Shown: one piece after another, positions 1 through 64,000 of the stretch
Position numbering within the stretch: position 1 is the first letter of the stretch
Layout of the letters: every line of letters starts with the position of its first letter
From: Rhizobium sp. BK376
GTDB lineage: Bacteria; Pseudomonadota; Alphaproteobacteria; Rhizobiales; Rhizobiaceae
Assembly (NCBI RefSeq): GCF_004341625.1
Contig: NZ_SLZG01000001.1
Location: forward strand, 806,001-870,000
Length of the DNA: 64,000 bases
Reading direction: 5' to 3'
Notes under the pieces: model-generated
Seen by the model: only the letters and a program-made list of their open reading frames with translations
Databases searched by the model: none
What the model was told of the DNA's origin: nothing
Translations under genes and position numbers: made by a program

Positions 1-2575
1 CCGCTTCCGCCAAGCGATCGGCAGCAAAGCGGCGGGCTTCCTCCGCCTTTTGCAATTCGGTCAACAGCGAGCGGCGCTTGTCGTCGAACTCATCGGGCGC
101 AAGCTCCAGCTCCATCGCTTCCTCGCGCGCCTCTTCCTCGCGATCACGCAGCGTCTGGATATGATTTTCGGCGCTGGCGGCCCGTTGGCGCCAGGTATCG
201 CGCTCCTGATGGATCGCCATGATGCGGCGCTGGCGGGCTTCGTTTTCCCGGTTCAGGCCCTCGTGACGAGCCCTCACCTCGGCCAGTGCGCCACGATCGG
301 TCGCAACCTCCATCTGCTGCTCGCGCAGGCGCAGGTCGATGGCGCTGAGATCGGGTGCGTCCTCAAGCTCGATGCGTGCATTCTCGTCCTGAAGGGCCAC
401 GTCTTCCAGTTGTGCCCGCAACTGGCTGATGGCTTCGGCGACGACATCGCGCCGGCGCCTGAGATCGCCCGAGGCGCGTTCGGCCGCAGCCAGCGCGTCC
501 CTTGCCTCGGCCAGATGACGGGCGGAAAGCCTGCTCGTCTCGCGAGCGTCCGCGAGACGACGTTCCTCTGTCCGAATCGCTTCTCCGGCAGCGGCAAGAC
601 GCTCCTCGGCTTCGAGAAGCGTGTCCCGGGCAAGTTCGACCTCTGCTTCCAGTTCCGCGAGGCGGTTCTTCTGGGCAAGTCTGAGGGCTGCCGCGCTCGG
701 CGCATCGGCGCCCGTCACGTGGCCGTCCCAGCGAAACACGGCGCCGTCCTTGGTCACCAGGCGCTGTCCCGGCTTGAGCGCGGTCATGAGCTTCAACGCA
801 GCATCCGGCGTAGCGACAAGGCCAATCTGGCGCAGCCGGCGCGTCAGCGCGGCCGGGGCGCGGACATGCGAAATCAAAGGTTCGACGCCCTCGGGCAGAG
901 CCGGATCACCACCGCCGCCACCATTGTCGGACCAGTGGACCGGCGACGCAGCATCAAGCGGGGATTCCAGATCGTCGCCGAGGGCCGCACCCAGCGCCGT
1001 CTCGAAACCGCGATCGACGCGCAATTCTTCCGCAACCGGCGAGAAGGCACCTGCAGCAGCGCCGGCAGCAAGCATCTTCGAAATCGTGCGGGCTTCCGTC
1101 TCCAGCGCATTCAGGCCGGACCGTGCCTGCTCGACCGGAGCGCGGGACAAGGCCTCGGTTTCGCGGGCGGCGGCAAGTGCTGCCTCAACCGTCTGCGCGG
1201 CCGCTTCGGCATCGGCGACAGCGGTCTCAGCCGCCTCCACCATCGCCTGCTTCTCCTCGGGATCCGGCAGGACCTTCATTCTGTCGTCGACGGATGCAAG
1301 TTCGCTGTTTGCCTCATCGACCTGACGCTCGAGCCGCATCTTGCGGTCGGCAAGGTCACGGATGGCGCGTTCGAGCTGGTTGCGGCCTGCGGCAGCCTCG
1401 GCGCGCTCTGCCGTCAGTGCTGCGAAAAGCCGCTCGCTATCGGCAAGTTTTTCTGCAGCACCTTCGAAGGCCTCGCGGGTTTCCTCGGCGAGCCTGCCGG
1501 AATCTGCTAGAATATCGGTGATCTCAGCCTCTTCGGCATCGAGCTTGGCAAGGATTGCCGCATTGTCCTCGACAAGGCGTTCCTCGCGACGGATGTCTTC
1601 GCCAAGCTGTGCCAGGCGACGGGTCAGTTCGTCACGACGGCGCAGGATACGGTTGGCATCTTCCTCAAGCTGCGACCGGGCGATCTGCAGGCGCTGCAAT
1701 GCAGCTGCCGCCTTCGCCTCGCCCTCGCGCAATTCCGGGAGCTTCAGGCTGGCGATCGCCTGGCCCTTAGCGGCCTCCATCTGGATCTGCGCCTTTTCGG
1801 CGACGACAACGGTCGCCTGATTGAGGGCGCTATCCGCCTCAGCCTCGGCTTCCTTGGCCTGCACCCAGCGGATATGCAGGAGCATCGCCTCGCGGGCCCG
1901 GATATCAGCCGAAAGCATCTTGAAGCGATTGGCCTGACGGGCCTGGCGCTTCAGGCTTTCTATCTGGCTTTCCAGCTGTGATGTGACATCGTCGAGGCGT
2001 TCGAGATTGCCCTCGGCGGCGCGCAGGCGCAGCTCGGCCTCATGGCGGCGGGAATGCAGGCCCGAAATGCCTGCCGCTTCTTCCAGCAATTGCCGGCGGG
2101 CCTGTGGTTTCGCCTGGATCAGTTCCCCAATGCGCCCCTGTCCCACCATCGAGGGGGAGCGGGCGCCGGTCGAGGCATCGGCGAAGAGCAGTTGCACGTC
2201 CTTGGCGCGGGCTTCCTTGCCGTTGATGCGGTAGACCGAGCCCTGTTCGCGCTCGATGCGACGCGTGACCTGGATCTCATCGCTGTCATTGAAGGCAGCA
2301 GGCGCCGTGCGATCGGCATTGTCGAGATAGAGCGCCACTTCCGCCGTGTTGCGGGCCGGCCGCTGGCCGGAGCCGGAGAAGATGACGTCATCCATGCCCG
2401 AGGCGCGCATGTTCTTGTAGGAATTCTCGCCCATCACCCAGCGCAGGGCCTCGACGAGATTGGACTTGCCGCAACCGTTCGGGCCGACGACGCCGGTCAA
2501 TCCACGCTCGATAACGAATTCCGACGGCTCGACGAAGGATTTGAAGCCAACGACACGGAGCTTATTGAACTTCAT
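1..2575 (-). CDS. smc: Smc chromosome condensation/segregation ATPase (partial; C-terminus off window)
   Basis: Structural-maintenance-of-chromosomes ATPase that organises newly replicated DNA with ScpA/ScpB. Reading the minus strand from the ATG at 2575 gives an open frame of 858 codons to the window edge, starting MKFNKLRVVGFKSF. The Walker A motif GPNGCGKS is at residues 31-38. It is followed by the arginine-containing N-terminal globular part, a long Glu/Arg/Ala-rich coiled coil, a non-coiled hinge at roughly residues 500-625, and the returning coiled coil. The C-terminal ABC signature and Walker B lie beyond base 1. Long plus-strand frames across this gene are antisense artefacts of its high-GC coding. 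A terminator hairpin (2619-2651) separates it from the upstream dsbA-like gene, so it may have its own promoter in the short spacer. Confidence 0.96.
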   Translation of the reverse strand, partial: MKFNKLRVVGFKSFVEPSEFVIERGLTGVVGPNGCGKSNLVEALRWVMGENSYKNMRASGMDDVIFSGSGQRPARNTAEVALYLDNADRTAPAAFNDSDEIQVTRRIEREQGSVYRINGKEARAKDVQLLFADASTGARSPSMVGQGRIGELIQAKPQARRQLLEEAAGISGLHSRRHEAELRLRAAEGNLERLDDVTSQLESQIESLKRQARQANRFKMLSADIRAREAMLLHIRWVQAKEAEAEADSALNQATVVVAEKAQIQMEAAKGQAIASLKLPELREGEAKAAAALQRLQIARSQLEEDANRILRRRDELTRRLAQLGEDIRREERLVEDNAAILAKLDAEEAEITDILADSGRLAEETREAFEGAAEKLADSERLFAALTAERAEAAAGRNQLERAIRDLADRKMRLERQVDEANSELASVDDRMKVLPDPEEKQAMVEAAETAVADAEAAAQTVEAALAAARETEALSRAPVEQARSGLNALETEARTISKMLAAGAAAGAFSPVAEELRVDRGFETALGAALGDDLESPLDAASPVHWSDNGGGGGDPALPEGVEPLISHVRAPAALTRRLRQIGLVATPDAALKLMTALKPGQRLVTKDGAVFRWDGHVTGADAPSAAALRLAQKNRLAELEAEVELARDTLLEAEERLAAAGEAIRTEERRLADARETSRLSARHLAEARDALAAAERASGDLRRRRDVVAEAISQLRAQLEDVALQDENARIELEDAPDLSAIDLRLREQQMEVATDRGALAEVRARHEGLNRENEARQRRIMAIHQERDTWRQRAASAENHIQTLRDREEEAREEAMELELAPDEFDDKRRSLLTELQKAEEARRFAADRLAEA

Positions 2576-2618
2576 GCAAGCCCTTTCCGGCCGGATGAAG
2601 AGCAATCATCCGCGCATG

Positions 2619-2651
2619 AAAAACGGGCGCACGGCTCCCGCCGTCGCCCGT
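2619..2651 (-). terminator. Intrinsic terminator after the DsbA-like gene
   Basis: On the minus strand ACGGGCG-ACGGC-GGGA-GCCGT-g-CGCCCGT forms a stem of about 12 bp with a one-base bulge, followed at once by a T run. It sits between the stop of the DsbA-like gene (2671) and the smc start (2575). Confidence 0.75.
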
Positions 2652-2670
2652 CTTCGTCAGAAGGCTCGGA

Positions 2671-3435
2671 TTACTTGGACGCTTCGTCGATAAGCTTCGA
2701 CATTGCGACAATCGACATATCCCCTGCGTAACGCTTCCCGTTGATCAGGAAGGTCGGCGTGGCGTTGACGCCATAGCTCTTGGCGCCGCGCTCGCGTACG
2801 GCGTTGACTTCATCCAGAAGCTTCTGGTTCGTCAAGGTCTTCGTGAAACTATCCTCAGTAAACCCGGCGAGCTTCGACATCTGCAGGAGCGCTGCGCGGC
2901 CGTCATCGGCAGCGGCCCAGGCAACCTGCTGCTTAAACAGCATGTCGACCATTGCGTAATACTGCTCGGGCGACGAAAGCTGGTCGGGAGCCTGCGGGTT
3001 GGTGCGGGCCAGCATGAAGGCGGCCGCAGCGCGCGGATCGAAGGGGAATTCGCGGATGATATAACGCACCTTGCCGGTGTCGATATATTTGCTCTTGAGT
3101 TCCGGGAAGGTGGTGACGGCGAAATGCGCGCAGTGCGGGCAGGTCATCGACATGTATTCGACGATCTTGACCGGCGCGTCTTCCTTGCCGAGCGCCATTT
3201 CCGGCAGCGGGCCGGGCTTGAGCACGTCGGCCATGTCTACGGTGCCGTCGGAATCAGGCGGGGTGTCTTCCGGGTTGTTGGTGGCGCCGGTGGTGGTCGT
3301 GTCCATGCCGTTGACGCTCGTTGCGTTTGCAGCGGACGCCGTTCCCCCGAAGGCTGCAAGGCCTCCAGCGAAAGCTGCCAGGGCAGCGCCGCCCAGCAGG
3401 TGGCGTTTGGTCAAGAGCAAGTCAGACATCGGCAT
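2671..3435 (-). CDS. DsbA-family thiol:disulfide oxidoreductase
   Basis: Periplasmic thioredoxin-fold protein of the DsbA/Com1 type, expected to form or rearrange disulfides in exported proteins. The ATG at 3435 is chosen because AGGTGA lies just upstream; this gives 254 residues, and a second ATG follows two codons later. A hydrophobic signal segment (about residues 10-36, ending TASA-A) is preceded by KR, a possible Tat variant, though Sec is as likely. A Thr/Pro/Asp-rich linker follows. The active site CPHC is at residues 99-102, and the cis-proline Thr-Pro is near residue 227. The position next to smc and a DUF721 gene is a familiar rhizobial order. Substrates and redox partner cannot be read from the sequence. 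Confidence 0.9.
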   Translation of the reverse strand: MPMSDLLLTKRHLLGGAALAAFAGGLAAFGGTASAANATSVNGMDTTTTGATNNPEDTPPDSDGTVDMADVLKPGPLPEMALGKEDAPVKIVEYMSMTCPHCAHFAVTTFPELKSKYIDTGKVRYIIREFPFDPRAAAAFMLARTNPQAPDQLSSPEQYYAMVDMLFKQQVAWAAADDGRAALLQMSKLAGFTEDSFTKTLTNQKLLDEVNAVRERGAKSYGVNATPTFLINGKRYAGDMSIVAMSKLIDEASK

Positions 3436-3592
3436 TTGTTCACCTGTCGAAAGAGGTCGTTGAATAGTGTCATGCGATATAACGGCATCCTGCCGCTCAC
3501 AAGCCACGGTTGGCCAACTTTCTTCAAAGAATTGTGACCTGTCAAAGACATTGGGATTAAATTATTGTCAGAATGGGCGCTGACGACCATTC

Positions 3593-3898
3593 TTAGCTGT
3601 TGCCGAGGCCACCAAACGACGCATCCTGGCCAGCATAGAAGAGCCGTAGAATCTTTACCGCATCTTGCTCGATTCGATAGGCGACGGTTACGCGTCTCTC
3701 AAATACAGATATTCTGATATCTTTTCCCAGCGTTTCGCGTATCGGGCCACGGAGCGCCATGGTCTCCAGGCGTTCGCAATGGGCGCGCCGACGCCGAACG
3801 AAGGATATGGCCCGAACAGGACTGTCTACTGCAATAAACTCGTAGATGCGCACGAGATCGTTTTCCGCCAGCCGCGCGAAGACGACCCTATATTTCAA
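3593..3898 (-). CDS. ParE/RelE-superfamily toxin of a type II toxin-antitoxin pair
   Basis: Protein of 101 residues with the ParE-like layout: N-terminal strand (YRVVFARLAENDL), two helices rich in Arg, and a C-terminal strand pair (ISVFERRVTVAYRIEQDAVKILRLFYAGQD). Family members act on gyrase (ParE) or on ribosome-bound mRNA (RelE); the sequence fits the ParE side better. The start is TTG at 3898; no ATG is available at this position. The TTG overlaps the antitoxin stop in a TTGA junction (4 bases), with AAAAGG just upstream, so translation is probably coupled to the antitoxin. The pair lies between two conserved core genes and looks inserted there. Confidence 0.85.
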   Translation of the reverse strand: MKYRVVFARLAENDLVRIYEFIAVDSPVRAISFVRRRRAHCERLETMALRGPIRETLGKDIRISVFERRVTVAYRIEQDAVKILRLFYAGQDASFGGLGNS

Positions 3899-4164
3899 GA
3901 GCGATCGCCTTTTATTCGCTCACTGTGCAAGGCTTCGATACGATTGAAGACCTCATCAAGGCTGCTCGGCGGCGTATCGTCGTCCAAAGCCTCCTGAATT
4001 CTGGTACGCATGAAGATATCCAAAGCGCGTTCCTCGCGATCGAGCGCTCTGAGCGCAGCGCGGATCACCTCACTCGCAGAGGCATAGGCGCCGGATTCGA
4101 CGCGTTCATCTACTGCCTGCTGTTGAGCGCCGAGGGTCACCGAAATCGGTTTGCTGCTTCTCAT
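3895..4164 (-). CDS. ParD/CopG-type antitoxin
   Basis: Ribbon-helix-helix antitoxin of 89 residues. The N-terminal strand SKPISVTLG is followed by helices containing SGAYASASEVIRAALRALD, the usual ParD DNA-binding and dimerisation core. The C-terminal part (DDDTPPSSLDEVFNRIEALH) is acidic and would wrap the toxin. The ATG at 4164 is preferred over an upstream in-frame codon at 4179 because a GGAG ribosome site sits six bases ahead. Such proteins normally repress their own promoter, which would lie in 4165-4228, just after the DUF721 gene. Confidence 0.85.
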   Translation of the reverse strand: MRSSKPISVTLGAQQQAVDERVESGAYASASEVIRAALRALDREERALDIFMRTRIQEALDDDTPPSSLDEVFNRIEALHSERIKGDRS

Positions 4165-4228
4165 TAACGGCTCCTGCAAAGAATTACACGGGAAAGTATG
4201 ACAATGTCATATCGGATGCAAGCCCGCT

Positions 4229-4726
4229 TTACCGCCCCCGCTTGCCGAGCACCGCCGTGCCCAGCCGCTCGATCGCCTGCCGCAGCTTGTCGCCCTCGAT
4301 GCCGTCCATCATCGCTTCGAGCTTCCGGGCGGCTTCGCCCTTCAGTGGGAGCGGCTTGCGCGAGCGCTTGGCAGCCAGCGAGACCGGCTTCTGGACGATT
4401 CGGATCTGGTTGACGGCGGCGAAGCCGAAGAAGCTGTTGATGCGCTGGATGAGTTCCCCTTGCGCATGGGTGAGGAACAGGGCGCGGGCACCCTCGCAGG
4501 CGATCGTCAGCACGCCGGGCTGATAGCGGTTTTCCTCGCCGAAGTCGCCGCGGCGGGCCCAGGCGATCTTTTCCGGCCGGGTGCAATCGGCGAAATCCTC
4601 GCCTACGATCTCATCCCAGGAACCGAGCAGCGCCGTGTTGATGCCGGCGCGGCGGGCAAGCACCGGGTCGATCAGGGCATTCGCCACTTCCGAGATCTGC
4701 TTCTCACCTTTGCGGGGGTAACTCAT
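4229..4726 (-). CDS. DUF721 / DciA-like protein
   Basis: Protein of 165 residues of the DUF721 family. The domain spans about residues 10-105 (EVANALIDPVLARRAG through the ELIQRINSFFG segment), with a basic Lys/Arg-rich tail. Some members of this family (DciA) are replicative helicase loaders in bacteria without DnaC. Rhizobia fall in that group, so a role in DnaB loading is a reasonable inference but is not shown here. The gene is divergent from mutY across a spacer of about 100 bases. Confidence 0.8.
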   Translation of the reverse strand: MSYPRKGEKQISEVANALIDPVLARRAGINTALLGSWDEIVGEDFADCTRPEKIAWARRGDFGEENRYQPGVLTIACEGARALFLTHAQGELIQRINSFFGFAAVNQIRIVQKPVSLAAKRSRKPLPLKGEAARKLEAMMDGIEGDKLRQAIERLGTAVLGKRGR

Positions 4727-4829
4727 ATTCGGGGATAACCCATGGACATCGCGCGCTTAAGCCCTGTTTCGCGTCCCGAGACCTTGATCGCCCGACGCAG
4801 CTTAGCCAAGTATACGGCACTTCTCCCCG

Positions 4830-5930
4830 ATGCCGCAAATGATGAGCAAGACCAGTTCCGAAATCCCCACAGCCGCCGCCCTGCTTATCTGGTACGACCG
4901 GCATCACCGCGACCTGCCCTGGCGCGTCTCGCCGCCGATGGCAGCGCGAGGCGTGAAGGCAGAGCCCTATCAAGTCTGGCTGTCTGAAGTGATGCTGCAG
5001 CAGACGACGGTGCCTGCGGTCAAATCCTATTTCGCCAAATTTCTCGAACGCTGGCCAACCGTTACGGATCTTGCCGCGGCGCCGACCGACGACGTCATGG
5101 CGGCCTGGGCGGGGCTTGGATATTACGCCCGGGCGCGGAACCTGAAGAAGTGTGCCGAAGCGGTCGCGAATGATCATGCGGGCATATTCCCGGATACGGA
5201 AGAAGGTCTGAAGGCACTTCCCGGTATCGGCGACTATACCGCAGCGGCCGTCGCAGCGATTGCCTTCGACCAGCAGGCTGCGGTCATGGATGGCAATGTC
5301 GAGCGCGTGATTTCGCGGCTCTATGCCATCGCGACGCCGCTACCTGCCGCCAAGCCGCTGATGCGGCAGAAGGTGGCGCTGCTAACGCCGGCGACACGTC
5401 CCGGCGACTTTGCGCAGGCGATGATGGATCTCGGGGCAACGATCTGCACGCCCAAGCGACCCGCCTGTTCGCTCTGTCCCTTCCGTGATGCTTGCGAGGC
5501 GCTGCGGCTGCATGATCCCGAACATTTCCCGGTCAAGGCCGCCAAGAAGGACAAGCCGGTCCGCCAAGGTGCGGCCTTTATCGCGGTTACTTCGGAAGGT
5601 GAAATTCTGCTGCGTCGCCGTGGGGAAAGCGGCCTTCTCGGCGGCATGACGGAAGTGCCGACCACGGGTTGGACGGCGCGGATCGACGGCGCCACCGGCA
5701 CGGAGGCGGCGCCCTTTGCCGCCGATTGGCAGGCTTGCGGCACGGTCACCCATGTCTTTACCCATTTCGAACTTCGGCTGACGATCTATCGCAGCGCGCT
5801 TGCTGCAAAGCCTGCAGCCGATGACGGATGGTGGGAACCGGTTACAAATCTTGACAGCCAAGCCTTGCCAACAGTCATGAAAAAAGCGATCGCACAGGCT
5901 ATTCCACGCGCATTCAAGAGCCGGGACTGA
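4830..5930 (+). CDS. mutY: MutY adenine DNA glycosylase
   Basis: Removes adenine mispaired with 8-oxoguanine. The protein has 366 residues. It carries the HhH-GPD core with Glu53 in SEVMLQQT, the hairpin LPGIGDYTAAAV (130-141) and the catalytic Asp154 in VMDGNVERV. The [4Fe-4S] cluster ligands have the classical C-x6-C-x2-C-x5-C spacing (Cys206, 213, 216, 222). A C-terminal NUDIX-like domain that recognises 8-oxoG covers roughly residues 240-360. Three in-frame Met codons at residues 1, 4 and 5 leave the exact start open. It heads a short plus-strand run with the HAD and NTF2-like genes. Confidence 0.97.
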   Translation: MPQMMSKTSSEIPTAAALLIWYDRHHRDLPWRVSPPMAARGVKAEPYQVWLSEVMLQQTTVPAVKSYFAKFLERWPTVTDLAAAPTDDVMAAWAGLGYYARARNLKKCAEAVANDHAGIFPDTEEGLKALPGIGDYTAAAVAAIAFDQQAAVMDGNVERVISRLYAIATPLPAAKPLMRQKVALLTPATRPGDFAQAMMDLGATICTPKRPACSLCPFRDACEALRLHDPEHFPVKAAKKDKPVRQGAAFIAVTSEGEILLRRRGESGLLGGMTEVPTTGWTARIDGATGTEAAPFAADWQACGTVTHVFTHFELRLTIYRSALAAKPAADDGWWEPVTNLDSQALPTVMKKAIAQAIPRAFKSRD

Positions 5931-5947
5931 ACATCTAGGGGCAATTC

Positions 5948-6562
5948 ATGACGACGCAGATCAAGCATATCGTTTTCGATATCGGCAAGGTTCTCATTCA
6001 TTACGATCCCAACCTTCCCTTCAGCCGCGTCATCCCCGACGAAGACGAACGCGCCTGGTTCTTCGCGAATGTCTGCACCCATGACTGGAACGTCGAGCAG
6101 GATCGCGGACGCACCTGGGCCGAGGCGGAAGCATTGCTGATCGCCGAGCATCCCGAACGCGAGGAGCAGATTCGCTCCTTCCGCAAGCATTGGCACGAGA
6201 TGGTGCCGCACCACTACGAAGACATCGTTGCAATCATGGAAGGCCTGATATCAGAGGGTCGCGATGTGACGATGCTCACCAACTTCGCATCAGATACGTT
6301 TCGCGAGGCGCAGGAGCGTTTTCCGTTCCTGACCAAGCCACGCGGCGTGACGGTTTCGGGCGATGTCGGCCTGATCAAGCCTGACGTCGCAATCTATGAG
6401 GCGCATGCGAAAAGCTTCGATCTGGAGCCTTCGGCAACGATCTTCATCGACGATTCGCTGCCCAACGTCGAAGGCGCCAGGGCTGCCGGATGGCATGCGG
6501 TTCACTTCACCGGCACCGACAAGCTGCGCAGCGATCTCGCTTCCTACGGCGTCAAGGTGTGA
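5948..6562 (+). CDS. HAD-superfamily phosphatase (YihX-like)
   Basis: Haloacid-dehalogenase-fold hydrolase of 204 residues. Motif I is FDIGKVL with the nucleophile Asp11. The usual second Asp is Gly, as in YihX-type sugar phosphatases. Motif III is GLIKPD with its Lys, and motif IV is FIDDSLPNV. The substrate is not deducible; small sugar phosphates are the usual ones in this branch. It starts 17 bases after mutY and ends 4 bases before the next gene, so the three are probably cotranscribed. Confidence 0.88.
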   Translation: MTTQIKHIVFDIGKVLIHYDPNLPFSRVIPDEDERAWFFANVCTHDWNVEQDRGRTWAEAEALLIAEHPEREEQIRSFRKHWHEMVPHHYEDIVAIMEGLISEGRDVTMLTNFASDTFREAQERFPFLTKPRGVTVSGDVGLIKPDVAIYEAHAKSFDLEPSATIFIDDSLPNVEGARAAGWHAVHFTGTDKLRSDLASYGVKV

Positions 6563-6566
6563 GCCG

Positions 6567-6932
6567 ATGACCTTCGATCCCGCAGAACGCATCGTCATCT
6601 TCCACGAAGCCATCAACGGCATGGATATCGAGAAGATGCGGCCCTTTTTCGCCGAGAACGCCGTGTGGATCTCTGCCGGCGTCGGCAGCCTGGTCGGCCG
6701 GGATGCGATCCTCGCCGGTATCAGGCAGTATTTCAGCGATTATCCGGATCAGACCGCGATTAACCATCGCGTCGAAACGCTGACGCCCCTGTCCGGACGT
6801 GCAGTCTGGTCGGTGCGCGCCACGCACGCAAAGACCGGCAAGTCGCTCGTCCGCGAAGGGGAGGAGACGATCACTTTCAACGAAGACGGCGAAGTCGTGA
6901 GCGTCGATGTCACGGATTATCAGGCATTCTGA
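6567..6932 (+). CDS. NTF2-like / SnoaL-like domain protein
   Basis: Single-domain protein of 121 residues with the cone-shaped NTF2-like pattern: an N-terminal helix ending in MDIEKMRPFFAENAVWIS, then GRDAILAGIRQYFSDYP, and strands ending EDGEVVSVDV. Members are ketosteroid-isomerase-like enzymes or ligand-binding proteins, and no catalytic assignment is safe. The ATG at 6567 lies 4 bases after the HAD stop, which argues for that start over longer upstream extensions that would overlap the HAD gene. Confidence 0.75.
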   Translation: MTFDPAERIVIFHEAINGMDIEKMRPFFAENAVWISAGVGSLVGRDAILAGIRQYFSDYPDQTAINHRVETLTPLSGRAVWSVRATHAKTGKSLVREGEETITFNEDGEVVSVDVTDYQAF

Positions 6933-6937
6933 CGACG

Positions 6938-6969
6938 ATGAGGCGGCGTGGATATCCTACCCGCCTCAT
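6938..6969. terminator. Hairpin between convergent genes, probable bidirectional terminator
   Basis: ATGAGGCGG (6938-6946) and CCGCCTCAT (6961-6969) form a perfect 9-bp stem between the NTF2-like gene and the convergent membrane-protein gene. There is no clear T run, so termination strength is uncertain. Confidence 0.45.
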
Positions 6970-7424
6970 GCCCATTGCATTGCGGCCAGATAGGCAGCCA
7001 GTACGAGGAAGATGAACAGATCGGAGATCATCGCGATGTTCTCGATCTTGTTTCTGTCGCCTTTCAGCAGATGCTTGAAACCTGCCAAACCATAAAACAG
7101 GCCGCCGACAACAGCAGCTGGGACAACCCAGCCGCGTTCAAAAATCGACAGGATGCCGAGCAGGCCGATGGACAGGTTCGCGAAGCCGAGTTCCTGCACG
7201 ATGACCAGGGCGGCCGGATCCTTGATCTCAAAAATCTTCTGCGCGGTGAATGCAGGATTGATCGTCTGGCGGCAGCCCGCGAGAATCAGCCGGATTCCGA
7301 CAGCCCAAAAGACGAACCATTTGCCGGCAAGCACGATTAGACTGCCGCCATGGATAACCATTTCCGCGGCAATCGACCCGATGGGAAGAATGACCATCAA
7401 TAGAACAATCATTCCGAGATACAT
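6966..7424 (-). CDS. Integral membrane protein, unknown function
   Basis: Starting at the ATG at 7424 (GGAGGT four bases upstream, within GGGGGAGGT), the protein has 152 residues and about four to five hydrophobic segments. The first begins MYLGMIVLLMVILPIG; others lie around WFVFWAVGIRLIL, LSIGLLGILSIF and LFIFLVLAAYLAAM. The family is not recognised. It is convergent with the NTF2-like gene and faces away from the next membrane genes. Confidence 0.65.
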   Translation of the reverse strand: MYLGMIVLLMVILPIGSIAAEMVIHGGSLIVLAGKWFVFWAVGIRLILAGCRQTINPAFTAQKIFEIKDPAALVIVQELGFANLSIGLLGILSIFERGWVVPAAVVGGLFYGLAGFKHLLKGDRNKIENIAMISDLFIFLVLAAYLAAMQWA

Positions 7425-7574
7425 GATGACCTCCCCCGTCAGCACCCGCTGCGATTGTATATTCTAATCGATCGAGCGAAATCGTACAGGCATCACTTCG
7501 GGCACGTCTCCTTCACCCGTTTTCGGGCATGAAAATCGGCCCTTCCGGTAAAAGCCAGATCGTTCATTGGCTTA

Positions 7575-7599
7575 GGAACCATCTCCTCCCTGGCAAGTT
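7575..7599 (+). promoter_or_regulatory. Candidate EcfG (general stress sigma) promoter, imperfect
   Basis: GGAAC (7575-7579), 16 bases, then AGTT (7596-7599). The alphaproteobacterial EcfG consensus is GGAAC-N16/17-CGTT, so one base of the -10 differs. It lies about 75 bases upstream of the 25-residue membrane ORF and the following membrane protein. Confidence 0.4.
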
Positions 7600-7675
7600 A
7601 GTGGACAGCTGCCCGCATCCGTGGCGGACAGGCTCAGAAACAATTCAAGGTCAGCCTTGCTGACGGGAGGTAAAA

Positions 7676-7753
7676 ATGGGTCGCGGCATATTGCTCTGGC
7701 TTCTCGGTGTTCCGATTCCGCTGATTATCATCATCATGCTGTTCACGCATTGA
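7676..7753 (+). CDS. Small hydrophobic protein (25 residues)
   Basis: ATG at 7676 preceded by a strong GGGAGG site (7666-7671), reading MGRGILLWLLGVPIPLII and ending at TGA 7751-7753. Nearly all of it would be a single membrane helix with a Pro kink. The stop lies 10 bases before the start of the next gene, whose own GGAGG overlaps the end of this ORF, so the two are probably cotranscribed. Such tiny Gly-Arg-Gly-led hydrophobic ORFs recur in rhizobial genomes; no function is known to me. Confidence 0.6.
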   Translation: MGRGILLWLLGVPIPLIIIIMLFTH

Positions 7754-7763
7754 GGAGGCGGAC

Positions 7764-8687
7764 ATGTCGGTGCCTGTCTCTTCCCTAAATGATCCGACCA
7801 TGGAGTCTTCGTCTTCCGCCGTCAGCTGGGGTCCCATCATCGCCGGCGCGCTGGTTGCGGCTGTGATCTCGCTGCTTTTGATGCTGGTCGGCTCCGGCAT
7901 CGGGCTGACCATGATCTCTCCCTTTGCGCATGAAAGCAGTTCGGCGATAACGGTTACCGCATCGGCCGCGGCCTGGCTGATCGTCGTGCAGTGGTTCTCG
8001 GCCGGCGTCGGTGGCTACCTGACGGGGCGGCTGCGGACCAAGTGGACGAGCGTCCATACATATGAGGTGTTCTTCCGCGACACGGCTCACGGATTTCTGT
8101 CCTGGGCGCTGGCGACCTTGCTGGTCGTGGGCTTCCTCGGCTCCGCAATCTCGTCGCTGATCGGCGCCGGAACCCAGGCGACCGCATCGGCCATCGGCGC
8201 TGCGGGTTCCGCCGGTACGATTGCTGCTTCTGCGGCTGCATCCAATAACAGCGGCAGTGGAAGCAGTAATTTCTCGACGGCCTATTTTACCGATGCCCTC
8301 TTGCGTCCAGCAAACGCGAAAGCCGCCGCCCCGGCAAACGAGAGCAACGAAGCCGTCAGCGCTGAGGTGACGCGGATCCTGGTCAACGGTGCGGCTCAGG
8401 GCGAAATCTCGGCCGATGACCGCACCTATCTGCAGCAAGTGGTCGCCTCTCGCGCCGGACTGTCCGATGCCGATGCAAAAGCGCGCGTCGACGCCGTCCT
8501 CAAGCGCGTCGACGATGCCAAGGCGGCCGCTCAAAAGGCTGCTGATACCGCTCGCAAGGCTGCTGCGGCAACTGCACTTGTCGGCGCTCTTGCGCTCTTT
8601 GTCGGCGCCTTCATTGCCAGCGTCGCAGCCGCACTCGGCGGCCGGCAAAGGGACGAAGACGAGGAGCGCTACAGGCTGAAAAGGTAG
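7764..8687 (+). CDS. Membrane protein with long Ala-rich extracytoplasmic region, unknown function
   Basis: Protein of 307 residues. Hydrophobic segments are seen at about 25-50 (WGPIIAGALVAAVISLLLMLVGSGIGL), 65-85, 110-135 and 270-295. Between the third and fourth lies a long Ala/Ser/Asn-rich region with a predicted helical part (ADDRTYLQQVVASRAGLSDADAKARVDAVLKR). The charged tail is RQRDEDEERYRLKR. GGAGG eight bases upstream supports the ATG at 7764. The helical repeat region resembles those of alphaproteobacterial envelope-stress proteins, but I do not recognise a named family. Confidence 0.75.
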   Translation: MSVPVSSLNDPTMESSSSAVSWGPIIAGALVAAVISLLLMLVGSGIGLTMISPFAHESSSAITVTASAAAWLIVVQWFSAGVGGYLTGRLRTKWTSVHTYEVFFRDTAHGFLSWALATLLVVGFLGSAISSLIGAGTQATASAIGAAGSAGTIAASAAASNNSGSGSSNFSTAYFTDALLRPANAKAAAPANESNEAVSAEVTRILVNGAAQGEISADDRTYLQQVVASRAGLSDADAKARVDAVLKRVDDAKAAAQKAADTARKAAAATALVGALALFVGAFIASVAAALGGRQRDEDEERYRLKR

Positions 8688-8725
8688 ACGGCACCAAACG
8701 ACAGACCATCTCGCAGCATGCAAAA

Positions 8726-8757
8726 CGCCCAGGATTCGTCATCCTGGGCGTCATCAT
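8726..8757 (+). terminator. Intrinsic terminator after the membrane-protein gene
   Basis: CGCCCAGGA (8726-8734), a 7-base loop, and TCCTGGGCG (8742-8750) form a perfect 9-bp stem followed by a T-rich tail (TCATCATTTCTC). It lies 38 bases after the stop at 8687. Confidence 0.75.
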
Positions 8758-8820
8758 TTCTCTTTCCGGGACTGGAGGTACAAAACCGGAAGAGAATGGG
8801 CGATTGATCGGGATCGAGAG

Positions 8821-8867
8821 ATAAGAGCATTTCCGGCTTAAAACGGGGCCACCGGAAATGCTCTTAT
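8821..8867. repeat. Long perfect inverted repeat, rhizobial intergenic palindrome
   Basis: ATAAGAGCATTTCCGG (8821-8836) is mirrored exactly by CCGGAAATGCTCTTAT (8852-8867) around a 15-base spacer. The AGAGCATTTCCGG core resembles short palindromic repeats scattered between genes in Rhizobium. It directly abuts a second repeat at 8872-8917. Confidence 0.6.
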
Positions 8868-8871
8868 CTTT

Positions 8872-8917
8872 TACGCAGTTCCGGACGGAAAGCCGCTTCA
8901 CACTTTCCTGGAACTGC
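8872..8917. repeat. Second intergenic palindromic repeat (RIME-like)
   Basis: GCAGTTCC (8874-8881) pairs with GGAACTGC (8910-8917). The interior GGACGGAAAGCCGCTTC is the type found in common rhizobial intergenic mosaic elements, recalled from memory. Its right arm touches the 3-prime end of ccrM, so it may protect that transcript's end. Confidence 0.5.
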
Positions 8918-10075
<1,158 letters not shown>

Positions 10076-10097
10076 TTACGCTTTACTGGAGCGTTAT

Positions 10098-10117
10098 GGT
10101 TACCCAAGTTGGTTACC
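10098..10117 (-). promoter_or_regulatory. Repeated GGTTACC palindromes upstream of ccrM
   Basis: GGTTACC occurs at 10098-10104 and again at 10111-10117, exactly 13 bases apart, 50-70 bases upstream of the ccrM ATG. Each unit is self-complementary apart from the centre. A dimer of a regulator could bind here. It does not have the TTAA-N7-TTAA spacing of a CtrA site. Confidence 0.35.
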
Positions 10118-10172
10118 AAAGGCTAAAGCATGGAACGATTTGGGAAATTTTTCTTCCGAACTTCCTAATTCG

Positions 10173-10517
10173 CTAGTTGCGAATTTCCTTGCTGTCCGCC
10201 GGCGCTTCCAGTCTTTCGTTCATTCCATAGTCGCGAACCACGTGGCCTATACGCAGGCGATAATCGGCGAAAACGCCGTTACGACCGGCTTTCTGCGCCG
10301 CGCGATGCGCTTCGAGATTGCGCCATTTGCGGATTGCTTCCTCATCGCGCCAGAAAGACAGCGACAGGATCTTGCCGCGAAGCGTGAGGCTTTCGAAACG
10401 CTCGATCGAGATGAATCCGTCGATGGTTTCGAGTTGAGGGCGAAGCTCGCCGGCGAGGTCGAGATAGTGGTGGCGCTCGCCGAGACAGGGAACGACTTCG
10501 AAGATGACGGCAATCAT
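10173..10517 (-). CDS. Antibiotic-biosynthesis-monooxygenase-like (ABM) protein
   Basis: Small ferredoxin-like-fold protein of 114 residues starting at the ATG at 10517 (AAAGGAG seven bases upstream). The pattern MIAVIFEVVPCLGERHHYLDLAGELRP then GFISIERFESLTLRGKILSLSFWRDEEAIRKWR is that of ABM/YgiN-like quinol or haem-interacting monooxygenases. The substrate is unknown. It is divergent from an ArsR-type regulator gene starting at 10590; the 72-base spacer probably holds a shared control region. Confidence 0.8.
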   Translation of the reverse strand: MIAVIFEVVPCLGERHHYLDLAGELRPQLETIDGFISIERFESLTLRGKILSLSFWRDEEAIRKWRNLEAHRAAQKAGRNGVFADYRLRIGHVVRDYGMNERLEAPADSKEIRN

Positions 10518-10589
10518 GGTTTTCTCCTTTGGTGTCGGAGCCGGTTTTCGCATGTTGCGCGGCGAGCATGCTTCGGTTACGATCGAAGT

Positions 10590-11276
10590 ATGAAGGAAGG
10601 ACCCAACATAGCCCAGATCGGGGCGCTGATCGGCGACCCTGCACGGGCAAATATGCTGTCCGCGCTGATGGCCGGCAAGGCATTGACGGCGACCGAGCTT
10701 GCGGAAGCCGGCGGGATCACCCTGCAGACGGCGAGCGGGCATCTTTCCAAGCTGGAAGCCGGCGGTCTCATCGGCCAGCGCAAACAGGGACGCCATCGCT
10801 ATTTCGCGCTGGCGGACGAGGCTGTCGGCAAGTTGCTGGAAGGGATCATGGGTTTTGCCGCCAGCCGCGGACACCTGCGCCATCAGCCCGGACCGAAGGA
10901 GCCGGCGCTTCGAAAGGCGCGTATCTGCTACGATCACCTCGCCGGCGATTATGGAGTGCGCATGCTCGACAGCCTGATTTCTGCCGGCGCCATCTCGACA
11001 TCTGGCGAAAAACTCGAACTGACCGGGGATGGCGAAGCGCATCTCAAATCGATCGGCATCGACGTGACCGGGCTGAAATCAAGCCGCCGGCCGCTTTGCC
11101 GCTCGTGTCTCGACTGGAGCGAGCGGAGGGCGCATCTGGCCGGCAGCCTCGGCAAGGCGCTGCTTTCGAATTTCTTCGAGAGAGGCTGGGCAAGGCGGTC
11201 GCAGAACAGTCGCTCCATTCTCTTCACATCCGAAGGCGAGCGGCAGTTTCTTCTGCTATTTCCGCTGGAAGCCTGA
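10590..11276 (+). CDS. ArsR-family transcriptional regulator
   Basis: Protein of 228 residues. The N-terminal winged helix-turn-helix (about 1-85) contains LIGDPARANMLSALMAGKALTATELAEAG and the recognition helix TLQTASGHLSKLE, then GRHRYFALAD for the wing. The remaining 140 residues, with a Cys pair in PLCRSCLDWSERR, are typical of the larger ArsR regulators of rhizobia rather than the classic metal sensors. Lack of a clear CxC metal site in the DNA-binding helix makes metal sensing unlikely. It probably controls the divergent ABM-like gene. Confidence 0.88.
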   Translation: MKEGPNIAQIGALIGDPARANMLSALMAGKALTATELAEAGGITLQTASGHLSKLEAGGLIGQRKQGRHRYFALADEAVGKLLEGIMGFAASRGHLRHQPGPKEPALRKARICYDHLAGDYGVRMLDSLISAGAISTSGEKLELTGDGEAHLKSIGIDVTGLKSSRRPLCRSCLDWSERRAHLAGSLGKALLSNFFERGWARRSQNSRSILFTSEGERQFLLLFPLEA

Positions 11277-11301
11277 GTCGGCCCATAAGGATTTCGGATG
11301 A

Positions 11302-11970
11302 TTAACCGACGATCGCAAAAGCGTCGCGCGTCGTGCCCATCGGCGTGCGCACGGGAGAGCGGCCGATCCATTGCACATGCTTCTGAAGAATTGCAGCGGC
11401 CTCTTCCGTCCGGCCCTGCCGAAGGGCCGAGATGATGGCGCGGTGGTCTTGATCGGTCCGCTTTTCCCAGCCGGATTGCCAGGCCGAGAACAGAAACCTC
11501 GCGCTCGCCGCATGCAGGTCGTCGATCGAGGCGAGCAGGCGCTTCATCCCGCAGGGCGCGAGGATCAGTCGATGGAAGCGACGATTGGCCGCCTCCCAGG
11601 CATGGACATCGGCAGCAGCATCGCCTTCGCGCGTCGCTTCCTCCGCCTCTTCCAGAATGGCTGGCGTTATATGCTGGGCGGCATGGCGCAAGGCCAGCAC
11701 TTCGAGGGCGGCGCGCATCTCCGCGACCTCCCTCACCTCCTTGAGATCGAAGGAGGCGACCCGCACCCCGCGACGCGGCAAGCTGATCGCCAGCCCCTGA
11801 GCCTCCAGCCGGCGGAAAGCCTCGCGGACCGGCACATGGCTGGTCGAAAATTCCTCGGCGATATGGTCCTGCCTGAGGCGGGTATCGGGCGCGAGCTCGC
11901 CCCGGATGATGCGCTCGGCAAGCACCCGGCTGATACGGCCCGCAATCGTGTCTTCGGCATCCTTGCCCAT
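11302..11970 (-). CDS. GntR-family regulator, FCD (FadR) subfamily
   Basis: Protein of 222 residues. The GntR winged helix (about 8-72) contains LAERIIRGELAPDTRLRQDHIAEEF and HVPVREAFRRLEAQGL. The all-helical FCD ligand domain (about 78-205) carries the metal-site candidates Asp/His (EAANRRFHRLIL and DQDHRAIISALRQG). Such regulators usually sense a carboxylate. No obvious target lies next to it: the divergent neighbour is a HAD phosphatase. Confidence 0.9.
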   Translation of the reverse strand: MGKDAEDTIAGRISRVLAERIIRGELAPDTRLRQDHIAEEFSTSHVPVREAFRRLEAQGLAISLPRRGVRVASFDLKEVREVAEMRAALEVLALRHAAQHITPAILEEAEEATREGDAAADVHAWEAANRRFHRLILAPCGMKRLLASIDDLHAASARFLFSAWQSGWEKRTDQDHRAIISALRQGRTEEAAAILQKHVQWIGRSPVRTPMGTTRDAFAIVG

Positions 11971-12115
11971 ATGCGTTCCTTAAATAGCGTCACGGAACTT
12001 GTCGAGCGGACAAAACCATTTCAATCAGCGCAGTTCTGCTATGCCTTGTCGGCGGTTGAGCTTTGAACAGCCTTCGTGTAAAGCCGCACGATCTTCCCAA
12101 AAGGTATGGCGTGAC

Positions 12116-12808
12116 ATGAGCACCGGCTTCGACCTCATCATATTCGACTGTGACGGCGTTCTGGTCGATTCGGAAATCATTGCAGCGGACGTGGAATCCA
12201 AGCTTCTGACCGAGGCGGGCTATCCCATCGGCGCCGAGGAAATGGGCGAGCGTTTCGCTGGCATGACCTGGCGCAACATCCTCCTGCAGATCGAGCGCGA
12301 GGCAAGCATTCCGCTGTCTGCGACGCTTCTCGACAAATCCGAGAAGATCCTCGACGTCAGGTTGGCAAACGAGGTCAAGGCCATTCCGGGCATTCCCCTC
12401 GCCCTATCGCGCCTCGATATGCCGCGCTGCATCTGTTCGAATTCCAGTTCCGAGCGCCTCGACATGATGCTTGGCAAGGTCGGCCTCAAGCAGCTCTTTG
12501 CGCCGCATATCTATTCCGCCAAGGACCTGGGTCCGGATCGCGCCAAGCCGAAGCCGGATATCTTCCTTTACGGCGCCGAGCAGTTCGACATGCCCCCCTC
12601 GCAAGTCATCGTGGTCGAAGATTCCGTTCACGGCGTCCATGCTGCACGCGCGGCCGGCATGCGGGTGATCGGCTTTACCGGCGCATCGCACACCTATCCA
12701 TCGCACGCAGACCGGCTGACGGATGCCGGCGCCGAAACGGTGATTGCGCGCATGGCTGACCTTCCCGGCGTCGTAGCGGCGCTTGCGGAATGGGACGGGG
12801 TTTTCTAA
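12116..12808 (+). CDS. HAD-IA phosphatase (phosphoglycolate / beta-phosphoglucomutase-like)
   Basis: Hydrolase of 230 residues. Motif I is FDCDGVLVDSE with Asp11 and Asp13. Motif II is in CICSNSSSERL, the motif III Lys is in AKPKPDIFLYGAEQF, and motif IV is VVEDSVHGVHAARAAG. The cap lies between motifs I and II. The GVLVDSE signature is shared with sugar-phosphate phosphatases and beta-phosphoglucomutases. ATG 12116 gives a clean N-terminus; longer in-frame extensions have no ribosome site. Confidence 0.88.
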   Translation: MSTGFDLIIFDCDGVLVDSEIIAADVESKLLTEAGYPIGAEEMGERFAGMTWRNILLQIEREASIPLSATLLDKSEKILDVRLANEVKAIPGIPLALSRLDMPRCICSNSSSERLDMMLGKVGLKQLFAPHIYSAKDLGPDRAKPKPDIFLYGAEQFDMPPSQVIVVEDSVHGVHAARAAGMRVIGFTGASHTYPSHADRLTDAGAETVIARMADLPGVVAALAEWDGVF

Positions 12809-12961
12809 TTTCCAGATCTTTGGGTTGAGGACACCGGTAGGATATCGAATCAGACCGGAGCCCCGCCCCCCAATTCCTCGTCATTCTCGGCCCGGCGGAT
12901 CTATCTCCACCGGTTAAATTTCGATGAGCCTTTACAGAAGACAGCAGTCGTGAGGACTGCC

Positions 12962-13582
12962 TTACTTCTTCTTCGTGTGACCCTTTGTCGGCTTTGTCGC
13001 CTTCGGCGTCTCGTCCGCGAAGCCGACATAGACGGTGACGAAACCGCCCGAGCCGCCGGTCACCGAAATCCTGTCATCGGTGAACAGGAATTGTGCCGTC
13101 GACTGCCCGGGAGGAATCTGGGCCTGGAAGTTGACCGGCTCGTCATAGAGCGACGTCGTGCCATCGAGGACGGACACGTGAATTGGCAGCGTCACCGTGC
13201 CGGCGCTACCCATCGGCCCCGCAACGAGCCGGCCCTGGACAGCAACCGAAATTTTCAGATTCGCGCCGTCAGTCGAGCAGGAGCGCGTTCCCTGGGCAAG
13301 CGAGGCCTGGTACATCAACTGGCTCGGATCATCCTTCGCGCCCTTGGCATAGGAGTGATAGACGGATGCCTCGTCGCGGATCACGATCTGGGGGCACTTG
13401 CCTGCTATGACAGGGGGAAGGCTGCCCGCCGGTGCGGCAGCCGCGGTCGCGCTGCTGGCCTGAGGTGCCACCGTCACATCCGTTGCGGGCTGCTTGTCGC
13501 CGCCAAAACCGAGAGAGTTGCAACCGGCCAAAATTGCCAGAAGTGATGCCGAGAAGAGAACGCGAGATACCCTGCCAAACAC
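12962..13582 (-). CDS. Conserved lipoprotein, unknown function
   Basis: Protein of 206 residues with a lipoprotein signal peptide whose lipobox is LAGC (Cys21). A low-complexity Ala/Pro/Ser stretch follows. The rest of the protein is a predicted beta-rich domain (GANLKISVAVQGRLVAG, TLPIHVSVLDG, TVYVGFADE) and a Lys-rich tail (PTKGHTKKK). Two further Cys (in GKCPQIVI and TRSCSTDG) may form a disulfide. This looks like a rhizobial outer-membrane-linked lipoprotein; no family function is known to me. Confidence 0.75.
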   Translation of the reverse strand: MFGRVSRVLFSASLLAILAGCNSLGFGGDKQPATDVTVAPQASSATAAAAPAGSLPPVIAGKCPQIVIRDEASVYHSYAKGAKDDPSQLMYQASLAQGTRSCSTDGANLKISVAVQGRLVAGPMGSAGTVTLPIHVSVLDGTTSLYDEPVNFQAQIPPGQSTAQFLFTDDRISVTGGSGGFVTVYVGFADETPKATKPTKGHTKKK

Positions 13583-13900
13583 GATTATTTCACCCTCTGC
13601 CTGTAATTCATATTATCCGCCCTCGGCTTTGCCACCGGGCCTTTCATGACACTTGGCGATGGTCTATACCAGCGGCCTAGCGAAAAATCGATTGGGTAAG
13701 CACCGTTTTGGTTCACTTTTCGACGCCGACATATCGGCACAAACCGCCGCCCTTGACGGTCATGTCTCGCCGAATTGCGCGGCTGCGAAAACCGGGCCGG
13801 TCTATTTGACGCAAAGAGACGTGTCGCTACGCCCTTCTCCGCTTTAAAATTCAGCCGCATTGCGCGCCGAAATTCCAATCCGAAAATCGAGGTAAAGACC
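13583..13900. other. Intergenic region between divergent lipoprotein gene and thrC
   Basis: 318 bases without a supported gene. It must hold two divergent promoters. A TTGACG hexamer at 13806-13811 could be a -35 for thrC, but no convincing -10 follows at 16-18 bases. I found no attenuator-like Thr codon run or strong hairpin. Confidence 0.5.
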
Positions 13901-15292
13901 GTGGACTACATCTCAACACGGGGAGAGGCCCCTGCCCTTGGCTTCTGCGACGCCCTTCTGGCCGGGCTTGCGCGCGATGGCGGGCTTTATGTACCGCGGG
14001 AATGGCCGCATCTCTCCAAGAAAGAGATCAGAGGTTTCAGGGGCAAGACCTATCAGGAGATCGCCTTTGCGGTCCTGTCGCCGTTTACCAATGGCGAGAT
14101 CCCGGCCAAGACGTTTCGCGGCATGATCGACGAGGCTTACGCGACTTTCCGCCATCCGGCCATCACGCCTTTGGTGCAGACCGGGCCGAACAGCTTCGTC
14201 ATGGAACTGTTCCACGGCACGACGCTGGCCTTCAAGGACGTCGCGATGCAATTGCTGGCGCGGCTGATGGACTATGCGCTTGCCGAACGCAACGAGCGGG
14301 CAACGATCGTCGGCGCAACTTCGGGCGATACCGGCGGCGCTGCCATCGACGCCTTCGCCGGACGCGAGCGGACCGATATCTTCATCCTCTTCCCGCACGG
14401 CAAGGTCTCGCCGGTGCAGCAGCGTCAGATGACGACCTCGACGGCATCGAATGTCCATGCGCTGGCGCTGAACGGCAATTTCGACGACTGCCAGAATCTC
14501 GTCAAAGCGATGTTCAACGACGCGAAGTTCCGTGACGGCGTGAAGCTATCAGGCGTGAATTCGATCAACTGGGCGCGCATCATGGCGCAGGTGGTCTATT
14601 ATTTCGTCACGGCTGTCGCGCTAGGCGGGCCGGACCGGAAGATCTCGTTTACGGTCCCGACCGGCAATTTCGGCGACATCTTTGCGGGCTATGTGGCCAA
14701 GCGCATGGGTCTGCCGATCGACAAGCTGATCATTGCGACCAACGACAACGACATTCTCGCGCGCACCTTGAAGACCGGGCGTTACGAGATGCGCGAGGTC
14801 AAGGCGACGACCTCTCCGTCGATGGACATCCAGATCTCCTCGAACTTCGAGCGGCTGCTGTTCGAGGCCCATGACCGCGACGCGTCGAAGGTGCGTGCCG
14901 CCATGGAGAGCCTGAAGCAATCGAACGGCTTCGAGATCGGCAAGGATGCATTGAAATTCATCAAGCGCAACTTCCGCGCCGGCCGCGCGACCGAGAAGCA
15001 GGTAGCGGAAACCATCCGCAAGACGCTTGCCGATACCGGCTATCTGATCGATCCGCATACGGCGACCGGCGTCTTCGTGGCGGCGAAACATGAAAAGCCG
15101 AACAGCCCGATGGTCACACTTTCGACCGCACATCCTGCAAAATTCCCCGCCGCAGTAAAATCGGCAAGCGGTATTGACCCGGCGCTTCCGACGTGGCTTG
15201 CTGGACTGATGGACAGGGAGGAGCGTTTCGATATCCTCGATCCCGAGCTTAAAGTCGTTGAAACCTTTATCGGCAAGCATGCGCGGGCCTAG
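13901..15292 (+). CDS. thrC: Threonine synthase
   Basis: PLP enzyme converting O-phosphohomoserine to threonine; its partner, homoserine kinase (thrB), is at 29425-30390. The protein has 463 residues from a GTG at 13901 (VDYISTRGEAPALGFCDALL), with GAGGT seven bases ahead. This start matches the family N-terminus, whereas a longer upstream ATG reading adds about 40 unrelated residues. The PLP-binding Lys112 is in TLAFKDVA. GATSGDTGGAAI and TVPTGNFGDIFAGY are the phosphate-cup and glycine-rich loops. It is followed after 26 bases by an M16 peptidase gene. Confidence 0.95.
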   Translation: MDYISTRGEAPALGFCDALLAGLARDGGLYVPREWPHLSKKEIRGFRGKTYQEIAFAVLSPFTNGEIPAKTFRGMIDEAYATFRHPAITPLVQTGPNSFVMELFHGTTLAFKDVAMQLLARLMDYALAERNERATIVGATSGDTGGAAIDAFAGRERTDIFILFPHGKVSPVQQRQMTTSTASNVHALALNGNFDDCQNLVKAMFNDAKFRDGVKLSGVNSINWARIMAQVVYYFVTAVALGGPDRKISFTVPTGNFGDIFAGYVAKRMGLPIDKLIIATNDNDILARTLKTGRYEMREVKATTSPSMDIQISSNFERLLFEAHDRDASKVRAAMESLKQSNGFEIGKDALKFIKRNFRAGRATEKQVAETIRKTLADTGYLIDPHTATGVFVAAKHEKPNSPMVTLSTAHPAKFPAAVKSASGIDPALPTWLAGLMDREERFDILDPELKVVETFIGKHARA

Positions 15293-15318
15293 GGACGGTA
15301 AACGCAGAAAGACGAGCG

Positions 15319-16617
15319 ATGACAGTTGAGTGCACCCGGCTGAAATCCGGGCTGACGGTAGTAACCCAGACGATGCCGCATCTTGAAAGCGTGGCCCTGG
15401 GTGTCTGGATCAAATCCGGTTCGCGTAATGAAACCGAGGCAGAGCACGGCGTCGCGCATCTGCTTGAGCACATGGCATTCAAGGGCACGGGCCGCCGCAC
15501 AGCGCGGCAGATCGCCGAGGAAATCGAGAATGTCGGCGGCGAAGTCAACGCCGCGACCTCGACCGAAACGACCTCCTATTATGCACGCGTGCTCAAGGAA
15601 GACGTGCCGCTCGCCGTCGACATCCTGGCCGACATCCTGACGGAATCGGCCTTCGACGAAGACGAATTGCAGCGCGAAAAGCAGGTCATCCTGCAGGAAA
15701 TCAACGCGGCCAACGATACGCCTGACGACGTCGTTTTCGACAAGTTCTCCGAAGTCGCCTATCGCGATCAGACGCTCGGCCGCGCCATTCTCGGCACGCC
15801 GGAAACCGTCCTCAGCTTCACGCCGGCGCAAATTCGCGGCTATCTCGGCCGCAACTATACGACGGACCGCATGTTCATCGTTGCGGCCGGCGCCGTCGAT
15901 CATGAAAAGTTCGTTCGCCAGGTCGAGGAGCGTTTTTCCAGCCTGCCGACCGCGCCGGCAACGGCGCCGATCATCGAGCCCGCACGCTATATCGGCGGCA
16001 GCGTGCGCGAGACGCGCGACCTGATGGATGCGCAGATCTTGCTCGGCTTCGAGGGGCGCGCCTATCACGCCCGCGACTTCTACTGTTCGCAGATCCTGGC
16101 AAACATCTTGGGCGGCGGCATGTCCTCGCGGCTGTTCCAGGAAGTGCGTGAATTTCGCGGCCTCTGCTACTCGGTCTATGCCTTCCACTGGGGCTTTTCC
16201 GATACCGGCATCTTCGGCATTCACGCGGCGACCGGCGGCGAGAACCTGCCGGAACTCCTGCCCGTCATCGTGGAGGAACTGCGCAAGTCCTCCCACACGA
16301 TCGAGCAGCAGGAAATCGAGCGAGCCCGCGCCCAGATCCGCGCCCAGCTTCTCATGGGCCAGGAAAGCCCCGCTGCCCGCGCCGGCCAGATCGCCCGGCA
16401 GATGATGCTCTACGGTCGCCCGATCCCCAACCCGGAAATGATGGAACGTCTTGAAGGGATCACGATCGAGCGATTGACGGATCTTGCCGGACGGTTGTTC
16501 TTCGATACAGTACCGACGCTTTCCGCTATCGGGCCGCTCGAACAGCTCGCCCCGATGGAAGACATCAGTGCTTCGCTCGCGCAGACATCGCAAGCATCGA
16601 GAGCAGCCAGCGGCTGA
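15319..16617 (+). CDS. M16-family zinc metallopeptidase (processing-peptidase-like)
   Basis: Peptidase of 432 residues related to the beta subunit of the mitochondrial processing peptidase and to insulinase. The inverted zinc motif HLLEH is at residues 47-51 (VAHLLEHMAFKGT), and the distal zinc Glu is in KQVILQEINAANDTPDD. A second, inactive M16 half follows, with GGGMSSRLFQEVRE and the usual GLCYSV segment. No signal peptide is visible, so it is probably cytoplasmic. This gene directly after thrC is a conserved alphaproteobacterial arrangement. Confidence 0.93.
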   Translation: MTVECTRLKSGLTVVTQTMPHLESVALGVWIKSGSRNETEAEHGVAHLLEHMAFKGTGRRTARQIAEEIENVGGEVNAATSTETTSYYARVLKEDVPLAVDILADILTESAFDEDELQREKQVILQEINAANDTPDDVVFDKFSEVAYRDQTLGRAILGTPETVLSFTPAQIRGYLGRNYTTDRMFIVAAGAVDHEKFVRQVEERFSSLPTAPATAPIIEPARYIGGSVRETRDLMDAQILLGFEGRAYHARDFYCSQILANILGGGMSSRLFQEVREFRGLCYSVYAFHWGFSDTGIFGIHAATGGENLPELLPVIVEELRKSSHTIEQQEIERARAQIRAQLLMGQESPAARAGQIARQMMLYGRPIPNPEMMERLEGITIERLTDLAGRLFFDTVPTLSAIGPLEQLAPMEDISASLAQTSQASRAASG

Positions 16618-16662
16618 CGATCCCGTCAGTCCAGACATCAAAAGCCCGGAGTAGACTAACGG

Positions 16663-17277
16663 ATGTCAAAATCGGTTTTTCGGTTTCTGTCACGACATCC
16701 CGACACTGTTCAGCTTGAAGGCGACGACCATCTTCTCCGCCTGCCGCGCTATTCGGACTTCAACCAATGGCACCGGCTGAGGGCCGAAAGCCGAAGGTTC
16801 CTGGAGCCGTGGGAGCCGACCTGGCGTCACGACGAGCTGACCGAGGGCGCCTATCGGGCCCGCGTCATTCGAGGCAAGCAGGAATATAATTCGGGCCAGG
16901 CCATCCCGCTTTTCATCTTTTCCAAGGAGGACATGACGCTTCTTGGCGGCCTGACGATCGGCTACATCAGGCGGGGTGCGGCCCAGAGCTGCATGATCGG
17001 ATATTGGATGGGCGAACGGCATTCCGGCAAAGGCCATATGTTCGCCGCACTTCAGTTGGTTATACCCTACATCTTTTCAGGTCTTGAGTTGCACCGTATA
17101 GAGGCAGCCTGTATTCCGGATAATGAACGTAGCATGAGGCTCTTGGAAAAGGCCGGTTTCCAGAGGGAAGGTTACTTGCGCGGATATTTGAAAATCAACG
17201 GGCAATGGCGCGATCATGTGATGTTCTCCCGGTTGGAATCGGATTCCCACCTCACCAGAAAATCCCTAAGCCTATGA
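16663..17277 (+). CDS. GNAT N-acetyltransferase, RimJ-like
   Basis: Protein of 204 residues with the RimJ/RimL pattern: LRLPRYSDFNQWHRLRAESRRFLEPWEP at the N-terminus, the acetyl-CoA pyrophosphate loop region GYWMGERHSGKGHMFAAL, then HRIEAACIPDNERSMRLLEKAGFQREGYLRGYL. RimJ acetylates the N-terminus of ribosomal protein S5; rhizobial members are annotated by similarity only. Its stop overlaps the start of the downstream GGDEF/EAL gene (ATGA), so the two are translationally coupled. Confidence 0.88.
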   Translation: MSKSVFRFLSRHPDTVQLEGDDHLLRLPRYSDFNQWHRLRAESRRFLEPWEPTWRHDELTEGAYRARVIRGKQEYNSGQAIPLFIFSKEDMTLLGGLTIGYIRRGAAQSCMIGYWMGERHSGKGHMFAALQLVIPYIFSGLELHRIEAACIPDNERSMRLLEKAGFQREGYLRGYLKINGQWRDHVMFSRLESDSHLTRKSLSL

Positions 17278-20189
17278 TCACCGCTCAGTTCTCGAACCCA
17301 GCTGCAGCCCGACGATTGCTCGCTGTGATCTTTTCGGCTGCCATGCTGGCGCTGTTCGTCATCTTTACCAGTGCTGCGCATGCGGCCGAGCCGGTCAAGA
17401 TTTCGCGCGACGACACCGCGCTCGACCTCACCGCAACGACGGAAATCTACGCGAACCAGGGCGAAGCCTTCCAGGTTTCGACGGCAGCCGGCGCCGACGG
17501 CATTCGCCGCCGCATCGAGGTGCGCTCCACGTCGCCCAACCACCAGGGCGACTGGGCGGTGTTTGCGCTTGCCAACGTTTCGGAAGAGCAGCTCGAGCGC
17601 GTCATCGTCGCTCCACATTTCCGACTGGTGAATTCGAAGCTCTTCTGGCCGGATCTCGGCTCGCAGCGCATCATCTCCATCACCCCGAGCGAAGGCTTTG
17701 CGCTCGATCGGCAGCCGAGCGACGAGGCTGATGTCTTCCGCATCACGCTCAATCCGGGCGCGGTCGTCACCTTCGTTGCCGAGCTGTCCTCGCCGAACCT
17801 GCCGCAGCTCTATCTCTGGGAGCCGAACGCCTACAAGGATACGGTCAACGCCTTTACGCTCTATCGCGGCATTGTTCTCGGCATTGCCGGTCTGCTCGCC
17901 GTCTTCCTGACCATTCTCTTCGTCGTCAAGGGAACGTCGATGCTGCCGGCGACAGCAGCACTTGCCTGGGCTGTGCTCGGCTATATCTGCGTCGACTTCG
18001 GCTTCCTCGGCAAACTCATCAGCGTGACCTCAAGCGACCAGCGAATATGGCGCGCCTGTGCGGAGGTGGCGCTCGCGTCGAGTTTGGTGATTTTCCTGTT
18101 CACCTATCTCAATCTCAATCGATGGCATGCGCATCTCGGCTATGTCACGCTCGCCTGGGTCCTGGGCCTTGCCCTGGTGTTCGGCGTGGCTATCTACGAT
18201 CCCTCGATCGCGGCCGGCATTGCGCGCGTATCGCTGGCCCTGACGGCAACCGCTGGCATCCTTCTGATCATCTATCTCGGCTTCAACCGCTACGATCGCG
18301 CCATCCTGCTCGTGCCAGCGTGGGTGCTCATCATCGTCTGGCTGTTCGGAGCGTGGCTGACGATAACAGGCAAGCTCGACAACGATATCGTCCAGCCGGC
18401 TCTTGGCGGCGGTCTCGTGCTGATCGTTCTTCTTATCGGCTTTACGGTCATGCAGCATGCCTTTGCCGGCGGCGCATTCCAGCAAGGCCTGTTTTCCGAT
18501 CTCGAACGCCAGTCGCTGGCGCTGACCGGCTCGGGCGATACGGTCTGGGATTGGGATGTGGCGCGCGACCGCGTCGTAACGATCCCTGATATTTCTCAGA
18601 AGCTGGGGCTTTCCCACGGCAGCATGCATGGAGCGGCGCGCAATTGGCTGCCGCGGCTGCATCCTGACGACCGCGATCGCTTCCGGGCGACGCTCGACGT
18701 CCTGCTTGAGCATCGTCGCGGCCGGCTGAACCACGAGTTCCGCATTCGCGCCGAGGATGGGCATTTCCACTGGCTGTCGATCCGCGCACGTCCGGTGCTC
18801 GGGTCCAACGGCGAAATCATCCGCTGCGTCGGCACGATCGTTGACGTCACCGAGCAGAAGAATTCGATCGAGCGGCTGCTGCATGATGCGCTGCACGACA
18901 ACTTGACCGGCTTGCCGAACAGGCAGGTCTTCATCGACCGCCTGCAATCCGTGCTGACGCTTGCGCCCGGCGGCGACATGGTTCGCCCGACCGTGATGGT
19001 GATCGACATCGACCGCTACAAGATGGTCAACGATGCGCTCGGCGTTGCCGCCGGCGACAATATCCTGATCGCCCTGACACGGCGCCTGCGACGCCTGCTG
19101 AAACCACAGGACACGCTCGCACGTCTTTCCGGCGACCAGTTCGGCCTAATCCTGATCTCGGAACGCGACCCGACCAAGGTGGCGGATTTTGCCGATGCGG
19201 TCAGCAAGGCGATCATGGTGCCGATCAATTTCGCCAACCGCGAAATCATCCTGACGGCCTCGATCGGCTTGACCTCCTGGGTCGACCAGCAGGAAACGGC
19301 GCCGGGTCTGCTCAGCGATGCCGAGCTTGCCATGTATCGCGCCAAGCGCGCTGGCGGAAACCGCGTCGAGCCTTTCCGTCCTGCCTTCCGCAATTTCGGC
19401 ACCGACCGCCTGCAGATCGAGACCGATCTGCGCCGCGCCATCGAGCGTAAGGAATTGTCGCTGGTCTATCAGCCGATCGTGCGGCTGGAGGATGCGGAGA
19501 TCGCCGGTTTCGAGGCGCTGATGCGCTGGGAACACCCCAAGCGCGGCAATATCCCGCCATCCGAATTTATCCCGATCGCCGAGGCCTCCGACATCATCGG
19601 CCCGCTCGGCATGTTCGCGATGGAGCAGTCAACGAACGACCTGATGTCCTGGCAGCGCCAGACCGGCGAATTGCCGCTCTTCGTTTCCGTAAATCTGTCA
19701 AGCGCGCAGCTTCTGAACAACGAGCTCTACGAAGATGTGCGGGCATTGCTTGCGAAGACACATTGCGAGCCGAGCCGGATCAAGCTGGAGCTGACGGAAT
19801 CCATGGTGATGGAGAATCCGGAGCAAGCCCGTCTCGTGCTGAACAAGCTACGTGATGCCGGCCTTGGCCTGGCGCTTGATGATTTCGGTACCGGCTATTC
19901 GTCCCTTTCCTATCTCACTCGCTTCCCATTCGACACGATCAAGCTCGACAAGAGCCTAGTGCGCGACGAGAGCGACAAGAAGGCGGTGCTGCTGCGCTCC
20001 GTCATTTCGATGGCGCGCGAAATGGACATGAAGGTCGTCGCCGAGGGTATCGAGTCGGAAGAGGATGCGCTGGAGCTTGCCAAGATGGGCTGCAGCTACG
20101 GCCAGAGCTTCATCTTCGGACCGCCCATGGGCACCGATTCCGTGCTGCGGCTGCTGAAAGAACGTTTTCCCCTGACAAAGCGGGCGTAA
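17274..20189 (+). CDS. Membrane PAS-GGDEF-EAL protein, probable c-di-GMP phosphodiesterase
   Basis: Protein of 971 residues from ATG 17274. A signal peptide (about 14-40, ending SAAHA) leads a periplasmic beta-rich domain to about residue 190. A multi-helix membrane part follows (about 195-405), in a layout like 7TMR-DISM receptors. After it come a PAS/PAC unit (about 430-550), GGDEF (560-710) and EAL (725-965). The cyclase signature is degenerate: SGDQF at 619-623, with KPQD where the RxxD inhibitory site would be. The EAL side is intact: GFEALMRW with Glu747, ELTES, LDDFGTGYSSL and VAEGIES. Predicted activity is therefore c-di-GMP hydrolysis in response to a periplasmic cue. Confidence 0.92.
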   Translation: MITAQFSNPAAARRLLAVIFSAAMLALFVIFTSAAHAAEPVKISRDDTALDLTATTEIYANQGEAFQVSTAAGADGIRRRIEVRSTSPNHQGDWAVFALANVSEEQLERVIVAPHFRLVNSKLFWPDLGSQRIISITPSEGFALDRQPSDEADVFRITLNPGAVVTFVAELSSPNLPQLYLWEPNAYKDTVNAFTLYRGIVLGIAGLLAVFLTILFVVKGTSMLPATAALAWAVLGYICVDFGFLGKLISVTSSDQRIWRACAEVALASSLVIFLFTYLNLNRWHAHLGYVTLAWVLGLALVFGVAIYDPSIAAGIARVSLALTATAGILLIIYLGFNRYDRAILLVPAWVLIIVWLFGAWLTITGKLDNDIVQPALGGGLVLIVLLIGFTVMQHAFAGGAFQQGLFSDLERQSLALTGSGDTVWDWDVARDRVVTIPDISQKLGLSHGSMHGAARNWLPRLHPDDRDRFRATLDVLLEHRRGRLNHEFRIRAEDGHFHWLSIRARPVLGSNGEIIRCVGTIVDVTEQKNSIERLLHDALHDNLTGLPNRQVFIDRLQSVLTLAPGGDMVRPTVMVIDIDRYKMVNDALGVAAGDNILIALTRRLRRLLKPQDTLARLSGDQFGLILISERDPTKVADFADAVSKAIMVPINFANREIILTASIGLTSWVDQQETAPGLLSDAELAMYRAKRAGGNRVEPFRPAFRNFGTDRLQIETDLRRAIERKELSLVYQPIVRLEDAEIAGFEALMRWEHPKRGNIPPSEFIPIAEASDIIGPLGMFAMEQSTNDLMSWQRQTGELPLFVSVNLSSAQLLNNELYEDVRALLAKTHCEPSRIKLELTESMVMENPEQARLVLNKLRDAGLGLALDDFGTGYSSLSYLTRFPFDTIKLDKSLVRDESDKKAVLLRSVISMAREMDMKVVAEGIESEEDALELAKMGCSYGQSFIFGPPMGTDSVLRLLKERFPLTKRA

Positions 20190-20207
20190 GCACTCTGCCC
20201 TTCCAGT

Positions 20208-20223
20208 TCGATCGATCGATCGA
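20208..20223. repeat. TCGA x4 microsatellite
   Basis: Four tandem TCGA units between the GGDEF/EAL gene and the convergent peptidase gene. It is short, non-coding and self-complementary; it may be prone to slippage, without effect on either protein. Confidence 0.7.
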
Positions 20224-20225
20224 CG

Positions 20226-21287
20226 CTATGCAGCATCCTGGATCAGCCGGTGCATATATTCGAGTTTCGCCACGACCGGCGGCGACAGGACGAAAGGATA
20301 GGAATCCCTTTGTCCCATACTGCGCTGGATCGAGTTGATCGCAACACTTAGCGGAATCCAGGCGCTGACCAGCTGCTCGGCGCTCCTTGCCCGATAGGGG
20401 TTAAAGTCGACTTCGGCGGCCATCTCCTCGTGGCCGCGGGGGTCGATGGCAATACCGAAGCTGCGCGCGGTTTCCAGCGTATCGACGATATGAAGATAAT
20501 GCGCGAAACACTCGGCAAAATCCTCCCATGGATGCGTGCTCGCATAGGCGGAAATGAAGCTCTCCTGCCAGTTCGGCAGCGGGCCATTGTCATAGTGTCG
20601 CTGCAGCGCCGCAGCGTAGTCCTCGCGCTCGTCGGCAAAGACGGACCGAAAGGCCTCGAAGCCATTGCGATCGCGAACCAGCTTGTTCCACATGAAGTGC
20701 CCCGTCTCGTGGCGAAAATGGCCAAGCAGAGTGCGATAGGGCTCGTTCATCGAAGCGCGGGCAAGCTCGCGCGTCACGTCGTCAGCCTCTGCGGCGCGTA
20801 TAGCGATCAGGCCTTCTTCGTGACCGGTCATTGCGGGTTTGATATTGCCGTCAACTTCCACCTGGTCTTCAAGGAAATCGAAGACGAGGCCGCCTTCTGG
20901 ATCCTCCTGGCGATCGGGGTGCGGCAGGTTGAGACGAAGCAGCGAATAGAACAGATGCCGTTGCGCCTGGCTGATACGCTGCCAATGCTCGACACCCTCC
21001 TGCGTGCCGGTATTCGGCACCAGGCGATTGTGGCGGCAGGCGATGCAGAATGCATTCTCGTCGGCGGCATCGACGAGCCAGTTGCAGATATCGAGAGTGG
21101 CGTTGGAGCAAAACCGCACGGACCGTTGCGGCTCCGAAAAGAGGTGCCAATTCGGATCGGGGGCCGGCTCCAGGGCATACATGATCAAGCGTTCGGGCGC
21201 GAAACCGAGCCGGTAGCCGCAGCGGACGCATTGACGGTTGTCGAAGTGAACGACCTGTCCACAATGATCGCAGGTGTAGAGCCGCAT
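20226..21287 (-). CDS. Zinc-ribbon putative zinc metallopeptidase (Peptidase_Mx / DUF2248 type)
   Basis: Protein of 353 residues from ATG 21287 (MRLYTCDHCGQ). An N-terminal zinc ribbon has Cys6, Cys9, Cys20 and Cys23, and a later CIACRHNRLVPN part continues the module. The peptidase-like core carries HETGH at residues 193-197 (GHFRHETGHFMWNK), followed by DEREDYAAALQRHY and HPWEDFAECFAHYLHIVDTLETA, where Glu/His could supply the third ligand. There is no signal peptide, so it is probably cytoplasmic. Proteolytic activity in this family is predicted from the motif rather than demonstrated, as far as I know. Confidence 0.88.
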   Translation of the reverse strand: MRLYTCDHCGQVVHFDNRQCVRCGYRLGFAPERLIMYALEPAPDPNWHLFSEPQRSVRFCSNATLDICNWLVDAADENAFCIACRHNRLVPNTGTQEGVEHWQRISQAQRHLFYSLLRLNLPHPDRQEDPEGGLVFDFLEDQVEVDGNIKPAMTGHEEGLIAIRAAEADDVTRELARASMNEPYRTLLGHFRHETGHFMWNKLVRDRNGFEAFRSVFADEREDYAAALQRHYDNGPLPNWQESFISAYASTHPWEDFAECFAHYLHIVDTLETARSFGIAIDPRGHEEMAAEVDFNPYRARSAEQLVSAWIPLSVAINSIQRSMGQRDSYPFVLSPPVVAKLEYMHRLIQDAA

Positions 21288-21376
21288 TTCCGATACCCCG
21301 TCCGAAATGAACTGCCCAAATCCCAAAAGAGCCCGCCGCGGGAACGCAGCAGGCTCTTGCAGAGTTGACCACACGA

Positions 21377-21568
21377 TCACATACGATCGACGGCACCCTT
21401 CACCTTGTCCTTGGCCTTGCCAACGGCGACCTGAGCCTTGCCTTTGCCTTCCTGGACAGCGCCCTTGGCGCGCATTTCCTTGTCATCGGTGGCTTTGCCG
21501 ACAGCCTGCTTGGCCTTGCCGGCCATTTCGTTGACCTTGCCGGAGATCTTATCGCTCGTGCTACCCAT
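21377..21568 (-). CDS. CsbD-family stress protein
   Basis: Protein of 63 residues, very rich in Lys, Gly and Ala, with the CsbD repeat pattern (DKISGKVNEMAGKAKQAVGKA, then KGAVQEGKGKAQVAVGKAKDKVKG). Members are abundant, highly hydrophilic proteins induced by general stress. An exact EcfG promoter (GGAAC-N16-CGTT) stands about 50 bases upstream, matching that expectation. Confidence 0.93.
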   Translation of the reverse strand: MGSTSDKISGKVNEMAGKAKQAVGKATDDKEMRAKGAVQEGKGKAQVAVGKAKDKVKGAVDRM

Positions 21569-21617
21569 ATCGGGTCTCCTCTGTTTGGCGAACCTTTGTT
21601 CGCACTTGCAGGGAGGA

Positions 21618-21642
21618 AACGTAGCCGTATCGATTTCGTTCC
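21618..21642 (-). promoter_or_regulatory. EcfG-type general stress promoter of csbD
   Basis: On the minus strand GGAAC (21642-21638), exactly 16 bases, then CGTT (21621-21618): a full match to the EcfG consensus. The predicted transcript start near 21610 is about 40 bases before the csbD ATG. Confidence 0.8.
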
Positions 21643-21655
21643 GTAGCGTGGCCGA

Positions 21656-22261
21656 TCAGGCGTGGCCCGCTTCTGTGGAAAGCATGGCAGGGGTCACACC
21701 CATCAGAGCAAGAGCCCGCTCATACTTGTCGTCAAGGCTGCGGTCGAAGATCAGTTCCTCGTTGGCGGCGCAATTCAGCCAGCCATTGCTGGCGATTTCG
21801 GCTTCCAACTGGCCGGAACCCCAGCCGGCATAGCCAAGCAGCATCGTGGCGCGCTTCGGCCCGCCGCCCTTGGAGATGGCCCGAACGATATCGAGCGTCG
21901 CCGTCAGGCTGATGTCGTCGCTGACCGGGATGCTGCTGTCGCTGAGATAATCATCGGAATGCAGCACGAAGCCACGGCCGCTCTCGACCGGCCCGCCTGT
22001 CTGGATCGGAAAATCACGCGCATCCTGGGGCAAGAGAATGGCATCGTCTCGCTTTATCATCTCGAGATGCAGGAGAACGTCGGTGAAGGTGAGGTTCTGG
22101 CCGCGGTTAATGACGAAGCCCATGGCACCGGCATCGGAGTGCGCGCAGATATAGATGACTGTGCGGGCAAAATTGCTGTCGGCCATACCGGGCATGGCAA
22201 TCAAAAACTGACCGTCGAGAAAGCCTCGCTCACGCCTATTCTTCAGAGTCGATAGGGACAT
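21656..22261 (-). CDS. YqgE/AlgH-family protein
   Basis: Protein of 201 residues of the UPF0301 family. Family marks are [40 protein letters not shown] and [21 protein letters not shown]. The ATG at 22261 is chosen because AGGAGG stands five bases ahead; a longer reading lacks a site. The biochemical role is unsettled, although AlgH has been tied to transcriptional control in Pseudomonas. It is divergent from the DsbD-domain gene. Confidence 0.93.
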
Positions 22262-22400
22262 CGTTCCTCCTGCCTGCGGCGCGTATGGCACCCGCAAGAG
22301 GGAAGATGGGGCAATGTCACAAATCAATCAACTGAAAATGATCAAATCTTTTTAGCGCGGTTATAGCGGCCTCTTCCCCTATCGGGTAAATCCCTGTTCC

Positions 22401-23237
22401 ATGACACCAAGCTCCCGCCTGTTCCGGAAAATGATCGCTGTGGCCGCGGCAGTTTTCGCCTTGTCTGCCCAAATTGCGGACGCCGCTAGCAGTGATTGGC
22501 AGCTCAACGAAGGCGGGAGAATGCGGCTTGTAGCGCTCTCCCCCGACGACCAGGGGCGGATCAGGGCAGCGCTTCAGATCGAGCCGAAACCCGGCTGGGT
22601 CACCTATTGGCGCGAGCCCGGTGACAGCGGAATCCCGCCGCAAATCACACTTGCAGCAGACAGCGGCACGACGCTCGATAAAATCAGCTATCCGGTGCCG
22701 AAACCGATTGCAATCGGCCCCATCCAGGAGATCGGCTACGACGAGCCCGTGACGCTGCCGCTCGACTTGAAGGTTGCGGGCGATGCCAAGCCGGCCAAGC
22801 TGGACCTGACGGCATTCATCGGCCTCTGCAAGGATATCTGCATCCCTTTCCAGGCATCGTTTTCGCTGCCGCTTTCGTCGGCGGCGCAATCCGAACCTGA
22901 AGAGGTGGCGGTGCTGGATGCGACCGCAGCGACATTGCCGAAACCGCCCTCCCCGGATTTCTCCGTCGAGAGCCATTCGCTTTCGGCGGACGGTAAGAAA
23001 TTGTCCTTGAAGATGACGTTGCCGGAGGCGGCGGGCGATGCGCCGCAGATCTATGTGACCGGCCCGAGCGGATATGTATTCTTCAAGCGGATGAACGACA
23101 AGCGCGACGGCCGCGACTTCCAGACCGATATCATGATCGGCCGGCTTCCGAAGACTTATGACATTAAGGGCAAGCGCTGGGACATCCTTGCAATCGACGG
23201 CGATCGCGCCATCGAAACGACGCTTGCTTTCGACTGA
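22401..23237 (+). CDS. Secreted DsbD alpha-domain-like protein
   Basis: Protein of 278 residues with a signal peptide (about 1-28, ending ADAA). It resembles the N-terminal periplasmic domain of DsbD/ScsB (PKPGWVTYWREPGDSGIPPQI, then AFIGLCKDICIPFQASF). The redox-candidate Cys pair is C-x3-C in GLCKDIC. There are no transmembrane helices and no thioredoxin domain, so it is a stand-alone electron-acceptor-like module. It would need a membrane reductant from elsewhere. A peroxiredoxin gene follows on the same strand. Confidence 0.85.
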   Translation: MTPSSRLFRKMIAVAAAVFALSAQIADAASSDWQLNEGGRMRLVALSPDDQGRIRAALQIEPKPGWVTYWREPGDSGIPPQITLAADSGTTLDKISYPVPKPIAIGPIQEIGYDEPVTLPLDLKVAGDAKPAKLDLTAFIGLCKDICIPFQASFSLPLSSAAQSEPEEVAVLDATAATLPKPPSPDFSVESHSLSADGKKLSLKMTLPEAAGDAPQIYVTGPSGYVFFKRMNDKRDGRDFQTDIMIGRLPKTYDIKGKRWDILAIDGDRAIETTLAFD

Positions 23238-23308
23238 CCGGAATTTATAGTTTTACTTCAACCGGTGGCGCCCGCGCCATCCAACTTCAAGACACGAGGA
23301 GAGACCCC

Positions 23309-23794
23309 ATGACCATCGCTGTCGGCGATAAACTGCCTGCTGCCACTTTCAAGGAAAAGACGGCAGACGGTCCGGTCGAGATCACGACCGAACAGCTCTT
23401 CAACGGCAAGCGCGTCGTTCTCTTTGCCGTACCCGGCGCGTTCACGCCGACCTGCTCGCTGAACCATCTGCCGGGCTATCTCGAAAATCGCGACGCCATC
23501 CTTGCCAAGGGCGTGGACGATATTGCTGTCGTTGCCGTCAACGACTGGCACGTCATGGGCGCCTGGGCGCAGTCCTCCGGCGGCATGGGCAAGATCCATT
23601 TCCTCGCCGATTGGGATGCGTCCTTCGCAAAGGCCCTTGGTCTCGATGTCGATCTCTCCGGCGGCGGCCTTGGTGTCCGCTCCAGGCGCTATTCGATGCT
23701 CGTCGAGGATGGCGTGGTCAAGAGCCTCAACATCGAGGAAACCCCAGGCCAGGCCACGGTTTCCGGCGCTGCCGCGATGATCGAGCAGCTCTGA
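23309..23794 (+). CDS. Peroxiredoxin, Prx5 type
   Basis: Thiol peroxidase of 161 residues. The peroxidatic Cys49 is in PGAFTPTCS, and the family's LPGYLENRDAILAKGVDDIAVVAVND and RSRRYSMLVEDGVV segments follow. Cys49 is the only cysteine in the protein, so a one-Cys mechanism with an external thiol is expected. It is probably cytoplasmic, reducing hydrogen or alkyl peroxides. A terminator follows at 23823. Confidence 0.95.
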   Translation: MTIAVGDKLPAATFKEKTADGPVEITTEQLFNGKRVVLFAVPGAFTPTCSLNHLPGYLENRDAILAKGVDDIAVVAVNDWHVMGAWAQSSGGMGKIHFLADWDASFAKALGLDVDLSGGGLGVRSRRYSMLVEDGVVKSLNIEETPGQATVSGAAAMIEQL

Positions 23795-23822
23795 GCGGCT
23801 GTCTTGATTATGGAATGATGGA

Positions 23823-23850
23823 GGGCGTCCGATGGGCGCCCTTTTGTTTT
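23823..23850 (+). terminator. Intrinsic terminator after the peroxiredoxin gene
   Basis: GGGCGTCC (23823-23830), loop GAT, GGGCGCCC (23834-23841) with one G-U pair, then TTTTGTTTT. Confidence 0.85.
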
Positions 23851-23917
23851 CGAGCTTCTCAGGTAGTGCGGGACAATTTGTCAGCCGCCTCTTTTTTGCC
23901 GTAATCTTCCAGCTACA

Positions 23918-23939
23918 AACGTAACGTTATTACATTTCC
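23918..23939 (+). promoter_or_regulatory. Candidate Zur operator of the zinc-uptake operon
   Basis: GTAACGTTATTACATTTC (23921-23938) is an AT-rich imperfect palindrome. It resembles alphaproteobacterial Zur boxes built on a TGTTATAACA-type core flanked by GTAA/TTAC (motif recalled from memory). It sits 18-35 bases before the first ORF of the zinc ABC operon, where a repressor would block transcription. Confidence 0.55.
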
Positions 23940-23955
23940 ATTACACGAAGCAGCC

Positions 23956-24084
23956 ATGCCCTTGTTGAATGATCCATACCTCTCGTCCCTGATCGGACGC
24001 TCCGCCTTGACGCGCCTCGTCGGCGTAGCCGTTGTCCTTGTTCTATTATGGCTCGCCATCACTTGGGCGGTGGTGCTTCCATGA
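23956..24084 (+). CDS. Small single-pass membrane protein leading the zinc importer operon
   Basis: ORF of 42 codons (MPLLNDPYLSSLIGRSALTR, then a hydrophobic helix VGVAVVLVLLWLAITWAVVLP) ending TGA at 24082-24084. Its stop overlaps the ATG of the ATPase gene (ATGA at 24081-24084), implying translational coupling. Codon use is ordinary for the region. The N-terminal 20 residues would face one side with an Arg next to the helix, giving an N-in topology. It is not a known subunit of ZnuABC or AztABCD; it may be an accessory or regulatory microprotein or simply a leader peptide. Confidence 0.6.
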   Translation: MPLLNDPYLSSLIGRSALTRLVGVAVVLVLLWLAITWAVVLP

Positions 24085-24851
24085 GCAGGCCGGCGATACA
24101 CTTAGACAACGTTACCGTCGCCTATGAGCGGCATCCGGCGGTGCATCATGTTTCCGGCGCATTCCAGGCCGGTAGCCTGACGGCGATTGCCGGGCCTAAT
24201 GGGGCGGGAAAGTCGACGCTTCTCAAGGCGATCGTCGGGGAGCTGAAGCCAGCCAGCGGCACGATCGATTGCGGAGCCCTGCAACGCAGCGATTTTGGCT
24301 ACCTGCCGCAGGCGGCAGAAATAAATCGACGGTTCCCCATCTCGGTGGCCGATACCATCATGCTGGGTGCCTGGAAGAATTCCGGTGCTTTCGGCGGTTT
24401 TTCTCGCGATGATATGGAGCGGGCGAAGGAGACCCTGGCTGCAGTTGGACTGGGCGGATTCGAGCGGCGGCACATCGGTTCGCTTTCGGCCGGGCAGTTC
24501 CAGCGCGTGCTCTTTGCCCGCCTGTTGCTGCAGGACGCCCGTGTCATCCTGCTCGACGAACCCTTTACAGCCATAGACCAGCGCACCACCCGCGACCTGC
24601 TCGACATCGTTCTGCGCTGGCACGGCGACGGCCGGACCGTGATTGCCGTCCTGCATGATTTCGAGCAGGTTCGCGCGCATTTTCCCGAGACGTTGCTGCT
24701 TGCCCGCGAACTGGTCGGCTGGGGCCGGACGCAGGATGTCATGAGCCCTGCCAATCTCGTCGCCGCGCGGGCCATGGCGGAAAGCTGGGATGAGAGTGCG
24801 GAAGCCTGCCTGCCAGAGCAACCGCGGGCAAAGTGGGAACCGGCTGAATGA
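24081..24851 (+). CDS. Zinc ABC importer ATPase (AztA/ZnuC-like)
   Basis: ABC ATPase of 256 residues. Walker A GPNGAGKST is at 38-46, the Q-loop is in YLPQAAE, the signature is LSAGQ, Walker B is VILLDEPF, and the H-loop is AVLHDFEQV. The N-terminus (LDNVTVAYERHPAVHHVSG) and the gene order ATPase-permease-binding protein are like AztABC systems of alphaproteobacteria. Assignment to zinc rests on the binding protein and the Zur-like box upstream. It overlaps both neighbours by 4 bases (ATGA). Confidence 0.9.
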   Translation: MSRPAIHLDNVTVAYERHPAVHHVSGAFQAGSLTAIAGPNGAGKSTLLKAIVGELKPASGTIDCGALQRSDFGYLPQAAEINRRFPISVADTIMLGAWKNSGAFGGFSRDDMERAKETLAAVGLGGFERRHIGSLSAGQFQRVLFARLLLQDARVILLDEPFTAIDQRTTRDLLDIVLRWHGDGRTVIAVLHDFEQVRAHFPETLLLARELVGWGRTQDVMSPANLVAARAMAESWDESAEACLPEQPRAKWEPAE

Positions 24852-25720
24852 CGGCTTACGACATCTTCCTGGCGCCCTTTGCCGACTACGGCTTCATGCG
24901 CCGCGCTCTGATCGCGTGCCTCTGCCTGGGGCTGGGCTCCGGCCCGATCGGCGTCTTCCTGATGCTCCGGCGCATGAGCCTGATGGGTGACGCCATGAGC
25001 CACGCGGTGCTTCCGGGTGCGGCGATCGGTTATCTCGTTGCCGGCTCGCTATCGCTGACGGCGATGGGGATCGGTGGTTTGGTGGCTGGGCTTTCGGTCG
25101 CCCTGCTGTCCGGGCTCGTCAGCCGCACGACCGTTCTCCAGGAAGATGCCAGCTTTGCGAGTTTCTATCTGACGTCGCTGGCGCTCGGGGTCCTGATCGT
25201 CTCGCTGCGCGGATCGAACATCGATCTCCTACATGTGCTGTTCGGCACGATCCTGGCGATCGATGCGCCGGCTCTCTACCAGATCGGCGCGATCACGACC
25301 GTGACGTTGGTGGTGCTTGCCATTATCTATCGGCCGCTTGTGATGGAGTGCTTCGATCCCGGCTTTCTGCGGGCGGTCGGCGGACGCGGGCCGCTCTACC
25401 ACTTTCTCTTCCTGTTGATGGTCGTCCTCAATCTCGTTGCCAGTTTCCAGGCGCTTGGCACGCTGATGGCGGTCGGGTTGATGATGCTGCCTGCGGCGAT
25501 TGCGCAGCTCTGGTCGCGCAGCCTGCCGCAGATGATGGTGATTGCCACTATCAGCGCCGTAGCCTCGGGCTATATCGGTCTCATTGCCTCCTACCAGCTG
25601 GAATTCGCCTCCGGCCCGACGATCATCATTACGGCGAGCCTGATCTACGGCTTTTCCATTCTCTTCGGTCCCTCGGGCATAGCCCGGCGGCTCGCTCCTC
25701 GCCCGCATCTCAAGGGCTAG
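24848..25720 (+). CDS. Zinc ABC importer permease (AztB/ZnuB-like)
   Basis: Polytopic ABC-3 family permease of 290 residues with about eight hydrophobic segments. The family motif GVFLMLRRMSLMGDAMSHAVLPG is at about 35-58, and the SLRGSNIDLLHVLFGTILAI segment follows. VASFQALGTLMAVGLMMLPAAIAQLW is the second conserved block. It starts within the ATPase stop (ATGA). Confidence 0.92.
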   Translation: MTAYDIFLAPFADYGFMRRALIACLCLGLGSGPIGVFLMLRRMSLMGDAMSHAVLPGAAIGYLVAGSLSLTAMGIGGLVAGLSVALLSGLVSRTTVLQEDASFASFYLTSLALGVLIVSLRGSNIDLLHVLFGTILAIDAPALYQIGAITTVTLVVLAIIYRPLVMECFDPGFLRAVGGRGPLYHFLFLLMVVLNLVASFQALGTLMAVGLMMLPAAIAQLWSRSLPQMMVIATISAVASGYIGLIASYQLEFASGPTIIITASLIYGFSILFGPSGIARRLAPRPHLKG

Positions 25721-25756
25721 GCCTTCCCCTGATCCACATCCATGAAGGAGATTTTC

Positions 25757-26659
25757 ATGAAGTATAGCAGACTGCTCCTCTCCGCCGCATTGCCGGCACT
25801 TGTCGCGGCCGGCATCGCCGCCCCGGCTTCGGCCGAAACGCTGCCCGTCGTCGCCTCCTTCACCGTACTTGCCGATGTCGTCAAACAGGTCGGCGGCGAC
25901 CATGTAAAGGTATCGAGCCTTGTCGGCCCCAACGGCGACCCCCATGAATTCGAGCCGTCGCCGGCCGATGCCAAGAAGCTCAATGCTGCCAAGATCACCT
26001 TCGTCAGCGGCGAAGGCCTGGAAGGATGGATGGACCGGCTGATCACGGCATCCGGCTATAAGGGAACTCCGGTCGTCGCATCCGAGGGCATCAACACCCG
26101 CACCATGGTCGACGACGGCAAGACGATCACCGATCCGCATGTGTGGAACAGCCCCGTCAACGTAAAAATCTGGGTGGCCAATATCGAAAAAGCGCTCGAA
26201 GCCGCAGATCCGGCCGATGCCGCCGACTTCAAGGCGAATGCCACGAAGTATACCCAGACGCTGACCGAGCTGGATGCCTATGCACACAAGAAATTCGACG
26301 GTGTATCGGCCGATCGCCGCAAGATCCTGACCAGCCACGACGCCTTCGGCTATTTCGGCCGCGAATACAATGTCAGCTTCCTCTCGCCGCTCGGCTTCTC
26401 GACGGAATCGGAAGCCTCTGCGGCGGATGTCGCCAAGCTCATCGAGCAGATCAAGACGGAGCACGTGAAGACCTACTTCTTCGAAAACTCGAACGATCCG
26501 AGGCTGGTCAAGCAGGTGGCCAAGGCAACCGGTGCAGCGCCGGGCGGCGTGCTCTATGTCGAGGCTCTATCGAAGGCGAACGGGCCGGCTCCGACATATG
26601 AAAAAATGTTCCGTTATAACGTTGATCAGCTTGCGGCCGCGATAGCGAAATCCAGCTGA
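25757..26659 (+). CDS. Zinc ABC importer periplasmic binding protein (AztC/ZnuA-like)
   Basis: Cluster A-I (TroA-like) binding protein of 300 residues. ATG 25757 has AAGGAG six bases upstream and opens a signal peptide ending PASA. Three His in the expected metal positions are visible: DPHEFEPSPAD, TDPHVWNSP and TSHDAFGYFG. A carboxylate in the ENSNDPRL region may complete the site; the third His rather than Glu favours zinc over manganese. There is no His-rich mobile loop between the first two ligands, unlike ZnuA. No aztD-type chaperone gene follows. Confidence 0.92.
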   Translation: MKYSRLLLSAALPALVAAGIAAPASAETLPVVASFTVLADVVKQVGGDHVKVSSLVGPNGDPHEFEPSPADAKKLNAAKITFVSGEGLEGWMDRLITASGYKGTPVVASEGINTRTMVDDGKTITDPHVWNSPVNVKIWVANIEKALEAADPADAADFKANATKYTQTLTELDAYAHKKFDGVSADRRKILTSHDAFGYFGREYNVSFLSPLGFSTESEASAADVAKLIEQIKTEHVKTYFFENSNDPRLVKQVAKATGAAPGGVLYVEALSKANGPAPTYEKMFRYNVDQLAAAIAKSS

Positions 26660-26667
26660 GTTGGCTA

Positions 26668-26697
26668 AGGCATGCTGTGGGACCCCACAGCATGCCT
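26668..26697. terminator. Hairpin between the zinc operon and the convergent Dabb gene
   Basis: AGGCATGCTGTGG (26668-26680) and CCACAGCATGCCT (26685-26697) form a perfect 13-bp stem with loop GACC. There is no T run, but it stands between convergent genes and could end transcripts from both sides. Confidence 0.6.
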
Positions 26698-26707
26698 CCC
26701 CAATCGC

Positions 26708-27016
26708 TCAGATATTGAGATCAAAGACCATGATGCCTGCTAATCCGCCGTCCGTGGAAGTAATGATACGTTCGCCGACGATTGCGTGCTCGGGGTGACC
26801 GAGATAGGTGTCGCGCGCCTCCGGCCCGTCAAAGGTGACGACAAAGCCGTCGACGAAGCCGCTATGCAGGCCCTCGGGCGAGACATTCGGGCCATATTTC
26901 ACGTCAAGAATGCCGGGAATGAACTGCTTCAGCGCGACGACCGCTTCGAAGAGAGATTGCTTTTCATCGGGTGTCATGGCCGCCTTCAGCCGCAGGAAAA
27001 CGCAATGCAGGATCAC
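26708..27016 (-). CDS. Dabb (stress-responsive A/B barrel) domain protein
   Basis: Protein of 102 residues from GTG 27016 (VILHCVFLRLK), with AGGGAGA ahead. It has the Dabb signature: ILHCVFLRLKAAMTPDEKQSLFEAVVAL at the start, PGILDVKYGPNVSPEG, then FVVTFDGPEARDTYLGHPEH. Members form dimeric barrels of mostly unknown role. A longer reading to an upstream ATG would add 25 residues unlike the family. Confidence 0.88.
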   Translation of the reverse strand: MILHCVFLRLKAAMTPDEKQSLFEAVVALKQFIPGILDVKYGPNVSPEGLHSGFVDGFVVTFDGPEARDTYLGHPEHAIVGERIITSTDGGLAGIMVFDLNI

Positions 27017-27114
27017 TCGAAATCTCCCTATGGTGTTTTTCGGCAGCATAGAGGGAAAGCGGCCCGGAGCAAGCCATGCTCCGGGCCACATTTCCAGTGA
27101 TTATGCGCCTGCGC

Positions 27115-27633
27115 TTATTTGGCCGGGCGAAGCTGGAGTTGCGTTACACCGGCTGCGACATTCAGCCCCTTCGTCGCTTCGCCGCTAAGCGGCTGAAGAC
27201 CGAAATTCTTGGCGGTACCGCCGATCAGCGCATTGGCCCCCAAACCAACACCGACGGATGCACCGGCTGTGGCCCCGACATAGCTACCCGCAAGCGCGCC
27301 CTCGCCCGCACGATTGGCCGAGAGATTGTAGACGACCCAGCGAAGATAGGATTTCTGGGTTACGCCGATATCGACACCGAATTTGCCGATACTGCCGACA
27401 TATCGCTCACGCGGGCCGGAACTCTTGATGAAATCACATTGAACGGCCTTGCTGGATCCGATGATCATGCCGACGCCACCGGCGACCTCGCAGGATAGCG
27501 TACCCATTCGGCTCTTCTGCCCCGTTGCAGCTGGCTCGGCCGGCTTGGCCTTGGTGTGATGGGTGGTTGCAGCGCTGGCTACCGACGCAAATGCCATCGA
27601 CGAGGCAGCTACAATTAAAACGAGCGATTTCAT
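27115..27633 (-). CDS. DUF992 secreted protein
   Basis: Protein of 172 residues with a signal peptide ending ASA (about 1-22), a short Lys/Pro/Ala linker, and the DUF992 domain (MGTLSCEVAGGVGMIIGSSKAVQCDFI, then ERYVGSIGKFGVDIG and the Gly/Ala-rich NRAGEGALAGSYVGATAGASVGVGLGAN). Two Cys could form a disulfide. Function is unknown; the family is common in rhizobia. An exact EcfG promoter upstream suggests general-stress induction. Confidence 0.92.
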   Translation of the reverse strand: MKSLVLIVAASSMAFASVASAATTHHTKAKPAEPAATGQKSRMGTLSCEVAGGVGMIIGSSKAVQCDFIKSSGPRERYVGSIGKFGVDIGVTQKSYLRWVVYNLSANRAGEGALAGSYVGATAGASVGVGLGANALIGGTAKNFGLQPLSGEATKGLNVAAGVTQLQLRPAK

Positions 27634-27950
27634 GGTCCTTCTCCCTTTCCATAAATCGACGTTTTCGGAACGGACTTGTGTTCAAATGGTTCCCGAAGAG
27701 CGGCAAAACAGCGTCCGAATGCGGCCGCCACAACTTATGCGTCCGATGAAAAAGTGACTTTCGCGGAAAGGATACGTTCTTTTACACATTAGATATTGCA
27801 TAATTCGAAAACGGCCCTACATAGATACCTGTCGAGTATTGCTTGCGACCTTTGTCAACGCGAAACAGCGTTAAGTCAGATTTCCTCTCAACATCGATTA
27901 AAAACGGCGAGGTTTCGCCTTGTATTAACAACGATTGAAAGGAGATCGTT
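27634..27950. other. Intergenic region between DUF992 gene and cspA
   Basis: 317 bases with two divergent promoters. Toward DUF992 there is an EcfG promoter (27669-27693). Toward cspA a TTGCAT (27796-27801) and TACATA (27818-27823) pair with 16-base spacing is a weak sigma-70 candidate. That would leave a leader of about 120 bases, as cold-shock mRNAs usually have. A small hairpin GGCGA-GGTT-TCGCC lies just ahead of the cspA ribosome site. Confidence 0.45.
27669..27693 (-). promoter_or_regulatory. EcfG-type general stress promoter of the DUF992 gene
   Basis: On the minus strand GGAAC (27693-27689), exactly 16 bases, then CGTT (27672-27669): a full consensus match, 36 bases upstream of the ATG at 27633. 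Confidence 0.8.
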
Positions 27951-28160
27951 ATGAATTCAGGTACTGTAAAGTGGTTCAATGGAACCAAGGGTTTCGGCTT
28001 CATTCAGCCTGACGACGGTTCCACCGACGTTTTCGTTCATATTTCCGCTGTTGAGCGGTCCGGTATGCGCGAGCTGACCGAAGGCCAGAAGATTCGCTAC
28101 GATATTGTACGTGACCGCAAGTCCGGCAAGAATTCTGCCGATAATCTCCAGGCCGCATAA
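27951..28160 (+). CDS. cspA: Cold shock protein, CspA family
   Basis: Single OB-fold RNA chaperone of 69 residues. RNP1 is KGFGFI and RNP2 is VFVHIS, with the N-terminal [12 protein letters not shown] typical of the family. AAGGAG stands 7 bases ahead of the ATG. It binds single-stranded RNA or DNA, melts structures and is often cold-induced. The long upstream leader is consistent with post-transcriptional control. Which of the several rhizobial csp paralogues this is cannot be told. Confidence 0.95.
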
Positions 28161-28222
28161 TTGTCATTCGCCTTGGCTGACCACGGATGTACTGGCAGCA
28201 TATGGGCTGAGTGACGGGAAGA

Positions 28223-28249
28223 GGTCGGGGTTGTGCCCGGCCTTTTTTG
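28223..28249 (+). terminator. Intrinsic terminator of cspA
   Basis: GGTCGGG (28223-28229) and CCCGGCC (28236-28242) form a stem with one G-U pair, followed by six T. Confidence 0.85.
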
Positions 28250-28369
28250 TCTGACGCGCCAGGCTGACCGTTTTGTCCGCCTGGTTGCCGATCTCGCATT
28301 CGAAATTCACAAGAACGGCGAAAGCCAGTTAGTTGCGACGCCAGGCGTCGCCAGATGGAGGATATAGTT

Positions 28370-28606
28370 TTGCAGGTTCTCGTCAGAGACAACAACGTCG
28401 ATCAGGCACTCCGGGTTCTGAAGAAGAAGCTGCAGCGCGAAGGCGTATTTCGCGAAATGAAGGCGCGCAGCGCTTATGAAAAGCCCTCGGAAAAGAGAGC
28501 GCGCGAAAAGGCTGAAGCCATCCGCCGCCAGCGCAAGCTCGCCCGCAAGCAGATGCAGCGCGAAGGCCTGCTCCCTGCGCCAAAGAAAGTGCTCCGCGCG
28601 CGGTAA
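28370..28606 (+). CDS. rpsU: 30S ribosomal protein S21
   Basis: Small-subunit protein of 78 residues. The start is taken as TTG at 28370 (read [20 protein letters not shown]), because GGAGG (28357-28361) lies eight bases ahead and the N-terminus then matches the family. The ATG at 28355 overlaps that same GGAGG and has no ribosome site of its own. The body has [24 protein letters not shown] and the basic [15 protein letters not shown] tail. Confidence 0.93.
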
Positions 28607-28666
28607 TTTTTCCGGCGCCAAGGCGTGCGTCGTCCACCATGGACCACTGCTGGAAAGGAGAGCGCG

Positions 28667-28900
28667 ATGACCGCTACAAAGGAAAAATTCTTCAATGCCG
28701 CCAAGCTTTCGGCGCAAGACAAGGCCGCTGCCACCGATCATACGGCGCGGGCTATCATTGCCGCTGAGCTTTCGGAGCGTGAACGCAAGACAGAAAGACT
28801 GAAGGCACTACGCTTGCAACAAGCCGCCAGCGCGCCAGCAGATAGTGACGCATCTCCCAAGAAGCGTGGACGTTCGTCCAAATCCTCTCCAAAACCGTAA
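28667..28900 (+). CDS. Small conserved charged protein, unknown function
   Basis: Protein of 77 residues from ATG 28667 with AAGGAG six bases ahead. It is mostly helical (AAKLSAQDKAAATDHTARAIIAAELSERERKTERLKALRL) and ends in a Lys/Ser/Arg-rich tail (KKRGRSSKSSPKP). It follows rpsU by 60 bases on the same strand and is probably cotranscribed. The basic tail suggests nucleic-acid or ribosome contact, which is inference only. Confidence 0.65.
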   Translation: MTATKEKFFNAAKLSAQDKAAATDHTARAIIAAELSERERKTERLKALRLQQAASAPADSDASPKKRGRSSKSSPKP

Positions 28901-28984
28901 AAAACAAGCGCCAGAGCCATCGTAAGCGGACGGCGATGTCGCTTGCCTTTCCGAACTCGTTCGAGAAACGATCCGCGGAGCCGC

Positions 28985-29425
28985 TTATCGTTTCTTGAAG
29001 GGCGCCATCCCCATGCGCGCCAGTTCATCGGCGCGTTCGTTTTCTGGATGGCCGGCATGTCCCTTTACCCAGTGAAGCGTGACCTTGTGCCTGTTGCGCG
29101 CCTCTTCCAAGGCCTGCCAGAGTTCGGCGTTCTTGACGGGCTTCTTGTCGGCAGTCTTCCAGCCGTTCTTCTTCCAGCCATGGATCCATTTGGAGATGCC
29201 ATCCATGACATATTTCGAGTCCGTGTAGAGATCGACCTCGCAGGGCGTCTTCAGGGCGCTCAATGACGAGATTGCGGCCAGCAACTCCATGCGATTGTTT
29301 GTCGTCTCGGCCTCGCCGCCGGACATTTCCTTTTCGACGTCGCCGTACCGAAGCACCGCCCCCCAGCCGCCGGGACCGGGATTGCCGGAGCAAGCGCCAT
29401 CCGTGAAGATATCAACGTGCTTCAT
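28985..29425 (-). CDS. rnhA: Ribonuclease HI
   Basis: Degrades RNA in RNA-DNA hybrids. The protein has 146 residues with the full catalytic set Asp9 ([15 protein letters not shown]), Glu47 (NNRMELLA), Asp69 (YTDSKY), His123 (VKGHAG) and Asp133 (ERADELA). The start overlaps the thrB stop by one base (TGATG), and ispH-thrB-rnhA is a conserved alphaproteobacterial order. Confidence 0.96.
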
Positions 29426-30390
29426 CAGAGCGCCAGCCCATATTCGGCGCTGGAGGCGACCTGACGGTGGAAGCGCAGCTTGCGCAGATATTCGAGCGGG
29501 TCCTTCTTGGTCACCATCGCGCCAACAGGCGTCGTCAGCCAGTCGTAGAGGCGCGTCAGGAAGAAGCGCAACGCCGAACCGCGCGACAGGATCGGCAGCG
29601 CCGCGATCTCGTCATCGCTCAGCGGGCGAACGCTGCGGTAACCCTCGAGCAGCGCCGTGCCCTTGGTGATGTTGTAGGCGCCATCCTTTTCGAAGCACCA
29701 GGCATTGAGGCAGATCGAAACGTCATAGACGAGCATGTCGTTGCAGGCGAAATAGAAGTCGATCAGCCCGGAAAGCTCATCACCGAGAAAGAAGACATTA
29801 TCGGGGAAAAGGTCGGCGTGGATGACACCTGTCGGCAAACCCTTCGGCCAGTTCGATGCCAGCACGTCAAGCTCGCCGCGAATCTCGTCCTGCAGTCCAG
29901 GTTCGACCTCGTCGGCACGAGCCTCGGATTTTTCCCACAATGCCTGCCATCCGTGCAGCGACAACGCGTTCGGACGCTTGATCGAGAACCCCTCGCCCGC
30001 AACATGCATCTGCGCTAAGGCCTTGCCCACCTCGCGGCAGTGCTTCGCCTCCGGCTTTCGCAGCCACATGCCTTCGAGGAAGGAGATCAGCGCTGCCGGT
30101 CGGCCCGAGAGTTCACCCAGCAAAGCACCATCGCGGCGCGGCAGCGGCAGCGGGCACGATAGGCCGTTGCCTGCCAGATGCTGCATCAGGCCGAGGAAAA
30201 AGGGTAAATCGCTTTTCTCCACCCGCTTTTCATAAAGCGTCAGGATCAGCGGATTCTTCGTCGTGTGCAGCAGGAAGTTCGAATTCTCGACGCCCTCGGC
30301 GATCCCCTTGTAGGAGGTGAGTTCACCGGCATCATATTCAGTCAGAAAGCGCTTGAGGTCGTCTTCAGTGATGTCGGTATAAACGGCCAA
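29425..30390 (-). CDS. thrB: Homoserine kinase (aminoglycoside-phosphotransferase fold)
   Basis: Phosphorylates homoserine in threonine biosynthesis, feeding ThrC (13901-15292). The protein has 321 residues. The APH/ChoK-fold Brenner motif is [14 protein letters not shown], followed by [25 protein letters not shown] as the metal-binding aspartate segment. The N-terminus [13 protein letters not shown] is the nucleotide loop. This is the ThrB form of alphaproteobacteria, not the GHMP kinase of enterics. Confidence 0.95.
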
Positions 30391-30513
30391 GGTGAGGTCT
30401 CACTAGTAATGTTTTACAATCAAATTCACGCCCGGCCCTACGCCTGGGCTTCGGGCGTTCGCCGCTGCAATCGATTCACTGGATCGATTGCTCCCTCTTC
30501 GCGGGACCGCGGC

Positions 30514-31518
30514 TCACCCATTAACAAAGGCCATGTCGGCAGCCGTCAGTTCGATATTGCGCAGTTCCCGGTTCACCAGGAAATTCTCCGTCTCCTTGAC
30601 GGTTTCTGCGAGTTCGACCTGCGCATCGTAACGCATGCGGAAAGCCTCGATGATCTCGTTGACGATGACCTCAGGCGCGGAAGCACCCGCTGACAGGCCG
30701 ACCGTAGAGATATCGCCCATCGCATCCCAGTCGATTTCCGACGCGCGCTGCACCAGGATGGATTTTTTTGCGCCGGCACGGAGCGCCACTTCGACGAGAC
30801 GCTTAGAATTGGACGAATTGGGAGCGCCGACCACGATGAAGAGATCACAGCCGGGTGCTGCCTGTTTCACCACTTCCTGGCGGTTGGTCGTGGCATAGCA
30901 GATGGAATCGGCAGCCGGGGCCGTCAGATTGGGGAAACGCTCCTGCAGGCGCGCGATCACGCCGGCGGTGTCGTCAACCGACAGCGTGGTCTGGGTGACA
31001 TAGCCGAGATTGTCGGGATCGACCGGCGTGTAGGCATCGACATCCTCCACAGTCTCGACCAGCGAAACCGAACCCTCGGGAAGCTGACCCATAGTGCCGA
31101 TCACTTCAGGATGGCCGGCATGGCCGATGAGGACGACGTGGCGGCCGAGGCGATTGTGGCGCATCGCCTGCTTGTGAACCTTCGAGACCAGCGGACAGGT
31201 GGCGTCGAGATAGAAGAGATTGCGGCTATCGGCATCGGCGGGCACGGATTTCGGCACGCCATGTGCGGAGAAAACGACCGGCTGAGCCCTGTGCTCCACC
31301 GGGATCTCGTCCAGTTCCTCGACGAAGACCGCGCCCTTGGCTTCCAGGCCCTCGACGACATAGCGATTGTGGACGATCTCGTGGCGGACATAGACCGGCG
31401 CGCCATAGGACTTCAGCGCCAGGACGACGATCTGGATAGCGCGATCCACGCCGGCGCAGAAGCCGCGCGGGCCGCAGAGGCGAATGGTCAAAGGAGGTTT
31501 GGACACTGCTATGTTCAT
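30514..31518 (-). CDS. ispH: 4-hydroxy-3-methylbut-2-enyl diphosphate reductase
   Basis: Last enzyme of the MEP isoprenoid pathway, making IPP and DMAPP. The protein has 334 residues. The three [Fe-S] cluster cysteines are Cys21 (RGFCAGV), Cys108 (DATCPLV) and Cys207 ([11 protein letters not shown]). Substrate-binding [18 protein letters not shown] and GAPNSSNS are all present. It lies 123 bases upstream of thrB on the same strand. Confidence 0.97.
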
Positions 31519-31583
31519 GTCTTTTCCGCAATAGATCCTGTCATGCCTGCTCTAGAGCATTCTAAAGAGGAAATGAAGCAATT

Positions 31584-32348
31584 CTATTGCGTGGGCGCCT
31601 CGGGATGACGCTTGCGATACCAGGAAATCCCGGCAATCGCGACCAGCGCTGCGGCCAGCCCATACCATGTAAAGGCATATTGCAGGTGATCGTTCGGCAG
31701 ATCGATGATTGTCACGCCGCCGATCGGCAGGCCGGACGGATTGGGCGTCTTGTCGGCATCGACGAAGAAGGGAATGACCTTGGATTTGTCGAAGCCATCG
31801 CTCGAGGCCATGACGTCGAGGTCCTTCCAGTAGAAGATGTTCTTCGCGAGATCATTGTCGGGCACGATGTAGGATGGCTTGCCGGGCAGCTTGGCCCGCG
31901 CCAGGCCGGCTACCGTCTGCTGGCCGGTCAACTGGCCGTCGACGCGCATCTCCGGCTCCTTGGCATCGTAGGGCACGAAACCGCGGTTGACGAAGAGATA
32001 GCGCCCGTCGTCGAGCTGCAGCGGGGTATAGATGTAGAAACCCGAGGCGCCGTCATAGGTGGCGAAGAAGTGGCGCTCCTTGTTGTTGAGGTAGCGGCCG
32101 GTCGCCGTAACGTTCCGATATTCGATGTCGCCGCCGCTTGCCGCCATTGCCTCGATGGTCGAGAGCGGCACGGGCGCAGCAACGCGGCGTTCCGCGATAT
32201 CGGCGAGAAGGCCTTCCTTCCAACGCAGGCGCTGCACCTGCCAGGTGCCGAGCGAAAGAAGGATCGCGAGGGCGACGAGAAGGATGATCGGCTTGGCGAT
32301 CCGCCATCCAAGACTTTCGCGACAGGCGGGCATGACGGCTTCAGTCAC
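31584..32348 (-). CDS. SURF1-family cytochrome oxidase assembly protein
   Basis: Inner-membrane assembly factor for aa3 oxidase, implicated in haem a delivery. Taking the GTG at 32348 (VTEAVMPACRESLGW) the protein has 254 residues. Helices lie at about 18-35 (LLVALAILLSLGTWQVQRL) and near the C-terminus (YAFTWYGLAAALVAIAGISWY), with FVNRGFVP, the family mark, between them. GTG overlaps the DUF983 stop by 8 bases; the ATG at 32333 is the alternative. Confidence 0.92.
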   Translation of the reverse strand: MTEAVMPACRESLGWRIAKPIILLVALAILLSLGTWQVQRLRWKEGLLADIAERRVAAPVPLSTIEAMAASGGDIEYRNVTATGRYLNNKERHFFATYDGASGFYIYTPLQLDDGRYLFVNRGFVPYDAKEPEMRVDGQLTGQQTVAGLARAKLPGKPSYIVPDNDLAKNIFYWKDLDVMASSDGFDKSKVIPFFVDADKTPNPSGLPIGGVTIIDLPNDHLQYAFTWYGLAAALVAIAGISWYRKRHPEAPTQ

Positions 32349-32724
32349 GTTGGATCTGCCCCTGGCTGGCATTGTTGCGGAACTGGAGCGCGATCAGGAT
32401 GCCCTTGCACCAGCGCAATGACAGAAGCGAAAGAATGATCGTCAGCGGTCCGAAGAGCAGGATATGCACCCAGATCGGCGGGCCGTAATTGACCTGCAGC
32501 CACAGCACCGACCCGATGACGATGAAGCCGACGATCAGGATGACGAAGACGGCCGGGCCGTCGCCTGCATCTGCGAACGAATAGTCGAGCCCGCAGGCGG
32601 CGCAGCGCGGCTTCAGCGACAAAAGGCCGTCGAAGAGCTTGCCCTCGCCGCAGCGCGGGCAGCAGCCTTTGAGCCCGACCTTAACGGGATCCACCGGCGG
32701 GAAATGAGCGCTATCCTCTTCCAT
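32341..32724 (-). CDS. DUF983 membrane protein
   Basis: Protein of 127 residues from ATG 32724 (GAGGAG six bases ahead). An N-terminal zinc-ribbon-like pair CCPRCG and CAACG is followed by two membrane helices (AVFVILIVGFIVIGSVLWLQ and VHILLFGPLTIILSLLSL). Members accompany cytochrome oxidase genes in alphaproteobacteria and overlap surf1 here, so an assembly role is likely but unproven. Confidence 0.9.
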   Translation of the reverse strand: MEEDSAHFPPVDPVKVGLKGCCPRCGEGKLFDGLLSLKPRCAACGLDYSFADAGDGPAVFVILIVGFIVIGSVLWLQVNYGPPIWVHILLFGPLTIILSLLSLRWCKGILIALQFRNNASQGQIQRD

Positions 32725-32838
32725 CGATCTCCTCAATTACTCCTCAACTCTCACATAGAGTATTCCCACAGCGAAGGGAATCGGGAATGCCTGTGCGCTT
32801 TCGTCCCAGTGATTCGCATGAAATGAAGAAAAGAGACC

Positions 32839-33483
32839 ATGAATTCAGACAACCATGCCGGCCAGATCATCATTCTGAACGGCGCGCCGAGATCCGGTAA
32901 GTCCACCATTGCAAGGACCATTCAGGAGAGATTCGAAGGTCCGTGGATGAATCTCGGCGTCGATACCTATGTCCGGCATATCACGCCGGAACGATACAGA
33001 CCTGGGATCGGCCTGCGTCCAGGCGGCGAGCGGCCCGATCTGGAGGAGCTTGTGCCCCTCTTCTACGCCGCGCTGTATGAGTCCATCGCAATCCACAGCG
33101 GCTTCGGCCTGAACGTCGTTGCCGATTTCGGTCACCATGACGCCTATTCCCAGCCGCTCGGCATCCTCATCGACTGCGCGCGTCGGCTCGCGGATTTCCC
33201 GGTGCTTTTCGTCGGCGTGCATTGTCCGGTCGAGACCATCATGGAGCGGCGGCGCGCACCGGCGGCAGAACGCATCGGTGAATATCTGACGGTATCTGCG
33301 ACAGAGCCACCGCCGGCCGCTGTCCTGCGCTGGCAAGAACAGGTGCACATTCCCGGCATCTACGATCTTGAGATCGACACTTCGGTGCTCACGCCCGCTG
33401 AATGCGTCCAGATGATCCGGGAGAAGCTCGACAGCGGCATCGAGCGCCCATCCGCCTTCGAGAGAATTGCCGAAGGCAAATAG
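32839..33483 (+). CDS. Chloramphenicol-phosphotransferase-like P-loop kinase
   Basis: Protein of 214 residues of the CPT family. The P-loop GAPRSGKST is at residues 15-23, DTYVRHITPERYRPGIGLRPGG is the substrate region, and the Asp in VVADFGHHDAY and GVHCPVETIMERRR are the later conserved segments. The Streptomyces member phosphorylates chloramphenicol; rhizobial homologues have no known substrate and resistance should not be assumed. It runs opposite to its neighbours and lies between ctaE and DUF983/surf1, genes that usually adjoin in rhizobia. It therefore looks like an insertion. Confidence 0.85.
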   Translation: MNSDNHAGQIIILNGAPRSGKSTIARTIQERFEGPWMNLGVDTYVRHITPERYRPGIGLRPGGERPDLEELVPLFYAALYESIAIHSGFGLNVVADFGHHDAYSQPLGILIDCARRLADFPVLFVGVHCPVETIMERRRAPAAERIGEYLTVSATEPPPAAVLRWQEQVHIPGIYDLEIDTSVLTPAECVQMIREKLDSGIERPSAFERIAEGK

Positions 33484-33560
33484 AGCGTTGGTCCTGGCAC
33501 TGTGGCACCTGCCTCCGGAGGCTGAGAGCATCTCGTTCCCGGAACGCATCCCATTCACTA

Positions 33561-33590
33561 AAAAGGCGGGCGCCATGGCGCCCGCCTTTT
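33561..33590. terminator. Bidirectional intrinsic terminator, CPT-like gene / ctaE
   Basis: A perfect 30-base palindrome. AAAAGGCGGGCGCC (33561-33574) is mirrored by GGCGCCCGCCTTTT (33577-33590), so an A run on one side and a T run on the other serve both convergent genes. Confidence 0.9.
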
Positions 33591-33613
33591 CAATTCCGGC
33601 AATAGGCTTCAGA

Positions 33614-34492
33614 TCAGCCCGCAGCGACAGGCGCGCCCCAGCCGCCCCAAATGTAGATGCAGAAGAACAGGAACAGCCAGACGACGTCGACGAAGTGCCA
33701 ATACCAGGCGGCGGCTTCGAAGCCGAAATGCTGTTTGGGCGTGAAGTCCCCCTTGATGGCGCGGACGAGGCAGACCAGCAGGAAGATCGTACCGATCAAG
33801 ACGTGGAAACCGTGGAAGCCGGTCGCCATGAAGAAGGTCGCGCCATAGATCGAGTTTTTGAACGCGAAGGGCGCGTGGATGTACTCAAAGGCCTGAACGC
33901 TGGAGAAGAGCGCGCCAAGCAGCACTGTCAGAACCAGTCCCTGGATCAGGCCGCGGCGGTCGTTGTGCAGCAGGGCATGATGTGCCCAGGTGACGGTCGT
34001 GCCGGAGAGAAGCAGGATGATGGTGTTGTAGATCGGCAGGTGCCAGGGGTCGAGAACCTCGATGCCCTTCGGCGGCCAAGTGCCGCCTGTGAAGGCCGTG
34101 CGCGAGGCCTGGATCGCCTCGTTCGGGAACAGGCTGGCGTCGAAATAGGCCCAGAACCAGGCAACGAAGAACATCACTTCGGAAGCGATGAACATGATCA
34201 TGCCGTAGCGCAGGTGCAGCGAGACGACACGCGTATGGGCGCCTTCATGCGCTTCCTTGATCGTGTCGGCCCACCAGCCGAACATCACGTAGAAAATACC
34301 CGCCAGGCCGATGAAAAACAGCCAGGGATTGGCCATTTCGAGGCCCAGAAGCTTGATCGAGCCGCCGTTCAGGTAGCGCATGTAGCACACGCCGCCGAAG
34401 GTCAGCACAAAAGCAAAGAGTGATGCCAGGACTGGCCACGGGCTAGGATCGATAATGTGATAGTCGTGATTTTTCTGATGCGCTTCGGCCAT
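33614..34492 (-). CDS. ctaE: Cytochrome c oxidase subunit III
   Basis: Third core subunit of the aa3 oxidase. The protein has 292 residues from ATG 34492 (MAEAHQKNHDYHIIDPSPWP), with seven membrane helices. Family landmarks are HTRVVSLHLRYGMIMFIASEVMFFVAWFWAYFD, TGFHGFHVLIGTIFL and AAWYWHFVDVVWLFLF. An in-frame ATG ten codons upstream is less likely. It is the last gene of the cta operon before the terminator at 33561. Confidence 0.95.
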   Translation of the reverse strand: MAEAHQKNHDYHIIDPSPWPVLASLFAFVLTFGGVCYMRYLNGGSIKLLGLEMANPWLFFIGLAGIFYVMFGWWADTIKEAHEGAHTRVVSLHLRYGMIMFIASEVMFFVAWFWAYFDASLFPNEAIQASRTAFTGGTWPPKGIEVLDPWHLPIYNTIILLLSGTTVTWAHHALLHNDRRGLIQGLVLTVLLGALFSSVQAFEYIHAPFAFKNSIYGATFFMATGFHGFHVLIGTIFLLVCLVRAIKGDFTPKQHFGFEAAAWYWHFVDVVWLFLFFCIYIWGGWGAPVAAG

Positions 34493-34555
34493 GTCAGCAA
34501 TTCCCCGAATAACTTTTCCCATATTGCTTCCGGCTCAGCCGAAAAGCTCAACTCA

Positions 34556-35167
34556 TCAAAGTTTCTTTTCCACGTCCTTCGCCGCGCCCTCGCTTGAAGC
34601 CACCGGCTTCGTTTCCTCGCGCGGATAGAAGGTGTAGGAAAGCGTCAGCGTTCCGATATCCTTGGTTTCTTCTGCCTTGGTGATGTCCGGATCGACGTAG
34701 AAGAGCACAGGCATCTCGCGCTTTTCCCCCGGCGCAAGGTCTGTCTCGCTGAAGCAGAAGCACTGCACCTTGTTGAAATAGGCGCCTGCCGAAAACGGCG
34801 TTATGTTGAACATCGCCTGGCCGTGCGTCGGCTGATCGGACTTGTTCTCGACCATGAACTTGACTTCGACCGTCTCGCCGATCTTCGGATCGATCTCGCG
34901 CTGCATCGGCTTGAAATCCCAGGGAAGACCCGGCGCGACATTCGCGTCGAAGGTGACCTGGATGCGCTTGTTGAGGATGACGTTGGATGCCTGCTCGACC
35001 CGCTGCGTCGTGCCGTTGAAACCGGTCACCTGGCAGAACATGCGATAAAGCGGAACGGCGGCGTAGCTCATCGCGCCCATGCCGACAATGAAGCTGAGGC
35101 ACATCCCGACAATCAGGCCGTTATTTCGGCCTGCTGTTCCTGTCCTGTCTGATGCCCCCTCCGCCAT
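34556..35167 (-). CDS. ctaG: CtaG/Cox11 copper chaperone for cytochrome oxidase
   Basis: Inserts CuB into subunit I. The protein has 203 residues from ATG 35167, with AGGAGG six bases ahead. It has one N-terminal membrane helix ([30 protein letters not shown]), then the periplasmic immunoglobulin-like domain. The copper-binding CFCF is in [18 protein letters not shown]. It lies 14 bases after the CoxF-like ORF. Confidence 0.95.
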
Positions 35168-35181
35168 TCGTGTCCTCCTCA

Positions 35182-35316
35182 CTAATGTCCGGTGCCAATC
35201 TTTATAATGGTCATGACGTAGAAGATGATGACCAACCCCGCCAGCACCAGCCCGAGAGCGACATTGCGCCCCCGCCGCGATTTCTTCTGCGCTTCCGTGA
35301 GCTTAATCAGTTCCAT
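35182..35316 (-). CDS. CoxF-like small membrane protein in the oxidase operon
   Basis: ORF of 44 codons: [20 protein letters not shown], then one membrane helix ([21 protein letters not shown]) and a short tail. The start overlaps the ctaB stop by one base (TGATG), and the stop lies 14 bases before ctaG. Small proteins with a KLT-x-QKKxRRxRN start between ctaB and ctaG are widespread in alphaproteobacteria and are sometimes called CoxF. The basic N-terminus would be cytoplasmic. A role as an oxidase assembly factor or small subunit is inference from position. Confidence 0.8.
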
Positions 35317-36272
35317 CAGAACCATCCTCCGGTTCCCGAAATGACGAAGGCTACCAGCCGGTCAATCATGAGCGCCGAAAAGATGGCGAAGAGATAGAAG
35401 ATCGAAAAACCGAAGAGCTTCTTGGCCGGGATCATCTTCACGTCGCCGTCCGGCATCCGCCAGACGGCGATGGAACAGTATATGAAGACGGCGCCAAGGG
35501 CCGCGGCAACGACGCCATAGCCGAGGCTAGCAAAGCCCATCGCTGTCGGCACGACTGCCACAATCGCCGTCAGCACAGCATAGACAACAATCTGGTTCTT
35601 GGTCGTTGGGATGCCCGACACGTTCGGCAGCATCGGCACGCCGACGGCCTCGTAGTCACGCATCTTGAACAAGGCCAGCGCCCAGAAATGCGCGGGCGTC
35701 CAGAGAAAAATGATCAGGAAGAGCACGATGCTCTCGACCGGAACCGTGCCGGTCACGCAGGCCCAGCCGATAACGGGCGGAAAGGCACCGGCGGCACCGC
35801 CGATGACGATATTCTGCGGCGTCGAGCGCTTCAGCCACATCGTGTAGACGACAGCGTAGAAGAAGATGGTGAAGGCGAGAAGGAAGGCGGACAGCCAGTT
35901 GACCGCAAGCCCGAGGATCACCACCGAGAAACAGGACAGGACGAGGCCGAAAGCCAGAGCTTCGGAAGGCCTGATGCGGCCGGCGGGGATGGGGCGGCGC
36001 GCGGTGCGGGTCATGACCGCGTCGATATCGGCGTCGTACCACATGTTGAGCGCGCCGGACGCGCCCGCGCCGACGGCGATGCACAGGATGGAAATGAAGG
36101 CGATGATGGGATTGATATGGCCCGGAGCAAGCACCAGTCCGGCAAAGGCAGTGAAGACCACCAGCGACATGACGCGAGGCTTCAAAAGCTCGAAATAATC
36201 GCGCGCTCCTGCTTCCGACAGGCCGATCTCGGCCTGTTGCGCAAGTGGCTCGTGATTGTCGATGACTGCCAT
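35316..36272 (-). CDS. ctaB: Protoheme IX farnesyltransferase (haem O synthase)
   Basis: Converts haem b to haem o for the oxidase. The protein has 318 residues from ATG 36272 ([14 protein letters not shown]); a longer reading extends 66 residues of atypical sequence and is rejected. Polyprenyltransferase motifs are [21 protein letters not shown] (Asp-rich, about 105-125) and [14 protein letters not shown]. There are about nine membrane helices. It ends one base into the CoxF-like ORF. Confidence 0.95.
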
Positions 36273-36333
36273 TATCCCGTCCAGTTTCTCTTGATGCGCG
36301 GGCGCCGCAGTTTCAACGGCACCCGGAATTCCG

Positions 36334-38052
<1,719 letters not shown>

Positions 38053-38946
38053 TTACTGCGTGACGTTAGCGGCGACATCGGTCGCCTTGGCCGGCACATC
38101 GACCTCAGCCATCAGCGCCTTGTTCGCCTTGCCGAGATCGGTGGCGGCAGCCGTCAGCCACTGTTTGTACTTGTCTTCGGCAACGACGCGGATCGCGATC
38201 GGCATGAAGGCGTGGTCCTTGCCGCAGAGCTGGGAACACTGGCCGTAGAAGATGCCTTCGCGCTCAGCTTTGAACCAGGTCTCGTTCAGGCGGCCCGGCA
38301 CGGCGTCGATCTTGATGCCGAAGGATGGCATGGAGAAGGAGTGAATGACATCGGTCGGCGCAGCGGTGACAAGCACGCGCACGGTCTTGCCGACCGGAAT
38401 GACCATCTCGTTGTCGACAGCCAGAAGACGCGGATAGATCGACTTGTCATCCTTGCCGGCAGCAGCGCGGTCCGGCTCCTTCAGCATATAGGAATCGAAG
38501 GCCAGCGGATTGTCGCCGCTATTTTCATATTCGTAGTTCCACTGCCACTGGGTAGCCGTCGCCTTGACCGTTACGTCCGGATTCTGGGGGAAGGTCAATT
38601 GCTCGGTCAGAAGCTGAAAAGAGGGAACCGCCAGGAACAGCAGGATGAGCACCGGCCCAATCGTCCAGATCACCTCGATGACCGTATTGTGGCTGGTGCG
38701 CGAGGGAACCGGATTCTTGCTGGCGCGGAACCGGATCATCACCACAAAAAGGAGAGCAAGAACCAGCAGCGTGATCGGTACGACAAACCAAAGCGAGTAG
38801 GCATTGAACCAGCGAATCTGGCTCATGATCGGTGTCGCTGCCGGCTGCAAGTTGATTTGCCATGGAGATGGCTGATCGGCATAGCTGCCGGTTGCAAAAA
38901 GCAGACAGGCGGTCGCCGCCATAACTGCGTTGGCCCTCTTAATCAC
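38053..38946 (-). CDS. ctaC: Cytochrome c oxidase subunit II
   Basis: Carries the CuA centre that accepts electrons from cytochrome c. The protein has 297 residues from GTG 38946 (read MIKRANAV), with GGAGAG five bases ahead. It has a signal peptide ending GSYA, two membrane helices (about 47-72 and 90-112), and the cupredoxin domain. The CuA ligands are His in VIHSFSMPSFG and Cys/Cys/His/Met in GQCSQLCGKDHAFM. QWQWNYEYE is the electron-entry tryptophan region. It heads the operon ctaC-ctaD-ctaB-(coxF)-ctaG-ctaE. Confidence 0.96.
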   Translation of the reverse strand: MIKRANAVMAATACLLFATGSYADQPSPWQINLQPAATPIMSQIRWFNAYSLWFVVPITLLVLALLFVVMIRFRASKNPVPSRTSHNTVIEVIWTIGPVLILLFLAVPSFQLLTEQLTFPQNPDVTVKATATQWQWNYEYENSGDNPLAFDSYMLKEPDRAAAGKDDKSIYPRLLAVDNEMVIPVGKTVRVLVTAAPTDVIHSFSMPSFGIKIDAVPGRLNETWFKAEREGIFYGQCSQLCGKDHAFMPIAIRVVAEDKYKQWLTAAATDLGKANKALMAEVDVPAKATDVAANVTQ

Positions 38947-39287
38947 GATGTCTCTCCCTCAAGCGCCCGTTCTGGATCAGTCACAGGCGCAGAATCCCTA
39001 CAATCCTCAACCGTTTCAAACCACAGTTTCAGGCGGTCCGCAACAACTCAGAGCAATCGGCTATGCGGCATTTTTGCGCAAACTAAAGTCCTCATCCCAT
39101 TGCGCAAACAACACCAAGCCTTTTCATCATCATAGGCAAAACAATGCTTGGGTCCAATCATTACGGGAAACAAAGTCAGCCTTAGTCCTATTTCTGCCGC
39201 AGTCGAATTGGAATCCAGCGGCCAGGGCTTTTCATTGTCGGCTGCGACCTCGACAATGGCGCCACTGATTCGAATCTAGAGGTATCC
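38947..39287. other. Intergenic region between ctaC and the first IalB-like gene
   Basis: 341 bases without a supported gene, holding the divergent promoters of the oxidase operon and the IalB-like genes. The only marked structure is a pair of identical TTGCGCAAAC boxes (39074-39083 and 39100-39109). Confidence 0.5.
39074..39109. promoter_or_regulatory. Two TTGCGCAAAC boxes upstream of ctaC
   Basis: The decamer occurs twice, 26 bases apart, with the self-complementary core TTGCGCAA, 128-163 bases upstream of the ctaC start. The centre-to-centre distance is about two and a half helical turns. It does not match the FNR consensus (TTGAT-N4-ATCAA). Confidence 0.35.
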
Positions 39288-39917
39288 ATGGGTTTTCGTT
39301 CCCTCGCGCGGTTTTGGCTTCTAACCGCCAGCATCGCTGCCGCGGCCACAGTACCCGTTCTCGCCCAGCAATCTCAGCCGGCCCAGAAACCGCCGGCCGC
39401 CCAGCCCGCCCCCCCGGCCGCAGCGCCCCAAGGCAGCCCAAATGCGCCCTCTCCGGCCCAGCAGCCGCCCGGAACCGTAAAGTCGAGCCATGGCGCATGG
39501 TCGGTCATCTGCGACAAACCCCCGGGCGCAATGACCGATCAATGCGCGCTGATGCAGAACGTCATCGCCGAGGATCAGCCCGAAATCGGCCTTTCCGTCG
39601 TCGTGCTGAAAACCGCCGACCGCAAGTCGCGGATCCTTCGCGTGCTTGCGCCGCTTGGCGTCCTTCTCGATACGCGTCCGCCGGTCAGTGGCGGCCTCGG
39701 CCTGATCGTCGATGGCGAAAACCTCGGCAATACGCAATTTGCCCGTTGCTTTGCCGATGGATGCTACGCTGAAGTCGAAATCGATGATAATCTTATGAAG
39801 ATGCTGCGTGTCGGATCCACAGCCGTCTTTTCGATCCGCGAGACCGGGGATAAGGATAGCATCGGTATTCCCGTGGAACTCAAGGGGTTCGCCGAAGGTT
39901 ATGATGCCCTGCCCTGA
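39288..39917 (+). CDS. Invasion-associated-locus-B (IalB) family protein, copy 1
   Basis: Secreted protein of 209 residues: a signal peptide (about 1-26, ending VLA), a Pro/Ala/Gln-rich linker to about residue 60, then the IalB domain (VKSSHGAWSVICDKPPGAMTDQCALMQNV, ARCFADGCYAEVEID, GIPVELKGFAEGYDALP). Two conserved Cys pairs are present. In Bartonella, IalB is linked to erythrocyte invasion; rhizobial members have no known role. A close paralogue follows. Confidence 0.92.
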   Translation: MGFRSLARFWLLTASIAAAATVPVLAQQSQPAQKPPAAQPAPPAAAPQGSPNAPSPAQQPPGTVKSSHGAWSVICDKPPGAMTDQCALMQNVIAEDQPEIGLSVVVLKTADRKSRILRVLAPLGVLLDTRPPVSGGLGLIVDGENLGNTQFARCFADGCYAEVEIDDNLMKMLRVGSTAVFSIRETGDKDSIGIPVELKGFAEGYDALP

Positions 39918-39971
39918 GCATCGCCCGGCATTCGCCTTGGCAAGCGGCAGTCCTCATTCTAAGGGGCGTTC

Positions 39972-40685
39972 ATGACGTTTGGTTCTTCTTCCGGTCTTTG
40001 GGTGGCCAGCCGCGTTGCAGCGGTGCTTCTGCTATTGCCGGGTATCGCCTTTTCGGCTGAGACCGCCGCGCCGCAGCAGTCAGCCCAGCAGCAGCAGCAG
40101 CCGGCTCAACAGGATCAACTGCCCGGGGTTCAGGCCCAGCAACCGGAGCAGCCGCAGGCAGCGCCCGATAATGAGCAGGAGCAGCAACCTCCCCAGGCAT
40201 CCCAGACACCTCAAGCAGCCCAGCCGTCTCGACCGGCTCCGTCGCAGCCGAAGCCCCCGGGCACGGTCAAGTCGACCCATGGAGCATGGTCGATCGTCTG
40301 CGACAAGCCCAACGGCGCCTCGAACGACCAATGCGGACTGATCCAGGACGTCGTGGCGGAAGATCGCCCGGAAATCACCCTTTCCGTCATCGTGCTGAAC
40401 TCCTCCGATCACAAATCGAAGATCCTGCGGGTGCGCGCCCCTCTCAATATCCTCTTGCCCAATGGCCTTGGCCTCAACATCGATGGCAAGGATATCGGCC
40501 GGGTGAACTTCACGCGCTGCTTTTCGGACGGCTGCTATGCCGAGGCCATCCTCGAAGATGCGCTGGTGAAGACGTTGCGGACCGGAAAGACGGCGACCTT
40601 CATTCTCTTCCAGACACCCGAGGAAGGCATCGGCATTCCGGTCGAACTCAAGGGCTTCGCAGAAGGCTATGACGCGCTGCAGTGA
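39972..40685 (+). CDS. IalB family protein, copy 2
   Basis: Secreted protein of 237 residues, tandem paralogue of the preceding gene. It has a signal peptide ending FSA (about 1-29), a longer Gln/Pro-rich linker to about residue 95 with several QQ runs, and the same domain (VKSTHGAWSIVCDKPNGASNDQCGLIQDV, TRCFSDGCYAEAILED, GIPVELKGFAEGYDALQ). The two domains are clearly duplicates, whereas the linkers differ in length and composition. Confidence 0.92.
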   Translation: MTFGSSSGLWVASRVAAVLLLLPGIAFSAETAAPQQSAQQQQQPAQQDQLPGVQAQQPEQPQAAPDNEQEQQPPQASQTPQAAQPSRPAPSQPKPPGTVKSTHGAWSIVCDKPNGASNDQCGLIQDVVAEDRPEITLSVIVLNSSDHKSKILRVRAPLNILLPNGLGLNIDGKDIGRVNFTRCFSDGCYAEAILEDALVKTLRTGKTATFILFQTPEEGIGIPVELKGFAEGYDALQ

Positions 40686-40747
40686 TCGAGAGGGCTTGCT
40701 CTTGCAACGCCACGGACCTACATCGGCACTGAACGGAGCACATCACC

Positions 40748-42163
40748 ATGAACACCGATCTCCTCACCCTTTTCGATGCCGACGAGACGAAGCTGCGCGG
40801 CATCGTTGCCGACGCGCTAACCGATGCCGATGACGGCGAGCTTTTCGTCGAACATATCCAGGCGGAATCGCTGACCTTCGACAATGGGCGCATGAAGGGC
40901 GGCAGCTTCAACACCGAGCAGGGTTTCGGCCTTAGGGCAGTGGCTGGCGAAGCTGTTGGCTATGCGCATGCGGGCGATCTTTCCGAAGCGGCGCTGAGGC
41001 GGGCGGCGGATGCCGTCACCGCGGTTACGCGCGGCCATTCCGGCTCTTATGCGGCAGCCCCGCAGCGCACCAATAAGGTTCTCTACAGCGACGAAAATCC
41101 GATCGGAGCGCCGACCTTCGAAGCCAAGGCCAAGCTTCTGAAGGAGATCGACACCTATCTGCGCGACAAGGACGAGAAGGTCCGCCAGGTCACGGCCTCT
41201 ATCGCGGCAAGCTGGCAGGTGGTCGACATTCTGCGCGCCGACGGGCATCGCGTCCGCGATATACGGCCGATGACGCGCATCAACATATCGGTCATGGTCG
41301 GTCAGGGCGATCGACAGGAATCCGGCTCCTATGGCGTCGGCGGTCGTGTCGGCTTTGCCGATTTCATCACCGAGGAAAGCTGGCAGCACGGCGCCGATGA
41401 CGCCCTGCGCCAGGCGCTGGTCAACCTGGAAGCCATGGACGCGCCTGCCGGCACGATGGATGTCGTGCTCAGTTCGGGATGGCCTGGAGTCATGCTGCAC
41501 GAGGCCGTCGGCCACGGGCTGGAAGGCGATTTCAACCGCAAGAAGACATCCGCCTTCGCCGGCCTGCTTGGCCAGATGGTGGCCGCGCCCGGCGTGACAG
41601 TCGTCGACGATGGCACGATCGAGAATCGCCGCGGCTCCATCACCGTCGATGACGAGGGCACGCCCTCGGCCCACAACGTGCTGATCGAAAACGGCAAGCT
41701 GGTCGGCTACATGCAGGATCGGCAGAACGCCCGGCTGATGGGCATGAAGGCGACCGGCAACGGCCGCCGGCAGGGCTATGCCCATGTGCCCATGCCGCGC
41801 ATGACCAACACCTATATGCTCGGCGGCGACAAGACGCCGGAAGAGATCATTGCGTCAGTCAAGAAGGGCATCTATGCCGTCTCCTTCGGCGGCGGCCAGG
41901 TGGATATCACCTCTGGCAAGTTCGTCTTCGGCTGCACCGAGGCCTACATGATCGAGAACGGCAAGGTCGGCGCGCCGATCAAGGGCGCCATGCTGATCGG
42001 CAACGGTCCCGACGCGATGAAGCGCGTTTCCATGATCGGCAACGACATGAAGCTGGATACCGGCATCGGCAATTGCGGCAAGGCCGGCCAATGGGTGCCT
42101 GTCGGCGTCGGCCAGCCGCATCTACGCATGGATCAGGTGACGGTCGGCGGCACCAAGGCCTGA
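40748..42163 (+). CDS. tldD: TldD metalloprotease subunit
   Basis: Partner of PmbA/TldE in a peptide-degrading complex that matures microcin-like peptides and clears CcdA in E. coli. The protein has 471 residues with the zinc motif HEAVGHGLEGD (HExxxH) and the C-terminal GGGQVDITSGKFVFGCTEAYMIENGKVG. No pmbA gene is in this window. Confidence 0.96.
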   Translation: MNTDLLTLFDADETKLRGIVADALTDADDGELFVEHIQAESLTFDNGRMKGGSFNTEQGFGLRAVAGEAVGYAHAGDLSEAALRRAADAVTAVTRGHSGSYAAAPQRTNKVLYSDENPIGAPTFEAKAKLLKEIDTYLRDKDEKVRQVTASIAASWQVVDILRADGHRVRDIRPMTRINISVMVGQGDRQESGSYGVGGRVGFADFITEESWQHGADDALRQALVNLEAMDAPAGTMDVVLSSGWPGVMLHEAVGHGLEGDFNRKKTSAFAGLLGQMVAAPGVTVVDDGTIENRRGSITVDDEGTPSAHNVLIENGKLVGYMQDRQNARLMGMKATGNGRRQGYAHVPMPRMTNTYMLGGDKTPEEIIASVKKGIYAVSFGGGQVDITSGKFVFGCTEAYMIENGKVGAPIKGAMLIGNGPDAMKRVSMIGNDMKLDTGIGNCGKAGQWVPVGVGQPHLRMDQVTVGGTKA

Positions 42164-42173
42164 ACTGGCGATC

Positions 42174-42668
42174 ATGACCGATATCGCGATCAGGCCGTTC
42201 CGTGCGGGCGATGAAGCTGCGGTTATCGCGCTGATCCTGCCAATCCAGCGCGAAGAGTTCGACATTGCCATATCGGCTGCTGACCAACCGGATTTGGCCG
42301 AAATTCCCGCCTTCTACCAGTCCGGCAAGGGGCAGTTCTGGGTCGCTGTCCGGGGTGACGCTGTCGTCGGCACGATCGGCCTCAAAGATATCGGCAACGA
42401 CCAGGCGGCGCTGCGCAAGATGTTCGTTGCTGCCGCCTATCGCGGACGCGAGCACGGCGTTGCCACGCGGCTGCTTGCCGGTCTGCTGGATCATGCCCGG
42501 GCCGTCGGCCTCGGCGACATCATCCTGGGCACGACGGCAAAATTCCTTGCCGCGCATCGTTTCTATGAAAAGAACGGCTTTGTGGAAATTTCGGCAGAGG
42601 ATCTGCCGGCATCCTTTCCGCGCATGATGGTCGATACGAAATTCTATCGTCTCAGACTGCGCGGTTGA
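42174..42668 (+). CDS. GNAT-family N-acetyltransferase
   Basis: Protein of 164 residues. The acetyl-CoA loop is RKMFVAAAYRGREHGVATRLL, and FLAAHRFYEKNGFVEI is the C-terminal motif B. The substrate is unknown. It starts 10 bases after tldD and may be cotranscribed. Confidence 0.88.
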   Translation: MTDIAIRPFRAGDEAAVIALILPIQREEFDIAISAADQPDLAEIPAFYQSGKGQFWVAVRGDAVVGTIGLKDIGNDQAALRKMFVAAAYRGREHGVATRLLAGLLDHARAVGLGDIILGTTAKFLAAHRFYEKNGFVEISAEDLPASFPRMMVDTKFYRLRLRG

Positions 42669-42674
42669 GGACTA

Positions 42675-42980
42675 TCAGCCCTCGAGGCGGAAGCGCCACT
42701 TGCGTTCGATCGCGGCGTTGAGATCAAGGCCGTTGCTATTGGCAAAGAGCAGGATGTGGCCAAGCACATCGGCCGCCTCATCGGCGAGCGCGGTCGCGAT
42801 ATCGGCATCGGACATGCCCTTGCGGCGCCCCCTGCCCTTCGCCCTGTTCCAGATCTGGCTCAGTTCGCCCATCTCTTCCTGAAGCTTCAGGATGAACCAG
42901 TCGTAATCCCGCTCGATGCCGTGCTCAGCAGCATATTGCCACGAGGCCGTCTCGAATTTGTCCGCCAGCGTCTTCAACAT
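42675..42980 (-). CDS. MazG-like nucleotide pyrophosphohydrolase
   Basis: Protein of 101 residues with the MazG metal motifs EExGEL (LKLQEEMGELSQ) and DEAADVLGHILLFA. It is a single domain, about the length of RS21-C6-like dNTP pyrophosphatases rather than the two-domain MazG. A house-cleaning role on noncanonical nucleotides is inferred from family. Confidence 0.85.
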   Translation of the reverse strand: MLKTLADKFETASWQYAAEHGIERDYDWFILKLQEEMGELSQIWNRAKGRGRRKGMSDADIATALADEAADVLGHILLFANSNGLDLNAAIERKWRFRLEG

Positions 42981-43076
42981 GATCGTTCCCTTTACGTTCT
43001 TGGTAGAGGTGAACGATTCTGCTCGGGATGTCGAGACTATTGGAAGAGGCGGTAGAGTGTCATTGCTCGCTCTACT

Positions 43077-43107
43077 CCCTCATCCTGTGCTTGTCACAGA
43101 ATGAGGG
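43077..43107. repeat. Intergenic palindromic repeat
   Basis: CCCTCATCCTGTG (43077-43089), loop, CACAGAATGAGGG (43095-43107): a 12-bp stem with one mismatch. The CCTGTGCTTGTCACAG core is, from memory, a very common interspersed repeat in Rhizobium and Agrobacterium. There is no T run. Confidence 0.55.
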
Positions 43108-43142
43108 AACGGGTTGTGGCTCCGGCCCCGAAACGCCTCCAA

Positions 43143-44408
43143 TCAGCCCTGGCTCGGCAACAGCAGGCACTCGAAATCGTTTTTCTTCAAGGCGCTGCAG
43201 GCGGCATCGGCTGCGTCGCGGCTTTCAAATCCGGTGAACCGCGCCCGATAGAGCCTGCCGCGTCCCTTTCCGACAGCTTCGGTATAAGGGGAAGCCGCCT
43301 CCAGCGGGCCGCCTGTCTTCGACTGCGCTTTTTCAAGCAAAGCCCTTGCGGCCTTGGCATCCGGCGTTGCGCCGATCTGCAACTGCCAGCGGCCTTCCTT
43401 CGGCTTGCCGGCATTCTGGATCTCATCCGCGACCTGGGGCCGATCGAGCGGAAGCGTCACGTCACCGGCAGATGCGGTGGAACGCGTGACATCGTCGGGG
43501 CGGGATGCGACCGAGGGAACCGGAACGTCGCCATCATCCGAGGCGGAAGCGACTTCAACCGCCTTGCTCTTGCCGCGGCTGCCGACGCTTGCGACCAGTC
43601 GCGCGCCGGACTTGGCTGATGCATCGTCCATATAACGGTTCAACAGCGAGGCCATCTTGTCGTCGCGGCTGCGAGCGGTCGGTCCGCCCATGACGACGCC
43701 GACGACGCGGCGATTGCCGTCCTTGACGGCGCTGACGAGATTGAAGCCTGACGCATTGGTATAGCCGGTCTTGATGCCATCCATGCCCTTGTAGCGGTAC
43801 ATCAGGTTGTTGTGACCGTTGATGCGGGTGCCATTGTAGACAAAGCTGCGCTGAGAGAAGAGGCGGTATTCCCTGGGGAAATCGTTGATCAACGCGACGG
43901 CGAGCGTCGACATATCGCGTGCGGTCGTAACCTGGCGATCATCGGGCAGGCCCGATGCATTGACAAAGGTGGTGCGGCTCATGCCGAGTTGGCGGGCTTT
44001 CTGCGTCATCAGACGGGCGAAATTGCCTTCGCTGCCGCCGATTTCCTCGGCCATGGCTGCGGCGGCATCATTGGCCGAGCGGGTGATCATGCCGTTAACG
44101 GCGTCGCGCACGGTGACAGTGCTGCCGGCCTTCAGAAAAAGCTTGGTTGGGTGCTTGTTGGCCGCATTCTGCGATACTGGGACCCTGGTCTCCCAGCCGA
44201 TCTTGCCGCGATGGATTGCATCGAAGGTCAGGTAGAGCGTCATCATCTTGGTGAGCGACGCCGGATGGTTCAGCGTGTCGGCATCGTCAGACGCGAGGAC
44301 CTTGCCGGTCTTTGCGTCCATGACGAAATAGGCGCTACCGGCCACGGCAGCAATCGACGAACCCAGCAGCGCCGCCGCTGCCGACAGGATCATCATCATT
44401 CTCTTCAT
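43143..44408 (-). CDS. D-alanyl-D-alanine carboxypeptidase with C-terminal SPOR domain
   Basis: Penicillin-binding protein 5-type peptidase of 421 residues from ATG 44408. A signal peptide (about 1-24) leads to the active site SxxK as SLTK (Ser51, Lys54), SxN as SAN (111-113) and KTG at 213-215. A Ser/Asp-rich linker leads to a SPOR-like domain (about 335-421, RWQLQIGATPDAKAARALLEKAQ), which binds denuded glycan at division sites. It trims the stem pentapeptide and is likely septum-directed. Confidence 0.92.
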   Translation of the reverse strand: MKRMMMILSAAAALLGSSIAAVAGSAYFVMDAKTGKVLASDDADTLNHPASLTKMMTLYLTFDAIHRGKIGWETRVPVSQNAANKHPTKLFLKAGSTVTVRDAVNGMITRSANDAAAAMAEEIGGSEGNFARLMTQKARQLGMSRTTFVNASGLPDDRQVTTARDMSTLAVALINDFPREYRLFSQRSFVYNGTRINGHNNLMYRYKGMDGIKTGYTNASGFNLVSAVKDGNRRVVGVVMGGPTARSRDDKMASLLNRYMDDASAKSGARLVASVGSRGKSKAVEVASASDDGDVPVPSVASRPDDVTRSTASAGDVTLPLDRPQVADEIQNAGKPKEGRWQLQIGATPDAKAARALLEKAQSKTGGPLEAASPYTEAVGKGRGRLYRARFTGFESRDAADAACSALKKNDFECLLLPSQG

Positions 44409-44642
44409 GTTTATCCCCAACCATAAAATGCAATGCAGCAACAGCGTCCTGTGCGCTTTTGCGACAGAAGCTGTTCATTTGTGCGATCTTGAGGCAACTG
44501 CCTCGATTAAAATGCAATTTTGCCATCAGTGGTAAATGAAGCATTAACAATGGCCTAGTAAGCTTGCTTATTCAGTAAGGTTTGATATCGGTCGAGATAA
44601 ACGACACTGCAGAAGGCAGGAACGCGACGTTCAATTCGCCGG

Positions 44643-45698
44643 ATGGATCTTATGCAAGAGGCTATCAAGAGCCGCCTGAAACAAGCGATCATTACAGGTG
44701 GGCTAGAGACCGCTTCCATCCTGCAATCCCTCGGCCTCATGCAGCGCGCGGGCGGCCTCGGCGTGATCTTCACGTTGCATCATGTCCGGCCATACCAACC
44801 GAAATCGTTTGAGCCGAACCGGCATCTGGAAATCACGCCCGATTTTCTCGACCTGGCGATCCGGCAGTTGAAGGGCGAAGGCTATGTGTTTCTGCCGCTG
44901 GACGCGGTTCCCGAGCGCATGGAACGCGAGGGAACACAGCCGCGTTTCGCAGCCTTTACCCTCGACGATGGCAATCGCAACAATCTGGAATTCGCCCTGC
45001 CCGTCTTTGCGCGGCACGACGTCCCCTTCACGATCTTCGTAACGCAGGGGCTTTCGGAGCGCACGCACGGCATGTGGTGGGAAACGCTCGACGATTTGCT
45101 CGGTCGGCTGGACCGCCTGACCTTCGATTTCGGGTCCGGCGACGAAAGCTTCGATCTGCGGCAGCCGGACATGCGGCAAAAGATATACGGCCGATTTGCC
45201 GACTACGTGCATGGTTCCGACGAGGCGCTGGCCGTGGCGGCAATCGATGAACTTGCTCGCAAGCACGGGCTGGAGCCGCTGAATATCGCGCGCTCGCTCA
45301 TCATGGATCAAGAAGAGTTGGCGCAGGTCGCGCGTCACCCTCTGGCTTCCCTTGGGGCACATACCGTCAGCCACAGAGCTGTCGGACGGCTGACGGAAGC
45401 GGAGGCGGCAGCAGAGATGGCGCTTTCGGCCAATTATGTCGCGATCATCACCGGCGAACAACCGAAGGCGATTGCGTTCCCCTATGGCACGAACGCAGCC
45501 GCGTCTCCCCGGGAGGCACGGCTGGTCAGCGAGCTTGGTTTCGCGATCGGGTTGTCGACGCGGCCGGGGGTCGTACGGTCCGGCATGCCCACGACGCTTT
45601 TGCCCCGCCTGTCGCTCAATGGCTTCTATCAGAAAGCCCGCTACGCATCGGCTCTTGCCTCGGGCATTCCGATGCGACTGATGGGGCAGAAGGGGTAG
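44643..45698 (+). CDS. Polysaccharide deacetylase (NodB-homology) family protein
   Basis: Protein of 351 residues. NodB motif 1 is FTLDDGNRNN (with the catalytic and metal Asp), motif 2 is LGAHTVSHRAVG (H-x3-H), and PYGTNA is motif 3. There is no signal peptide or membrane helix, so it is cytoplasmic or loosely associated. It resembles deacetylases from exopolysaccharide or glycan clusters, but no glycosyltransferase is adjacent. The start may instead be the ATG three codons later (44652). Confidence 0.85.
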   Translation: MDLMQEAIKSRLKQAIITGGLETASILQSLGLMQRAGGLGVIFTLHHVRPYQPKSFEPNRHLEITPDFLDLAIRQLKGEGYVFLPLDAVPERMEREGTQPRFAAFTLDDGNRNNLEFALPVFARHDVPFTIFVTQGLSERTHGMWWETLDDLLGRLDRLTFDFGSGDESFDLRQPDMRQKIYGRFADYVHGSDEALAVAAIDELARKHGLEPLNIARSLIMDQEELAQVARHPLASLGAHTVSHRAVGRLTEAEAAAEMALSANYVAIITGEQPKAIAFPYGTNAAASPREARLVSELGFAIGLSTRPGVVRSGMPTTLLPRLSLNGFYQKARYASALASGIPMRLMGQKG

Positions 45699-45735
45699 CG
45701 CCGCTTTGCTCCCCCTCCCCTAGCGCAGATTTCCC

Positions 45736-46356
45736 TTAGGGATACATGCGCACCTTTTGCCAGGCGCCTTCGGGCACCTCGCGGCGGAATTCGACGCGGT
45801 CGTGTAGGCGGAAATTGCGGTCGTGCCAGAATTCGATCGAAAGCGGGCGAATTCGGAAACCAGACCAGTACTCTGGGCGCGGAATTTCGCCGATCGCAAA
45901 GCGCGCTGTGTATTCCGCAACCGACTTTTCGAGCGCAAACCGGCTTTCAAGCGGACGGGACTGTTTTGACGCCCAGGCGCCGATACGGCTGCCACGAGCG
46001 CGCGACCGGAAGTACTCGTCCGCCTCCTGATTGGTCACAATCTCAACCAGGCCGCGCAGGCGAACCTGCCGCCGAAGGGACTTCCAGTGGAAGCACATGG
46101 CAGCTTTTTTATGGGAAAGCAGTTCTTGGCCTTTCTGACTTTCGAAATTTGTATAAAATACGAATCCTTGATGATCGAAACCTTTCAGGAGGACCATGCG
46201 GACGTTTGGCAATCCATCACTATCCACCGTTGCCAAAGCAACCGCATTCGGATCATTCGGCTCAGTTCCTTCTGCCTCCCGCAGCCATTCCGCAAATAGT
46301 GTGAAGGGTTCGCTCTGCTCGGTGAAGTCACCGCTTGTTAACTCGTTTTCCGACAT
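45736..46356 (-). CDS. pdxH: Pyridoxamine 5-phosphate oxidase
   Basis: FMN enzyme producing PLP from PNP or PMP. The protein has 206 residues with the family landmarks [55 protein letters not shown] and [33 protein letters not shown]. It is divergent from the lipoprotein gene across a 63-base spacer that contains a perfect hairpin. Confidence 0.96.
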
Positions 46357-46386
46357 ATTAGTTCAAATGCCTCGGATTTGATCGTT

Positions 46387-46410
46387 TGCCCAGTTTTCAT
46401 AAACTGGGCA
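46387..46410. promoter_or_regulatory. Perfect inverted repeat between pdxH and the lipoprotein gene
   Basis: TGCCCAGTTT (46387-46396), loop TCAT, AAACTGGGCA (46401-46410). It lies 31 bases from the pdxH start and 10 bases before the lipoprotein's GTG, so it could be an operator for both or an mRNA leader hairpin. Confidence 0.4.
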
Positions 46411-46419
46411 GGATTTAAG

Positions 46420-46878
46420 GTGGAAGTCATAGCAAAGTCGACGCTTCATACAAAGGGCAAGCTGGCAAAGAGTGGCGTCATGATCGTGGCGTCCGTTGCT
46501 CTTCTGTCGCTTACCGGCTGCATGACCGGCGGCATGGATTTCCTGAGTTCCGCCAAGGTCGATCGCTCCGTTTCGACGGGAACCGTGCCGCAGGCGGTGG
46601 TCACGACGGATACCGTTTCCGACGAAACGACCGTGCGCAATGCCGTGACCTCTGCCGACCTGACCAAACTGAACGGTCAGCCCTTGCCTTGGGCGAACGC
46701 TTCCACGGGCAGTGCAGGCGTCATCGATACGATCGTCGAAAAATCCGATTCCGGAGAGATCTGCCGCCAATTCCGCACGACCCGTCATGCCTATGACGGC
46801 ATTGCCAATTTCTACGGCAAGACCTGCCTGGTCGGCGCGGGCAACTGGCAGCTTCTGAGCTTCCAGCAGGACGGCTGA
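46420..46878 (+). CDS. Lipoprotein, RT0821/Lpp0805-like surface protein
   Basis: From GTG 46420 the protein has 152 residues: a basic n-region (HTKGKLAKSG), a hydrophobic core and lipobox LTGC. A Ser/Thr/Val-rich linker follows, then a C-terminal domain like the RT0821/Lpp0805 surface family (GEICRQFRTTRHAYDGIANFYGKTCLVGAGNWQLL). The GTG is preferred because AGGA stands ahead and a basic n-region results. The ATG at 46480 would lack it, and the TTG at 46378 would place the hairpin inside the gene. Confidence 0.7.
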   Translation: MEVIAKSTLHTKGKLAKSGVMIVASVALLSLTGCMTGGMDFLSSAKVDRSVSTGTVPQAVVTTDTVSDETTVRNAVTSADLTKLNGQPLPWANASTGSAGVIDTIVEKSDSGEICRQFRTTRHAYDGIANFYGKTCLVGAGNWQLLSFQQDG

Positions 46879-46901
46879 CGGCCGGCGACTACCCCTTCCA
46901 T

Positions 46902-48452
46902 TTAAGAGGCACTGTCGTGCCGGTGCTGCACTTCGAGCAGAGGCTCCACAAGGCTTCCGGCGGCAATCATGTCAGAAATTGCGTAGATATCCTCGCTCGG
47001 TGAGCGATCGACATCGAGCGGCGGAACAGCTTCCCTGATTTTCTGAAACAGCACCCCTGCCCCGTTCCCGAGCGCGACGGGTCCGCGCAAATCGATAGCG
47101 CGGGCGGCGACAATCAGTTCTATCGCCGTCAGATAACGCAGCTTCTCGACCAGCCGCGCAGTCTTGTCGACAACCGACATGGCGAGCGAAGCATAGTCCT
47201 CCACCCGGTCGGCAACCGGCGTGACGGCGAAGGGCATGGGCAATGCAAGATGGCCGATCTCCGCCGCCAGCATCGCAATCGTCTTCTGCAGCGCGGAAAA
47301 GCCGTTCGATCCCGGTTCGGCGGGCGCGAGGAACCGCGGCAGATCGGAAAAACCCGGCGACATGAGCTTCATCATCCGCTCCGCGGCCATCGCGGCCAGC
47401 CGGGCGAGCGCGAGAGACAGCGTATCGAAGGCGAGCACCATATGGGTCGGATCGAAATTGCCCGTCGGCAAGACACGATCCTCATTGGCGATGACTGACG
47501 GATTGTCATCGCTGGAATTCAGCTCCAGCTCCGCAGCAAGCCATGCCTCTTCGAGCGCATACCAGGCTGCCCCCATGACAGAGGGTGCGCATCGCAGGCT
47601 CAGCGGATCCTGCAAGCGCCTTGCCGCCCCTGGTTTCATCAGGTCGCCGCCGTCGACGAGCGAGTGGATCGCCGCGGCCATGCGCGCTTGCCCGGGGCTG
47701 GGCCGCAGGCGGCTGGCCAGCGGATCGAGAGGATCAAGGCTCGCACGGAAGCCTTCGAAGGAAAGTGCTGTCGCGCCGATATGCGCATCGAACACCCGCC
47801 TGGCATCCTGGAGCACCAGACAGGCAAGGCCCACGGACGCGGCATTGGAGGAAATGAGCGAAAGGCCATCCTTGATGCCGAATGTCGGCCGGCTCAAGCC
47901 GGCAGCCTCCAGCGCCTCGGCGCCCGAAACGGCGGTGCCGTCGGGGAGAACCGCCCTTCCCTCGCCGATCATGACAAGCGCGATATGCGCGAGCTGCGGG
48001 AGATCCGCCTCGCCGATGGAGCCGGTCATCGGCACCTGGGGATGGACCGAGCGGTTGAGCATGTCGCGGAGCGCCCCAACGGCTGCTGCAGAGGCGCCGG
48101 AATAGCCCAGACAGAAGCGGGCGATGCGCGCCGCCATCATGGCGCGAACCTCATCCGGTTCGACAAAATGGCCGACACCGACCGCGCGAGCGCGGGGAAT
48201 ACGATACTGGCTGGGGCCGCTCGATGGAGCGACCCTGGTATCGACGGCAGCGCCAAGACCGGTGCTGACGCCATAGATCGCCTGACCGCCTTCGGCATGG
48301 CGCACCAGGCAATCATAAGCAGCGTCAATGCCAGCCAGCGCATCTTCGGCAATCATCACTTCGGCTGCGTCGCGCGCAACCTCGCAGATCATTTCGACGG
48401 TCGTGCCACCCGCCTCAAACGTAACACTCTTCCGACCGGCGTCCGCTTCCAT
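46902..48452 (-). CDS. Histidine-ammonia-lyase-fold protein lacking the MIO cofactor triad
   Basis: Protein of 516 residues, full length for the HAL/PAL family (AAGGAG upstream of ATG 48452). The fold is clear: IYGVSTGLGAAVD with Tyr60, QDPLSLRCAPSVMGA, NSSDDNPSV, LPTGNFD, RVEDYASLA. The GSxGASGDLxPLAH block that generates the MIO electrophile reads GSIGEADLPQLAH (144-156): the Ala-Ser-Gly triad is replaced and one residue shorter. Against Pseudomonas HutH (from memory), Tyr280 is Leu284, Asn195 falls in LISSNAAS, and His83 is lost in RIPRARAVGVGH. A standard lyase reaction is therefore not expected. It lies 14 bases after the ornithine-cyclodeaminase-like gene in one operon. Confidence 0.88.
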   Translation of the reverse strand: MEADAGRKSVTFEAGGTTVEMICEVARDAAEVMIAEDALAGIDAAYDCLVRHAEGGQAIYGVSTGLGAAVDTRVAPSSGPSQYRIPRARAVGVGHFVEPDEVRAMMAARIARFCLGYSGASAAAVGALRDMLNRSVHPQVPMTGSIGEADLPQLAHIALVMIGEGRAVLPDGTAVSGAEALEAAGLSRPTFGIKDGLSLISSNAASVGLACLVLQDARRVFDAHIGATALSFEGFRASLDPLDPLASRLRPSPGQARMAAAIHSLVDGGDLMKPGAARRLQDPLSLRCAPSVMGAAWYALEEAWLAAELELNSSDDNPSVIANEDRVLPTGNFDPTHMVLAFDTLSLALARLAAMAAERMMKLMSPGFSDLPRFLAPAEPGSNGFSALQKTIAMLAAEIGHLALPMPFAVTPVADRVEDYASLAMSVVDKTARLVEKLRYLTAIELIVAARAIDLRGPVALGNGAGVLFQKIREAVPPLDVDRSPSEDIYAISDMIAAGSLVEPLLEVQHRHDSAS

Positions 48453-48466
48453 ATGGCGAGCACTCC

Positions 48467-49471
48467 TTAAGCGAAGCGCAGGCGCTGGCCGATCTTCATC
48501 TGCCGCGCCTTGTCCACCATGGCGGCGCCGAGGGCGACATCGGTCGTGCTGAGGCCGCGGTGCCAGAAGAGAATGGTCTCGTCATCACTCTCGCGGCCCG
48601 GCTTCATGCCAGCCACGATCTGGCCGATCTCGGCATGCAGGTTCTCCGCGGTCACCTTGCCTTCATCGACATGGCGACGGAGTGCGCCATAGGGGCGGCC
48701 CGGCCCGCATTGGCCCCAGTCGTCGACCACGACCTTGTCCATGATATCTGTCAGGTCGAACTCAAGCGCGCTCATCGTGCCATAGGGAACGACGAAAGCG
48801 CCCTTCTTGACCCAGGCGGTCTTGAAGAGCGGCGTCGGCTCGGGAAGGCGGCTCGCCTCGACCATGATGTCGGCGTCCTTGAGGCAATCTTCCCAGTTGT
48901 CGGTGACGATAATCTTCTTGCCCAGGTCCTTTTCCAGGCGGGCGGCAAAAGCGTTCTGGCTTTCAGGCCGGCGGGAGTGAACGCGGATTTCCTCGAAATC
49001 GAAGATGTGGTCGAGCAGGCGGACATTCCAATAGGAGGTGCCGCGCGCGCCGATATGCCCGAGGATCTTGCTGTCCTTGCGGGCAAGATGCCGTGCGCCG
49101 ATGGCCGTTACTGCGCCGGTGCGCATATCGGTGATCGCGGTCGCATCCACGATCGCCTTCGGCATGCCGGTGCGTGGATCAAAAAGATTGAGCACTGCCA
49201 TTTCGGATGGCAGACCCTGCTTGTAATTGTCGACGAAGTCGCCGACGACCTTAACACCGGCATAGTCGAGCGACTTCACATAGCCGCGAAGAACGTTGAA
49301 ATGGCCTTTGTCCGAACTCTCCGGAACAAGGTGGACCCGCGGCTCGATGACCGTCTCGCCCCGCCCCTGTGCGTCGAGCGCTTTGCTGACCGCGTCGAGG
49401 ATCTCGTCGTTGGTCAGTGCCAGGGCTTTCGCGTCGATGGCGTTGAGATAGTCGATCCAGATTTCCTGCAT
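48467..49471 (-). CDS. Ornithine cyclodeaminase / mu-crystallin family protein
   Basis: NAD(P)-type enzyme of 334 residues. The Rossmann loop is LGHIGARGTSYWNVRLL (GxGxRG form), preceded by the catalytic-domain mark ATAITDMRTGAVTAIGARHL (Arg, Thr, Ala) and followed by ADIMVEASRLPEPT. The family covers ornithine cyclodeaminase, alanine, arginine and lysine-type dehydrogenases and imine reductases, so the substrate is open. It is the first gene of an operon with the MIO-less HAL-fold protein. The pairing argues that both act on one amino-acid-derived compound, which is inference. Confidence 0.88.
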   Translation of the reverse strand: MQEIWIDYLNAIDAKALALTNDEILDAVSKALDAQGRGETVIEPRVHLVPESSDKGHFNVLRGYVKSLDYAGVKVVGDFVDNYKQGLPSEMAVLNLFDPRTGMPKAIVDATAITDMRTGAVTAIGARHLARKDSKILGHIGARGTSYWNVRLLDHIFDFEEIRVHSRRPESQNAFAARLEKDLGKKIIVTDNWEDCLKDADIMVEASRLPEPTPLFKTAWVKKGAFVVPYGTMSALEFDLTDIMDKVVVDDWGQCGPGRPYGALRRHVDEGKVTAENLHAEIGQIVAGMKPGRESDDETILFWHRGLSTTDVALGAAMVDKARQMKIGQRLRFA

Positions 49472-49876
49472 GGGATGCCGCGCTTCCTGCTCGTGCTTTT
49501 CGATATGCCCGATATGGGTGGGGTCAAAGCTGCGCCAACCCGCCGGGCGGCATCATGAAAGATTTGTCTATACTTATTGTCAAGTTGAAATCACCGTGAT
49601 CGCGTCTTGTTGCGAGAGACGCGGCACACCAGGTATAGTTAACAGTTTCTATCAGACCAAATCCAATATTTAGGGAATGACTAACCATTTCCGGAAAACA
49701 ATTCGAACCGCCCTCCCTCCCGTAAGAACCGATTAGCAAGTGTCGGACAAGATCGCACTATAGGCGCGTCCGTTTACTTTCCGGGGAAGGGAACGAGAGG
49801 CGCAGCGTTTTGTTTATTTGGGGGCTGGGCGCCGGGCAGGAAAAGCGCCACGTCGAAAAATTGGCGGTTTTGTACT
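49472..49876. other. Intergenic region between the OCD-like operon and the DnaJ-like gene
   Basis: 405 bases with no supported gene. It holds the promoter/operator candidate of the OCD-HAL operon (49564-49583), a small hairpin GCGTCT...AGACGC near 49593-49613, and the promoter of the DnaJ-like gene, which I cannot place. Confidence 0.5.
49564..49583 (-). promoter_or_regulatory. Candidate operator overlapping a -35 box of the OCD-HAL operon
   Basis: Read on the minus strand, TTGACAATAAGTATAGACAA begins with a consensus -35 TTGACA and is an imperfect palindrome (7 of 10 positions match between the arms). A weak -10 (TTTCAT) lies 17 bases on, and the operon start is about 90 bases downstream. 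GntR- or LysR-type control would fit. Confidence 0.4.
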
Positions 49877-51112
49877 ATGCGTGATCCTTACAAGACACTC
49901 GGCGTAAAACGGGATGCAGGCGAAGCCGAAATCAAGGCGGCGTGGCGCAACCTCGCCAAGGCGGTTCATCCTGATCACAATCAGAGCGATCCGACTGCAA
50001 CGGAACGGTTCGCCGAGATCGGCCGCGCCTACGAAACCCTGAAGGATCCCAAAAAGCGGAGCCGCTACGATCAGGTCATCCGCATGGCGGAGGCGACCAA
50101 TCAAAGCCCCGAGCAGACGATCATGCAGCAGCGCAACGCTGCACGCGAAGCAGCCGAGCGCGCCAAGGCAGCCCGCGCCAATGCAGAGCGGGTCATGGAA
50201 GAACTGGCGCGCGTGAATGCCCAGAAGGCCGCCAAGGCAGCGGCAAATGCCGCTGCGCAGGCCGCCGCCAATGCGGCAGGTTCCCGCACCAACACCGGCA
50301 GTGCACAGCCATCTGCAAGCACACAACAATCCGGAGCGACACAGGCGGAATCGCCCGAGGATATGATCGAGCGCATCTTCGGATCGCATCCTCAGGCGTC
50401 GGGACAGAATAGTGACGCTGACGCGAGCGGTGCGAAGCAGAAGGATACAGCAAGTACCGAGGAACAGGCCGGCGACAACGAGACGGCCGAAGGCGAATAT
50501 GCACTTTCAGGCGGTGGAATAGGCTCCATCATCTCACAGCCTTTCGGCATTCTGAGCTCCCTCGTGCGGCGCATCACCGGCACCGCATCGACGCCCGTTC
50601 AAGAGAAAGCACCTGAGATTGCGGCGGAAGCAACCGTCAGCATCGACGACATTCTGCAGGGAAACTGGATCAACGTTCCGTTGTCGGATGGCAAGGAGGT
50701 GCGTTTCCAGGCAGCCGCCGGCATGAGCAACGGCCATGTGGTCCATCTCAAGGCGCAAGGTCTGAAGCTGCAGGGCATGCAGCGCGGCGACGTCGCAATC
50801 ACCGTGCACATGGCAGAAGATGCACGCTTCCGCGTCAACGGCTTCGATATCCACACAATTCTGCCTTTGACCATCGAGAACGCTGTCCTGGGCTGGCACA
50901 CCCAGGTGGAAGGCCCGCGTGGCGCGGTTGATGTGACCGTACCGGCATGGTCCGGTTCCGATCACGTTATCCGCATTGCGGGCGGCGGATTGCCGGACGG
51001 AAATGGTGCCAAGGGCGATCTCGTGGTAGAACTGCGCCTGATGCTATGGGAAAAGCCGGATGACAAGGTCACCGATCTGATGCGCAGTATGAAGGACGGC
51101 TTGTTTTTGTGA
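49877..51112 (+). CDS. DnaJ-like co-chaperone (CbpA type)
   Basis: Protein of 411 residues. The J domain (1-66) has the HPD motif in AKAVHPDHNQ. A long Ala-rich, predicted helical linker with Ser/Asp/Gln-rich stretches runs to about residue 245. The C-terminal substrate-binding domain (about 250-400) has VSIDDILQGNWINVPLSDGKEVRF and DVTVPAWSGSDHVIRIAGGGLP. There is no zinc-finger region, so it is a class B J-protein. It stands upstream of fabI. Confidence 0.92.
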   Translation: MRDPYKTLGVKRDAGEAEIKAAWRNLAKAVHPDHNQSDPTATERFAEIGRAYETLKDPKKRSRYDQVIRMAEATNQSPEQTIMQQRNAAREAAERAKAARANAERVMEELARVNAQKAAKAAANAAAQAAANAAGSRTNTGSAQPSASTQQSGATQAESPEDMIERIFGSHPQASGQNSDADASGAKQKDTASTEEQAGDNETAEGEYALSGGGIGSIISQPFGILSSLVRRITGTASTPVQEKAPEIAAEATVSIDDILQGNWINVPLSDGKEVRFQAAAGMSNGHVVHLKAQGLKLQGMQRGDVAITVHMAEDARFRVNGFDIHTILPLTIENAVLGWHTQVEGPRGAVDVTVPAWSGSDHVIRIAGGGLPDGNGAKGDLVVELRLMLWEKPDDKVTDLMRSMKDGLFL

Positions 51113-51234
51113 AATTTCGGTGACAAGAGCACCCTTTATTACGATGCCTAACAGTTGATGATCTCCCTCATGCTTGAACCATGAAACGGCCTATGCCATA
51201 GGCAGGTTCGATCGAAAGTCCAAGGGAGCAGAAT

Positions 51235-52053
51235 ATGGCTCAAGCAACAGGCCTCATGGCAGGCAAACGCGGCGTCATTCTTGGCGTCGCTAACAACCGT
51301 TCCATCGCATGGGGTATTGCAAAGGCCATTCACGCGCAGGGTGGCGAAATCGCCTTCACATATCAGGGCGACGCGCTGAAGAAGCGGGTTGAGCCGCTGG
51401 CTGCGGAAATCGGCGGCGTGCTTGCCGGCCACTGCGACGTCAGCGACGAAGCCAGCATCGACGCCGTCTTCGAAAATGTGGAAAAGCTCTGGGGCAAGAT
51501 CGACTTCGTCGTTCACGCCATTGGCTTCTCCGACAAGGACGAATTGACCGGGCGTTATGTCGATACGTCCGCGGACAATTTCGCCAAGACGATGCAGATC
51601 TCGGTCTATTCCTTCACGTCGATTGCCCGTCGCGCTGAAAAGCTGATGACGGATGGCGGCTCCATGCTGACGCTGACCTATTACGGCGCAGAAAAGGTCA
51701 TGCCGAACTACAACGTCATGGGCGTGGCAAAGGCGGCTCTCGAAGCCAGCGTGAAATATCTGGCGGTCGACCTCGGCCCGAAGAACATCCGCGTCAACGC
51801 GATATCGGCCGGTCCGATCAAGACGCTTGCCGCATCGGGTATCGGCGATTTCCGCTATATTCTGAAGTGGAACGAATACAACGCGCCGCTGCGTCGCACC
51901 GTCACCATCGAAGAGGTGGGCGATGTCGGCCTCTACATGCTGTCCGACCTGTCCCGCTCGGTCACCGGCGAAGTCCATCATGCCGACAGCGGCTATCATG
52001 TGGTCGGCATGAAGGCGGTCGATGCGCCTGATATTTCGGTCATCAAGGACTGA
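51235..52053 (+). CDS. fabI: Enoyl-[acyl-carrier-protein] reductase (NADH)
   Basis: Last reduction step of fatty-acid elongation. The protein has 272 residues of atypical SDR type: the nucleotide site is GVANNRSIAWGIAKAI, the catalytic Tyr-x6-Lys is in NYNVMGVAKAAL with the preceding YYGAEK, and ISAGPIKTLAASGI is the flexible substrate loop. Family members are triclosan targets. It is followed by a phosphomutase-like gene after 21 bases. Confidence 0.95.
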   Translation: MAQATGLMAGKRGVILGVANNRSIAWGIAKAIHAQGGEIAFTYQGDALKKRVEPLAAEIGGVLAGHCDVSDEASIDAVFENVEKLWGKIDFVVHAIGFSDKDELTGRYVDTSADNFAKTMQISVYSFTSIARRAEKLMTDGGSMLTLTYYGAEKVMPNYNVMGVAKAALEASVKYLAVDLGPKNIRVNAISAGPIKTLAASGIGDFRYILKWNEYNAPLRRTVTIEEVGDVGLYMLSDLSRSVTGEVHHADSGYHVVGMKAVDAPDISVIKD

Positions 52054-52074
52054 TAACTCACAGGAACCAGTTCC

Positions 52075-52668
52075 GTGCTCATCTATGTGATCCGCCACGG
52101 ACAGACGGACTGGAATGCGGAACGTCGGCTGCAGGGCCAGCGTGACATCGATATCAACGAACTCGGCCGCAAGCAGGCTCGTCAGAATGGCGTTCTGCTT
52201 GCGGAGCTTCTGGAGGGCGAGACGGATCAATTCGATTTCGTCGCAAGTCCCCTCGCCCGCACGCGCGAAACGATGGAACTCGTGCGCAGCTCCATGGGCC
52301 TGCCGCCGCGGGATTACCGCACCGACGAGCGGCTGGTCGAAGTTTCCTTCGGCGATTGGGAAGGTTTCACGCTGAAGGAAATCAAAGCGACCCAGGCTGA
52401 CCGGCTGGCGGAGCGCAGGGCTGCGAAATGGGATTTCATCCCGCCCGGCGAAGACGCGGAAAGCTATGAGATCCTGTCATGGCGTGTCGGTTCCTGGCTA
52501 CAGTCGATCGAGCGACCGACGGTCTGCGTAACGCATGGCGGCGTTATCCGCACGCTTTTCCGACTGATTGCCGATATTTCCAGGGAAGATGCCGCGGAAG
52601 CCGAAATACCTCAGGACCGAATTCTGAAAATCGATACCGATTGGAAGATCATCGGCTGGATCGAATAG
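52075..52668 (+). CDS. Histidine phosphatase / phosphoglycerate mutase-like protein
   Basis: Protein of 197 residues from GTG 52075 (CAGGAA ahead). The phosphohistidine site is RHGQTDWNAE (His8), the second Arg is in SPLARTRETMEL, the Glu in LVEVSFGDWEG, and the second His in CVTHGGVIRTLFRL. The size and EVSFGDWEG favour a phosphatase over a true glycolytic mutase. Confidence 0.9.
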   Translation: MLIYVIRHGQTDWNAERRLQGQRDIDINELGRKQARQNGVLLAELLEGETDQFDFVASPLARTRETMELVRSSMGLPPRDYRTDERLVEVSFGDWEGFTLKEIKATQADRLAERRAAKWDFIPPGEDAESYEILSWRVGSWLQSIERPTVCVTHGGVIRTLFRLIADISREDAAEAEIPQDRILKIDTDWKIIGWIE

Positions 52669-52686
52669 GCGCGGTCGCGTCTTAGC

Positions 52687-52971
52687 TCACGCGGTTTTGC
52701 CGAAATTGTTGTGGTGAACGATATCGAGATCGTTGATGACGCGCTTGCCGTCCATTTCCGTGTAGAAAACGATCACTTTCACGCCGGCTTCAAGACCGGT
52801 AAAATCGAAATCGTGCGGCGCATGATAGCTTTTGCCGTCATCGAGGACGATACTGAGGTTCTTGGCATCGACCTTCTGGATAGTTGCCTCCACATCCGCA
52901 CTTTCCGCATATCCCACAACCGGAGCAAGTATGCTTGCCGCGGCCAGCAGTGTCGCCACAAAGAAGCGCAT
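52687..52971 (-). CDS. DUF1344 small secreted protein
   Basis: Protein of 94 residues with a signal peptide (about 1-22, ending YAES) and the DUF1344 domain (VEATIQKVDAKNLSIVLDDGKSYHAPHDFDFTGLEAGVKVIVFY), an OB-like strand pattern. It is of unknown function and common in Rhizobiales. It is convergent with the phosphomutase gene, with 18 bases between. Confidence 0.9.
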   Translation of the reverse strand: MRFFVATLLAAASILAPVVGYAESADVEATIQKVDAKNLSIVLDDGKSYHAPHDFDFTGLEAGVKVIVFYTEMDGKRVINDLDIVHHNNFGKTA

Positions 52972-53176
52972 TGGGTGGACCCTTTTAGATTCGATATCAA
53001 TTTTTCATGGGTCCAAGATAGCTCCCCGAATATGGCGGAAATCGCCCGCAACAAAGGCTTTTGCTGCCCAATTGATGAACGACAATTCGATGACACCCAG
53101 AGTGGGCGTTAACGGCTCGCGAAATCGTAAATTAACCGGTTCCTCCTAAAGTTTCCGCTGAACAAGGGGGAGTGCT

Positions 53177-56100
53177 TTGGTTTTCCGATTAGGCAATAAT
53201 ATTCAATTTAAAAGCGTATTGGAAAACACCTGGGCTTCACTGCTGGTTTCAGCCCTGGTGGCATTCGTGGTCGTCGTGGTCGGCATCGCGCTCGATCGGG
53301 CAAATACCGCTTCCTATCTCCGCGAACTGCAGATTCGCACGGAAAACGAGACGAACCTCATTCGCGCCCGCGTGGCGGCCCAGATCAACATCGATGTGAC
53401 CGTCGTGCGGGATCTCTCCAGCATGATCTCGCTGAGCGCAAATACCAACAGCGAGGAAATGGAGCGCCGGATCAACTGGCTGCTCATCCAGAACCCCCGT
53501 TTCATCAGCATCACGATCGCGCCCGGCTTTATCGTCAGCAAGGTCTTCCCGCTGCAGTCCGCCGCGAACCGTATTGGCAGGGATGTCCGAGACGGGACGA
53601 TGCTCGATCAATCCGGCGTCCGCAGTGCCGGATATCCGCAGGCCCGCTTTTATGGCCCGATCAATGCCGGCAATGGCAGGAATGCCTTCGCAATCTTCTA
53701 TCCGATCTTCGTCATGGAAGACGGACAGCGCAAGGCCTGGGGGGCAGTCGAAGTCACGGTCGATCGGGATATGTTCTACGAAGATACCGGCCTGATACCG
53801 TCGCGCAGCAGCGAGAATCAGGAACGCTATCCAAATCTCGACCATCTTTCGCTCGCAGTGCGCGATCTGGGCACAGCGGCAGGAGACAATACTCTCCCCT
53901 TCTTCGGCAGCGTCGATGTGCTTACCCATCAGCCGCTGCACCGCAGGGTCAGCTTTGCGGGCGGGGAATGGGAGGTTTCCGCAGTGCCGAAGGCCGGGTG
54001 GAGCCAATCTCCGCCGAACCAGCTCCCGCTTCGTTTGATCATCATCGCCGGCGGCGCCGTCATCATCCTTCCGATTTTCTTCGCGACCCTGCTGCTTGGC
54101 GAGCGCAGCCGCAATGTGAGCGAGCTGGAGGCGCGCGAGACGCGGCTGCTTGAGCTTTCGCAGCGACTGAACCTGGCGCTGGATTCATCCAATATCGGCA
54201 TATGGGAACTGCAGGAGAATGGCCACAACGTCTATTGGGACGTGCGCGCGGCAAGTCTTCACGGCCATCCCCCTTGTGAAGGGAACCATCCTCTCGAGAG
54301 CTGGCTTGAGGCCATCGTCGTGGCAGACCGGCCAATCGCCGAGAGGCACTTCTTCAACTGCAGCGTGGCCGGGACCTCCTGCACAGTGCAGTACCGCGTC
54401 AGGCTCGAGGACGGCAGTATCCGGCATTTGCGGTCGGTCGGCTCCTTCTATAACGACGCGGCAGGAAAGCGCCGAACGGTCGGCATCGTCGCCGATATAA
54501 CTGCTGATGCCGAGGCCGCCGAATTGCTGCGCAATGCCAAGGACCACAGCGACATCAAGAATGCCGAACTGGAACTGGCACTGGACGAGCTCTCCCGACG
54601 CGAGATGGAGCTTGCCGAACTTTCGACGCGCCTCGATCTGGCTCTCAATTGCTATCAGTGCGGCATATGGGAGGCAGTTCCCGGCGGCCCCGGCGCCCTG
54701 TGGGACGAGCGCATGCACGAGCTCTACGGACTGGAACCACGGCATGGCTTCATGACCGAAGAACGCTGGCTTTCCAGCATCCTCCCCGAAGATCGCGATC
54801 TTGCGCTGGAAAGCTCACGGCATTTCAAACAGCTGGGCGACATCCACACGCTTATATGCCGCGTCCAGGCAGACGATGGCAGCATTCGCTACATCCGCTC
54901 GACAGGCAAGGTGCACCAGACTGCAACGGGGCAGCTGAAGCTCCTCGGTATCGCATTCGATGCGACAGAGGACGCGCTGCTGACGGCTCAGCTCAAGGCC
55001 GCAAACGAGGAAGCGGTTGCGAAGAACATCGAGCTGGAGCTTGCCAAGAACCGGATCGAACACAATGCGCTGCACGATCCGCTGACGGCACTCGCCAACC
55101 GCCGCAAACTCGATCTGGCGCTGGAGAAACTGACGGCCGACAGCCGCTCGCAAAGGCAGAAATTCTCGATCCTTCATATCGACCTCGATCGCTTCAAGGA
55201 AATCAACGACACGCTCGGCCATGCGGCCGGCGACGCGATGCTTGTCCATGTTTCAAAAGTGCTGGCGAGGAGCGTGCGCCACAACGATATCGTCGCCCGT
55301 ATCGGCGGCGACGAATTCGTCATCGTTATCATCGGCAGTAACGATCCCGCAGAGATGTCGGCACTGGCTACGCGCATCATCGAGGAAGTCCGTCAGCCCA
55401 TGGACTTCGAGGGCTTTGCGTGCCGTTGCGGGGTGTCGATCGGCATCGCACAGGCCGGTGGCGTGAATATTGACGCACGGAAGATCCTGATCCGCGCAGA
55501 TATCGCGCTCTATCGCGCCAAGAGCATGGGGCGCAACCGCCACGAATTCTTCAGCCAGAATCTCCAGGCCGAGATCATCAAGGGCAAGAGAACGGCCGAC
55601 GCGATCCTCGCAGGCCTCGACAATGGCGAGTTCGCGGCCTGGTATCAGCCGCAATTCTCCGCCCGCACGATGGAACTGACCGGCGTCGAAGCATTGGTGC
55701 GCTGGATCCATCCGACCAGGGGCGTGCTGACCCCGGACCAGTTCCTGCACATCGCCGACGAACTGAACGTAGTGCATGTCCTCGACCGCATCGTTCTCGA
55801 AACCGCCCTCAAGGACAAGATGCGCTGGGCGGCGCGTGGCGTTATCGTTCCGAAGGTTTCGGTCAACGTTTCCTCCCGCCGCCTGCATGATGACGGGTTG
55901 ATCGATAGTTTGAATGGCCTGCAGATCGCGCCGGGCGAACTCTCTTTCGAACTGGTGGAATCGATCTTCCTCGACGAAAGCGAAGATGTCGTCTCGCAAA
56001 ATCTGGAACGCATCAAGCAACTTGGCATCGATATCGAGATCGACGACTTCGGGACCGGACATACCTCGATCGTCAGCCTGCTGAAGCTGAAGCCGAAGCG

Positions 56101-56359
56101 GCTGAAGATCGATCGCCAGCTCGTCAAGCCGATCCTGACATCGCCGCAGGAACGCGCCCTCGTGCGCTCAATCATTGAGATCGCCGGTTCTCTCGGCATC
56201 GAAACCGTGGCCGAAGGCGTCGAGACGCGGGATCACGCGGTATGGCTGCGCGAACTCGGCTGCGATCTGCTGCAGGGCTATGCCTTTGCCCGTCCCCTCT
56301 CCTTCGAGGACTTTGCGACTGCTGCAGCCGGCAACACCCCTTGGCAGATTGCTTCATAA
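53177..56359 (+). CDS. CHASE-PAS-PAS-GGDEF-EAL c-di-GMP enzyme
   Basis: Protein of 1060 residues. The start is TTG 53177 with GGGGGAG four bases ahead; no ATG is near. A membrane helix at about 17-40 (ASLLVSALVAFVVVVVGIAL) is followed by a periplasmic CHASE domain (about 65-265, MERRINWLLIQNPRFISITIAPG through FYPIFV), a second helix at about 280-305, and two PAS/PAC units (about 325-450 and 480-605). GGDEF is at 710-714 with an intact RxxD inhibitory site five residues ahead (RHND). EAL is Glu838-Leu840 (GVEALVRW) with ELVES and EIDDFGTGHTSI. Both domains keep their motifs, so cyclase and phosphodiesterase activity are possible. Confidence 0.93.
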   Translation: MVFRLGNNIQFKSVLENTWASLLVSALVAFVVVVVGIALDRANTASYLRELQIRTENETNLIRARVAAQINIDVTVVRDLSSMISLSANTNSEEMERRINWLLIQNPRFISITIAPGFIVSKVFPLQSAANRIGRDVRDGTMLDQSGVRSAGYPQARFYGPINAGNGRNAFAIFYPIFVMEDGQRKAWGAVEVTVDRDMFYEDTGLIPSRSSENQERYPNLDHLSLAVRDLGTAAGDNTLPFFGSVDVLTHQPLHRRVSFAGGEWEVSAVPKAGWSQSPPNQLPLRLIIIAGGAVIILPIFFATLLLGERSRNVSELEARETRLLELSQRLNLALDSSNIGIWELQENGHNVYWDVRAASLHGHPPCEGNHPLESWLEAIVVADRPIAERHFFNCSVAGTSCTVQYRVRLEDGSIRHLRSVGSFYNDAAGKRRTVGIVADITADAEAAELLRNAKDHSDIKNAELELALDELSRREMELAELSTRLDLALNCYQCGIWEAVPGGPGALWDERMHELYGLEPRHGFMTEERWLSSILPEDRDLALESSRHFKQLGDIHTLICRVQADDGSIRYIRSTGKVHQTATGQLKLLGIAFDATEDALLTAQLKAANEEAVAKNIELELAKNRIEHNALHDPLTALANRRKLDLALEKLTADSRSQRQKFSILHIDLDRFKEINDTLGHAAGDAMLVHVSKVLARSVRHNDIVARIGGDEFVIVIIGSNDPAEMSALATRIIEEVRQPMDFEGFACRCGVSIGIAQAGGVNIDARKILIRADIALYRAKSMGRNRHEFFSQNLQAEIIKGKRTADAILAGLDNGEFAAWYQPQFSARTMELTGVEALVRWIHPTRGVLTPDQFLHIADELNVVHVLDRIVLETALKDKMRWAARGVIVPKVSVNVSSRRLHDDGLIDSLNGLQIAPGELSFELVESIFLDESEDVVSQNLERIKQLGIDIEIDDFGTGHTSIVSLLKLKPKRLKIDRQLVKPILTSPQERALVRSIIEIAGSLGIETVAEGVETRDHAVWLRELGCDLLQGYAFARPLSFEDFATAAAGNTPWQIAS

Positions 56360-56503
56360 GGGCTTCATGGAAATTCATTCCAGCAGCGCATATATGGGGC
56401 AGAAATAAAGGCTTTTGTCTCGACAGGTTTTTGGCCTATGAGTGGGCCGAATTTCTGAAGGCGGATGCGGCCCTGCCGCATTCAGAGCAATCCGGTCTAT
56501 CCC

Positions 56504-57601
56504 ATGTCGCACAATACATTCGGTCATCTTTTCCGCGTTACCACCTGGGGCGAGAGCCACGGGCCGGCGCTCGGCTGCATCGTCGACGGATGCCCTCCCG
56601 GCCTGCGCTTCAAGCTTGAAGACATCCAGGTCTGGCTCGACAAGCGCAAGCCCGGCCAATCCCGTTTCGTGACGCAACGGCGTGAGGACGATCTCGTGAA
56701 GGTTCTGTCAGGCGTGATGATGGATGCCGATGGCGAGACGATGATCTCGACGGGAACGCCGATCTCGATGCTGATCGAGAATACCGATCAGCGCTCCAAG
56801 GATTACGGCGAGATCGCCCGCCAATATCGCCCAGGCCACGCCGACTACACCTATGACGTCAAATACGGCATTCGCGACTATCGCGGCGGCGGACGTTCCT
56901 CCGCCCGCGAGACGGCGGCGCGTGTCGCTGCCGGCGGCATTGCACGTCTCGTCGTGCCCGGTGTTACCGTGCGCGGCGCCCTGGTCCAGATCGGCAAGCA
57001 CAAGATCAACCGCGCCAACTGGGACTGGGCACAGGTTGACCAGAACCCCTTCTTCTCTCCGGATCCGGAAATCGTGCCGGTCTGGGAGGAATATCTCGAC
57101 GGCATCCGCAAGGCAGGCTCGTCGATCGGGGCGGTCGTCGAAGTCGTGGCCGAGGGCGTGCCATCAGGTCTCGGCGCGCCGATCTATGGCAAGCTCGATC
57201 AGGACATCGCCTCGCTGCTGATGTCGATCAACGCCGTCAAGGGCGTCGAGATCGGCAACGGCTTCGGCGCGGCCGAACTGACCGGCGAGGAGAACGCCGA
57301 CGAAATGCGCATGGGTAATGACGGCAACCGGATATTCCTGTCCAACAATGCCGGCGGCATCCTTGGCGGCATTTCCACGGGCGAGCCGGTCATCGCGCGG
57401 TTCGCCATCAAGCCGACGTCCTCTATCCTCACCGAGCGCCGCACCATTGACGCCGATGGCAACAATGTCGATCTGCGCACCAAGGGCCGCCATGACCCAT
57501 GCGTCGGCATCCGCGCCGTCCCGATCGGCGAGGCCATGGTTGCCTGCGCGATTGCCGATCACTACCTCAGAGATCGCGGCCAGACAGGCCGCCTGAAATA
57601 A
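56504..57601 (+). CDS. aroC: Chorismate synthase
   Basis: Final step of the shikimate pathway, converting EPSP to chorismate with reduced FMN. The protein has 365 residues from ATG 56504 ([20 protein letters not shown]). Family signatures are [38 protein letters not shown] and [13 protein letters not shown]. It ends 10 bases before ribB. Confidence 0.96.
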
Positions 57602-57611
57602 GGACAATCCC

Positions 57612-58715
57612 ATGCCCTACGACCAGAAGCGCGTCGTCGATGCTATCAGGGCCTTCGAGGCCGGCGAGATCGTTGTCGTCATGGATGACGACGACCGCGA
57701 GAATGAAGGCGACCTGATTGTCGCTGCTGTCCACTGCACGCCGGAAAAGATGGCCTTCATCGTTCGCCACACATCGGGCATCGTCTGCACGCCGATGCCG
57801 CGCGAGGAGGCCAAGCGTCTGAACCTGAACGCCATGGTCGCCGAAAACGACAGCGCGCATACGACGGCCTTCACCGTTTCGGTCGATTTCAAGCATGGCA
57901 CGACAACGGGCATTTCAGCCGATGACCGCACGCTGACGGTCCGCAACCTCGCCAATCCGAATATCGGTGCTTCGGATTTCGTCCGTCCCGGCCACATCTT
58001 CCCGCTGGTCGCCCGCGAAGGCGGCGTCCTCATGCGCTCCGGCCATACGGAAGCCGCTGTCGATCTCTGCAAGCTCGCCAACCTGCCGCCGATCGGCGTG
58101 ATCAGCGAGCTCGTCAATGACGACGGCACTGTCATGCGCGGCCCGCAGGTCTCGGCCTTCGCCGAAAGCAACGGCCTGAAGGCCGTCTCGGTCGCCGACC
58201 TCATCGCCTATCGCCAGCGCAAGGAAACGCTGATCGAGCTCGGTTCCAGCTTCGACATCGAGACGCCCTACGGCAAGGCCAAAGCGCATGCCTACTCGCT
58301 GCCCTGGGACCCGATGCAGCATCTCGCAGTCGTCTTCGGCGACATCCGGGACGGCATCGACGTGCCGGTACGCCTGCATCCGGAAAGTGTTGCCGGCGAC
58401 GTGTTCGGCAAGGCGCGTCCGGTCGAGCACTACATGCGCAAGATCGCCGAAGAGGGCCGCGGCGTCATCGTCTACCTGCGCGAAGGCTCCGTCGGCGTCG
58501 GCCACCACGACAACGGCCGCAAGAGCCGCCAGCAGGACCGCGAAGCGCATGGCACGGCCCAGAGCCGCGACAGCGAATGGCTGGAAATCGGTCTCGGCGC
58601 GCAGATCCTGAAGGACCTCGGCGTCAGCTCCATCAAGCTGCTGACGACCCGCGAGCGCCACTATGTCGGCTTGGAAGGCTTTGGGATCAAGATCGCGAAG
58701 ACCGAGATTTGCTGA
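57612..58715 (+). CDS. ribB: 3,4-dihydroxy-2-butanone 4-phosphate synthase with degenerate GTP-cyclohydrolase-II domain
   Basis: Riboflavin precursor synthase acting on ribulose 5-phosphate. The protein has 367 residues. The DHBPS domain (1-205) has the acidic loop DDDDRENEGDLI and RHTSGIVCTPM, then GHIFPLVAREGGVLMRSGHTEAAVDL. The C-terminal part (about 210-367) is a GCH-II-like domain, but its zinc cysteines are missing: where a RibA has SECLTGDVFGSLRCDC, this has PESVAGDVFGKARPVE. It matches the RibBX type described in proteobacteria, with no cyclohydrolase activity expected. Confidence 0.93.
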   Translation: MPYDQKRVVDAIRAFEAGEIVVVMDDDDRENEGDLIVAAVHCTPEKMAFIVRHTSGIVCTPMPREEAKRLNLNAMVAENDSAHTTAFTVSVDFKHGTTTGISADDRTLTVRNLANPNIGASDFVRPGHIFPLVAREGGVLMRSGHTEAAVDLCKLANLPPIGVISELVNDDGTVMRGPQVSAFAESNGLKAVSVADLIAYRQRKETLIELGSSFDIETPYGKAKAHAYSLPWDPMQHLAVVFGDIRDGIDVPVRLHPESVAGDVFGKARPVEHYMRKIAEEGRGVIVYLREGSVGVGHHDNGRKSRQQDREAHGTAQSRDSEWLEIGLGAQILKDLGVSSIKLLTTRERHYVGLEGFGIKIAKTEIC

Positions 58716-58722
58716 CCACATC

Positions 58723-58740
58723 CTCTCCCCAAGGGGAGAG
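58723..58740. repeat. CTCTCCCC-AA-GGGGAGAG intergenic palindrome
   Basis: An 8-bp perfect stem 8 bases after the ribB stop. This sequence is a frequent intergenic repeat in rhizobia, from memory. There is no T run, so it is not scored as a terminator. Confidence 0.5.
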
Positions 58741-58865
58741 TCGGAGAAAAGCTCCTGGGTAGGACGATCTTTTGGCTTCTTTGAATGTCACAATCACCGC
58801 CCCACCTGCGCGTCTCGGCGACCTCGCCACGATGCGGGTAATCCGGCCCGCATTCGGCTCAGCGT

Positions 58866-59513
58866 TCAGCCCTTCGTCGATATGCGGTAGATACCGGCAT
58901 CGTCAGGCTTGACGAGAAGCTGGTTCTGTTCGTTTGCTTGACTGCTATCCAGCGCTTTTTTCTTGTCCTGGCCGTATTGCTTTTCCAGGGCCGCATCCAG
59001 CGTGTCGTTCGCTCCGCCTTGCGGATCAATGATCGCATCCACGATTGTATCGAGGGAAACGCCGAGCTTATCGAGCCCCAGCTTCTGTGAGATCGCGTTG
59101 ATCGTCGCTTCGCCATTCGGCTGCGCTCTATCCCACGCGATTTGCTTCGAGATCGCCGTGCCGTATTCGGCGTCGGAACCATAATCGCTTTCGTCTATCC
59201 CGAGCGCGTCTCCGACACGCTCGAACAGATCGAGCTTGACCTTGGTGAGATTGGTCGAGTTCACGCTGAACATGTCTTGCGAGATTTTCGACTCTGTCTT
59301 GGTCGGCTGCGGGCTGACACCAACACCGGATGCCTGCTGAGCCGGTACGCCGCTTGCGACCGCGAGGATATTGTCTGCGGCGCTCTTCTTGCTCTGGGTG
59401 ACGCTTGGCGCAACAGGGCTTTGCTGCTGCAGGATCAATAAAGCGGTGCTGCCGTTTACGGAGGGGATCGATGTCACTGCGGATTCCTCAATAGACCCCT
59501 GTCCGACCTTCAT
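58866..59513 (-). CDS. Hypothetical protein, family not recognised
   Basis: Protein of 215 residues without signal peptide or membrane helix. The first 75 residues are a Ser/Thr/Gln/Val-rich low-complexity region (STALLILQQQSPVAPSVTQS). The second half looks globular and helical (TKVKLDLFERVGDALGIDESDYGSDAEYG, AISQKLGLDKLGVSLDTIVDAIIDPQGG, ALEKQYGQDKKKALD). It has no Cys and is acidic overall. The Gln/Ser-rich start would fit a flagellar- or export-associated protein, but nothing adjacent supports that. Confidence 0.65.
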   Translation of the reverse strand: MKVGQGSIEESAVTSIPSVNGSTALLILQQQSPVAPSVTQSKKSAADNILAVASGVPAQQASGVGVSPQPTKTESKISQDMFSVNSTNLTKVKLDLFERVGDALGIDESDYGSDAEYGTAISKQIAWDRAQPNGEATINAISQKLGLDKLGVSLDTIVDAIIDPQGGANDTLDAALEKQYGQDKKKALDSSQANEQNQLLVKPDDAGIYRISTKG

Positions 59514-59657
59514 GGGAACAGTGGTGTGAGTTCGTCACGGCATCATGCGTTCGCGGCGGATTGATTCTGCCGCTCATTAGACGGCGAGTTCGTTAAGAAA
59601 ATATAGCTTTTGCGTGCGTAATTTTCGCAATGCAGTCTTCGCGCGCAATCCGCAAAG

Positions 59658-60848
59658 CTACCCCCTCCACCCCTCCATCAACACCACCTTCTCCACCCCG
59701 GCAAACCGCGCGATCCGCTCCAGTTCGGCCTCCAGCTTTTCCAACCGGCCGGCAGAAGCCTTCACGCCCGGCTCCAGCCACAGCCGCTTGACATCGAGCG
59801 TTCCGGCTTTTCGATCGGCCTTCATATCGATGCGGCCGACGAGCCGATCTCCCTCCAGCAGCGGGAAGACGTAATAACCATATTCCCGCTTCGGCTCCGG
59901 CACGAAGACCTCGATGCGATAGAAGAAGCCGAAAAGTCGTTCGGTACGGTTTCTGTCGCGCAAGGTCGGGTCAAACGGGCTCAGCACCCGGATTCGCGCC
60001 GGCGCCTCGGGGAAACTATCGAGCGTTTCCAGAAAACCTGACAGCGCGACGGACGGTCGCGGCTTTCCGCCATCGGCGGGCGCAATCAGCACTTCGACGA
60101 GTTCCTTGCGATGCGCATCGACCCAGGCCTTTGCCTCTTGCGGCGTCACCAGATCCCAGAAGGCGGCGATTTCCCCTGACGTCGCAAAGCCCAGCCGTTC
60201 CAGCGCACTGCGGCAGGCCCAATCGACGAATTCGTCATGCTCGACTTCCGGCGAATGGAATTCAGCGGGGATGACACGCTCGACGAGATCGTAAACCTTC
60301 TGGAAGTTGGTGCGGCCGGCAATCGCAAACTTGCCGGTGCGCCAATGATATTCGAGCGCGGCCTTGTTCGGATGCCAGTTCCACCAGCCGCCGGAGACAT
60401 GGCCATCCGCTTTGATCTCGCGGGCCATGATGGCGCCACCCTGCAGGACGCGTTCGTAGGTTTCCTCGAAGGCGGCCTCGAACCCCTCGCCACGCCATTT
60501 GCGCCAGCGTTCGACGATCGATTGCTCTTCCCGGCGGAACTTGTGCTTCCAATAGACGAAGAAGGCACTCGGCAGGATCGAGGCGTCATGCGTCCAGTGC
60601 TCGAAGAGCGCGCCGTCCTTCTCCAGCAGTTCCGTCAGGTGTTCCCGCCGATAGGTCTGGTTTCGGGAAAAGAGGATCAGATGATGCGCTCGCTCGACGG
60701 TCGAAATGCTGTCCACCTGCACGAAGCCGATGTCCTGGATCAGTTGCAGCAAGCCGGCCTTCGTCAAAGCCCGGTTCGGCGGATTGGCAAGCCCTTGCTT
60801 GGCGAGGAACACACGGCGGGCGTCACGATTGGAAAGCAGATTCGTCAT
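59658..60848 (-). CDS. YcaQ-like winged-helix DNA glycosylase
   Basis: Protein of 396 residues of the HTH_42/YcaQ family (E. coli YcaQ removes interstrand crosslinks and alkylated bases). Family marks are LIQDIGFVQVDSISTVERAHHLILFSRNQTYRREHL (about 35-72), WTHDASILPSAFFVYW, and the AFWDLVTPQEAKAWVDAHRKELVEV winged helices. LSPFDPTLRDRNRTERLFGFFYRIEVFVPEPKREYGYYV and GRIDMKADRKAGTL close the barrel. The start is ATG 60848 rather than the TTG two codons earlier. It is divergent from bioM. Confidence 0.9.
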   Translation of the reverse strand: MTNLLSNRDARRVFLAKQGLANPPNRALTKAGLLQLIQDIGFVQVDSISTVERAHHLILFSRNQTYRREHLTELLEKDGALFEHWTHDASILPSAFFVYWKHKFRREEQSIVERWRKWRGEGFEAAFEETYERVLQGGAIMAREIKADGHVSGGWWNWHPNKAALEYHWRTGKFAIAGRTNFQKVYDLVERVIPAEFHSPEVEHDEFVDWACRSALERLGFATSGEIAAFWDLVTPQEAKAWVDAHRKELVEVLIAPADGGKPRPSVALSGFLETLDSFPEAPARIRVLSPFDPTLRDRNRTERLFGFFYRIEVFVPEPKREYGYYVFPLLEGDRLVGRIDMKADRKAGTLDVKRLWLEPGVKASAGRLEKLEAELERIARFAGVEKVVLMEGWRG

Positions 60849-60937
60849 GGTCAAAACATAGGCCTTTATTCCTACGTTTTCAAATCTGCAGCTCGCGGAT
60901 TTTCCTTCTTTCTTTTAGGGTCTATAGGACCACTATC

Positions 60938-61636
60938 GTGACTGGACAGGGGCCTGAATTGAATATCCGCTTCGAGGAAGCCGGCGTAAGCTTCGATGCA
61001 CGCATTGCCCTGCATCCCCTCACTCTTACGCTCAGCGAGCGGCGAATCGGCATTATCGGCCTCAACGGCTCAGGGAAGACCACCTTCGCGCGACTGGTGA
61101 ATGGCCTGGCAAAACCGAGCACCGGGCGCGTCACCGTCAACGGCCTTGACACAATCGCAGATGCCAAGGAAGTGCTCGGTACAGTTGGCTACATCTTTCA
61201 GTCGCCGCAAAACCAGATCATCCTGCCTATCGTGCGCGATGATATCGCTTTTGGACTAAAAAGCCGTGGCCTCGGCAAGGTGGCCATCGAGGCCGCTGTG
61301 GACGCCATTCTTTCACGATTTGGCGTGCAGCACCTTGCCGGCCGCCGGGCACACGAGCTTTCCGGCGGCGAGTTACAGATGGCAGCACTTTGCTCCGTTC
61401 TGGTCACCGGACCGGACATCCTGATCCTCGACGAGCCGACGAACCAGCTCGACCTCAGGAATCGCACTCGCGTACAGGAGACAATGGCCGGATTGCCCGA
61501 GAACCTCATCGTCATCAGCCACGATCTGCCGCTGATCGAGGAGTTCGAACGCGTGCTGCTTTTCCATGACGGGCACCTCGTCGGAGACGGACGGCCGGCC
61601 GAAATCATTGCGCAATACAAGGAGATCGCGACCTGA
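60938..61636 (+). CDS. bioM: BioM, ATPase of the ECF-type biotin importer
   Basis: ABC ATPase of 232 residues from GTG 60938. Walker A is GLNGSGKTT, the Q-loop is FQSPQNQIILP with the ECF-typical PxxQ, the signature is LSGGELQ, Walker B is ILILDEPTNQLD, and the H-loop is ISHDLP. It forms the energy-coupling module with BioN for the substrate subunit BioY. The stop overlaps the bioN ATG by one base (TGATG). No BioR-type TTATAGATAA box is visible upstream. Confidence 0.92.
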   Translation: MTGQGPELNIRFEEAGVSFDARIALHPLTLTLSERRIGIIGLNGSGKTTFARLVNGLAKPSTGRVTVNGLDTIADAKEVLGTVGYIFQSPQNQIILPIVRDDIAFGLKSRGLGKVAIEAAVDAILSRFGVQHLAGRRAHELSGGELQMAALCSVLVTGPDILILDEPTNQLDLRNRTRVQETMAGLPENLIVISHDLPLIEEFERVLLFHDGHLVGDGRPAEIIAQYKEIAT

Positions 61637-62238
61637 TGCGGGAGCTGCATATCGAAGGCGATACCTGGATGCACCGGTTGCCGCCGCGGCCGAAACTCGC
61701 GATGCTGGCGTTTCTCGGAGTCGGGCTGTTCCTCACCGATCGGCTCGGCGTGCTTGGGGCGGCTGTGCTCGTCACGGCAATTCTTTATTTCCGGGCCGGC
61801 ATGCCCTCGCGCGAAGCGCTCCGGAGGCTCCGGCCCGCCATCCTCACCATCGTGCTCGTGGCAGCCTTCAGCCTCCTCTTCAACCCGTTGCACGATGCCA
61901 TTGCAACAGTATTCCGTTTGACCGCGCTCGTGCTCTTTGCCGCCACGGTAACGGCCACGACGACGATTGCCGCCCTCATAGACGAGATCACTGCGCTCGC
62001 CGCACCCCTTGAAAGGATCGGTCTTGTCAGGGCAGCCGATATCGGCCTCGCCGTTGGCCTGGTCATCCGCTTCGTGCCGGATATTCTCGGGCGTTATCGC
62101 GCCATCCGCGAGGCGCACGAGGCACGTGGGATCAAAATCCGCATTCTGACGACCCTGGTACCGCTGATCATTCTGACCCTGCGCGATGCCGACAACATTG
62201 CAGCTGCGATTGACGCGCGCGGCATTCGGCGGCATTGA
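61636..62238 (+). CDS. bioN: BioN, transmembrane coupling protein of the biotin importer
   Basis: ECF T-component of 200 residues with about five membrane helices. Its coupling motifs include AREAHEARGIKIRIL (the A-R-G signature that contacts the ATPase) and ALTLRDADNIAAAIDARGIRRH. It is short for T-components, as BioN proteins are. It starts within the bioM stop. Confidence 0.92.
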   Translation: MRELHIEGDTWMHRLPPRPKLAMLAFLGVGLFLTDRLGVLGAAVLVTAILYFRAGMPSREALRRLRPAILTIVLVAAFSLLFNPLHDAIATVFRLTALVLFAATVTATTTIAALIDEITALAAPLERIGLVRAADIGLAVGLVIRFVPDILGRYRAIREAHEARGIKIRILTTLVPLIILTLRDADNIAAAIDARGIRRH

Positions 62239-62266
62239 ACGAAGACATTCTTGATTGGAGCCTGCC

Positions 62267-62830
62267 ATGAGCACCCGCGATCTCGTTCTTTCCTCGCTTT
62301 TTGCAGCGATCATCGTCGCTCTCGGCCTGCTGCCGCCCATTTCGATCGGGCTGATCCCGGTGCCGATCACCGCTCAGTCGCTCGGCGTCATGATGGCGGG
62401 CGTCGTGCTCGGCGCCCGGCGCGGGACGGTCGCAGTGCTGATCGTGGTGGTGCTTGTTGCGATCGGTTTGCCGGTGCTTTCAGGCGGTCGCGGCGGCCTT
62501 GCTGTCTTCGTCGGTCCGACGGCGGGCTTCTTCGTCGGCTGGATCTTCGCCGCCCTCGTCACCGGCTATCTCTCTGAGAGGCTGGTGCGGCCGGAGCAAT
62601 CGGCGCTAGTCCAAGGCGTCGGCTTCTTTCTAGCTGCCGTGATCGGGGGCGTTTTGGTGCTCTATGCCTTCGGGATCGGCTATCTGGCCATCGCCGGCAA
62701 GACCGGCTTTTCCGGAGCCTTCCTCGGCTCGCTGCTTTTCGTCCCGGGCGATGTGGTGAAGGCAGTCGTGGCCGCGCTCGTCGGGCGGGCCGTCATGATG
62801 GGCTATCCGCTATTGCCGCAACGGAGCTGA
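62267..62830 (+). CDS. bioY: BioY, biotin-binding S-component
   Basis: Integral membrane biotin binder of 187 residues with six helices. Family marks are PISIGLIPVPITAQSLGVMMAGVVLGARRGTVAVLIVV and GLPVLSGGRGGLAVFVGPTAGFFVGW. BioY alone can bind biotin and transports efficiently with BioMN. ATG 62267 is chosen, with GGAGCC ahead, over the TTG four codons upstream. No biotin-synthesis genes are in the window. Confidence 0.95.
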   Translation: MSTRDLVLSSLFAAIIVALGLLPPISIGLIPVPITAQSLGVMMAGVVLGARRGTVAVLIVVVLVAIGLPVLSGGRGGLAVFVGPTAGFFVGWIFAALVTGYLSERLVRPEQSALVQGVGFFLAAVIGGVLVLYAFGIGYLAIAGKTGFSGAFLGSLLFVPGDVVKAVVAALVGRAVMMGYPLLPQRS

Positions 62831-63232
62831 TCAGATCAGGTATTTGTAGAGCCAGTCGCGGGTATCTTCCGGCAGCGGAACGGGGTCATGCTCCTCCCCG
62901 CGAACGGCAAGCCAGAGAATTTCCACCTCTGCGGCCAGTTCGTTTCCGGTTTCGACCATGACCATGAAGCCGACGGACTTGCCGCCAATCTTGTTGACGC
63001 TGACGGAGAAACGCGCGAGATCGTCGTAGCGCAAGGCGCGATGCAGTGAACACGAGGCCTTTGTCGAGACATAAATCGGCTCGTCGGCCACGAAAGGGCG
63101 CGAGCGCCAGAAATTCGACAGGGCAGTTTCAGCCACCGAAATGTAGGCGGCTATGAACATCTGCCCATATCTATCGACATCGCGGGGCGGAACCCGCATC
63201 TCCGTTACATCGGCTCTTTCTACGCTCACCAT
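62831..63232 (-). CDS. Hotdog-fold acyl-CoA thioesterase-like protein
   Basis: Protein of 133 residues of the 4HBT type: VPPRDVDRYGQMFIAAYISVAETALSNFW carries the Asp-x-Tyr-Gly start of the hotdog helix, followed by SCSLHRALRYDDLARFSVSVNKIGGKSVGFMVMV. The substrate acyl chain is unknown. The 3-prime end abuts the bioY stop. It is divergent from the deacetylase gene, with a CtrA-like box between. Confidence 0.85.
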   Translation of the reverse strand: MVSVERADVTEMRVPPRDVDRYGQMFIAAYISVAETALSNFWRSRPFVADEPIYVSTKASCSLHRALRYDDLARFSVSVNKIGGKSVGFMVMVETGNELAAEVEILWLAVRGEEHDPVPLPEDTRDWLYKYLI

Positions 63233-63263
63233 TACTCAAAACCCTGACTGGCGATGCCGCACC

Positions 63264-63278
63264 TTAACAAAAGCTTAA
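63264..63278. promoter_or_regulatory. Candidate CtrA binding site TTAA-N7-TTAA
   Basis: TTAA (63264-63267), 7 bases, TTAA (63275-63278): an exact CtrA spacing, in the 167-base divergent region between the thioesterase-like gene (ATG 63232) and the deacetylase gene. A TTGACA hexamer at 63334-63339 may be the -35 of the latter. Confidence 0.45.
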
Positions 63279-63399
63279 GCATTGCCTCACCGGAAGTAAA
63301 CGGGCGGTCACATGTCTTGGTTAAGACGTGTTGTTGACATTGTGGTGATACGCGCCATGTGGAGTGGAACCCGACATGTCTCATCTATAGGTTAGCCCC

Positions 63400-64000
63400 A
63401 TGAGCACACGTCTTTACGAACATCCGATCTTTCTCGAACATGTCACGCCCGAAGGGCATCCGGAGCGATCCGACCGGCTCCGATCGCTGAATATCGCGCT
63501 GGAGCATCCCAATTTCGCACGGTTGGAGCGCAAGCAGGCACCGCAAGCCAACGAGGATGCCGTGCTGCTGGCCCACCCTGAGGAGCATCTGAGCTTCGTC
63601 ATGCGCTCGATCCCGGATGGAGATCGGGGAGAAGACGAGATCAACCAGCTAGAAGCCGACACCTATGCCAGCCCGAAGAGTTTTCAGGCGGTGCTGACAG
63701 GGGTCGGCGGCGCGATGGCCGCTGTCGACGACGTCTTTTCGGGCGCTGCCGACAATGTCTTCGTTGCCTCGCGTCCGCCGGGACACCATGCCGAGAAGAA
63801 CAAGGCAATGGGCTTCTGCTTCTTCAACAATGCTGCCATCGCTGCCCGCCACGCACAACGCAAGCATGGCGCCGAGCGCATCGCCATCGTCGATTGGGAC
63901 GTCCATCACGGCAACGGCACGCAGGATATCTTTTGGGACGATCCTTCGGTGCTCTTCTGCTCGACGCACCAGATGCCGCTTTATCCCGGCAGCGGCGCCA
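63400..64000 (+). CDS. Histone-deacetylase-family (class II / acetylpolyamine amidohydrolase-like) protein, partial
   Basis: ATG 63400 to the window edge gives 200 codons. Zinc-hydrolase motifs are PEGHPERSDRL, ASRPPGHHAEKNKAMGFCFFNNAAIAA (the His-His dyad), and DWDVHHGNGTQDIFWDD (Asp and His zinc ligands). Bacterial members deacetylate acetylpolyamines or unknown acetyl-lysine substrates. The C-terminal catalytic half lies beyond the window. Confidence 0.92.
   Translation, partial: MSTRLYEHPIFLEHVTPEGHPERSDRLRSLNIALEHPNFARLERKQAPQANEDAVLLAHPEEHLSFVMRSIPDGDRGEDEINQLEADTYASPKSFQAVLTGVGGAMAAVDDVFSGAADNVFVASRPPGHHAEKNKAMGFCFFNNAAIAARHAQRKHGAERIAIVDWDVHHGNGTQDIFWDDPSVLFCSTHQMPLYPGSGA

Follow-up and report, generated by a model that had tools for sequence, protein, structure and literature searches.

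Results

The Gene Pair and Its Surroundings

The window, as the whole stretch of 64,000 nucleotides of Rhizobium sp. BK376 DNA analyzed here is called, is part of contig C1 of a 7.68 Mb genome. On its minus strand, two open reading frames (ORFs) lie 14 bp apart, the first encoding a protein of the ornithine cyclodeaminase (OCD)/mu-crystallin family and the second a protein of the histidine ammonia-lyase (HAL) fold (Table 1). According to ORF and Pfam assignments, the pair is flanked by genes for a 17 kDa antigen, a PdxH-type protein and DnaJ, and the same chromosomal place, with DnaJ, FabI and PdxH flanks, was found in 8/8 Rhizobium loci of the EAD type described below (L075–L082). No transporter genes adjoining the pair were found among the window ORFs, and the Rfam and tRNA scans of the window were both empty. 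In the open-licence literature, no paper on the HAL/OCD gene pair was present among the matches listed, and the operon is named in none of the available portions of PMC13405746, PMC7653990, PMC3333776, PMC6421345 and PMC11547076.

Table 1. Features of the gene pair, in window coordinates.
Feature	Position	Strand	Basis
MIO-less HAL-fold protein, 516 aa, predicted betaine (amine) lyase	46902..48452	-	ORF, Pfam, PDB sequence match, tree, AlphaFold model, Foldseek
Block forming MIO in HAL/PAL/TAL, codons 144-156; here GSIGEADLPQLAH	47985..48023	-	Computed from ORF start
Arg89 codon, at the HAL His83 place	48186..48188	-	Computed from ORF start
OCD/mu-crystallin family oxidoreductase, 334 aa, GARGT-loop subfamily, gene 1 of pair	48467..49471	-	ORF, Pfam
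Imperfect inverted repeat TTGTCTATACTTATTGTCAA, 92 bp before OCD start	49564..49583	.	Operator likeness

The HAL-Like Protein Has Lost the MIO Tripeptide but Is Conserved

The HAL-like protein matched Pfam Lyase_aromatic (PF00221) with an E-value of 1.8e-128, while it fell below the cut-off of all eight NCBIfam models matched (HutH, PAL, TAL and aminomutases); against the HutH equivalog TIGR01225 it scored 349.3, the cut-off being 539.15. The Ala-Ser-Gly tripeptide that forms MIO is absent, the sequence at this place being GSIGEADL, and in the alignment the block GSIGEADLPQLAH is one residue shorter than GSVGASGDLAPLAH. Thus, the protein has neither the MIO tripeptide nor the equivalog scores by which PAL, TAL and 2,3-aminomutases are recognized.

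A scan of named genomes yielded 477 relatives, and the best 80 of these were retained, a sample biased to close relatives and including near kin (20 loci from Pseudomonas and 37 with Rhizobium titles). NCBI genus names split these 37. None of the 80 carries Ala-Ser-Gly: Glu-Ala-Asp (the EAD type, to which the window protein belongs) occupies the tripeptide place in 18, Glu-Ser-Asp in 20, Ala-Ala-Asp in 39 and other residues in 3. The loss of the tripeptide, as well as the absence of a frameshift, had been claimed in the original prediction, and both were borne out, as the reading frame is free of stops and the homologues share the missing tripeptide.

The alignment likewise agreed with the active-site residues that had been listed as altered or retained. 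Leu284 stands at HAL Tyr280, Ser201-Ser202-Asn203 correspond to HAL Asn195-Gly-Thr, and Arg89 replaces HAL His83, which in HAL acts at the imidazole ring; the retained Tyr60, Arg287 and Glu418 are the equivalents of HutH Tyr53, Arg283 and Glu414. Among the best 80 of the 477 relatives, Tyr60, Arg287, Phe333, Glu418 and Asp195 were unchanged in every case, and Asn203 (79/80), Leu284 (78/80) and Lys430 (79/80) nearly so, with residue 390 being Lys in 60 and Arg in 20. Asp195, Asn203, Leu284, Lys/Arg390 and Lys430 also occur in ergothionase, whereas the three canonical HutH rows in the comparison have other residues there. Some residues of this set were found in other MIO-less types too. Residue 89 is Arg in 76/80 relatives and His in the remaining four (L130, L146, L152 and L153).

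Selection was estimated by the NG86 method with Jukes–Cantor correction for the window genes against six close relatives, which gives rough values since dS is near or above 1. For the HAL-like gene, dN was 0.17–0.25, dS 1.06–1.43 and dN/dS 0.12–0.21; the corresponding values for the OCD gene were 0.03–0.06, 0.81–1.01 and 0.03–0.06. Both genes are therefore under purifying selection, the OCD gene far more strongly.

A decaying gene or a sequencing error found no support among the best 80 of the 477 relatives, in four of which (L034, L038, L079 and L130) early ends were flagged, 4–10 residues before the end of the aligned part. We consider this explanation extremely improbable and rejected both frameshift and decay, given that the homologues lack the canonical tripeptide, that dN/dS is low for the HAL-like gene and that the EAD-type Rhizobium loci share one chromosomal place. 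Rather than being broken, the gene probably encodes a genuine enzyme, of a kind that is known in part.

Fold and Phylogeny

The nearest PDB entry by sequence was the ergothionase of Treponema denticola (6s7j, E 2e-72). An AlphaFold model of the HAL-like protein (mean pLDDT 83.5, pTM 0.88) was also compared by Foldseek, where ergothionase came top by E-value (1.5e-28, TM-score 0.86) and Pseudomonas putida HAL was a close second (3e-27) with a higher TM-score of 0.90. Since the P. putida enzyme is nearly equal in E-value and superior in TM-score, the predicted fold alone decides neither ergothionase nor HAL kinship.

A quick tree of 65 rows was built after removing rows more than 78% identical to a kept one; it holds no PAL or TAL rows, contains four long branches (L130b, REF_L004, ERG and REF_L002), and ERG and REF_L004 were flagged as meeting. 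One branch with an SH-aLRT support of 99 parts the 14 MIO rows from the 51 MIO-less rows. Within the latter, the window protein joins the Rhizobium EAD-type rows (98), then Chelativorans (92) and Aureimonas (99). The His89 rows L146, L130 and L152 make up a clade (100) that is surrounded by Arg89 rows. The long ergothionase branch is also on the MIO-less side and lies apart from the clade holding the OCD-linked rows.

The OCD Protein and Its Linkage to the HAL-Like Gene

The OCD protein matched Pfam OCD_Mu_crystall (PF02423) with an E-value of 1.8e-55 and a score of 188.6, against a gathering score of 24. It matched 13 NCBIfam models, each at a score below the respective cut-off, for instance 192 vs. 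409 for alanine dehydrogenase; the EutC, SbnB, BhcD and Pyr2C reductase cut-offs were likewise not reached. Judged by sequence, it is a subfamily of its own, with 61–75% identity to its matches in class-level genomes.

Among 61 genomes near that of the window (OCD limit E ≤ 1e-60), 20 carry the OCD gene, and the same 20 carry a MIO-less, OCD-linked HAL gene within about 1.2 kb, a co-occurrence that the original prediction had named as support for function. In 385 class-level genomes (limits E ≤ 1e-120 for HAL and E ≤ 1e-100 for OCD), HAL was detected in 11 and OCD in 27, all 11 being among the 27. The two genes are neighbors in four of these 11 genomes (G000, G165, G411 and G415) and lie on different contigs, or 1.6 Mb apart (G321), in the other seven. 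For four of these seven (G094, G147, G321 and G337), no HAL match was found in the DNA around OCD. In the samples examined, HAL hence implies OCD, and OCD also occurs on its own; a two-way dependence was rejected, as 16 of the 27 OCD-bearing genomes had no HAL match at E ≤ 1e-120.

The neighbors of the lone OCD genes retrieved, named by eye, were varied and included desaturase-like and class IV aminotransferase-like genes as well as a cysteine-synthase-like gene accompanied by NUDIX. One lone OCD gene lies near a urocanase gene whose product is 65% identical to the Chelativorans urocanase. Reading a substrate from these neighbors was rejected because they are too mixed.

As the gene caller misses some genes, the counts of OCD and other neighbors in the loci of relatives rest on tblastn. 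An OCD homologue was found in the locus DNA of 73 of the best 80 of the 477 relatives, within 1.5 kb in 67. It was not found in the locus DNA of the other seven (L089, L130, L133, L136, L146, L152 and L153); in L130, L133, L136 and L146, a contig end lies within about 3 kb, and the L146 contig ends 1.3 kb past the HAL gene. All four His89 relatives are among these seven. The association between residue 89 and OCD linkage is not a strict rule, since L160 has both His89 and an adjacent OCD gene.

The original prediction had also raised the idea that the HAL-like protein is a binding or allosteric partner of the OCD enzyme, for which no evidence was found. Such a pseudoenzyme or regulatory partner would be in keeping with the unequal divergence of the two proteins, as in 16/18 same-genus loci OCD identity is 91–96% vs. 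45–75% for HAL, and in the remaining two 73% vs. 40%. However, Tyr60, Arg287, Phe333 and Glu418 are invariant in all 80 relatives, HAL lies apart from OCD in the seven class-level genomes mentioned above, and relatives occur within catabolic gene clusters, all of which makes this explanation highly improbable.

Gene Neighborhoods of Relatives

For each neighbor family, the assignment is based on the Pfam or NCBIfam match of a single member. On plasmid pRL12 of R. johnstonii 3841, one cluster holds genes for a LysR regulator, a putative sulfate exporter, a CoA-transferase, an SDR protein, a MaoC protein and a HutC-type repressor, together with HAL (annotated hutH), an OpuAC binding protein, OCD, a PhnD-like protein, two permeases and an ATPase. 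The locus tags are RL_RS36655 for HAL, RL_RS36660 for the OpuAC binding protein and RL_RS36665 for OCD. Among the best 80 of the 477 relatives, an OpuC-type (quaternary-amine) binding protein, counted at ≥50% identity to the Chelativorans protein, was found in 24 loci, and a ProX-type binding protein (the one tested being PF04069) in 18, all Pseudomonas. Neither betaine-type binding protein was detected in the locus DNA of 38/80, the window's own group included. PhnD-like proteins (42/80), SsuA-type proteins (17/80), CoA-transferases (16/80) and putative sulfate exporters (13/80) were also found; the SsuA-type protein tested, from a Pseudomonas locus, scored 399 with the aliphatic-sulfonate-binding model (cut-off 299).

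The OpuC-type query gave only two matches in the 7.7 Mb genome of the window, so that a chance neighborhood of OpuC-type protein and pair appears unlikely. In this genome, an OpuC-type transporter set is located on contig C38, unlinked to the pair. By molecule name, the PDB kin of the OpuC-type protein are engineered acetylcholine/nicotine sensors, EgtUC (ergothioneine), ProX, OpuCC and OsmF.

The hut genes adjoin the cluster in Chelativorans and in genome G719, and with the HutC model (cut-off 220) the R. johnstonii (279) and Hoeflea (274) regulators passed, while that of Chelativorans (216.6) just failed. A urocanase-type gene was found in only two of the 80 loci, Chelativorans L083 and R. 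setariae L146. The latter is a complete ergothioneine degradation cluster with thiourocanate hydratase, thiohydantoin desulfurase, ErtD and ErtE, all above their NCBIfam cut-offs, and its HAL protein is 65% identical to an OCD-linked member from R. leguminosarum. Of the other His89 loci, Komagataeibacter L130 has UbiD and a UbiX-like flavoprotein nearby, and Mesorhizobium L152 a class III aminotransferase, an aldehyde dehydrogenase and a zinc-type dehydrogenase. Judging from their families, most neighbor genes would fit an elimination giving an unsaturated acid, among them those for the CoA-transferase, MaoC hydratase and SDR protein of R. johnstonii and for UbiD and the UbiX-like flavoprotein of Komagataeibacter.

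A Candidate Control Site

The inverted repeat TTGTCTATACTTATTGTCAA occurs once in the window, compared to a mean of 0.00 in shuffles. It was found upstream of OCD in 7/80 loci, all of them EAD-type Rhizobium (L075–L081, not L082), and was not found elsewhere in the 1.34 Mb of the 80 loci with up to two substitutions allowed. With up to two mismatches allowed, the genome of the window has just one further site, which is situated between phnF and phnG. The phnF–phnG form, TTGTCTATATCAATAGACAT, was present in 13/13 Rhizobium genomes searched, with or without the pair, its placement between the two genes having been checked in the window's genome only. By resemblance, TTGTCTATACTTATTGTCAA is a GntR (HutC/PhnF)-like operator, and it is probably a control site of the pair. 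Given its likeness to the phnF–phnG site, a regulator of the GntR/HutC subfamily, PhnF or a relative, may control the pair. This likeness does not tell PhnF from other GntR/HutC-type regulators.

Discussion

Proposed Function of the Pair

From the loss of MIO, the predicted fold, residue conservation, gene linkage and selection, we infer a reaction, its leaving group, a role for the OCD protein and an order of steps. We favor, with moderate confidence, the reading that the HAL-like protein is a MIO-independent betaine lyase of the ergothionase type, whose partner in a common pathway is an imine/amine oxidoreductase of the OCD type. The substrate would be an amino-acid betaine, whose quaternary ammonium is already a good leaving group, and we propose that this is why MIO would be dispensable. 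Conserved acid/base residues would take off the beta proton, giving an alpha,beta-unsaturated acid and a tertiary amine, and the OCD protein would act as an NAD(P)-linked imine/amine oxidoreductase in the same pathway. The pair would be supplied, in bacteria other than this one, by a quaternary-amine ABC transporter of the OpuC type.

The lyase reading draws on the ergothionase kinship, the shared residues, the split in the tree, the L146 cluster, the binding proteins, the neighbor genes and the HutC regulators. Several observations weigh against it. A plain betaine lyase pathway offers no obvious step for OCD, no transporter adjoins the window pair, and 38/80 loci show no betaine-type binding protein. 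P. putida HAL is nearly equal by fold, and ergothionase lies outside the OCD-linked clade. Further, OCD is absent from the locus DNA of the ergothioneine cluster L146, and tracking between residue 89 and OCD is imperfect in view of L160; two of the four OCD-free His89 loci, L130 and L146, are near a contig end.

Alternatively, the lyase might expel a leaving group from the beta position of an amino acid, and OCD would then reduce the resulting enamine or imine to an amino acid. Lyase and imine reductase pairs of this sort are hydroxyaspartate dehydratase with BhcD and EutB with EutC. The window OCD matches the alanine dehydrogenase, EutC, SbnB and BhcD models, all below cut-off, and, like the Archaeoglobus fulgidus alanine dehydrogenase, has Lys, Arg and Asp at the corresponding positions; moreover, such a reaction would account for an imine reductase as the most constant partner. 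To our knowledge, however, the characterized HAL-fold enzymes lose or shift an amine and no other beta group, and an unsaturated acid is what the betaine-type binding proteins, the MaoC and CoA-transferase genes and the nested ergothioneine cluster suggest as the product. On balance, we regard this alternative as improbable.

Within the betaine lyase reading, the substrate of the OCD-linked clade is probably other than ergothioneine, as the His shared by HAL and ergothionase is replaced by Arg89 in this clade. Our tentative first guess, itself rather doubtful, is a histidine betaine bearing a sulfonate group that Arg89 would hold, ergothioneine sulfonate being one example. It follows from hints of sulfur (the SsuA-type protein, the putative sulfate exporter and Arg89) and of histidine (HutC, the hut neighborhood and the ergothionase kinship). 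Mimosine, stachydrine, nicotianamine-type and phosphonate substrates were also considered and were not favored for lack of evidence.

An ergothioneine-sulfonate pathway paper for Agrobacterium radiobacter is cited in the available portion of PMC13405746, and this published pathway may already describe the window system. The window protein would then be one more copy of its trimethylamine lyase, which would fit the citation of a pathway of that title, Arg89, the HutC-type regulators, the SsuA-type protein of the Pseudomonas locus and the putative sulfate exporters in 13/80 loci. Nevertheless, we deem this identity unlikely, since rhizobia have several MIO-less HAL types, so that the published enzyme may be another, and a urocanase-type gene is confined to L083 and L146 among the 80 loci.

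More broadly, it is a serious possibility, on which we would not insist, that the Arg89 enzymes constitute a betaine lyase family not described before, which acts on quaternary amino acids whose side chain is anionic, is coupled to a new subfamily of OCD and is widespread among Proteobacteria associated with plants and soil. The nested His89 clade would then represent a substrate switch by one residue change and neighbor-gene exchange. Public plasmid records name these genes hutH or histidine ammonia-lyase, very probably in error. If they do encode betaine lyases, root bacteria could degrade plant or fungal betaines with the release of volatile amines, and the enzymes with MIO, without MIO but with His89, and without MIO but with Arg89 would constitute a natural series for the study of cofactor-free HAL-fold catalysis.

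Comparison with Known Systems

Compared to HutH (TIGR01225), the window protein has the same fold but lacks the MIO tripeptide, Tyr280 and His83. The mechanism of ergothionase, as Maurer reportedly described in 2019, is a 1,2-elimination of trimethylamine, and the enzyme is said to have four essential catalytic residues. The original prediction had held that all characterized HAL-fold lyases need MIO, which is wrong, because ergothionase is stated to be without it (PMC13405746, available portion); a HAL-fold lyase without MIO is thus an already known kind. Taken together, the prediction was right with regard to MIO loss, the intact gene, co-occurrence with OCD and selection, and mistaken as to the universality of MIO, while its idea of an allosteric partner found no support.

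Ergothionase (6s7j/6s7q) and the window protein share the HAL fold without MIO and about 30% identity. The ergothionase block, SSIGEGD, is also one residue shorter and has Glu at the same place; both proteins have Leu for Tyr280 and have Asp195, Asn203, Lys390 and Lys430 in common. In contrast, position 89 is His in ergothionase and Arg in the window protein. Unlike ergothionase systems, the window pair has no thiourocanate hydratase or thiohydantoin desulfurase neighbors and has an OCD partner instead; genes of the thiourocanate pathway were shown only beside L146. The HAL protein of R. setariae L146 belongs to the window's clade (44% identity to the window protein) and is also MIO-less, with GSIGAADL, but differs in having His89, no OCD in the locus DNA and other neighbors. 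Another MIO-less type (GSVGY) lies beside genes for a quaternary-amine transporter, an enoyl-CoA hydratase and a hydroxyacyl-CoA dehydrogenase.

By family (PF02423), the kin of the window OCD comprise the archaeal alanine dehydrogenase 1omo, the Pyr2C reductase 6t3e, 4m54 (labelled putative ornithine cyclodeaminase) and the EutC, SbnB and BhcD models. The Lys, Arg and Asp positions of 1omo are kept in the window protein, whereas the glycine loop reads GARGT in the latter and GCGTQ in the former.

Further MIO-less and divergent HAL-fold genes

Besides the MIO-less histidine ammonia-lyase (HAL)-fold gene of the window, further MIO-less types were observed in rhizobia at the homologous loci L002/L215 (window genome, contig C16), L028, L033, L031 and L032, in all of which the block reads GSAGY--L or GSVGY--L. 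The copy on C16 lies near ABC transporter genes and a gene with 51% identity to HutC, and quaternary-amine transporter genes accompany the L031 and L032 types. The paralogue L004 is very divergent.

The L239 tandem genes share approximately 28% identity with the queries, and a lone ornithine-cyclodeaminase-family (OCD) gene of the same subfamily as that of the window is found near them. The Komagataeibacter protein (L130), an extreme branch in the HAL-fold tree, carries Glu at position 89 (window numbering) and a signal-like N-terminus, and its gene adjoins a putative TonB-type receptor gene, as judged by eye.

The alphaproteobacterial operon also occurs in record L142, which is titled Mycobacterium sp. 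KBS0706. The OCD there shares 91% identity with that of the window, and the Mycobacterium name is probably wrong.

Coordinates of features at and beyond the gene pair
Feature	Location	Remark
Repeat before the pair	window 49564-49583	
Conserved repeat	G000 C3:13191-13210	between phnF and phnG
PhnD-like gene (Chelativorans)	L083:5197-6024	
Quaternary-amine transporter genes, then a putative FMN-type monooxygenase gene (by eye)	L213:13502-14851 (window genome, C38)	transporter genes unlinked to the pair
HAL-fold paralogue without MIO	L004, window genome, C3:204268-205659	block GSIGCADIGLMG
Two tandem HAL-fold genes	L239:12142-15206	MIO place reads GMDGE
Komagataeibacter HAL-fold protein (PF00221)	L130:5635-7377	

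Upstream repeat, PhnD-like neighbours and OCD loop

The repeat preceding the pair is similar to the conserved one that lies between the C-P lyase genes phnF and phnG, and this likeness may point to a link to the phosphonate regulon. A PhnD-like binding-protein fold is encoded in 42 of the 80 loci examined (the best 80 of 477 relatives), often directly after the OCD gene, and no signal peptide was evident when the protein was read by eye. For one member, the closest matches in the PDB are AioX and ArrX.

In the OCD at window 48467-49471 and in all 83 related OCDs (84/84), the nucleotide-binding loop has the sequence GARGT, in contrast with GCGTQ in the A. fulgidus alanine dehydrogenase; two lone OCDs carry GARGV and GARGS.
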